A stretch of 32,261 nucleotides of DNA from Acidobacteriota bacterium (GTDB lineage: Bacteria; Acidobacteriota; Terriglobia; Acidiferrales; UBA7541), in the NCBI GenBank assembly GCA_003223295.1, contig QHYM01000335.1, positions 1 through 32,261 on the forward strand, read 5' to 3'. Below are positions 1-32,261 of the stretch, in pieces (position 1 is the first letter of the stretch; each line of letters opens with the position of its first letter). The translations under genes were made by a program, and so were the position numbers. The notes below the pieces were generated by a model. That model searched no databases. It saw only the letters and a list, made by a program, of their open reading frames with translations, and was not told where the DNA came from.

Positions 1-290
1 CTTTGCAGCCTCATTAAGTCCACGGTGATGCTGGTGGCCGGAAGGGTGAGGTTCACCGCGCTTCCGCCCCCCGAAGGGGTGAGCGACATTCCCGTGATGG
101 TTACCGCAAAAGAAAGGATGTTTGTGCCCGGAGGAGGAGCGAGAGGTACCGTGGCCATCGTGGCGCTCACACTAGCGGTACCTTGCTGATTACAGTTCGT
201 CGTGCAAGGCATTTTCGGACCGCTACATGATGTAAAGACACAGGCTGCGAACAAGAGTCCAGCAAAAGAAAGAGTTTTCCCGCGATTCAT
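1..290 (-). CDS. Putative secreted lipoprotein, N-terminal part (cut by window edge)
   Basis: This open frame starts at an ATG (288-290, minus) and runs off the left edge after 96 codons with no stop. It begins with MNRGK, then a hydrophobic stretch (residues 7-20) ending in Cys residues at 17 and 22, of which one is a plausible lipobox cysteine (FTSC context at 19-22). That suggests a lipoprotein exported by Sec and lipid-anchored. The mature part is Thr/Ser/Ala/Pro rich, has further Cys at 29 and 33, and then a beta-type segment (LSFAVTITGMSL). The pattern resembles acidobacterial secreted proteins of the DUF4382 kind, but the recognisable core of such a domain lies outside the window, so the family is only a guess. 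A GGGGGC stretch precedes the ATG. It is divergent from the helicase gene, with about 265 bases between them. Confidence 0.6.
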   Translation of the reverse strand, partial: MNRGKTLSFAGLLFAACVFTSCSGPKMPCTTNCNQQGTASVSATMATVPLAPPPGTNILSFAVTITGMSLTPSGGGSAVNLTLPATSITVDLMRLQ

Positions 291-556
291 GGAGCCCCCA
301 CGAAAGTTTGAACCGCGCTTGCCTGGCCTGGACAGGAAAAACGCGCACAACGTCCCCCGATGAATGTAGCGCGGCCAACTGGAGTGCGGCACTTCAAAAT
401 GGAGGTCGTTGTTCAACTGCTAAAGGTCAGGAATTCGTAGCGTGCGGCGAGGTCCTGGCTATGGCCCGGAGTTGCCCAGGTAGCGACTGAAGGGTGTGTT
501 ATCGTAGCTGGTCTTAGGTCGAACAGCAGTTGAATGGCGGTTGAACTGCGGTCGAG

Positions 557-2728
557 TTGAGCGAGAGCGAAGGTGGAATTCTGCCAAAGAAGAGCGCCAA
601 TTTAGGAGTGAACGCGGCGACCCAGAAGGGTAAGCGCGCGGCAAATACGGTCGAGCGAACGTACGTGCCTATTGAGGATGACCCGACGGTGGACGAAAAC
701 GCCCGGAACCAGGCGCGCGCGGTGGCGGAAGGCGAAACTGCAAAACCGTCGATGCAGGAAGTGTTTGGCCCGGGCGGATTCCTCGAGAGATGCATGAGAG
801 GCGGATTTGACCGCTCGGTGGTCAACTCCGACTACGAATACCGCACCGGCCAAATGGAAATGGCCGAGCTGGTCGACGACGCGTTCGAAACGCATCACCA
901 CGCGATCGTGGAAGCCGGTACGGGAACGGGCAAGACGCTGGCGTACCTGATTCCGGCGATTTGCAGCGGGCGCCGCGTGGTGGTCTCCACGGCGACGAAA
1001 TCCTTACAAGAGCAGCTTTTCCAGAAAGACATTCCGTTCTTGCAGAAGCATTTTGCGCCCAACTTGAAAGTGGCGGTGATGAAGGGGCGGTCGAATTTTC
1101 TGTGCCTCGCGAAGCTGAATCAGCTGCAGGACCAGGGGCTTCTGAAGGGCATCGAGGAACTGGATGCGTTCCGGCAAATCAAGGACTGGGCGAAGCTGAC
1201 GGAGACGGGCGACCGCGCGGAGCTAAGGTTTTTGCCGGACAATTCCGAATTGTGGGGACGGCTGGACGCGCGGCGCGATACCTGCACGGGGCAAAAGTGC
1301 CCGTCGTTCAATCCCTGTTTTGTGACCGGGATGCACCAAAGGGCGAAGGAAGCCGACCTGATTATCGTGAATCATCATCTGTTCTTCGCGGACCTGGCGC
1401 TCAAGCAGGACGATTTCGGCAATATTTTGCCGGAATATTCGGCGGTGGTGTTTGACGAGGCGCATGAGATGGAGGACGTGGCCAGCGAGTATTTTGGGCG
1501 GCAGATTTCAAACTTCCGGTTCGAGGAACTGGCGCGGGACACCGACCAAACGCTGAGGCTGCTGCGTCTGGGCACACCGTCTTTGTTGCGGAAAACACAG
1601 CGGATTCGCGAGCGCAACCGCAGTTTCTTCGAATTGTTTCCGCCGCGCGAAGGGCGGTTCTCGTTTTCGCGGAACGAACGCGCGGCATTCCTGGAACAGA
1701 ACCGCGAGACGTACGACGCGCTGGTCTCCTCGCTGAAAAGACTGGAAACCGAACTCGCCGCGCAAACAACCAAACCGGAAGAGCTGACTCGGATCGCGCG
1801 GCGCAGCTTCGAGCTGCGGCAGGAATTGACGTTCCTGTTCGAATCCAATGAAAAGAATTTCGTGTATTGGTACGAGCGGCGGAACAAAGGTGTTTTCCTT
1901 ACGGCCACGCCCATCGACGTGAGCCAGATTCTGCGGCAGCGGCTTTTCGAGCAGTTCGACACCGTAATTCTGACGTCGGCGACACTTACGGTGGGCGGAC
2001 GATTCGACTACATCCGCCAGCGCCTGGGCATCGATCACGCGAAGGAGCGTGCGCTGCCGCCGGAGTTCGATTATCCGCAGCAAGCGCTGCTTTATCTGCC
2101 GCGGAAAATGCCGGACGTGCGGGACGCGGGATTTTCGTCCAAGGCCGCAGACGAGATTGTGCAATTGCTGGAGCATAGCCAGGGCCGGGCATTTTGCCTG
2201 TTCACCAGCTATTCGCAGATGAATGAGTTGTTCGAACGCGTGCGTTCGCGCGTCTCTTTTCCCTTACTGCTGCAGGGAACGGCGCCGCGGTCGGCGCTGC
2301 TGGAGCGATTCAAGAACACAGAAGCTGCGGTGCTGTTCGCAACGGCCAGTTTCTGGCAAGGCGTGGACGTGCCCGGCGAACAGTTATCCTGCGTGATTGT
2401 GGACCGGCTGCCGTTCGCCGTGCCAAGCGATCCCATCGTGGCGGCGCGCGTGCATGCACTGCAGGAAGACGGGCGCAATGCCTTTGCCGAATTCCAGGTG
2501 CCGCAAGCCGTGCTGTCGCTGAAACAGGGATTTGGGCGGCTAATTCGAACGAAGACCGACCGGGGCGTGCTGGCGCTGCTCGATACCCGCATCCAGCGCA
2601 TGCCCTATGGTAAAATTTTTCTGGAGTCGCTGCCGCGCTACCGGGTAACCCAGGAATTGACCGATGTGGCCCGGTTCTTGGACGGAAACAGCAAGGGGAA
2701 AGCGGCGTATCCGGCAGGTCCCGCCTGA
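557..2728 (+). CDS. dinG: DinG/XPD-type ATP-dependent DNA helicase with Fe-S cluster
   Basis: Superfamily 2 helicase of the DinG/YoaA/XPD group, expected to unwind DNA 5'-3' in repair or replication-conflict resolution. Visible motifs, numbered from the TTG at 557, are Walker A (AGTGTGKT, 120-127), four cysteines fitting the 4Fe-4S domain (C183, C243, C248, C254), the DEAH box (300-303) and motif VI (QGFGRLIR, 657-664). The length of about 720 aa suits the family. No exonuclease domain precedes it, unlike the DinG of some Firmicutes. The start is uncertain: the TTG at 557 has no clear Shine-Dalgarno, and the conserved core only begins near the Met at residue 66 (752), so the charged first 65 residues may be partly untranslated. 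queD follows after 54 bases on the same strand. Confidence 0.9.
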   Translation: MSESEGGILPKKSANLGVNAATQKGKRAANTVERTYVPIEDDPTVDENARNQARAVAEGETAKPSMQEVFGPGGFLERCMRGGFDRSVVNSDYEYRTGQMEMAELVDDAFETHHHAIVEAGTGTGKTLAYLIPAICSGRRVVVSTATKSLQEQLFQKDIPFLQKHFAPNLKVAVMKGRSNFLCLAKLNQLQDQGLLKGIEELDAFRQIKDWAKLTETGDRAELRFLPDNSELWGRLDARRDTCTGQKCPSFNPCFVTGMHQRAKEADLIIVNHHLFFADLALKQDDFGNILPEYSAVVFDEAHEMEDVASEYFGRQISNFRFEELARDTDQTLRLLRLGTPSLLRKTQRIRERNRSFFELFPPREGRFSFSRNERAAFLEQNRETYDALVSSLKRLETELAAQTTKPEELTRIARRSFELRQELTFLFESNEKNFVYWYERRNKGVFLTATPIDVSQILRQRLFEQFDTVILTSATLTVGGRFDYIRQRLGIDHAKERALPPEFDYPQQALLYLPRKMPDVRDAGFSSKAADEIVQLLEHSQGRAFCLFTSYSQMNELFERVRSRVSFPLLLQGTAPRSALLERFKNTEAAVLFATASFWQGVDVPGEQLSCVIVDRLPFAVPSDPIVAARVHALQEDGRNAFAEFQVPQAVLSLKQGFGRLIRTKTDRGVLALLDTRIQRMPYGKIFLESLPRYRVTQELTDVARFLDGNSKGKAAYPAGPA

Positions 2729-2782
2729 AGCGTTACGAACTAAGAAATATGGTGAGGCAGGCGGCGCAGTTTCTGGAGTGAC

Positions 2783-3163
2783 ATGTTTCAAGTCAGCGTG
2801 GAAGAAACGTTTTCCGCAGGGCATGCTCTGCGCGGCTACAAAGGCAAGTGCGAAAATCCGCATGGACACAATTATCGCGTGCGCGTGACCGTCGAGGGTC
2901 CGCAACTCGACGGGATCGGTTTGCTGGTGGACTTCGTACAGGTGAAGCAGATTATTCGCGAAGTCATGGGGCGGCTGGACCACCAGTTTATGAACGACCT
3001 CGAGCCTTTTAAAGTTGTGAACCCATCGGCGGAAAACGTGGCCAAGTATTTTTACGAAGAGATCACCAAGCAATTGAAGGGCATGCCGCCGGGCGCGCGG
3101 ATTACGGACGTGGTTTTGTGGGAGACAGAGACGAGCCGGGCGCAGTACCGGCCCGGTAACTAG
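2783..3163 (+). CDS. queD: 6-carboxy-5,6,7,8-tetrahydropterin synthase QueD
   Basis: Converts 7,8-dihydroneopterin triphosphate to 6-carboxytetrahydropterin, the first dedicated step from GTP cyclohydrolase product to queuosine. The 126-aa length and PTPS/QueD fold signatures fit. The zinc ligands are H14 (SAGHAL), H27 and H29 (NPHGHN), the catalytic Cys is C23 (KCENPHGH), the D66-H67 pair sits in LDHQF, and the conserved Glu is at 114 (WETETS). The ATG is preceded by GGAG a few bases upstream. It is followed by a small membrane protein, queE and queC on the same strand, so pathway assignment to preQ0 synthesis rather than biopterin is firm. No folE or queF is present in the window. Confidence 0.95.
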   Translation: MFQVSVEETFSAGHALRGYKGKCENPHGHNYRVRVTVEGPQLDGIGLLVDFVQVKQIIREVMGRLDHQFMNDLEPFKVVNPSAENVAKYFYEEITKQLKGMPPGARITDVVLWETETSRAQYRPGN

Positions 3164-3211
3164 TGCGTTCGGGGAGCATCTGAAGCGGCTGGGTGAAGCT
3201 CAAGGAAAACA

Positions 3212-3400
3212 ATGAACCGCGCGTTGCTCATCATCCTCATTCCCGCGATTCTGGTCGCCCTGGGCTACGTTCTGGTATTCCGCTTGATAGGGCTCTCGCC
3301 GGGTTATCCGCGGCTCATTTTAGGGGGCCTGGTTTTTTTTGCGGCTGCCTATTGGCTATGGCCCAGAAAAGCTAGAAGCGGAGCGAAGGGCGGGGAGTAA
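3212..3400 (+). CDS. Small two-helix membrane protein of unknown function
   Basis: A 62-aa protein with two hydrophobic segments (about residues 4-25 and 34-50) joined by a short loop (LSPGYPR), and a basic C-terminal tail (RKARSGAKGG) that predicts a cytoplasmic end. The start is supported by AAGGA six bases ahead of the ATG. It lies between queD and queE on the same strand, with gaps of 48 and 37 bases, so it is probably co-transcribed with the queuosine genes. I do not recognise the family, and it is not a known QueT or YhhQ-type transporter, which are much larger. The function is unknown; membership of the queuosine pathway is only suggested by position. Confidence 0.6.
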   Translation: MNRALLIILIPAILVALGYVLVFRLIGLSPGYPRLILGGLVFFAAAYWLWPRKARSGAKGGE

Positions 3401-3437
3401 TTCGAAAGAGCAGCAGCCTGCTGCCAATTCCATCGTC

Positions 3438-4133
3438 ATGGTCATCACTGAAATTTTCAAATCGATCCAAGGGGAAGGCACACGCGCTGGATTGCCATGC
3501 ATTTTTGTGCGACTGACGGGGTGCAATCTTCGGTGCACGTGGTGCGACACGGCGTACGCGTTTCACGGCGGCCAGAAGATGACGGTCGAGGAGGTTTTGG
3601 CGCGAGTCGACGAATTGGCTGGGCGCGGCGCAGGCAAGCAAGCAAGCGATGCGGCGGTTCCGCTGGTTGAGTTAACAGGGGGCGAGCCACTGCTGCAAGA
3701 GCAGATTTACCCCCTAGCGGAAAGTCTGGTTTCGGCCGGTTACACGGTGATGATTGAAACGAGCGGAGAGCGATTCATCGGACGCTTGCCGAAGGAAGTG
3801 ATCAAGATTGTGGATGTGAAGTGCCCCGATTCTGGCGAGCCGGACACATTCGACGCGAACAATCTGGCAGCGCTGACGGAAAACGATGAAGTGAAGTTTG
3901 TGCTTTCGACGCAACGGGACTACGAATTCGCCCGCGAATTCACGCGGCAGCACCGGCTGGCGCGGCGTGTACGAGGGGTTTTGTTTTCTCCGGTGTTTGA
4001 AGATCCAGAGGGAAAATGGCCGGGGCTTGAACCGCGGCTGCTGGCGGAGTGGATTCTGGCCGACGGCCTGCCCGTGCGGCTGGGACTGCAATTGCACAAG
4101 TTTATTTGGGATCCGGCGACCAAGGGAGTTTGA
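3438..4133 (+). CDS. queE: 7-carboxy-7-deazaguanine synthase QueE (radical SAM)
   Basis: Radical SAM enzyme that contracts 6-carboxytetrahydropterin to 7-carboxy-7-deazaguanine. The ATG at 3438 gives 231 aa and an N-terminus reading MVITEIFKSIQGEG, the family hallmark (substrate-binding FxSxQGEG). The cluster-binding motif is C29-x3-C33-x2-C36 (CNLRCTWC), and an ELTGGEPLLQ motif typical of radical SAM folds follows. The open frame extends upstream to 3339, but that part overlaps the preceding small gene and is not conserved-looking, so I use 3438. queC follows after 54 bases. Confidence 0.95.
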   Translation: MVITEIFKSIQGEGTRAGLPCIFVRLTGCNLRCTWCDTAYAFHGGQKMTVEEVLARVDELAGRGAGKQASDAAVPLVELTGGEPLLQEQIYPLAESLVSAGYTVMIETSGERFIGRLPKEVIKIVDVKCPDSGEPDTFDANNLAALTENDEVKFVLSTQRDYEFAREFTRQHRLARRVRGVLFSPVFEDPEGKWPGLEPRLLAEWILADGLPVRLGLQLHKFIWDPATKGV

Positions 4134-4187
4134 AAAAACGAAGTGAACACCTAGGGAAGGAATGAAGCAAGGAAGAAAAACGGCGAA

Positions 4188-4904
4188 ATGAGCGATGCAC
4201 GAAAAGCGGTGGTGCTGCTGAGCGGGGGAATGGACTCCTGCGTCAGCACGGCGATAGCGCGCGAACGGCATGGCGCGGGAAACATCGCGCTGCTTCACGC
4301 AGGCTACGGGCAGAGGACGCAGCGACGCGAGCGCCGGGCCTTCGAAGAGATTGCGGACTTCTACGGCGCGCGTCAGCGCCTTGTGGTGCAGCTCGATCAT
4401 TTTCGCGCGATTGGCGGGTCGGCGCTGACAGACGAAAAGATTGCCGTGCCGGAAAATGAGTTGGGCGCGCCCGGGCCGCAGGGCAGCGCGATTCCAGTGA
4501 CCTACGTTCCTTTTCGCAATGCTCACTTTCTTTCCGTGGCAGTAAGCTGGGCGGAAGTGATTGGAGCGGGCGCAATCCACATCGGAGCGGTTGCGGAAGA
4601 TAGTTCCGGTTATCCGGACTGCCGGCCGGAATATTACCGCGTGTTTCAGGAGCTGATTCACGCCGGAACGCGGCCGGAAACGCGAATCGAAATCGTGACC
4701 CCGGTCATCCAGATGAAAAAGAGCGAAATCATCCGGCGGGGCCTGGAATTGGGAGCGCCGTTGCATCTTACGTGGTCATGCTATCAGCAAGAAGAGGCGG
4801 CTTGCGGCGCCTGCGACAGTTGCTTGCTGCGTTTGCGCGCATTTGCGGAAGCAGGAGCCACCGACCCTATTCCATATCGGCGCGTGGTTTCCGCAGGGCG
4901 TTGA
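4188..4904 (+). CDS. queC: 7-cyano-7-deazaguanine synthase QueC
   Basis: ATP-dependent enzyme converting 7-carboxy-7-deazaguanine to preQ0. The 238-aa protein has the PP-loop ATP pyrophosphatase motif SGGMDS (12-17) near the N-terminus. The C-terminal zinc site is complete: C198, C206, C209 and C212. Conserved internal motifs include YVPFRN (106-111) and the GAVAEDSSGYPDCR stretch that binds substrate. It closes the queD, small membrane protein, queE, queC group. preQ0 made here feeds tRNA queuosine or DNA/tRNA 7-deazaguanine modification. No dpd or arcTGT genes are in view, so queuosine is the default assumption. Confidence 0.95.
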   Translation: MSDARKAVVLLSGGMDSCVSTAIARERHGAGNIALLHAGYGQRTQRRERRAFEEIADFYGARQRLVVQLDHFRAIGGSALTDEKIAVPENELGAPGPQGSAIPVTYVPFRNAHFLSVAVSWAEVIGAGAIHIGAVAEDSSGYPDCRPEYYRVFQELIHAGTRPETRIEIVTPVIQMKKSEIIRRGLELGAPLHLTWSCYQQEEAACGACDSCLLRLRAFAEAGATDPIPYRRVVSAGR

Positions 4905-5022
4905 GCTTGCGGGGCTTGCCGAGAGCAGGCAGACTTGGAATCCGGCAGGAACAAGAGAGATAATGGGGCGAAAACGCTCCGGGGATTCCGGAGCAGCTCC
5001 CTCACAAAAAGGAGAATGGAGC

Positions 5023-6180
5023 ATGAAGATTTTCAATAAGTCAGTCGTACTCGCCGCAATTCTTGTGGCGGCCCTTGTTTCCGTGTTGACGCCCCGCGCT
5101 GCCGCCCAGACAGGATCGGTCAGCGGACAGATTCTGGACATCAACGGGAAGCCTTGGGCTGGTTTGACCGTGGAGGCAGTGAGCGAGCAAGGTGCGAAGC
5201 AAGACGGTAAAACCGAGACCGACGGCAAATACAGCATTGCCAACCTGCGTACCGGCATTTATACCGTCACGATCACAGCGTTTCCCCCGCCGAATGACAA
5301 GCAGCCTCCGTACACCATGGCTAAGGTCCGAGTAGGGAGTGGAGAAGACGCCAAGGCGGACGCAAACTTCAAGGAGATCATGGCCAAGCAGGGCGCTGCT
5401 GTACAGGAGCAGGTGAAGAAGCAGGAAGAGGCCAAGACCAAGTTTGAGGGAATGAAGGCGCACTTTACCGCGGCTAACGCGATTCTCGAGCAGGAGAAGA
5501 CTGCGAAAGCAGAATTGCAGAAGGCAACTCCGGATCAGCGCGATGCCGCCAAGCAGAAGCTGGCGGACCTGGCTGATCAGGCGGCAAAGGAATATAAGGC
5601 AGCGCAGGAATCCGCCGTCGAAAAGGATCCTAATCTGCACCTTCTGTGGGCCAAGCTCGGAGAAGCCTACGACACGGCTGGACGCAACGACGAAGCCGTG
5701 CAGGCTTATCAGCAGGCGATCAACACCAAACCGGACGTGCCAGGCTACTACAACAATCTTGGAAACGTGCTGGCGCGCGCGGGAAAAATCGATGAAGCCA
5801 AAGCTGCTTATACCAAGAGTGCGGAACTCGATCCACTCAATGCGGCGACGGCGTGGAGAAACTTCGGCATCAGCCTGTACAACGCGAACCGACTGGGCGA
5901 TGCCGTGGAACCCTTGCAGAAGTCCGCGGAGTTGGATCCCAAAAACCCTCAGACCTGGTATCTGCTTGGCGCTTCTCTGGTTTACAGAATGACGATCAAG
6001 AAAGTAGGAGATAAGCAGGTGCCGGAGTTCGCGCCCGGAACCATCGAGGCCTACCAGAAAGCCATCGAACTGGACCCCAATGGAACCTACGGCACGCAGG
6101 CCAAGGCAGGCCTGGAACAATTGCAACAAATGGCGCCGGGAATCGACCTCAAGGTCAACGTGAGAAAGAAGAAGTCCTAA
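5023..6180 (+). CDS. Secreted carboxypeptidase-regulatory-like/TPR protein
   Basis: A 385-aa exported protein. The start at 5023 has a good GGAG nine bases upstream and yields a classic signal peptide (MKIFNKS, hydrophobic core to about 23, AAAQT cleavage region near 29). Residues about 31-115 form a carboxypeptidase regulatory/CnaB-like beta domain (SVSGQILDINGKPWAGLTV...). Residues 120-200 are Lys/Glu/Ala/Gln-rich and probably a coiled coil. Residues about 205-370 hold TPR units (for example NLHLLWAKLGEAYDTAGRND and GYYNNLGNVLARAGKIDEAK). It is likely periplasmic or envelope-associated and mediates protein interactions; no enzymatic motif is seen. The open frame extends upstream to 4843 over the end of queC, but the signal peptide fixes the start. 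It ends just before a strong terminator. Confidence 0.85.
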   Translation: MKIFNKSVVLAAILVAALVSVLTPRAAAQTGSVSGQILDINGKPWAGLTVEAVSEQGAKQDGKTETDGKYSIANLRTGIYTVTITAFPPPNDKQPPYTMAKVRVGSGEDAKADANFKEIMAKQGAAVQEQVKKQEEAKTKFEGMKAHFTAANAILEQEKTAKAELQKATPDQRDAAKQKLADLADQAAKEYKAAQESAVEKDPNLHLLWAKLGEAYDTAGRNDEAVQAYQQAINTKPDVPGYYNNLGNVLARAGKIDEAKAAYTKSAELDPLNAATAWRNFGISLYNANRLGDAVEPLQKSAELDPKNPQTWYLLGASLVYRMTIKKVGDKQVPEFAPGTIEAYQKAIELDPNGTYGTQAKAGLEQLQQMAPGIDLKVNVRKKKS

Positions 6181-6202
6181 GCACAAATTGTCAGCGCATT
6201 CA

Positions 6203-6237
6203 GGCCGGCTCCGCTTTGCGGGGCCGGCCTTTCTTTT
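6203..6237 (+). terminator. Strong intrinsic terminator after the TPR gene
   Basis: A 12-bp GC-rich stem (arms 6203-6214 and 6218-6229, one T-G wobble) with a TTT loop is followed immediately by TTTCTTTT (6230-6237). This is a textbook rho-independent terminator for the plus-strand TPR gene ending at 6180. The T tract overlaps the TAA stop (6236-6238) of the convergent ABC permease gene. Confidence 0.9.
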
Positions 6238-7051
6238 ACCGGTGAGTGAGCGTGCCGTTGATTTTTGTGCGGCGAAGCGACCAGGCGAAGGCAGCCATCG
6301 ACAACGGCAGGAGCACCACCGCGAAGAGAAGAAGGATCTCGAGCGATCGCCAAAGCGCGGCCACGCCGGCGCCGCCCAAGAGTGCGGAGCGCATGGCTTC
6401 CATCGCATAAGAGACGGGATTCAGGCGTGCCACCAATTGCAGCCAGTTAGGCAGAATGCTGACGGGAAACAGCATGCCTCCGGCAACACTCGAAATGCCA
6501 AGGAACAACCACTTGGCGGGATTGCCGCGCTTGAAAATCAGCAGATAACTTGCGGAGAGAATGCCCAAACCCGAAAACGCGAGAAGTGCCGCCGCCATCA
6601 CCGCCAAAACGCCCATCCAATTGGCGGAATGCAAGGGGAATCGAAACAGGATGGCCGCCCAGGCAACGTAGATGACGATGCGCAGCGTCGTGGCCACGAA
6701 TGGATATATGGCGGACCCGGCTACGAAAACGGGAAGGGAGGTTTGTGTGATGAGCAGATGCTCGAGCGTGCCGCTGTCACGCGCTTCCTCGAGGCTGCGA
6801 TCAAAGGAGTCAAGAGCTGCGTTGAGATAATCGAGAAAAACAAACCCCACCAGAGAAAACTCGAAATAGCTGCCGCCCTGGGGCAAGGAACGCTGCAAGC
6901 CGGGAGTGTCCACGAAGCGTGCCACGTAATAAAACATCGCTGCGCCGAAGAGCCCTTCGATGGCCTCCAGAACGAAAACGGTACGGTAGGTACGCGCGAT
7001 GCTGAGATCGCGCCAGAAAAAGAGCCAGACTTCGCGGAGAATGCGCGTCAT
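6236..7051 (-). CDS. ABC-2 type transporter permease
   Basis: Membrane subunit of an ABC exporter, 271 aa from the ATG at 7049-7051. It has about six hydrophobic segments: near residues 23-45, 60-80, 105-135, 140-168, 175-200 and 240-262. It carries the ABC-2 family signature region (DSGTLEHLLITQTS). The ATG overlaps the stop of the ATPase gene by four bases (ATGA), so the two are translationally coupled and form one exporter. The substrate cannot be told from sequence; ABC-2 pairs of this size export polysaccharides, lipids, drugs or peptides. The longer open frame to 7162 lies inside the ATPase gene and is rejected as a start. The neighbouring divergent B1/B2 genes raise the possibility of peptide export, but that is speculation. 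Confidence 0.85.
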   Translation of the reverse strand: MTRILREVWLFFWRDLSIARTYRTVFVLEAIEGLFGAAMFYYVARFVDTPGLQRSLPQGGSYFEFSLVGFVFLDYLNAALDSFDRSLEEARDSGTLEHLLITQTSLPVFVAGSAIYPFVATTLRIVIYVAWAAILFRFPLHSANWMGVLAVMAAALLAFSGLGILSASYLLIFKRGNPAKWLFLGISSVAGGMLFPVSILPNWLQLVARLNPVSYAMEAMRSALLGGAGVAALWRSLEILLLFAVVLLPLSMAAFAWSLRRTKINGTLTHR

Positions 7052-7866
7052 GGGACCTGATCTCCGGACAATGTTTCCGTGCGGTGGCCGGCGAGGCGCA
7101 GAAACACCTCTTCGAGAGTGGCGGAGCCGGTTTTCGTTTTTAACGCCGTGGGAGTGTCGCACGCGAGAAGCCGACCAGCGTGCAGCACGGCCACGCGATC
7201 GGCGAGCAGCTCGACCTCTGGCAATGTGTGCGAAACAAAAAGCAAGGAAGTCTGCCCGTCACGCAGGATTTCTGACTTCAAGAAACGGCGAAATTCCGCC
7301 GCCGCAAAGGCATCCAGGCTGCGCGTGGGTTCATCGAGAAGCAGGACTTCAGGCTGATGAAGCAAGGCGCGGGCAAGACTGAGGCGCTGCACCGTGCCTG
7401 AGGACAAGGTGCGTACCTGGCGATCCATCGCATCAGTCAGTTGGAATTGTTCCGCAAGCTGAGAAACTCGGCGCGCGGCTGCGGAGCGCGAGAGTGCATT
7501 CAACTGGCCAAAGAACAACAGGTTTTCGCGGGCCGTCAGCCGCGCATAGAAACCGTGGTCTGTGCCCGCGTGATAGCCCAGACGGCGGCGGACGTCGCGC
7601 GGCTTGCGGACGGTATCATGGCCTGCAACGCTCGCGTGCCCCCCGGTTGGAACCAGGAGGGTAGCGAGGATGCGAAGGAGCGTGGATTTTCCCGCGCCAT
7701 TCGCGCCAAGAACGGCGAGCGATTCGCCTTCGTGGACTTCGAATGAAACGCTAGCCAGGGCAACAGCCGTGGGTTTCTCGAAAGGCTGAAAGAAGGCGCG
7801 CCAGCCGCTGCGGGCGGGCGGAAAAGATTTGGACAAAGATTCGACTTGGATTGCGGCGGCAGCCAC
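7048..7866 (-). CDS. ABC transporter ATP-binding protein
   Basis: Nucleotide-binding subunit paired with the ABC-2 permease. From the GTG at 7864-7866 it is 272 aa. Walker A is GANGAGKST (54-62), the signature is LSSGT (154-158, in place of LSGGQ), Walker B is LLLDEPT (175-181), and the H-loop is in FVSHTLPE. The Q-loop position reads GYHAGTDHGFYARLTARENL with no Gln, a variant shared with some ABC-2 exporter ATPases (SFYxRLTGRENL type). The start is uncertain: no Shine-Dalgarno precedes the GTG, but a promoter-like -35/-10 pair lies so close that the message could be leaderless. An in-frame ATG at 7944 is the alternative. It is divergent from the PqqD-like gene. Confidence 0.85.
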   Translation of the reverse strand: MAAAAIQVESLSKSFPPARSGWRAFFQPFEKPTAVALASVSFEVHEGESLAVLGANGAGKSTLLRILATLLVPTGGHASVAGHDTVRKPRDVRRRLGYHAGTDHGFYARLTARENLLFFGQLNALSRSAAARRVSQLAEQFQLTDAMDRQVRTLSSGTVQRLSLARALLHQPEVLLLDEPTRSLDAFAAAEFRRFLKSEILRDGQTSLLFVSHTLPEVELLADRVAVLHAGRLLACDTPTALKTKTGSATLEEVFLRLAGHRTETLSGDQVP

Positions 7867-7873
7867 CAGGAGT

Positions 7874-7902
7874 CTTATAGCGTGTCTTCCCTTGGAAGAC
7901 AA
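7874..7902 (-). promoter_or_regulatory. Putative sigma70 promoter with overlapping operator palindrome for the ABC exporter
   Basis: Read on the minus strand, TTGTCT (7897-7902) and TATAAG (7874-7879) are separated by exactly 17 bases. A perfect palindrome, GTCTTCC-CTT-GGAAGAC (7884-7900), covers most of the spacer and enters the -35 box, the usual place for a repressor operator. A transcript would begin around 7866-7868, on top of the GTG chosen for the ATPase. The motif match is seen directly; the function is inferred. Confidence 0.45.
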
Positions 7903-8046
7903 TTGAAACGGGGCCTGTGGAAGCGCAGGGACACCCGGCGCCATCGCCCGGTACCATAGCGAAGCGGCGCAATCCCCGGTAGAATACTGACCGAGATAAC
8001 TGTCCCTCTCAGTCCGCTGACAGAAGTTTCTAGAGGAGCCGTGCCG

Positions 8047-8352
8047 ATGCTGACATTCAAGGATCGCGCTGCCGCACCCGCGCACGTCCTCGTACGGCTT
8101 CTGGACCAGGAATCGGTTTTGCTTAACCTGGAAACGGAACAGTACTTCGGCCTTGATGAAACCGGCACGCGCATGTGGCAATTGGTGACCGCTTCACCGA
8201 ATATTGACGCTGCGTATCAGGAGCTGCTCACGGAATACGACGTCCAGCCGGAGCTGCTGCGTGAGAACTTGACCGAATTGCTGGGCCACCTCGTCGAACA
8301 CGGTTTGCTCCAAGTGTCGCCCGCTGATGCTGGAAAGCCTGCGGCGGTTTAG
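8047..8352 (+). CDS. PqqD-family peptide chaperone (lasso-type B1 / RiPP recognition element)
   Basis: A 101-aa PqqD-like protein. The family folds as a winged-helix RiPP recognition element that binds the leader of a precursor peptide and hands it to modifying enzymes. Typical features are the early beta hairpin (VLVRLLDQESVLLNLETEQYF), the GLDETGTRMWQLV motif (PqqD: LNxtgxxiWel), and the helical C-terminal half ending in LLGHLVEHGLL. The ATG at 8047 is preferred over the GTG at 8041 because GGAG (8035-8038) sits eight bases ahead of the ATG but only two ahead of the GTG. The stop overlaps the next gene by 26 bases, so it is coupled to the B2 peptidase. This B1 plus B2 order is that of split lasso peptide systems. 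Confidence 0.8.
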   Translation: MLTFKDRAAAPAHVLVRLLDQESVLLNLETEQYFGLDETGTRMWQLVTASPNIDAAYQELLTEYDVQPELLRENLTELLGHLVEHGLLQVSPADAGKPAAV

Positions 8353-8791
8353 CGCGCTGGAGCGCCCTGCGCAAATGCTGTTTTTGCGCGCGCTGGCAAT
8401 GTTGCCGCTGGTTTCTCTGAGCTTGAGGTTGCGCGGTTTCCAGCCGACTCGATCAACGCTGCAAAGAACTCTCGCGCGCCGAACGCCCCAAGTGGATTCA
8501 GATTCCCTCAACATGAAAATGGTTTTGGCCGCGCATATGGTCAACGCCGCGGACCGGCACGGGCTGGTTCACCCTTCCTGTCTCGCAAAATCCCTTACGT
8601 TGTGGTGGCTGCTCGGGCGGCAGGGAATAAGCTCTCGCCTGCGCATCGGAATTCGCAAGCAGAACGATCAATTGGAAGCCCACGCCTGGGTTGAGCGCGA
8701 GGGCGTGGCGCTGAATGAGCCAGAAGAGCGGCACCACCACTACGCAGCTTTTGACGCTGCACTCGCTACGTGGACCGAGGATGAACCCTGA
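8327..8791 (+). CDS. Lasso peptide biosynthesis B2-type transglutaminase-like protease
   Basis: A 154-aa protein matching the lasso peptide B2 family (transglutaminase-like cysteine protease, Transglut_core3), which removes the leader peptide with help from the B1/PqqD protein. Catalytic residues are visible: Cys85 in HPSCLAKSLTLWWLL, His119 in EAHAWVE, and an acidic partner around Glu131 (ALNEPEE), where many homologues have Asp. The N-terminal helical region (residues 1-75) is also typical. The ATG lies inside the end of the PqqD-like gene. No asparagine-synthetase-like cyclase, kinase or other modifying enzyme follows; the next large gene is on the opposite strand. The pair is therefore an orphan or minimal RiPP maturation unit, or its partner genes lie elsewhere. 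Confidence 0.8.
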   Translation: MLESLRRFSALERPAQMLFLRALAMLPLVSLSLRLRGFQPTRSTLQRTLARRTPQVDSDSLNMKMVLAAHMVNAADRHGLVHPSCLAKSLTLWWLLGRQGISSRLRIGIRKQNDQLEAHAWVEREGVALNEPEERHHHYAAFDAALATWTEDEP

Positions 8792-8993
8792 TCGGGCTCC
8801 CGGGAGAGATCCAAGGCGGTTCAGACCTTTCTCTGCAGGGGCGTTGAAGTACTACTTCGGATGCGGTACCCAGGGAGACTATCCACACCCCCGGCATTTC
8901 ATATCGTTCTCAAAACAAAGGGGTTACCAACTTCTTTGGAGACTCCCCCGCCCGGCCTTAATCCAGAGGGAGGGCGGGGGCTCAAAGGCTTAG
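8781..8993 (+). CDS. Short ORF after B2; speculative RiPP precursor
   Basis: A 70-aa open frame whose ATG (8781) lies inside the end of the B2 gene, behind a weak GAGG. The N-terminal part is Arg/Pro rich (MNPDRAPGRDPRRFRPF). The middle contains KYYF-GCGTQGD-YPHPRHF. If the Gly of GCGTQGD were the core start, an Asp at ring position 7 would be available, as in 7-residue lasso rings. Against it: there is no Thr at the penultimate leader position, Arg codons AGA/AGG are common, and its last third is encoded by a GC-rich hairpin and overlaps the stop of the convergent PDZ gene. I list it because it is the only small frame in the right place, not because it is convincing. Confidence 0.2.
   Translation: MNPDRAPGRDPRRFRPFSAGALKYYFGCGTQGDYPHPRHFISFSKQRGYQLLWRLPRPALIQREGGGSKA
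8945..8980. terminator. GC-rich hairpin between convergent genes, possible terminator
   Basis: A perfect 9-bp inverted repeat (CCCCCGCCC at 8945-8953, GGGCGGGGG at 8972-8980) with an 18-base loop lies between the B2 gene (ends 8791) and the PDZ gene (ends 8990, minus). Neither side has a clear T tract, so intrinsic termination is only probable. It could act for both directions. Confidence 0.4.
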
Positions 8994-10081
8994 ATATTGG
9001 TGCGATGGGCGATCAAGCGCTTTGTACGTGAAGCGGGAGCGGGCAACTCCACGGTCACCGAAACTTCGCTTTTGTTGCGCAAAACGCCGAGCTTTACGGT
9101 TTGGTTCTGGTTCTTATCCTTTGCTTCCCGTTTGGCCGCGAGTTTCTCGCGCAAATCGCCGACCGTGCGAACACGCTCGCCATTGACGGAAGTAATGACG
9201 TCGCCAGCTTTTACGCCCGCCTTTTCCGCCGCCGAACCGGGATTCACTTCGCGAACCAGGATGCCCTCGCCATCGGGAGCTCCAAAGAATGTGGCGAGTT
9301 GGCCGTTGAGATCTTCCGCATCAATCCCGAGGCGCGGGGAACCACCCATCAGGAACCGGCTGCCGTCCCATTCCATGGGCGGAATCATCGGAATTTCCGG
9401 CATGCTAAACGCGAACTCTCCGGCAGCGCCGGGCCTGGGAGTCAGGACCTTGAAGGGGTGGCGGCGCTCTTCGGCTTTCCCGAGAGCAACGGTTACGGTC
9501 TGGGCGTGGCCATCACGCCACACGGTGAGCTGCGCGGGGCGCCCCGCGGGAATCTCGCGGATCATGCGGCGAAACTGCGCCGCGCCTTCGACGCGTTGCC
9601 CATTGATTTCCGTGACGACGTCGTTTTCCTTGAGACCCGCTTTCGCGGCCGGACTGTCCGGAACGATGGAGCTGAGAACGACGCCGCGTTCGGCGGGTAG
9701 TTTCAATTCCTTAGCCGTATCACCGTTAACCTCGTGGAGTTCAACGCCAAGCCAACTCGAGCCTTCATCGTCCAGCAGGACTTTCAGGTCATCGTCTCCA
9801 TCGGCCAGCTGGGGGAAAGCGTCCAGTTGCTCAAGCGCCTGCCGGTGCTGGGCGAGAACCATTTGCGACGCCAGCATCGCACGCGACTCCGCGAGTTTGG
9901 CGACTTCGTCTTGACGCCCTTGAAGCCTCGCTTGGAGCCGTTCCAGCTTTCTTTCCAGGCGGGCAATGGCAGAGTCATCCGGACAAAGCGTTTGCGAATT
10001 TGCAGGAGGCGCGGGCAGAGCGATCAGCACGAGGCTGAGTGCCGCGACCCCTCCGGTAATCAAAAGATTGCGCTTATTCAT
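8990..10081 (-). CDS. Exported double-PDZ domain protein
   Basis: A 363-aa protein with a signal peptide (MNKRNLLITGG, hydrophobic to about 24, cleavage near ANSQ), a coiled coil (about 38-88), a first PDZ domain (about 109-200, WLGVELHEV...) and a second (about 248-345, LGIDAEDLN...). There is no trypsin-like or S41 protease domain, so it is not HtrA or CtpA. It is more likely a periplasmic binding or sensing module recognising exposed C-termini or unfolded envelope proteins. The ATG at 10081 has an excellent GGAGGGAAGGGA upstream; an earlier GTG overlaps this ribosome site and is rejected. It is the last gene of the sigma/anti-sigma/DUF4097 group, 48 bases after the preceding gene, which suggests a link to envelope stress. 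Confidence 0.85.
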   Translation of the reverse strand: MNKRNLLITGGVAALSLVLIALPAPPANSQTLCPDDSAIARLERKLERLQARLQGRQDEVAKLAESRAMLASQMVLAQHRQALEQLDAFPQLADGDDDLKVLLDDEGSSWLGVELHEVNGDTAKELKLPAERGVVLSSIVPDSPAAKAGLKENDVVTEINGQRVEGAAQFRRMIREIPAGRPAQLTVWRDGHAQTVTVALGKAEERRHPFKVLTPRPGAAGEFAFSMPEIPMIPPMEWDGSRFLMGGSPRLGIDAEDLNGQLATFFGAPDGEGILVREVNPGSAAEKAGVKAGDVITSVNGERVRTVGDLREKLAAKREAKDKNQNQTVKLGVLRNKSEVSVTVELPAPASRTKRLIAHRTNI

Positions 10082-10129
10082 TTTCGTCCCTTCCCTCCTT
10101 ACCACTTAGACGCAGCAACGGCAAAATGG

Positions 10130-10900
10130 TCAGACGCTCGATCGCAGGACAATCAAGCGGATTCCTCCATTCACCGTACGCAGATGAATGGGAACTCCGC
10201 CACGGCCCAGCTTGCCGTGCATTTCCCGGGGACGGTCGGTGCTCTCCATGGTGATGGGAAGCTCGGAAGAAAAGTTTCCGTTCAGGCAGCGGGCGTCGAT
10301 CTCCGCCTGGAGATCGGAAGGCACGGCAAGAACCAGCGACCCGTTGGTAGTTTCCGCGGTGGCGCCAGGCTTCTCCGGCGCGTGGGCCAGTTCGAGGTGC
10401 ACGTTGCCATTGGTTGTGTGAGCCCGAACGTTTCCGCCGCCTTCGAACACCTCGATGTCTCCGTTCACGGTATGCAAGTCTTCCACGTTCTCCAGGCCGG
10501 AAATACGCAGTGTGCCGTTCACCGTGCCGATATGTTCGACGTGAACGCGATGCGGCACATGAATCGTATATTCCACGGCGACCTCCACGCCTTCGTTTTG
10601 CGGATACCGCGTGGTGACCGCGACGGCATCCGGACGCGCGTTCACCTCAATCGAAACGCGCTCGAGATCGGCTTCCCGCTGCTTCGCCGTTTTTACGGCG
10701 TGAATTTCCACCTCGTTGCGGTCCCATCCCTGAACGTCAACAGTGCCGTTGACGTTTTGCAGCTCGAACGTGCCGCACGGCTGCAACGGCACCGTCTGGT
10801 TGAAGTCTTTGCTGATGGCGTAGCTGGGAGCGGCCCAAAGAGCAGCCACAAGAAGAAGGGAAAAACAAAAAGCTGTCGCGCGAAAACCGTGCCGTGACAT
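10130..10900 (-). CDS. Exported DUF4097 beta-repeat protein
   Basis: A 256-aa protein with a signal peptide (hydrophobic 8-24, then PSYA cleavage). The mature part is a right-handed beta-repeat domain of the DUF4097/putative adhesin type. The recurrent motif is [VT]-x-NG-x-[VLI]: QNVNGTVDV, TVNGTLRI, TVNGDIEV, TTNGNVHL, TTNGSLVL, CLNGNF and TVNGGIRL. The family is common downstream of ECF sigma/anti-sigma pairs in Acidobacteria; its molecular role is unknown. AAGGGGG lies about nine bases upstream of the ATG. It sits 96 bases after the larger DUF4097/TonB_C gene and 48 before the PDZ gene, all on the minus strand. The Asn-Gly motif here contrasts with Gly-Gly in its larger neighbour. Confidence 0.85.
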   Translation of the reverse strand: MSRHGFRATAFCFSLLLVAALWAAPSYAISKDFNQTVPLQPCGTFELQNVNGTVDVQGWDRNEVEIHAVKTAKQREADLERVSIEVNARPDAVAVTTRYPQNEGVEVAVEYTIHVPHRVHVEHIGTVNGTLRISGLENVEDLHTVNGDIEVFEGGGNVRAHTTNGNVHLELAHAPEKPGATAETTNGSLVLAVPSDLQAEIDARCLNGNFSSELPITMESTDRPREMHGKLGRGGVPIHLRTVNGGIRLIVLRSSV

Positions 10901-10996
10901 AACGTTCTACCCCCTTGCACCTGCGATTTACAGAATCGAGCTACTTACAGAACCGAGGACCCAACAACAAGTCAATTGCGCTTTGCTACCACCCGC

Positions 10997-12841
10997 TCAG
11001 CGCAATTGAAAATCGAATTTCAGCGTCGAAATAACCTCGACGGGCTTTCCTTTCGCCCATTCCGGTTTCCCCCGCCAGCGCTTCACTGCATCGATCGCGG
11101 CATCGACCAGTGCCGGCTCGCCTTCCAGGGCCTTTAGCACCTCGACGCGGCCGTCTTTTGTAATCTTTGCCTGAAGTACTACGAATCCATGGATTCCCGC
11201 GCGCTGCGCAAGAGATGGATAAGTAGGATACGGATGATAGGTAATCCTCTTCAAAAACTCATCCGGGTCTTCGGTGATGCCGCCACGGAACCTGCGTTCC
11301 AGGTCAATGAGCCAATCTTCGAGCCAGTCGGTGCTGTTTTTGGTACGCTCTGGCTGCGTCTTCTCAGGCTGCCGATTTGTATCACAGGGCGTGGGCCCCA
11401 TTGAGGGAGGGAAAGAAACCGGAGCGAGCCCCGCTTCCATAAACCGTTTGTTGAGGCGATCCGCTTGTTCGCACAACAGCGATTCGCGCAGCGCCAGTTG
11501 GGCGTCAATAAACTGCAGGCGGATTTTGCCTCCGGTGGTTCGCAACTTCAGCGCGGCGCCGCCTCCATTCAAAACCGCCATGGCATGGACCGGACCCACT
11601 CCGCTCGTGGGCCCCTGCATGATCAGGTGCAAAGCAGAATCCGCCTCGATGTGGTGCTCCGTGCCGTTGGACACCAATGCGTCGATATTTACGGCCAAAT
11701 CCCGCGGCAGGTAGACCACGATGTCGCCCGTGCCGGAGGCCAACTGCGAAGGGGCTTCCAGGCGCAGCGGCCCTTTTCCTGCCGGCGCGTTTGGATTGAT
11801 CCAGGCGGTGATGCTGCCGCCCGAAGTGGCAGCTTGCACGGCGCCGGACGCGCTGGTTACGCAAATGCTGCCGCCGTTGGATTCCACTTCCATGGGGCCG
11901 GAAACGTACATGACGTGGATACCGCCCCCGCCTGTTTGGGCGCGCACCGAGCCCCGAACTTCACCAAAATCGATCTGGCCGCCCCCGGTGTGGACGCTCA
12001 CGAAGCTGGCAGTCTGCCCAACCGTGATGTTGCCGCCGACGGTTTCCAAATCCGCGCGTCCGCCAATCTGGCGCGCACGAATATGTCCGCCGCCGCTCCG
12101 CAGCGAGGCGTCTCCGGAGATATTGCCTGCGTTGATGTGCCCTCCGGCGGTAAACGCCGTCAGATCCCCCAAAACATCCATGACCTTGATGTGCCCGCCC
12201 TCGGTTTCCAGTCTGGCGAGAGGGCGCCCGCGCGAAATTTCGCGAAATCCTGCTCTGCCGATTCGTCCGGCAATGATGTTTCCGCCCTGCGTTTTGAGAA
12301 GAGCGGTGCCGCCAATATCTCCGGTGGTGATGTCGCCCGCGTCGGTGTTCACTTCCACGTTGTAATTGCGCGGTACTGCGACCTCAAATTGCACCCAGAA
12401 CTGGGCATTGGCATGGTGGGCGGGTTGCGGAAAGAGCGCGCCGGCGATTTCCACTCCGGTAGCGGAGGTTCCGGCCTTGAGAGAATAGTTATTCAGGAGT
12501 TGCGTTGCCGCAGCACCGCGCGCGTCTGTTTCGACATGCACCGTATAGCGCACGACCGGGGGAGAGCCGGGCTCGATTTGTGTGATGTTTACAGAGCCAA
12601 GGTCCGCAGTCAGACGCAGCGTCAGTCCTTCTTTGGTGTCCAGCACGCTGCTTTTCAAGATGGACGTGCGCGGCGCGCCTGGCTCTCCGGGCTTCTCCGG
12701 CACGGCTGCAGGGTCTTTGGGGTCAGAGGCGAACACCGGGAGCGAAAATTGTGTAGCAAGAAAAATTCCGGCCAGCGCCCAGAGCAACGCGGCGTAGCGC
12801 GCTAGGGAGGAAGAAACCTTTCGATAGAAATTCCAGTTCAT
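10997..12841 (-). CDS. DUF4097-like beta-repeat protein fused to a C-terminal TonB domain
   Basis: A 614-aa exported protein. The start at 12841 gives a signal anchor or peptide (hydrophobic 15-37, VFASD). Residues about 160-445 carry at least ten repeats with a Gly-Gly-x-Ile turn (GGNI 187, GGHI 215, 233 and 251, GGNI 269, GGQI 287, GGGI 305, GGSI 323 and 341, TGGKI near 436), predicted to stack as a beta helix. After a helical linker, residues about 535-612 form a TonB C-terminal domain (YPSLAQRAGIHGFVVLQAKITKDGRVEVLKAL...). TonB_C normally contacts TonB boxes of outer-membrane receptors, so this protein may link surface sensing to the regulon. A longer frame to 12991 overlaps the anti-sigma gene and lacks support. 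It begins 31 bases after that gene. Confidence 0.8.
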   Translation of the reverse strand: MNWNFYRKVSSSLARYAALLWALAGIFLATQFSLPVFASDPKDPAAVPEKPGEPGAPRTSILKSSVLDTKEGLTLRLTADLGSVNITQIEPGSPPVVRYTVHVETDARGAAATQLLNNYSLKAGTSATGVEIAGALFPQPAHHANAQFWVQFEVAVPRNYNVEVNTDAGDITTGDIGGTALLKTQGGNIIAGRIGRAGFREISRGRPLARLETEGGHIKVMDVLGDLTAFTAGGHINAGNISGDASLRSGGGHIRARQIGGRADLETVGGNITVGQTASFVSVHTGGGQIDFGEVRGSVRAQTGGGGIHVMYVSGPMEVESNGGSICVTSASGAVQAATSGGSITAWINPNAPAGKGPLRLEAPSQLASGTGDIVVYLPRDLAVNIDALVSNGTEHHIEADSALHLIMQGPTSGVGPVHAMAVLNGGGAALKLRTTGGKIRLQFIDAQLALRESLLCEQADRLNKRFMEAGLAPVSFPPSMGPTPCDTNRQPEKTQPERTKNSTDWLEDWLIDLERRFRGGITEDPDEFLKRITYHPYPTYPSLAQRAGIHGFVVLQAKITKDGRVEVLKALEGEPALVDAAIDAVKRWRGKPEWAKGKPVEVISTLKFDFQLR

Positions 12842-12872
12842 CACGAAAGCAAGTTCTCTGCGCGGCGGTGGA

Positions 12873-13964
12873 TCACTGCACTTCACGGGGCCCAATTTGC
12901 CGCAAGGCGGCGGCGCTGCGCAGCCGTACGTAGCGGCTCGGGTCACGGCGTTGCAATTCCTGAAGCACTTTAACCACATGTTCGAATTCATCGCCTGGTG
13001 CTCGTGGCGCAGCCGTGGACGCCACGACCGGCGCTTCAGGGGCCTCTGGAGCTGTGCTTGCGCCTAGGACCTCGCCATCCAGCGACCCTACCAGCAAATT
13101 CACCGCTTCCACGCGCACGCCGGGATTCGTGTCATGTTCGAGAGTATCCAGAAGCGCTTGGCGAACGTCGTCGTCTCCTGCCGCATCGCGCAGCGCCTCC
13201 AAAGCCTTCATGCGTACGGCCGGATTCTGGTCCTTGCGAGCCGCATTGAGCAAAGCGCCGCGTACCTGCTGATCCCGCACCGCGGCCTTAAGAGCATCCA
13301 GGCAGTCCAGCCGCATCCCGGCATCGAATCGCTCGCTGTTTTGGACCATGTATGTAAGGACCTGGCGCATACGGCTGTCGTCGACATTACCGGTGAGTAC
13401 CATGGGCTGTTCGGCGCTGACTTGCAACTGAACCGTAGGAGAGTCCGACCCGGGAGACGGCGAAATATTCACGCCGCTGACCACCATGTTGGAAAGCTGG
13501 TCCTGGGTGAGGGGCTGCGGGGCGCGCACGTTCATGGCTTGCCCCGTATTGCTGGAGTTCTGCCGCAGCCAGGGAACAAGCTGGGTTCCCGCAAGCACAC
13601 CCACGAGCACCAGCAGCGCCCCGCTCCAAGCCGGCCGCAGCGCCATCCAGCGGTGCAGCCAGCCGAAAGGTCGCCAATGTTCCTGGAGCGGCGGGGCAGA
13701 AAGATCGTCAAGGGCTTCCGCCAACTCGCTGCGGAATTGCGAAAGAAGGATCCCGGAAGCATCGAATTGGTCAGAGGATTGCGGAGCACAGGAAAGCGCC
13801 GAATGGAATTCCTTCTCCTCAGCAAGTTGCTCGGAGCAGGCATGGCAATTTGCAAGGTGCGTTGCGATCAGCTCGCGTTCACTCTCGCCAACTTCCTCGC
13901 AAACGTAAAAGACCAACAGGGGCGCAACGTCCTTGCAGTTCAGTTTCTTTTCAAAGGGGCTCAT
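12873..13964 (-). CDS. Membrane-anchored anti-sigma factor with zinc finger and HEAT repeats
   Basis: A 363-aa protein in three parts. The cytoplasmic N-terminus has the zf-HC2 anti-sigma motif H36-x3-C40-x2-C43 (THLANCHAC). One transmembrane helix spans about 112-132 (SGALLVLVGVLAGTQLVPWL). The extracytoplasmic part carries HEAT-like helical repeats (about 195-295, for example NPAVRMKALEALRDA and NPGVRVEAVNLL; another at about 328-360). It would hold the sigma factor inactive until the outer domain senses a signal. Its ATG overlaps the sigma gene stop by four bases (ATGA), with GGGAGG correctly spaced inside the sigma gene. HEAT repeats as the sensor part are unusual compared with simple RsgI/RseA-type proteins. 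Confidence 0.85.
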   Translation of the reverse strand: MSPFEKKLNCKDVAPLLVFYVCEEVGESERELIATHLANCHACSEQLAEEKEFHSALSCAPQSSDQFDASGILLSQFRSELAEALDDLSAPPLQEHWRPFGWLHRWMALRPAWSGALLVLVGVLAGTQLVPWLRQNSSNTGQAMNVRAPQPLTQDQLSNMVVSGVNISPSPGSDSPTVQLQVSAEQPMVLTGNVDDSRMRQVLTYMVQNSERFDAGMRLDCLDALKAAVRDQQVRGALLNAARKDQNPAVRMKALEALRDAAGDDDVRQALLDTLEHDTNPGVRVEAVNLLVGSLDGEVLGASTAPEAPEAPVVASTAAPRAPGDEFEHVVKVLQELQRRDPSRYVRLRSAAALRQIGPREVQ

Positions 13965-14638
13965 CGCAAACCTCCCAACTCGTTGCGGAGTTTGCGTGTA
14001 GCGCGGAACAAAGAATTTTTCACGGTTTCCTCGGTGGTGCCGAGCGCGTCGCCGATGGCGCGGAGCTTCAGGCCTTGATAATGCTTCATTTCGAAAACAA
14101 CGCGCTCGCGAGGCGACAAGCGTTCCATGGCGCGGGCGATGCGCGCCTTGATTTCCAGTCCCATCATGGAGCGCTCGGGATCGAGCGTCGGCCGGTGCTC
14201 GCGTTGGCGTTCAAAAAAATCGGTGATGCCTTCTTCGTGGTGGCCGGCATTGAGCTCCGGCGCTTGATCTTCGGGACGGGCCTGCCGTCGGCGCAGGTGG
14301 TCCAGGCAGACATTGGTGACGATGCGGTAGAGCCAGGTATAGAAGCTGCATTCGAAGCGAAAGCGGTGGAGATTGCGGTAAACCTTGAGGAAGGCTTCCT
14401 GATAAACATCGCGGGCATCTTCGGGCCGCTTCATCAGGTTCAGAGCCAAGCGCAGCACATCGCGGTCGAAGCGGCGAACCAATTCCTCGAAAGCGGCACG
14501 GTTGCCGGCTTGCGCTTCCGCCACCAGTGCTCGCTCGTCAAGATTGGGCAAAGAGGTCATCGTGGCTAGGGCGGCATTGGTGCTGCCCGAGCAACCGTTT
14601 TCATCGGCCAAGGCAAGAGCCCATCTGGGGAGCTGCAT
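13961..14638 (-). CDS. ECF sigma factor (sigma-70 family)
   Basis: Extracytoplasmic-function sigma factor, 225 aa from the ATG at 14638. Region 2 spans about 45-120 and includes RPEDARDVYQEAFLKVYRNL and the -10-binding FYTWLYRIVTNVCLDHLRR. Region 4 spans about 165-222 (ERLSPRERVVFEMKHYQGL, then TEETVKNSLFRATRKLR). There is no sigma-1.1 or region 3. The purine-rich AGAGAAAG before 14638 supports this start; the Met at 14560 (MTSLPNLDE) is an alternative that begins closer to the conserved fold. It is the first gene of a five-gene minus-strand group and is coupled to its anti-sigma gene by a four-base overlap. It probably directs transcription of its own operon, as is usual for ECF systems. Confidence 0.92.
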   Translation of the reverse strand: MQLPRWALALADENGCSGSTNAALATMTSLPNLDERALVAEAQAGNRAAFEELVRRFDRDVLRLALNLMKRPEDARDVYQEAFLKVYRNLHRFRFECSFYTWLYRIVTNVCLDHLRRRQARPEDQAPELNAGHHEEGITDFFERQREHRPTLDPERSMMGLEIKARIARAMERLSPRERVVFEMKHYQGLKLRAIGDALGTTEETVKNSLFRATRKLRNELGGLR

Positions 14639-14896
14639 TTTTCGCTTTCTCTTCGCGCGCGGCCAACTTACCGATTGCAGGACAACAGGTTAGAGCAGAA
14701 TTCTGCACTTGGTCTGATTGCTGGCTACCGCGGCGTCATCCAAATTGGACGGACCAATACCCGAAGTGTGAGCGTAGCTCCCCACTGGTAACGACGTCAA
14801 TGCTGTGGGTTTTGTTTCTAAAAAGGCACCGAAAAGGCCTGTTTCGCCTCAGCCTGCTGGATGGAGTTGCAGTGCCTGGGGATTGAGCTCTTTCCG

Positions 14897-17800
14897 TCAG
14901 GCATTTCCCCCAGTGCCTGCGCTTGGGGCCATCGCGTTCATCGACCTCATCCGCCAGCCCGCAGCGGGCCAGGCAAGAAGCAGGAGCAGGGCGATCAGGA
15001 CGACATAGCCATTCGTGCGGTAGAACGCAGCCGGTTGCCCTAGCAACTCGGCGGCTCCGCTTACCAGGGAAGCTCCCGCGATGACGAGGAAGCCTCCCAG
15101 CAAGTTGAAACGCATCAGCAGGCGCACACCAAGAACAAAAACGCTCAGAAGAATCAGCCGCGCGAGGAATTGCTTGGCAAAATCCGCGGGGCTGCCCCAG
15201 CTTCCGCCCACGACCGCCAAGACACCGACAAAGAACAGCAGAACGCGAAGCCACGTCTGCCGTATTTCTGCGGCGATGAAGGAAGCAATAACCACAATAT
15301 AAGCCGTCATCCTCAGACTACCGAGCAGAGTCCCCCCGAGGATGGACGCAGCTGGAAAAACGGCCAGCAGGCCCGCGCTGCCCCCCAGTCCGATCCACAA
15401 TGCATCGCGATAATATTCGCCAGGCATGCCTGCCCAGCCGGGGAGGCGCTCCTCTCCGAATGCCAACGTCGCGTAATACCAGGCAACACCGAAAAGCAGG
15501 ACCAGGAAACCAAAGCTAAATGGGCCGCCAAGCAACGCGAAAATGCCGACGACGCCAAGCGTTGTTTTGAAGGGGATCGCCGTATTGTACGCGTTCATCA
15601 GGTTCGGGAGGCGATCGCCGAGCGCAAAAACCACGTAAAAAGCAACGAGTGCCCAGGAGGCCCAGAGGGAAAGCTTTCTCCACGGAATCGCGCGTGCCGC
15701 TTCCGAGCGCAGATTCTTCAGGAAAAGAATGAGCGCGGTGAGGCCCAAGCCGCCGAGAAGGACGATGGGCCCAAAGGTGATGGCCTCGCGCGGAAGTGTG
15801 GTTTCTTCCTGCTTGCGCCGCCAGTCATCGGGAATTTTGATGAACGTGCTGAAACCCTCGCTTGCCGGCTCGTCTTCATCGGCGGAACCGGAGCGGCGGA
15901 AGTAGGCACGCCGGTAGTCCGTCACTTCATCGCTGAGCACCGCCACTCTGACGCGCACGTACGCGTGGCCGCTTGTTGATCGAGAAGCCCCCGAATCAAG
16001 CGGGGTGTTTTGCTGCCAGGTAAGCAGATGATCGACGCGGTGAGGACGCGTTTCGGAATCGCTTTCGACGAGCGTCCATTGGTCGAGGTCCAGCTTCTTT
16101 TCTTCACGCAGGAACTTTTGCGCGCGCGCAACGGCCTCTTCCTTTTTCAGCGACGCTCCCGCGGCATCTTCCGCGATCTTGTGTTGGAACGCGAAGAGCG
16201 AACCATCTGGCTTGAGTTTGATGGCGTACTCTTCGGTCTGGCTATCGCGGAAATAACGCGCCTGCCACACCGCTCCCGGCACTTGCTTGTCGTAAATCTC
16301 GTTCACGCGGGCGATTCCCATGCGCTCGCGAAGAAATTCGTTCGTGACGGGATCCACGATGTCTGCGAATATGACGGCGCATTTGTAGGAGTTGGGATCC
16401 ACCCCGCGGCTCCGCAGAATTTCGTCCGCTTTGGCGCGCGCGGTCTTTGCATCCACGGATAACTTCAAATAATCGCCGATGGACTCGGGCCTTAACCGCC
16501 AGGCGAGGAGCCCTCCCGCGAGAAGGCATGCCGCGAGAAGCGCAATCATTCCCGGGCCAAGGGCGTCGTAGCGTCGCTTCGGAGCCGCGGAAGCGGCGAA
16601 GGGCTGAGCCGTGGCAATGTCCAAGTTCGGGGGAGGCGTCGCGCCGTTTCGCAGGTCTTCATGCGCTTCGAATCCCCCGCGCGTCAGATAAGAAATACCG
16701 GCAAACACGAGCGGCGCGAAGGCTGCGGCCGCCACGACCACACCGGACACTTTGAAATAGAGGCTGTTCGAACGCAGGAGAAACAAGCCTACCAGCGATG
16801 CGTCCACAGTGTAGTGCCAGATCAGGGTCGCCAGGATTCCCCACCGCAGCATCACGATTCCCGCGACGATCCCGATCAAGCCGATCTCGATGCCACGGAT
16901 GTACGCCGGCTCCTGCGGATAGTTGCTGTGCAGAAAGCTCCAGAGAAATGCCGGAACAATCACGGCGAGCCACCGCGATTTCGTAAATTTGGTGAAAAAG
17001 GGAATGGCAAAGAGGCGAAACGTGAATTCTTCGTTGGTGGAGGCCAGCAACCCTATCGCCGCGCCCGAGATCCACGGGAAGAGCGTGTTCACGGACTCCT
17101 GGTAATTCACTTCTTGCGGGGCCCACGCACCCAACCAGGTTGCCACGACGTAGAATCCGACCACGTATCCAATGTGCGCTGCAGCCAGCGAGAGGCCCAC
17201 CACGGCCGCAGAGAAAAACTCTTTCGAACGCAATCCGCGCAGCGTGAAGGTCTTGGATAGCTGCAATCGCTGCGGCCAGGAAGAGCGGTAAAGCGGCTCG
17301 GCCGCCGGGAGCACCAAGGCGACGGTCAGCGCAGATAAAACCGCGAACAAGAGCGCCCCGCCCACCTTTCCTGCTAGAAAACTGCCGTAAGAAACTCTTG
17401 TATCGTAGCTTGCACTCCACAACGGCCAGTCATTCAGACTCTGCAAAAAGAGGAGCCCGGCAATCAGCAAACCGAGCAAAATGGCTCCGCGCCAGCGCGT
17501 CTGTCCTTGCACTGTGAGCTTAATTCCAAACCAGACCGCCGCGACGAGCAGCGCGATGTAAAGGACAGAAAATGCCAGCGCCAGCGTGTCGTTGCTGGAG
17601 CGCAGCCGCTGGTAGCTGCGTTGCCAAGCTTCGGGGACTTTCAGGATTTCTTCACTGCCCCCGATGCGCTCGCCCTGCACCGTCACGTGCAGGCGGTACG
17701 GCGCATCCTTTGCGCGAAAGCCGTGCTTTTCCCAGGTGAATGCCCAATCCGTACGGTTCGGTTTCTTTTTGGAATTGGCCTCCTCCGGAAGTGCGTCCCA

Positions 17801-18304
17801 GCCGTGGAGGTCCATTCCAAGTTTCGCGCTGAGATAATCTTGCGCGGCAGATTGCGCCGCGTCGCGCTCGAGCGATGCTCCGGCGCGGGCCTCTTCAATT
17901 TTGTGGTCGTAACCAACGATTTGCCCCGACGGGCTGACGCGCACCTGGAACTCTTCTGGCTGCAGAGGCTTGAAGAATCGAACCTCCCAATACCAGATGT
18001 TCAGCTCCGAGGACATCAGACGGTTTGCTTCGCGCAGGCCAAGCTGACGCTCGAGGTAGACCTTGGCATCTTCGTCCACATCAAAAATGATCGAAGACTT
18101 GTACCCGTTAACGTTTTCGCCAAGACCGGTGACGAAGTTCTGCGCGCGCGCCAAGGCCTCGTGCCGCGAAATTTGAAAATTAACGGAGGCTTCCGGAAAC
18201 GCCTGGAAGAAATATTTATAGGCGAAGAGCAGCCCGAGGATTCCCGCCGCCACCCACAGAAGCAGCGCGCGCTTTTCCGAACCGGTCAGACGCTCACCAG
18301 CCAC
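14897..18304 (-). CDS. Large CPBP-type intramembrane metalloprotease-like protein with internal duplication
   Basis: A 1135-aa polytopic membrane protein. The GTG at 18304 is supported by GGAGG at 18310-18314. The N-half has one TM helix, an extracytoplasmic alpha/beta domain (about 45-225), several TM helices, and a CPBP (CAAX-protease/bacteriocin-processing) core with all motifs: EEFTFR (425-430), FLWSFLH with H459, and HYTVD (497-501). The C-half begins with another TM helix (about 583-602) and a second copy of the extracytoplasmic domain (about 618-830; SYKCAVIF/GYKSSIIF and FAFQHKIAEDAAGASL/VGYDHKIEEARAGASL are obvious counterparts). It ends in about eight TM helices without CPBP motifs. 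One active protease unit thus seems fused to an inactive duplicate. The substrate is unknown. Confidence 0.8.
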   Translation of the reverse strand: MAGERLTGSEKRALLLWVAAGILGLLFAYKYFFQAFPEASVNFQISRHEALARAQNFVTGLGENVNGYKSSIIFDVDEDAKVYLERQLGLREANRLMSSELNIWYWEVRFFKPLQPEEFQVRVSPSGQIVGYDHKIEEARAGASLERDAAQSAAQDYLSAKLGMDLHGWDALPEEANSKKKPNRTDWAFTWEKHGFRAKDAPYRLHVTVQGERIGGSEEILKVPEAWQRSYQRLRSSNDTLALAFSVLYIALLVAAVWFGIKLTVQGQTRWRGAILLGLLIAGLLFLQSLNDWPLWSASYDTRVSYGSFLAGKVGGALLFAVLSALTVALVLPAAEPLYRSSWPQRLQLSKTFTLRGLRSKEFFSAAVVGLSLAAAHIGYVVGFYVVATWLGAWAPQEVNYQESVNTLFPWISGAAIGLLASTNEEFTFRLFAIPFFTKFTKSRWLAVIVPAFLWSFLHSNYPQEPAYIRGIEIGLIGIVAGIVMLRWGILATLIWHYTVDASLVGLFLLRSNSLYFKVSGVVVAAAAFAPLVFAGISYLTRGGFEAHEDLRNGATPPPNLDIATAQPFAASAAPKRRYDALGPGMIALLAACLLAGGLLAWRLRPESIGDYLKLSVDAKTARAKADEILRSRGVDPNSYKCAVIFADIVDPVTNEFLRERMGIARVNEIYDKQVPGAVWQARYFRDSQTEEYAIKLKPDGSLFAFQHKIAEDAAGASLKKEEAVARAQKFLREEKKLDLDQWTLVESDSETRPHRVDHLLTWQQNTPLDSGASRSTSGHAYVRVRVAVLSDEVTDYRRAYFRRSGSADEDEPASEGFSTFIKIPDDWRRKQEETTLPREAITFGPIVLLGGLGLTALILFLKNLRSEAARAIPWRKLSLWASWALVAFYVVFALGDRLPNLMNAYNTAIPFKTTLGVVGIFALLGGPFSFGFLVLLFGVAWYYATLAFGEERLPGWAGMPGEYYRDALWIGLGGSAGLLAVFPAASILGGTLLGSLRMTAYIVVIASFIAAEIRQTWLRVLLFFVGVLAVVGGSWGSPADFAKQFLARLILLSVFVLGVRLLMRFNLLGGFLVIAGASLVSGAAELLGQPAAFYRTNGYVVLIALLLLLAWPAAGWRMRSMNAMAPSAGTGGNA

Positions 18305-18523
18305 GCTGGCCTCCGTTACTTGTGCTTAGACGCACCCTTGCGAGAACACGAATCCCTCACTTTATCGGTACGCAGGGCCGCGGCGCAAGTTTCGGCCCCA
18401 AGGCACTGCTGGGTGTTCCAGGCAACCAGCTACCGGGTCAGCGCCTCTGCGCCAGTACGTCACGCACGCCATGAAGGAAAAGCGACAGACTTTGCTTTCG
18501 GAGCGGTAAGGCTTCTGAGCGGC

Positions 18524-19186
18524 TTATTCCTGGCGGCCGTTCTTGGGCACGAACGCAAACCCGCATCCAAGGGGCAGCCAAACGCCCGTCATCGGCCCCA
18601 AACTGTTCATGATGCTAAGGTCTTGCGGAGCCAATTGGCGCACACCGCAGTCCAGCAAGAACAGCGAAAAATAGACAGTCAGCACATTAACGAATCGGGC
18701 CGCATGCGATCCTGCGGATCGTTGCGCAGTCTCCGAATCCAAAGAATGACAATCGCCAAACAAGACACCACATAGATATTTTGCGAGAACTCGAAAACGA
18801 AATGCGTCGCCCTGAATCTAGCAACCGAAGTGACCTCGAAACTGAACCAGGCCGTTGCAAGGATGGTACCCACGCTCAACAACAGATTTTTCGTGCGAAG
18901 GACTTTGCTACCGTCAAGGCGCGCACTTATTTCAAATATGCTCAGGAACAAACAAAGCGACAGCAGACCATCGCTATAGAAATATGAATATGCATACTCA
19001 AGGGAGCTGACTCCGGAGCGGGTCAAGACAATATACCGGCCAATGCCGATCAAGACCGAGAGCAGGAAGTAAGCATTGAAAAAAAAGGAACCTGCCGGAT
19101 AGTCCCTGAACAAAGAAGAGGCACACGACGAAAGCCTCGACCAACATCGTGAGCATCCAGAGCGTCTGATCGGCGAGGGTAATCAT
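18524..19186 (-). pseudogene. Polytopic membrane protein broken by two compensating frameshifts
   Basis: Three overlapping minus-strand frames make one coherent protein. It starts at the ATG at 19186 (MITLADQTLWMLTMLVEAFVV...), and the frame fits up to ...GRFLFF at a run of eight A/T (19079-19086). Coding-like sequence then resumes one frame over (NAYFLLSVLIGIGRYIVL..., through ...VVSCLAIVILWIRRLRNDPQDRM). Around 18685-18710 it returns to the first frame (RFVNVLTVYFSLFLLD... to the stop at 18524, ending PLGCGFAFVPKNGRQE). The whole span is 663 bases, an exact multiple of three. An intact version would be about 220 aa with six or so TM helices. Removing one T from the run restores RFLFFNAYFLL. 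Whether these are mutations, sequencing errors or slippage cannot be decided here. Positions 18305-18523 downstream hold nothing I recognise. Confidence 0.65.
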
Positions 19187-19232
19187 GCACTCGTGAAAGT
19201 TGGGCCCCCTTCAGTGAGGAAGCCTCATGCTT

Positions 19233-19266
19233 TTGCTCAGTATGTCACGGCGGCAGTACTGAGCAA
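19233..19266. repeat. Perfect 10-bp inverted repeat in the divergent region before recG
   Basis: TTGCTCAGTA (19233-19242) and TACTGAGCAA (19257-19266) are exact inverted copies separated by 14 bases. The element lies between the divergent broken membrane-protein gene (start 19186) and recG (start 19362). No T tract follows on either strand. It could be a regulator binding site, a cruciform or RNA hairpin, or a small dispersed repeat. Confidence 0.6.
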
Positions 19267-19361
19267 TTGTGAGTTTCCTTCCAGGAACGGGGCTCTCTAA
19301 AGTGTCTCCATACCGCCCGGCTTCCATGAGTTCGCGTTGGCAATGATATAAAGAAGCTGTC

Positions 19362-21482
19362 ATGGCCATGAGCCTCACTACCGAAGCGCGCATGATCAAG
19401 GGCGTGGGCCCGCAGCGCGCGCAACTGCTCGCGGAGCGAGGCATTTCGACGCTTGGGGATCTTCTCGGCTACCTGCCCTTCCGCTACGAAGACCGCATCC
19501 ACTTTTCAAAGGTGAAGGACATCCAGCCAAACGGCACGTATACCATTCGCGCGCGGGTGATGAGCGGCCAAGCCATTCGAACCATGCGCTTTCGCCGCGA
19601 CGCTATTTACCACCTGCTTGTGCAGGACGAAGCGGGCGGCCTGCTGCCTTGCAAATTTTTTCATGGCGGTTATCTCGAAGGCCGCTTGAAACCCGGCCAG
19701 CTCTTGATTCTGCACGGCAAGGTGGAAATCGACCGGCTGCGGCCCGCGCGCTTGGAGATGATCAATCCACAGATCGAGTTGCTGAACAGCGATGAGATCG
19801 ATTCGACGGAAGTGGGGCGCATCGTGCCGATTTACGAAGCGATCGGGACGTTCAGCTCCAAGCAGATTCGGCGCGCGATGTACGCTGCAGTGCAACTCAT
19901 CGATCCCCGGATGCCGGATGTTTTGCCGGAAAGTTTGCGCCGCCGCCTGGGCTATCCCTCGCGCGGCGAAGCCCTCATTCACACACATTTTCCCGAGCCA
20001 ACGGAATCGCTCGACGCCATGAACACTTTTCGCTCGCCCGCGCAACAGAGGCTCATCTTCGAGGAGTTTTTTCTGTACCAGCTCAGCCTGGGCTTGGACC
20101 GCCGGGCCACGCGCAAGGAAAACGCCATCGCCTTTCGCGTGCGCGAAGACCGCATCCGCGAAGCTTTGAAACGCATTCTCCCGTTCAAACCTACAGAGGC
20201 GCAAAAACGTGTCCTCGCAGAAATTGTTGCAGACCTGGAAAAGCCTGCGCCGATGAATCGCCTGCTGCAGGGCGATGTCGGCAGCGGAAAGACCATCATT
20301 GCCTTGCAGGCTGCGGTGATCGCCATCGAAAACGGGACGCAAACGGCGCTCATGGCGCCCACGGAAATTCTCGCCGTTCAGCACTTCCTTTCGGCCCGGC
20401 GGATTCTGGGCAAAGCGGGCTACCGTGTCGAACTGCTGATCAGCGGCCTGAAGGGCGCCGAAAAGCAAGCCGCGCTCGAACGCATCAAGTCCGGCCAAGC
20501 ACAGCTGGTCATCGGCACGCACGCTTTGATCGAGGAGAATGTCAAATTTGCACGACTTGGATTTGTGGCCATTGACGAGCAGCACCGCTTTGGCGTCATG
20601 CAGCGCAAGCGGCTGATGGACAAGGCGGCTTCGCACGGGCATGCGCCGCATGTCCTTGTTCTGACGGCCACGCCGATTCCGCGCACGCTCTCGCTCACAC
20701 TGTACGGTGACTTGGACGTTTCCGTGCTGGACGAATTGCCGCCTGGCCGAACGCCCATCGTCACGCGCGTGACCACTGAGCCGCACCTTCCCGGCGTGTG
20801 GGAAGCTCTTCGCCGCGAAGTGGCGGCAGGGCATCAGGGCTACATCGTTTATCCGGTAATTGAAGAGTCCAAGCTCGAGTTGAAGGCCGCGATCGATGAG
20901 TACGAGAACCTTTCGAAAGAAGTTTTTCCCAAGCTGAAGCTTGGATTGCTGCACGGAAGGCTCTCCAGCGAAGAGAAAGACGAAGTCATGCAGCGCTTCC
21001 ACCGGAACGAGGCGCAAATCCTTGTGACCACAACCGTAGTGGAAGTCGGCGTGGATGTGCCCAACGCCACGGTAATGGTCATTGAGCATGCTGAGCGCTT
21101 CGGGCTCGCACAACTGCACCAGCTTCGCGGGCGCATCGGCCGTGGCGCGCAAAAATCTCATTGCATCCTGGTAGCGCCGTTTCGCATGACCGACGAAGCC
21201 CGCGCGCGGCTCGACACCATGGTGTGCACGTCGAACGGATTCGACATCGCGGAAGCGGATCTCCTGCTTCGCGGCCCGGGCGAATTCTTCGGTACGCGGC
21301 AATCCGGCGAACTTGGCTTTCACATCGCGAATCCGATTCGCGACAAGGAACTGCTCGAACTGGCGCGCCAAGAGGCTTTCGCGCTCGTCGAAGGTGGAGC
21401 GCAGCGGGAAGAACTGCAGCGCGTTCTGCGCATGCTGCCCGGCGAGTGGCAGCGCCGGTACCATCTGGCGAAGGTGGGATAA
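19362..21482 (+). CDS. recG: ATP-dependent DNA helicase RecG
   Basis: Branch-migration helicase that remodels stalled forks and Holliday junctions. The 706-aa length fits. The N-terminus has a helix-hairpin-helix-like start (MIKGVGPQRAQLLAERGI) and the wedge/OB domain (about 55-145) that splits fork DNA. Helicase motifs are Walker A GDVGSGKT (304-311), motif II DEQH (405-408), motif III LTATPIPRTLSLTLYGDLDVS, and motif VI QLRGRIGRG. The C-terminal TRG region with GFDIAEADLLLRGPGEFFGTRQSG is typical of RecG and distinguishes it from Mfd and PriA. The first ATG (19362) is used; a second is two codons on. A TATAAA at 19347-19352 lies very near the start. rsmD follows after 13 bases. Confidence 0.97.
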   Translation: MAMSLTTEARMIKGVGPQRAQLLAERGISTLGDLLGYLPFRYEDRIHFSKVKDIQPNGTYTIRARVMSGQAIRTMRFRRDAIYHLLVQDEAGGLLPCKFFHGGYLEGRLKPGQLLILHGKVEIDRLRPARLEMINPQIELLNSDEIDSTEVGRIVPIYEAIGTFSSKQIRRAMYAAVQLIDPRMPDVLPESLRRRLGYPSRGEALIHTHFPEPTESLDAMNTFRSPAQQRLIFEEFFLYQLSLGLDRRATRKENAIAFRVREDRIREALKRILPFKPTEAQKRVLAEIVADLEKPAPMNRLLQGDVGSGKTIIALQAAVIAIENGTQTALMAPTEILAVQHFLSARRILGKAGYRVELLISGLKGAEKQAALERIKSGQAQLVIGTHALIEENVKFARLGFVAIDEQHRFGVMQRKRLMDKAASHGHAPHVLVLTATPIPRTLSLTLYGDLDVSVLDELPPGRTPIVTRVTTEPHLPGVWEALRREVAAGHQGYIVYPVIEESKLELKAAIDEYENLSKEVFPKLKLGLLHGRLSSEEKDEVMQRFHRNEAQILVTTTVVEVGVDVPNATVMVIEHAERFGLAQLHQLRGRIGRGAQKSHCILVAPFRMTDEARARLDTMVCTSNGFDIAEADLLLRGPGEFFGTRQSGELGFHIANPIRDKELLELARQEAFALVEGGAQREELQRVLRMLPGEWQRRYHLAKVG

Positions 21483-21495
21483 GCGAGTCTTTCCA

Positions 21496-22095
21496 ATGCG
21501 CGTCATCGCCGGAACCTATCGCAGCCGCATCCTGAAGAGCCTGAAAGGGCTGGCGCTTCGGCCAACGAGCGACCGTCTGCGGGAAACGCTCTTCAATGTA
21601 TTGGGGGCCGGCGTCGCGGGTTCGCGATTCCTCGACCTGTTTGCGGGAACCGGCGCGATTGGCATTGAAGCGCTGAGCCGAGGAGCCACCGAAGTGGCGT
21701 TCGTGGAAAACCATGCGCCCGCCGTCACGCTAATTCGGCGCAATCTCGAATCGCTTGGCATTCGAAACGGCGCAACGGTGCTTTGCATGGATGCACTCCG
21801 CGGCCTTGAAAAGCTCGCCTCCGGGAAAAAAGGGACATCCTCCCAATACGACTATGTTTTTCTCGATCCGCCATACGCTGCAGCCAATGACTATGCTCGC
21901 GTGCTAGAATCTCTGGGTTCGGGGAATCTCCTCGCGCCCGGCGGCGTGGTGATCGCGGAGCACCGCCGCAGCTTCGATTTGCCGGAGGGAGCGGGCGCAC
22001 TGCAGCGCTACCGCGTTCTCCAGCAGGGCGATGCGGCCCTGAGTTTCTACCGCCGCGCTGCCGCGGCTGCCGGCAAAAAGAACTCTGCTCAGTAA
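21496..22095 (+). CDS. rsmD: 16S rRNA (guanine966-N2)-methyltransferase RsmD
   Basis: SAM-dependent methyltransferase modifying G966 of 16S rRNA. The 199-aa protein starts MRVIAGTYRSRILK, the family N-terminus. It has RPTSDRLRETLFN (22-34), the SAM-binding LFAGTGAIGIEALSRGA (48-64), and the catalytic FLDPPY motif (DPPY, 124-127). The ATG at 21496 is chosen on homology; the frame is open upstream to 21313 within recG and that part is non-coding in this frame. It sits 13 bases after recG and is probably co-transcribed. In many bacteria rsmD is followed by coaD; here it is not. Confidence 0.95.
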   Translation: MRVIAGTYRSRILKSLKGLALRPTSDRLRETLFNVLGAGVAGSRFLDLFAGTGAIGIEALSRGATEVAFVENHAPAVTLIRRNLESLGIRNGATVLCMDALRGLEKLASGKKGTSSQYDYVFLDPPYAAANDYARVLESLGSGNLLAPGGVVIAEHRRSFDLPEGAGALQRYRVLQQGDAALSFYRRAAAAAGKKNSAQ

Positions 22096-22203
22096 ACCCG
22101 CTCAGGCAGAGGATCGTATTTCCGAAGGTATCCTGAGGGATATTCTGAGGGGCGTGCTGCCGTTGAAGGCAACGAGCGCGTCACACGCACAATCAAAAGG
22201 GAT

Positions 22204-23907
22204 ATGTCTTTGAACCGCTTTGACTCCTTCTCCGGTTCCGGACAGGCCACTGCCGTGGCGCGCGCCCGGGTCCGTCTGCCCGCCGGCCGTCCGCCGCAGC
22301 TGGATATTGCCTGGGGAAGTTTTCATCAAGGGATTGGCAGCAGCCTGGGTGTCCTATTCAGCAAGTCTCCGGTGCCGAAGAGATTCACAATCGAAGGATT
22401 CTTCAAATACTGCTGGATTGAGGGCAAACTCCCGCGCCGCGCCCTGGTTGCTGCGGCTTTGTGGCACATCGTGTTCTTCGTGATGCCGTTTCCGCAGTTT
22501 CCGGCGACGCCGCATCACAACCCCTCTTTCGACAACGTAGAACTTTCGTGGTCGGGGCCGATCAACGACCTTCCACTGCTCGACATGCACGCTCCAAAGC
22601 CAAAGCCGACGCCCAAGCCGAGCCCGCGGGGCGAACCAGAGAAGCCTCTTCCTCCAGAGGGCGCGGATGCGTTCCATCCGCGCCAGCACATTTTCAGCGA
22701 CCCGGTGCATCCAAATCATCCGCGCCAGACTTTGATAAATTCGGCTGCTCCGCCGGAGGCGCCGAAAATTCTTCCCAACCTGCCCAACATCGTGCAGATT
22801 CAGGAGCTGCCGGGTCCGGCGCGGCCACGCCTGGAAATCAGCAAGGAAGCGCTAGAAAAGCTGCATCCAAAGCAGCGACGCGTGGCCACAGTGACGGATG
22901 GGCCTCCGCAGGACGTTCCGGTTTTTGACCAGAAACCGGGAGAACTCGCGATGATCGCCTCGCCTAATGCCCCCGCGAGGCCCCCGCTGGATTTGAATGG
23001 AGGAGCCGCGCCTCGCATCGCGCAGAAAGGGCAGGCCGGTGATGCAGGTCCGGCGCCGGACGTTGGCGCCACGGAACTTGCCGGTGCGCATGGAAACGCG
23101 GCGACATTGATTGCCCTCTCAGCAATGCCCGCTCCGCCTGCTCCGGTGACGCCGCCGCAAGGAAATCTCGCAGCGCGGGTTTCTATTTCGCCCGAAGGCA
23201 AGCAACCCGGAGTGCCGGGCGGTTCGCCCAAAGGAATTCCCGGCGAGAACGGGGGTGCTGGTGGCGGGGCTGGCGCGGCTAGCGGCGCGGGGAATAACGG
23301 CATCGACGTAAGCATCCGCGGCGGAAACCCTCCGACAAACAAGGGAGTCTCCGGTCTTGGCGGAACTGAAAAAATCACGACACCCCGTCCGCACACGCTT
23401 ATCACGCGGCCTGAGCCGCATGCGGCGCCCGATGATGAGCCTGCGCGGACCGCTCCACCGAATTTCACGGCGCTTCCGCCGGGAGCAAAACCGGAACAGA
23501 TTTTTTCTTCGAAGAAAATCTACAAAATGCGGATCGACATGCCCAACCTGAATAGCGCGACGGGAAGCTGGATTTTGAATTTCACCGAGCTGCGCGTAAA
23601 TTCGGATGGTCCTCGCGTGGTTTCGTCCGATTTATCCGGGCCTGCCCCGATACGGAAAGTCGATCCGAAGTATCCACCGACGCTGATCAATGAGCACGTG
23701 GAAGGTGAAGTGGTTCTCTACGCCGTGATTCGGCGCGACGGCTCGGTGGACAGCATTCAGTTGGTCCGCGGAATCGACGAGCAACTCGACAAGAACGCCA
23801 TGAATGCCCTGAGCCAATGGAGATTTCGGCCGGCGACGCGGCAGGGAGAACCCGTCGAGCTCGAAGCCATCGTGCACATCCCGTTTCACGCCCCCGATCT
23901 CCGTTAA
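22204..23907 (+). CDS. TonB-family energy transducer, Pro/Gly-rich
   Basis: A 567-aa protein with one transmembrane segment at about 79-97 (RALVAAALWHIVFFVMPFP), preceded by a roughly 78-residue cytoplasmic tail. After it comes a long low-complexity periplasmic spacer, rich in Pro first (KPKPTPKPSPRGEPEKPLPP, 131-150) and then Gly/Ala. Residues about 470-563 are a TonB C-terminal domain (IRKVDPKYPPTLINEHVEGEVVLYAVIRRDG...). It would couple the proton-motive force to outer-membrane receptors, or act as one of several acidobacterial TonB-like proteins. ATG 22204 has AAAGGG just upstream. No exbB or exbD is nearby. The stop is only 12 bases from the end of the convergent panE-like gene. Confidence 0.85.
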   Translation: MSLNRFDSFSGSGQATAVARARVRLPAGRPPQLDIAWGSFHQGIGSSLGVLFSKSPVPKRFTIEGFFKYCWIEGKLPRRALVAAALWHIVFFVMPFPQFPATPHHNPSFDNVELSWSGPINDLPLLDMHAPKPKPTPKPSPRGEPEKPLPPEGADAFHPRQHIFSDPVHPNHPRQTLINSAAPPEAPKILPNLPNIVQIQELPGPARPRLEISKEALEKLHPKQRRVATVTDGPPQDVPVFDQKPGELAMIASPNAPARPPLDLNGGAAPRIAQKGQAGDAGPAPDVGATELAGAHGNAATLIALSAMPAPPAPVTPPQGNLAARVSISPEGKQPGVPGGSPKGIPGENGGAGGGAGAASGAGNNGIDVSIRGGNPPTNKGVSGLGGTEKITTPRPHTLITRPEPHAAPDDEPARTAPPNFTALPPGAKPEQIFSSKKIYKMRIDMPNLNSATGSWILNFTELRVNSDGPRVVSSDLSGPAPIRKVDPKYPPTLINEHVEGEVVLYAVIRRDGSVDSIQLVRGIDEQLDKNAMNALSQWRFRPATRQGEPVELEAIVHIPFHAPDLR

Positions 23908-23919
23908 ACGAATTTCACT

Positions 23920-24849
23920 TCAGGAACGGCCTTCGGCGAGTTTGACCAAGGCATAGAGCGCGTGATTCACGGGCGTGGGAACGCCGAGTTCCGCGCCTCG
24001 GCGGGAAACGTACCCATTCAGCGAATCAATCTCCGTGAGTTTGCCGCGGTTCATGTCTTGCGCCGTCGAAGAAAGCGCTTCGGCCATCTGCGTGGCAATT
24101 TTCAGCGCGCCCGCCAGCGCGGCTTTCGGATCCTCCAGCCCGGGCGGATGGATGTTCGCCGCTCGCGCCACGGCGAGCACTTCGTAGACAGCGGCCTCGA
24201 CCACTTTCCAGGCATCGGCGCTTCCGGCAATTTGGCCGTACTTCGCATGGCCAAGCGCCGAGACCGCATTCAACGCGCAGTTCCACACCAGCTTGGTCCA
24301 AAGCTCGCCTTCGATGTTTTCCGAAATGCGGCAGGGAACATTGGCGCGCGAAAAGAGCGCGGCAATGCGTTCTGTTTTTTCCTTCTTCGGGCCAATCACC
24401 AGATCACCGCGGCCCACGTGTTTCACGCGGCCAGGCTCGGGAATCGACGCAGCGACGTAAACCACGCTGGGAAGCGCATCAATGCCGGCCCCGGCGCGGA
24501 TTTGCTCCACGTTGTCCACGCCATTTTGCATGCTGAGGATGATCGCGCCCTTCGAGAGCAGGGGCGCGATTGCCCGCGCGGTCGCGGCATTGTCCGTCGT
24601 CTTCACACAGAAGAGCACGACTTCCGCGCCGCGTACCGTGTCGATTGCCGTCGCTGCTTCCACATGTACTTTTTCTTGAAACTGCACCGTGTCGAGAAAG
24701 AGCCCGTTCTTCTTGACCGCCTCGACGAATGGCAGGCGCCCGATCATGGTGACGGGCGCGCCCGCGCGCGCGAGCAGCCCTCCGAAATACCCGCCGACGG
24801 CGCCCGCGCCGACGACGGCGATTCTGGGCCACGGCTGCGAATCGGTCAT
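23920..24849 (-). CDS. panE: 2-dehydropantoate 2-reductase (ketopantoate reductase)
   Basis: NADPH-dependent reductase of the ApbA/PanE family that makes pantoate for coenzyme A. The 309-aa protein has the N-terminal Rossmann motif GAGAVGG (14-20) and the CVKTTDNAAT region. The catalytic Lys186 lies in WTKLVWNCALNAVSAL, with conserved Asn190 and Asn194, and the C-terminal EIDSLNGYV is also typical. The ATG overlaps the stop of the upstream aminotransferase gene by four bases (ATGA), so the two are coupled. ApbA-fold enzymes also act on other 2-oxo acids, so the pairing with a class V aminotransferase may mean a different substrate; panE is the default call. Confidence 0.85.
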   Translation of the reverse strand: MTDSQPWPRIAVVGAGAVGGYFGGLLARAGAPVTMIGRLPFVEAVKKNGLFLDTVQFQEKVHVEAATAIDTVRGAEVVLFCVKTTDNAATARAIAPLLSKGAIILSMQNGVDNVEQIRAGAGIDALPSVVYVAASIPEPGRVKHVGRGDLVIGPKKEKTERIAALFSRANVPCRISENIEGELWTKLVWNCALNAVSALGHAKYGQIAGSADAWKVVEAAVYEVLAVARAANIHPPGLEDPKAALAGALKIATQMAEALSSTAQDMNRGKLTEIDSLNGYVSRRGAELGVPTPVNHALYALVKLAEGRS

Positions 24850-26012
24850 GGAGTGATCACGCTGATAAGGCGGTCGATATCCCGTTCGGTGTTGTATAGG
24901 TGCGGGGAGACGCGGATGTTGCCTTCGCGCAGGCTGACGATCACGTTCTCTTTGCGCAGGCGCTGGTAAAGCTCGGCCGTTTTCTCGCGGCTTCGCGCGG
25001 CGAAACAGCCGTATGGTCCACGTTGCGCTGCATCGAGCGGACTCGCCGGAGTGCAGCGGTCCTTGGGCAGACGCTCAAACATGAGATCAATCAGCTTGCG
25101 GTTGTGCGCCGCCACACACTCCGGTCCGATGCGCGAAACCAATTCCACCGAAGTGTCCATAGCAACCAAATTGAAATTGAAGTAGCTGGCCCATTCCGGC
25201 GCATCCCAACGCTTGGCATTCGGCGCAGGCTTGGGATCATCGAAATTCAGCGCGGAAAAATTGTCCGAGCCCTGAACGGCCATCCAGTAGAACGGTCCGG
25301 GGCGGACGGTGGGGAGATGTTTGCTGTTGATCCAAAAGAATCCGGTGCCGAACGGGCTGAGCAGCCACTTGTAACCCGCGCAAACCAGAAAATCGGCGCC
25401 CAATTGATTCACGTCCATGGTCATTGCGCCGCAGCACTGGCTCGCGTCGAGCAGAAGCAGCGCACCTTGGGCGTGGCAAGCGGCGGCGACGCGCGGCGCA
25501 TCCAGAAGCGAGCCGTCGTCGTAGCGCACCAGGCTGACGGAAACGACGCGCGTTCTGGGCGTCATCGCCGCGATCAAGTCATCCGCAGAAAGAAACCGAT
25601 TCTTCGGCGCGACGATCTTGACGTTCACACCTTCGCGCTCCTCCATGGGCTTCCACGCCGTATATTGCAGCGGGAATTCGCCCTTTGCGATGATGACCTC
25701 GTCGCCCGGCCTCCAGGTTAAAGCATAGGCAACCGCCGCCACTCCCGTGCTCGCGCCGCTGGTGAGGGCGATTTCTTCGGACTTGCCGCCGATGAGTTTG
25801 GCGAGGCATTCGCGGATGCGATTGGGCACCTCGAAATACGTGGCGTCTGTTTTGTGATGCGGAAATTTCTTGGCTTCGAGCGCGGTTTGCACGGCCCGGA
25901 CGGAAACGCGAGGAAGCGGCGATTGGCCTGCGAGATTTAGATAGGTCGCATCCTCAAATTCGAACCACTCCTGGCGCCAGTCGATTTGTAGAGAAGTCGT
26001 CGTGGAGGCCAT
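24846..26012 (-). CDS. Class V aminotransferase family PLP enzyme
   Basis: A 388-aa PLP-dependent enzyme of the class V fold (cysteine desulfurase/kynureninase/isopenicillin-N-epimerase-like). Key positions are the N-terminal YLNLAGQSPLPR, the cofactor phosphate-binding region TSGASTG (84-90), Asp189 (LLLLDASQ) that contacts the pyridine nitrogen, and Lys215 in AGYKWLLSPFGTGFF for the Schiff base. Cysteines occur at 193-194, but there is no mobile IscS-type catalytic Cys loop, so aminotransferase or lyase activity is more likely than desulfurase. The ATG at 26012 has AGGAG well placed; the frame upstream to 26090 is not supported. It is translationally coupled to the panE-like gene. The exact substrate is not predictable. 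Confidence 0.85.
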   Translation of the reverse strand: MASTTTSLQIDWRQEWFEFEDATYLNLAGQSPLPRVSVRAVQTALEAKKFPHHKTDATYFEVPNRIRECLAKLIGGKSEEIALTSGASTGVAAVAYALTWRPGDEVIIAKGEFPLQYTAWKPMEEREGVNVKIVAPKNRFLSADDLIAAMTPRTRVVSVSLVRYDDGSLLDAPRVAAACHAQGALLLLDASQCCGAMTMDVNQLGADFLVCAGYKWLLSPFGTGFFWINSKHLPTVRPGPFYWMAVQGSDNFSALNFDDPKPAPNAKRWDAPEWASYFNFNLVAMDTSVELVSRIGPECVAAHNRKLIDLMFERLPKDRCTPASPLDAAQRGPYGCFAARSREKTAELYQRLRKENVIVSLREGNIRVSPHLYNTERDIDRLISVITP

Positions 26013-26204
26013 GGGCCGCTCCTTTCGAGAGAAACCACCAGGGACACAAAACATTAGAATTGCAGGGATGACGCCCGGTACAACGTCCAAATTGGGGCCA
26101 GATAGGGGTTCAGATTGCGTAGTCGGAGCGGTGGATCAGAAGTTCCGGGAAGGTGCCCTCTCCATTGATGTGCTTAGGGATTCAAGTCCGAGGCGAACTA
26201 GCCG

Positions 26205-27227
26205 TTACTTGTTCTCTGTAGCGCTTTGCACAGAGCCGCGCGCACTCATCACCCAGCGTCCCACGAAGTACGCAAGAGTTCCCGTGACCATGCCGCCCAG
26301 CACGTCGGCCACATAGTGGTTTCGCACATACACCGTCGAAACGCACATGCAGGCAACGAACGGGAGGAAGATCCAGAAGAGCCCGCGGCGGTGCCGCCAC
26401 GCCCCCCACAGCGCGGCCATCGCTCCGGCGACGTGTTGGGAAGGAAATGCCGCGCCGTGCACGCGCCCGTATTTCTCGATCATATTAATCAATGCCGTAA
26501 ACGGACCGCCGGTGAGTTCGCCGTGCCATTGGCCCGCCAGTGTGAACCATGGGCTCTGCACCGGAAAGAGCATGGCGATAAGGTAGCCAAAAGCGTACCC
26601 AGCGGCCGAGTAGGTCATCACCGCCCAATAGTCCTTGAAATCACGCTGATAGTAGAGAACGCCGCCGAGAATCAGCAGGTAAACAAAATAGGTAAAATAG
26701 GAAAACTCCATGAATTCGGTCAGCGCGGGATGCGCGAATCGCTCCAGCCACAGGGAAGGATTTACGCCTGTAAGCCAGCGATCGAACGCCATGAGCTTCG
26801 CGTCCTCCCATCCGGGATTAACCAGATGCACCAGCCTGCCCATCTCCTCGAAGCAGAAAAGAAAAAACAGGTGCGGATACCAATGTCGCCAAAAGTGCCA
26901 GAACCGGTACGAAAACGACTCGTACAGCCACGGTGATTGCTGGGCAGTGCTTGCTTCCACCCGGCAGAGAATCAGTATCAGCGCCGCTACTCCTGCCTGC
27001 GTCGCAATCAACTTCATGGGATGCGCCAGATTCTCCGGGAACATGGCGACCAACACACTGGACAATCCCAAGTATCCCAGCGCGATCCATTCGAACGTTT
27101 TGCACGCGGTCCACGCTTCCGTGAATTCCCTTGCCATCAGCGCAACGAATCCGAGCCGCTCCGTTTGTGGTGCCCACGCAATCGTGCCGTCGCTGCCTTG
27201 ATAATTTCGTCTTTGGAGTTCGTTCAC
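26205..27227 (-). CDS. PAP2/Aur1-like membrane phosphotransferase or phosphatase
   Basis: A 340-aa membrane protein of the PAP2 superfamily, nearest in look to the inositolphosphotransferase (Aur1/Ipt1) branch. It has about six TM helices. The catalytic motifs are in the C-terminal half: FPSQHVAGAM (PSQH, 262-265) and STVYVRNHYVADVLGG with His304 and Asp308. Enzymes of this branch move a phospho-head group from a phospholipid to an acceptor such as ceramide, or hydrolyse lipid phosphates. The GTG at 27227 overlaps the stop of the HAD gene by four bases (GTGA), fixing the start and the operon. The frame continues upstream inside the HAD gene without meaning. As third gene after a CDP-alcohol phosphatidyltransferase and a phosphatase it probably completes a lipid pathway. 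Confidence 0.8.
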   Translation of the reverse strand: MNELQRRNYQGSDGTIAWAPQTERLGFVALMAREFTEAWTACKTFEWIALGYLGLSSVLVAMFPENLAHPMKLIATQAGVAALILILCRVEASTAQQSPWLYESFSYRFWHFWRHWYPHLFFLFCFEEMGRLVHLVNPGWEDAKLMAFDRWLTGVNPSLWLERFAHPALTEFMEFSYFTYFVYLLILGGVLYYQRDFKDYWAVMTYSAAGYAFGYLIAMLFPVQSPWFTLAGQWHGELTGGPFTALINMIEKYGRVHGAAFPSQHVAGAMAALWGAWRHRRGLFWIFLPFVACMCVSTVYVRNHYVADVLGGMVTGTLAYFVGRWVMSARGSVQSATENK

Positions 27228-28021
27228 GCGCAATGCTCCGCATTCCGCAGTGGCTGCCGTATTTTCTGCACGCGATCTGTCGTTCGAAGCACAGGCCAGC
27301 CACGCTTTCGCGCTATTCGTGCCAGCTTCGGTGTCGGATTCACGGCCGTGGGTTTCCCCACGGCCGCAAGCAACCACCGATCCTTCGCGCTGTCGCCGTA
27401 GGCCCAGCACTGCGATAAGTCCAGGCGCATTTCCTGAGCCAGTTTTCTCACGGCTTGTTCCTTTGCTTCTCCAAGCATGGCTTGGCCCAAAATTCGGCCC
27501 GTCCATCGGCCGCCGACTTCTTCCAGTCTGGTCGGGCAAACGCGAATCGTGGCAGCAAATCCTCTGGTCGCAATTTCGACTTCCAGGGCCCGCGCAGTGG
27601 CCTTTGCCAACGGTTCGAGAGTGCCAGTCACAATCACAATGGCGTGGCCCAGCATGGCATGGCACGTGACTCTTTCCACTCCGTCTTCGAAGAAGCGAGG
27701 GACAAGCCATCGTGGGTTGCGCTTCGGAGGCGAGTCTTGTCCCTCGCAGTGGTGGCCGCTCGTGTGTCGGGGGAAATCGCCGCGATTCCCCGTGCCACTC
27801 TCGTCGAAACTTTGTACGCCTTTCAGGTACATTTTGTTTGCGTGCGTCATCGCGCTGATTCCGCGCGGCAACAAACCCGCTGCCTCCCGTAGCCATAAGA
27901 AATAATTCTTCAGCGGAATCTCTCCCCGGTAGCGCAGGATTCGAAAGAACCTCTGCTCCAGCGACGGCAGCGGCATCAGTGTGCCGTCCAAGTCAAAAAA
28001 CGCGGCCACGCCCCCGCTCAT
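27224..28021 (-). CDS. HAD-superfamily (IB-type) phosphatase with in-frame palindromic insertion
   Basis: A 265-aa HAD hydrolase. Motif I is FFDLDGTLMP (nucleophile Asp10, Asp12), motif II is VTGT (Thr132), the motif III Lys is probably Lys187, and motif IV is YGDSAKDRWLL (Asp210, Asp214). Phosphoserine-phosphatase-like IB enzymes act on small phosphates or phospholipid head groups. Residues about 75-110 break the usual pattern: a Gly/His/Pro/Arg-rich segment separates YLKGVQSFDE from FFEDGVERV, and its DNA consists of two palindromes (see repeat features). The cap domain may be disturbed, but the frame is kept. It overlaps both neighbours by four bases. Context suggests removal of the phosphate from a phosphatidyl-polyol phosphate. 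Confidence 0.8.
   Translation of the reverse strand: MSGGVAAFFDLDGTLMPLPSLEQRFFRILRYRGEIPLKNYFLWLREAAGLLPRGISAMTHANKMYLKGVQSFDESGTGNRGDFPRHTSGHHCEGQDSPPKRNPRWLVPRFFEDGVERVTCHAMLGHAIVIVTGTLEPLAKATARALEVEIATRGFAATIRVCPTRLEEVGGRWTGRILGQAMLGEAKEQAVRKLAQEMRLDLSQCWAYGDSAKDRWLLAAVGKPTAVNPTPKLARIARKRGWPVLRTTDRVQKIRQPLRNAEHCA
27697..27745. repeat. Inverted repeat (10-bp arms) inside the HAD gene, REP-like
   Basis: GAGGGACAAG (27697-27706) and CTTGTCCCTC (27736-27745) are perfect inverted copies with a 29-base loop. They lie entirely within the anomalous residues of the HAD protein. Arms of this kind flanking a short stem-loop resemble bacterial REP/MITE-type palindromes. Only one copy is in the window. 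Confidence 0.7.
27769..27791. repeat. Second, imperfect palindrome inside the HAD gene
   Basis: GGGGGAAATCG and CGATTCCCC face each other around a short CGC centre, with one unpaired A. The palindrome lies 23 bases from the first and also falls in the non-conserved insert of the HAD protein. Together the two occupy about 27694-27796. Confidence 0.55.
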
Positions 28022-28704
28022 GCTGCCTCCGGCGCGGCGAATGCGCGTTTCGGTCCACGGCTCTGTCGCACGCTGCCCGCAGAATACTTCCAGCCTTCGA
28101 CAAGAACGGGCAGGCCGCGCACCAAGCAAAACACTGCGGTCGCCCAGGTCAGCGCTTGCGCGCCCATTCGAATGGTCGCGCTCACATCTCCTCCAAGCCC
28201 GCTCACTAACGCCACCGGCCCGCGCGTCAGCGCTAATTCCAAACCCAGATAACAGAAACACAAACACTTCATCGCCGCGTAAAGTCCGCGGCTCCAACGC
28301 GACGCCACCAGCGCCCGACCCCACCACGTCTGCAACAACCCGTTCGAGCCCCAACCGGAGTAGCCGGCGTTCATTGCCAGCCCGCGCAGAAAATCCGTCG
28401 CCGCGCCGCGAGCGAAAAACAGAATCGGCAGCCACAGCGACACCATGCCGACGACCGCGAAATATGTGAAATACACATTTTCGATCATGCGGTCACCGAG
28501 GATGTCCAGCTGTGCACCCACGGGCGTGGCCATTTTTTTCTTGCGAGCGATGTGCCCGTCCAGCGCGTCGAGGGCGATCGAAGCCGCCGTAAGAGCCACC
28601 GCGAGCAGATTCGCCCAGGCACCGCGACCAAAGAGGCTCACGGCCGCGAATCCCACGACAACGCGCAGCAATGTGACTTTGTTGGGCGTCCATTCAAAAG
28701 CCAT
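28018..28704 (-). CDS. CDP-alcohol phosphatidyltransferase
   Basis: Integral membrane enzyme of phospholipid head-group synthesis, 228 aa. The complete family signature D-x2-DG-x2-AR-x8-G-x3-D-x3-D is present: Asp46, Asp49, Gly50, Ala53-Arg54, Gly63, Asp67 and Asp71. About five hydrophobic segments follow or precede it. It joins CDP-diacylglycerol to an alcohol or polyol phosphate. Which one cannot be read from the motif, but the coupled phosphatase and Aur1-like gene suggest an inositol-phosphate or glycerol-phosphate acceptor (PIP-synthase- or PgsA-like). GGAGGAG about nine bases upstream of the ATG supports the start. It is the first gene of a three-gene operon with four-base overlaps. Confidence 0.88.
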   Translation of the reverse strand: MAFEWTPNKVTLLRVVVGFAAVSLFGRGAWANLLAVALTAASIALDALDGHIARKKKMATPVGAQLDILGDRMIENVYFTYFAVVGMVSLWLPILFFARGAATDFLRGLAMNAGYSGWGSNGLLQTWWGRALVASRWSRGLYAAMKCLCFCYLGLELALTRGPVALVSGLGGDVSATIRMGAQALTWATAVFCLVRGLPVLVEGWKYSAGSVRQSRGPKRAFAAPEAA

Positions 28705-29031
28705 CGCAGGCGCTCCTCCCTGGCGCTCGACCAGTAGATAGCAAGCGCCATGCCAATTTCGAACCTCGCAATCCCTTTAGAATCAAGGCATTCGCGACAT
28801 GCCGGAAGACCTCGAAGCCAATGACACGTCGGGCAAATGCTGCATCTGTCGCCCGTTTGCTTGAACTGCCTGCGTGCGGCTTTTTCTTCTGCAGCGCGTC
28901 TAATTGTTGGACTGTTCCCCTGTCCTTCCTCAATGAGGGCCGTGAGAATTTGACCGTGCGGGAATAATTCTGGGGATTACGCGATTTTCTTCATTGCAGG
29001 TATGATGCGAAGTTGAAGGTATGGCACGAAT
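28705..29031. other. Divergent intergenic region (327 bases)
   Basis: No convincing gene is seen here. It must hold promoters for the lipid operon (minus) and ccdA (plus). On the plus strand, TTACGC (28977-28982) and TATGAT (29001-29006) are 18 bases apart and could be a weak -35/-10 pair for ccdA. A four-codon mini-ORF (ATG at 29021) ends on the ccdA ATG. Confidence 0.3.
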
Positions 29032-29928
29032 ATGACAGATGTCTCTCTCGCAGGAGCGTTTCTGGCAGGGCTGGTATCGTTTCTTTCGCCGTGTGTGCTG
29101 CCGTTGGTGCCGGGCTACATCTCGATGCTTTCCGGCATCGGCATGGAGCAGTTGCGCGAAGGCGAAGTTCCTCGCTCGGGACTTTTTCCTTCGGCACTCG
29201 CATTTGTCGGGGGCTTCTCGGTGGTGTTCATTGCGTTCGGCGCTTCGGCCAGCGCCGTGGGGTCCTTCCTGCTCCAGAACCGCGCGCTTCTCGCCCCCAT
29301 TGCTGGGGCATTGATACTTCTCTTTGGCCTACATCTCACGGGCGTCTTGATCAAGCTCAAGGTGCGCATTGGCATTGTCGCCGGCATCTTCCTTGCGGCT
29401 TTAGGAGTCGCCGCGTTGGTGCGCCAGGCCCCGCTTTTCGCCGGACTCCGCGCAATGCACTTTTTTTCTCTCTCGATGATTGGGTTTTTCGGTCCGCCGA
29501 TTGCGCGCTGGCTCAATCGCGATGTTCACCTACGCTCCAAAGCTACGCAGCCTGGTATCTGGAGCGGCTTCCTCTTGGGTTTCGCTTTCGCCTTCGGTTG
29601 GACTCCTTGTATCGGCCCAATCCTTAGCGCCGTTCTTATTCTTGCCGCTAACAGCGACACTATCACGCGCGGCATCCTTCTTCTCGCCGTTTATTCCGCT
29701 GGACTCGCGATTCCATTTTTGCTCACGGCCATGGGCATCAGCCAATTCATGGCGTTTTACAAGAATTTTCGAAAATATCTGCACGCGGTAGAGCTATTCA
29801 GCGGGGCCTTGCTTTTGTTCGTTGGAGGCTTGGTATACACCAACAGGCTGACCTGGCTCTCGGGCAAACTCAGTTTCTTGAATGGGCTTGTGTTGTGGTT
29901 GGAACACGCTGTAACGGGAGGCCGATAG
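29032..29928 (+). CDS. ccdA: CcdA/DsbD-type thiol-disulfide transporter
   Basis: Membrane protein that passes electrons from cytoplasmic thioredoxin across the membrane to periplasmic thioredoxin-like proteins, needed for cytochrome c maturation. The two redox cysteines are Cys21 (LSPCVLPLVPGY) and Cys193 (FGWTPCIGPIL). It has at least six TM helices. At 298 aa it is longer than typical CcdA (about 220-240 aa): residues about 108-168 between the two halves contain extra hydrophobic stretches (VRIGIVAGIFLAALGVAALV and FFSLSMIGFFGPPIARWL). The nearest AAGG is about 13 bases before the ATG, so initiation may be weak or coupled to a four-codon mini-ORF ending at the start. A TlpA-like partner gene follows 70 bases on. 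Confidence 0.88.
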   Translation: MTDVSLAGAFLAGLVSFLSPCVLPLVPGYISMLSGIGMEQLREGEVPRSGLFPSALAFVGGFSVVFIAFGASASAVGSFLLQNRALLAPIAGALILLFGLHLTGVLIKLKVRIGIVAGIFLAALGVAALVRQAPLFAGLRAMHFFSLSMIGFFGPPIARWLNRDVHLRSKATQPGIWSGFLLGFAFAFGWTPCIGPILSAVLILAANSDTITRGILLLAVYSAGLAIPFLLTAMGISQFMAFYKNFRKYLHAVELFSGALLLFVGGLVYTNRLTWLSGKLSFLNGLVLWLEHAVTGGR

Positions 29929-29949
29929 AGCGCTTCACGGTCACCTAGC

Positions 29950-29983
29950 GGAAGCTTTGGCCCCGCTTCCCCGCATAATTTTT
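29950..29983 (+). terminator. Weak hairpin with T run between ccdA and the thioredoxin gene
   Basis: GGAAGC (29950-29955) pairs with GCTTCC (29965-29970), and TTTTT lies about eight bases after the stem (ending near 29983). This is a possible partial terminator or attenuator lowering read-through from ccdA into the tlpA-like gene; the stem is short and the T run is displaced. Confidence 0.3.
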
Positions 29984-29998
29984 CCTTAAGGACCTTTG

Positions 29999-30565
29999 AT
30001 GAGAAAAATTCTTCTGATTATCGGCACCGTGGTGGTGCTCATCGGTGTGACCGTTTACGCGGACAGGGCCACGCGCGTGAAACCAAGGAGTTCCCTCGAC
30101 CACCCGGACCGCGTGGATGCGAGTGGGGGCACGCCGGCGCCCGAGGCGACCTTCAAGGATCTCGACGGCAAGGACGTGCCGCTCAGCCAGTTCAAAGGCA
30201 AAGTTGTGCTGGTGAATTTCTGGGCCACGTGGTGCGAGCCTTGCCAGGTGGAAATTCCCTGGCTCATCGAAATGCAACAGAAGTACTCGCCGAAGGGCTT
30301 CACCATTCTTGGAGTGGACGTGGATGATGAAGGCAATAACGTGGTCTCCGCGTACACCGCCAAGGAACGCTTCAATGTGAACGGGCAAAAGCTCCCCATG
30401 AACTATCCGATCCTCCGCGGCAATGATGCGGTGGCTGACAAGTTCGGCGGGCTGCTGGGCTACCCCACCAGCTTCCTCATCTCGCGCGATGGAAGAGTAG
30501 TGAAGAAGTTTCAAGGGCTGATCAGCTACGCGGAGATTGCCAACGCGATCGAGTCGCAGCTGTGA
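29999..30565 (+). CDS. TlpA/ResA-family thiol-disulfide oxidoreductase
   Basis: Membrane-anchored periplasmic thioredoxin-like protein of 188 aa. An N-terminal hydrophobic anchor (4-20) is followed by a linker and a thioredoxin fold. The active site is WCEPC (Cys79, Cys82) within LVNFWATWCEPCQ, and the cis-proline loop reads GYPTSFLI. It probably reduces apocytochrome c or other envelope disulfides using electrons from the CcdA encoded just upstream. The ATG at 29999 is preferred to the TTG at 29996 because AAGGA (29988-29992) is six bases ahead of it. Confidence 0.9.
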   Translation: MRKILLIIGTVVVLIGVTVYADRATRVKPRSSLDHPDRVDASGGTPAPEATFKDLDGKDVPLSQFKGKVVLVNFWATWCEPCQVEIPWLIEMQQKYSPKGFTILGVDVDDEGNNVVSAYTAKERFNVNGQKLPMNYPILRGNDAVADKFGGLLGYPTSFLISRDGRVVKKFQGLISYAEIANAIESQL

Positions 30566-30618
30566 ACAAATGGGAAAGAGGCATTGGATCTTGAACCGTG
30601 AGGCTTAAGCCCACGTTG

Positions 30619-31497
30619 TTAGCCAGAGACGATGGAAACCATTCCGAGGACAGGGAGAGCGAGCACGGAGTCGCCAGTGATGGTCGCTTGGGATGAGGCG
30701 GATGCGCGGTCGATGCCCTTGGTGAAAATGCGCCAGGCTATCTCCTGCGGTATGGTAATCCCCGCCGCGTGCTGACCGCGCTCGCTCTCCGTAAGCAGCC
30801 ACGCTTTTTCTTCGCGATACAAATACCACTCCCCGCCGCAATCTCCCGAGACGCGTATGCGAATTGTGGTTCCTGGCACAGCAGAAACGTTGCGATAAGT
30901 GAAGGGCAAAGCGCGCATGAAACAATGCACCACGGGATAGTAAAGCTCGCGCGTCATGATGCCCGGGCGCGCATTCCCAGGACCATCAACGGCCAAGCGA
31001 ATCTGCTGTTGATGGTGCCAGCGCTCGGTGTATTCGCGCGCGGTATCGAACCAGTTAGCGGATTTCTCCTCCCCAGCCCAGCTCACGCCGTAGGGCGCCA
31101 TGGCGTAGGGATCGCGTAAAGCGTGATAGTCCGCGAGCTGCCGGCAGGCAATTTCCATCAGGGAAATCAAGACAGCGGGGCTCAGGCGGCGATAGAGCGA
31201 GACGCCTTCCTCGTTTAGGCGATCGATGTAAGCAGCCAAGGCAGCTGGCGAATCGAGATTAGGAACCCGTGGCGCGTACCTGTCGCGGGCAATGGATAGG
31301 CCGCGCAGCGGAGTATCCAGAAGATGCGCCGCGACGTCCTTTACCTTCCACTTGGGTGAGACGGTTTGCTTCTCCCAGTCTTTGGGTGAGAGCGAGCGCA
31401 ATAGTTCGAGCAGCAGACCATCGACCTTCGGAAAAAGATGCGCGGTGAGCATGGGCTTCAGCAGCTCTGGCCGGCCGGTCGCGGCATTCGTGGTCAT
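30619..31497 (-). CDS. DinB/maleylpyruvate-isomerase-N-fold metalloprotein
   Basis: A 292-aa protein of the DinB/MDMPI (mycothiol-dependent maleylpyruvate isomerase N-terminal) superfamily, a four-helix bundle that usually binds a metal through three His. His58 (KDVAAHLLDTPLRG) and His160-161 (YTERWHHQQQIR) fit the metal-ligand positions. A C-terminal domain of about 110 residues (about 185-292) with beta character (TTIRIRVSGDCGGEWYLYR) resembles the MDMPI C-terminal/SCP-like extension. Actinobacterial members use mycothiol; in this context the thiol cofactor, if any, is unknown. The ATG at 31497 has GAGG about ten bases upstream; the longer frame to 31812 crosses the divergent gene and is rejected. 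It converges with the tlpA-like gene. Confidence 0.75.
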   Translation of the reverse strand: MTTNAATGRPELLKPMLTAHLFPKVDGLLLELLRSLSPKDWEKQTVSPKWKVKDVAAHLLDTPLRGLSIARDRYAPRVPNLDSPAALAAYIDRLNEEGVSLYRRLSPAVLISLMEIACRQLADYHALRDPYAMAPYGVSWAGEEKSANWFDTAREYTERWHHQQQIRLAVDGPGNARPGIMTRELYYPVVHCFMRALPFTYRNVSAVPGTTIRIRVSGDCGGEWYLYREEKAWLLTESERGQHAAGITIPQEIAWRIFTKGIDRASASSQATITGDSVLALPVLGMVSIVSG

Positions 31498-31694
31498 GGA
31501 GAGAATCCTCACATCTGGAGCGGCGAAATGCAATTCGGTTGCCCCAGCGTCAGGCCGCAGCGGCGCGAAATGCGTACTTGCAACCTTTTGGGCGCGGCCG
31601 GGTTTGATGGAATAGACGCCCGCTCTAAGCGGATGAGGGAGAAGGACTTGAGGAGCTTCGGAAGAGAGCGCAGCGTCATGAAGGGACCCAGACA

Positions 31695-32216
31695 ATGCGA
31701 TACCTAAGGTACGCAGCTTTATTCGGCATTTGCCTCTTTTGCGTGTCGTATGCGAGCGCGCAAAGAGTGATTGTTGGCGTGGGAGTTGGTCCGGCCTATG
31801 TTGCCCCGGCACCCGTTTGCGCCTACGGCTATTACGATTATTACCCGCACGCCTGCGCGCCGTACGGCTACTACGGCCCGGAATGGTTTGTCGATGGCGT
31901 GTTCATCGGGGCGGGCCCGTGGTTTCACGGATTCTATGGACGCCCCGGTTTTTATGGGCGCGGCTTCTACCGCGGTGGCTACTATGGGCGCGGGTTTTAC
32001 GGACGCCGGGAGTTTCGCGAGCGCGGCTGGGGCCGTGACGGTTTTCGCGGCAGAGGATTCGCGCACGAAGGATTCGAACATGATGGCTTTCGTGGGCGCG
32101 AATTCCATGGTGGAGGCGAGTTCCGCAGTCACGATGGATTCCACGATCGTGGTGGCCACGGCCGTGGGTTCCATGGCGGCGGTGGAGGCCACGGCGGGCA
32201 TGGCGGACACCGCTAA
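31695..32216 (+). CDS. Secreted Gly/Tyr/Arg/His-rich repetitive protein
   Basis: A 173-aa protein with a signal peptide (MRYLRYAALFGICLFCVSYASAQ, cleavage near residue 22). It has a short beta start (RVIVGVGVGPAYVAP), a Tyr/Cys-rich segment, and a long low-complexity tail of GFYGR, GFRGR and finally GGHGG repeats. Such proteins are frequent in Acidobacteria as surface or matrix components; the His/Gly tail could bind metal. No enzymatic motif is seen. AAGGGA lies upstream of the ATG at 31695. It is divergent from the DinB-fold gene, with about 197 bases between. Positions 32217-32261 after its stop show nothing. Confidence 0.7.
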   Translation: MRYLRYAALFGICLFCVSYASAQRVIVGVGVGPAYVAPAPVCAYGYYDYYPHACAPYGYYGPEWFVDGVFIGAGPWFHGFYGRPGFYGRGFYRGGYYGRGFYGRREFRERGWGRDGFRGRGFAHEGFEHDGFRGREFHGGGEFRSHDGFHDRGGHGRGFHGGGGGHGGHGGHR

Positions 32217-32261
32217 TTCGTTGAGATTCGGCATCTGAACTTCCGCAAGAAAAGAACGTAG

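Follow-up and report, generated by a model that had tools for sequence, protein, structure and literature searches.

The window, by which we mean the whole stretch of 32,261 nucleotides that was analysed, carries genes for QueE, QueC, a TPR/CarboxypepD_reg protein, a divergent ABC-2 permease and ATPase, B1, B2, a convergent PDZ protein, a DUF4097 protein and a TonB-domain protein, in that order. The features around B1 and B2 are as follows.

4843..6180 (listed ORF), plus strand: CarboxypepD_reg/TPR protein, conserved left flank of the site (PF13620 and TPR matches; synteny); the likelier start is the ATG at about 5023
6236..7051, minus strand: ABC-2 permease, a neighbour judged to lie outside the system (PF01061; distribution at the site)
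7048..~7866, minus strand: ABC ATPase, a neighbour judged to lie outside the system, start uncertain (PF00005; distribution as for the permease)
8047..8352, plus strand: B1, PqqD-type RiPP recognition element, RRE (PF05402, 58.3 bits; TbiB1 5v1u, E 7.4e-8; dN/dS 0.07-0.26)
8327..8791, plus strand: B2, predicted transglutaminase-like lasso leader peptidase with Cys85/His119 (NF033537, 77.4 bits; PF13471, 72.0 bits)
8990..10105, minus strand: PDZ protein, convergent, conserved right flank of the site (PF13180; anchor search; synteny)

Profile searches with both proteins bore out the original prediction of a PqqD-like RRE protein overlapping a B2-type cysteine protease. B1 matched PF05402 well above the cut-off of 23.4 bits. 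Its best NCBIfam match was lasso_PqqD_Bac (NF033536) with 48.9 bits, under the cut-off of 80, and it reached 33.2 bits against NF033530, under the cut-off of 70, so that both lasso-specific B1 models were missed; its nearest solved relative is a lasso B1, TbiB1. B1 is predicted to bind a lasso leader. Its ORF runs from 8041 to 8352 with a GTG start or from 8047 with an ATG start, the latter being the more likely. B2 exceeded the cut-offs of both PF13471 (26 bits) and NF033537, lasso_biosyn_B2 (33 bits), and the two ORFs overlap by 26 bases. Cys85 and His119, the residues already named for the protease, were found to be invariant in all 11 aligned window-type B2 proteins. The AlphaFold model of B2 (mean pLDDT 59.5) was too weak for catalytic geometry and was used for secondary structure alone, and no solved relative of B2 was credible by sequence (best E 0.27). 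A plasmid search for B2 gave 0 matches, and the 12 named records with B2 were all Acidobacteria MAGs, nine of them labelled gp2.

Neither a cyclase, a kinase nor a precursor was found among the ten neighbouring genes scanned around B1-B2, and the next gene is indeed the convergent PDZ gene. The precursor profile found no precursor in the window; its matches in the same genome at E <= 0.01 lay solely on contigs C419 (1.7e-21) and C31 (3.7e-5). Because the cyclase and the precursor are not beside B1/B2, the window is not a complete lasso cluster by itself.

Gene content of the site across the genus

The host is one of 36 genomes, all drafts, of one genus of Acidobacteriota. The site was anchored on the PDZ gene and on B2, and the regions were mapped with the window proteins and the full-cluster proteins. 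A full lasso cluster occupies the TPR-PDZ site in six of the 36 genomes (G006, G034, G004, G020, G022 and G005, with G022 and G005 so counted although their right flank is on a separate contig). An intact B1-B2 pair alone was found in 14 (G000, which is the window's own genome, G012, G019, G031, G011, G028, G013, G024, G027, G029, G014, G008, G023 and G035) and a broken pair in two: G018 has B1 in two frames, possibly by assembly error, and G025 has lost B1 and has a cut B2. The site holds B1 alone in two genomes (G003 and G001), the nucleotidyltransferase alone in five (G016, G033, G010, G007 and G002), a different arrangement in one (G032) and no cluster gene between ABC and PDZ in three (G017, G015 and G030); three others (G009, G021 and G026) have no PDZ anchor of the site and were left unscored. 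A lasso cyclase just beyond the pair, which the original prediction had named as evidence against it if always present in relatives, exists in six of 36 genomes and hence not always. Since the intact pair is syntenic in 14 of 36 genomes and is under purifying selection (below), it is not due to chance.

The full form has the order B1-B2-cyclase-precursor-HprK-like kinase-(methyltransferase)-nucleotidyltransferase and is of the phosphorylated-lasso type, with the nucleotidyltransferase between the kinase side of the cluster and the PDZ gene. Each of the six precursors is encoded between the cyclase and the kinase and has 41-50 residues; common to all are KKxYxxPxLxVYGxL, a Thr shortly before the core, a near-terminal Thr and an Asp that is usually core position 9. 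Lasso cores usually begin with G, A, S or C; many of the predicted cores here begin with K, T, R or N. The near-C-terminal Thr was invariant in all 20 aligned precursors despite varying cores, and is a possible kinase target. The ring size and the cleavage site are those predicted by the published Thr(-2) rule for leader cleavage (PMC10368454).

Comparison of G035 with its sister G034 revealed a single deletion reaching from about codon 13 of the cyclase into the C-terminal part of the nucleotidyltransferase. What remains of the nucleotidyltransferase is 85% identical in protein to that of G034; the remainder of the cyclase has been lost together with the precursor and the kinase, and B1 and B2 are intact. 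The flank-gene tree unites the 13 other intact pairs with the two broken pairs and the three empty sites in a single clade (support 0.999), and the reduction in these 13 genomes is therefore older. The pair would derive from a full B1-B2-C-A-K-(MT)-N cluster at the same site by loss of everything after B2.

The divergent ABC-2 permease and ATPase genes do lie upstream of B1 on the minus strand, as originally described, but their linkage with the pair does not look functional. The ABC genes are beside the intact pair in four of 14 genomes and absent from the site in the other 10, and they are present at all three sites from which the pair is wholly missing. A role for them as the dedicated exporter (D genes) was rejected on this distribution.

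Unlinked cyclase, precursor and kinase genes

A search of the genus with a full-cluster cyclase as query turned up unlinked cyclases of the lasso type (36-58% identity to it, E <= 8.6e-119) in 13 of the 14 pair genomes, two of them in G024, and distal precursors matched the precursor profile at E <= 1.1e-13 in 13 of 14. At the fetched distal loci, the precursor motif and the kinase adjoin the cyclase in 13 of 13, a nucleotidyltransferase is present in nine of 13 and a methyltransferase in some. The window's own genome has both a cyclase homologue and a YxxPxL/Thr(-2) precursor, on a contig that ends 524 bases upstream of the cyclase:

G000:C419 5606-7468, minus strand: distal cyclase (E 1e-123)
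G000:C419 5467-5613, minus strand: distal precursor (precursor profile, E 1.7e-21)
G000:C419 4313-5464, minus strand: HprK-like kinase ORF

Of the two explanations first offered for the missing cyclase, a partnership with a distant one is strongly supported by comparison of genomes. The best NCBIfam model for the distal cyclase is the lasso cyclase NF033535 (353 bits, under the cut-off of 525), and the kinase matched HprK models weakly, below their cut-offs. Ser is at position 2 in all 28 cyclases compared; among the AsnB-like proteins of the window's genome, the three with a recovered N-terminus (six tried) have Cys there.

B1 and B2 are absent from the 1.5 kb upstream of the distal cyclases (0.5 kb in the window's genome, where the contig ends), except for a stub in G024, in which a cis-type cyclase at the second site is preceded by the last 32 residues of a B2. 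Other B2-remnant matches before distal cyclases were weak (E 0.1 to 1) and were taken as chance, a real B1 in G034 excepted. In 11 of 13 genomes the cassette adjoins a conserved exopolysaccharide operon (TPR, O-antigen ligase, Poly_export, Wzz/GNVR and epimerase); the two exceptions are the window's own genome, where the contig ends, and G035, which has just a TPR gene fragment. At E <= 1e-60 the window's genome gave no match to the O-antigen ligase by which the distal site is recognised in relatives. Contig positions place pair and cassette at least about 60 kb apart in G014.

Two further features were seen at these loci. Many type I cassettes have, after the kinase, a large DUF7948/SBBP beta-propeller protein of about 1,180 aa (L121, 80-3619; homologues in L120, L126, L128, L132, L134, L068 and L069). 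The precursor ORF of G035 (L128, G035:C4, about 10067-10260) contains the leader motif twice, the second copy (MPYAEPxLT) being imperfect, and looks as if it had been duplicated in tandem and then fused.

The cassette and the pair tend to co-occur. In seven genomes (G008, G011, G012, G019, G024, G027 and G035; 84-98% complete) the B2 of the window-type pair is the sole PF13471 protein found, and the contig of the distal cyclase has no PF05402 match. The precursor profile matched 24 of the 36 genomes, 23 of them at E <= 1.1e-13, and all 23 have a B2 matching that of the window at E <= 4.5e-20; as 20 precursors from these very loci went into the profile, many of its presences are by construction and it is the absences that are informative. 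When the 10 genomes with a linked B2-cyclase of this family were set aside, 26 remained for comparison: 13 of the 14 that have an intact pair also have a distal precursor, and none of the 12 that lack one has a good precursor (Fisher 2.7e-6, uncorrected for kinship, and with five of the 12 incomplete: G015 63%, G030 74%, G021 77%, G026 85% and G016 86%).

Within the clade, the pair has been broken or lost three or four times (G018; G025; G030; G015 with G017), the separation of G030 from G015 and G017 having a support of 0.84. Each time, the damage to the pair coincides with a distal precursor or cyclase that is absent, frameshifted or degenerate. Neither gene is present in G018, G025 or G015 (63% complete); G017, the sister of G015, keeps the cyclase, but the leader there has lost the P and L of YxxPxL; in G030 the cyclase is split over two frames and the precursor is absent. 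The O-antigen ligase (E <= 1e-60) is missing in G025, G015 and G023 and partial in G018, so that some of the cassette losses may be losses of the whole region.

The distal cassettes are of two main types. Type II is carried by G019/G031 and by G029/G028/G013, which stand in different parts of the flank-gene tree. The distal cyclases of G019/G031 cluster with those of G028/G013/G029. The flank genes place G019/G031 with G000/G012; the B1-B2 phylogeny, in broad agreement with the flanks, joins them to G000/G012/G018 (support 0.974), their B1 being 86-89% identical to that of the window. An AU test on 11 distal cyclases (G024, G035, G017 and G034 left out) rejected a grouping of G019/G031 with G000/G008/G012 (dlnL 508). 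Since the grouping of the cyclases conflicts with that of both the flanks and B1-B2, we conclude that cassettes were exchanged while the pair stayed.

On the sequence evidence, we consider it likely that the window pair is the trans-acting, leader-processing half of a lasso pathway split over two loci. B1 would bind the conserved leader KKPYxxPxLxVYG...T of a precursor encoded elsewhere, and B2 would cut after the residue following Thr(-2). The unlinked Asn-synthetase-like cyclase on C419 would then close the ring, probably on core Asp9, and the HprK-like kinase and nucleotidyltransferase probably modify the C-terminal Thr region. As the distal C-A-K cassette lacks B1/B2 genes, selection would continue to maintain the pair. 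With somewhat less assurance, we favour the wider reading that B1-B2 is a constant hub for leader processing, fixed in the chromosome, and is used by cyclase-precursor-kinase cassettes that can replace one another at a second site, next to the exopolysaccharide operon. If so, the genus changes its lasso product by cassette replacement, with the leader-removal enzymes unchanged.

Selection on the pair and alternative readings

In the pair clade, dN/dS (gene pairs with dS < 1.2) was 0.07-0.26 for B1 and 0.14-0.25 for B2, and the median pN/pS was 0.23 for B1 (78 pairs) and 0.31 for B2 (91 pairs). G025, with its truncated B2, was omitted, as was G018 for B1, and G035 was placed in neither group. 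The full-cluster group had seven members, among them G002 with a full cluster away from the site, and its pN/pS of 0.38 for B1 and 0.50 for B2 (21 pairs each) comes from more divergent, partly saturated pairs, so that its difference from the pair clade was not interpreted. The pair is most likely still working and not decaying.

A decaying remnant, left functionless by deletion of the cyclase and drifting to loss, would account for the frameshifted B1 of G018, for the lost B1 and cut B2 of G025, for the three sites without either gene and for the pair of G023 without a partner. The losses occur, however, in genomes whose distal cassette is gone or broken, and the dN/dS values of the clade together with the invariant Cys85/His119 speak against drift; this reading is improbable, and for the pair clade it is largely refuted by dN/dS. 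G023 (97% complete, 30 contigs) does have an intact pair without such a cyclase or precursor, and its pair may have been recently orphaned.

The other explanation first offered, a minimal system that needs no cyclase and in which B1-B2 release a simple linear peptide as in the LPP systems (linear polyphosphorylated peptides) reported from Bacillota (PMC13381572), can draw on cyclase-free B1-B2-kinase-nucleotidyltransferase sets in relatives (L075, L169 and L195). At the window site, however, neither kinase, nucleotidyltransferase nor leader-like ORF was found, and the strong matches of the genus leader profile adjoin cyclases, which makes a cyclase-free function of this pair improbable. Least probable of all is a substitute or redundant pair serving the C31, C175 and C355 clusters of its own genome instead of C419, as those clusters carry their own B2 and the seven pair genomes without any other B2 have a C419-type or equivalent distal cassette.

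The two-locus reading is thus preferred, and for the window's genome its pairing with C419 rests on the relatives, because three other B2 genes (C355, C175 and C31), each near an Asn-synthetase-like gene, are present. These belong to further lasso-like loci (C175, L072; C31, L073; C355, L071), of which C175 has two adjacent Asn-synthetase-like genes.

Relation to known systems and other split loci

The enzymes are each of a known kind; what differs here is an essential RRE/peptidase pair encoded apart from its cyclase and precursor, which many species have conserved and which seems to work for cassettes that can be exchanged. No description of lasso B1/B2 unlinked from the cyclase was found in the open-access literature searched, and one may exist elsewhere in print. 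In the phosphorylated lasso systems of the paeninodin and bsf type, the core genes are in one cluster (PMC5067487, PMC10368454). Those systems share with the present one the split B1/B2, the Asn-synthetase-like cyclase, the YxxPxL leader and the HprK-like kinase, and bsf the nucleotidyltransferase too, but here B1-B2 is unlinked from C-A-K. The soil metagenome cluster BGC 44.1 (PMC9064862), as far as its order and gene sizes alone allow, corresponds to the full form of the site: the order is ABC permease-ATPase-B1-B2-C-A, and the sizes of 822, 810, 303, 471, 1863 and 150 bp are similar, with best matches in Acidobacteriia. It differs from the window in being a full cluster, with its ABC genes called D1/D2, and its expression gave no detected peptide.

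Enzymes encoded away from their RiPP cluster are known in other settings. The unclustered lanthipeptide proteases (PMC8960859) are likewise leader proteases lying away from the cluster and found by co-occurrence, but they belong to another RiPP class and other protease families, whereas here a lasso RRE-peptidase pair was left by cluster loss. The citrulassin PAD (PMC12971885, PMC8498205) is, as here, a lasso enzyme outside the cluster, but it is a tailoring enzyme and not the essential B1/B2. LPP (PMC13381572) resembles the window site as a lasso-like RRE system without a macrolactam cyclase; its sets share modifying enzymes of the paeninodin type (a kinase and the nucleotidyltransferase LppN), none of which is beside the window pair, and a kinase and nucleotidyltransferase beside the RRE without a cyclase were not found among the window neighbours scanned.

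Mining tools seek B1, B2, cyclase and precursor in one cluster. RRE-Finder (PMC7470986) yielded almost 8,000 proteins whose best match was its discrete lasso RRE model; only about 4,000 of them are found together with peptidase and cyclase, and the others were called possible false positives. Because a cyclase-free pair under selection has a nameable partner here, some 'orphan' RREs may belong in a single pathway with 'B-less' cyclases. The distal cassette expressed alone is predicted to fail, and the genus offers natural combinations of a single B1-B2 with several types of leader and of cyclase, which should be useful for tests of RRE promiscuity.

Lasso core genes have been separated in more than one way in this genus. 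G003 and G001 keep B1 alone at the window site (L115, 14390-14671, and L117, 2022-2309) and have B2-cyclase-precursor-kinase elsewhere (L068 and L069), where the flanking stretches covered gave no B1 match; in G003 the distal B2 has a PqqD-type match at a distance of about 12 kb. G034 has a full cluster at the first site and B1-cyclase-precursor-kinase without B2 at the second.

Across the class, PF13471 matched 48 of 151 sampled genomes. Outside the genus 46 B2 loci were listed, and the stretches around them, reaching at most about 4 kb to each side, contained a cyclase in 35 cases and none in 11, two of the latter being very short stretches cut by contig ends (L174 and L175). Cyclase-free B2 genes are thus a minority but not rare, and kinase or nucleotidyltransferase matches were found at several of those looked at. 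Sets of B1-B2-HprK-like kinase-nucleotidyltransferase with no cyclase nearby were seen in L169 (G179, 3551-6650), L195 (G023:C10, 3407-6606) and L075 (G014:C34, 7231-10120), that of L169 with a YxxPxV leader-like ORF; these may be LPP-type systems of Acidobacteriota. In another genus of the same family, L147 (G084:C68, 3917-4360) carries a B2 without B1 or cyclase within about 4 kb.
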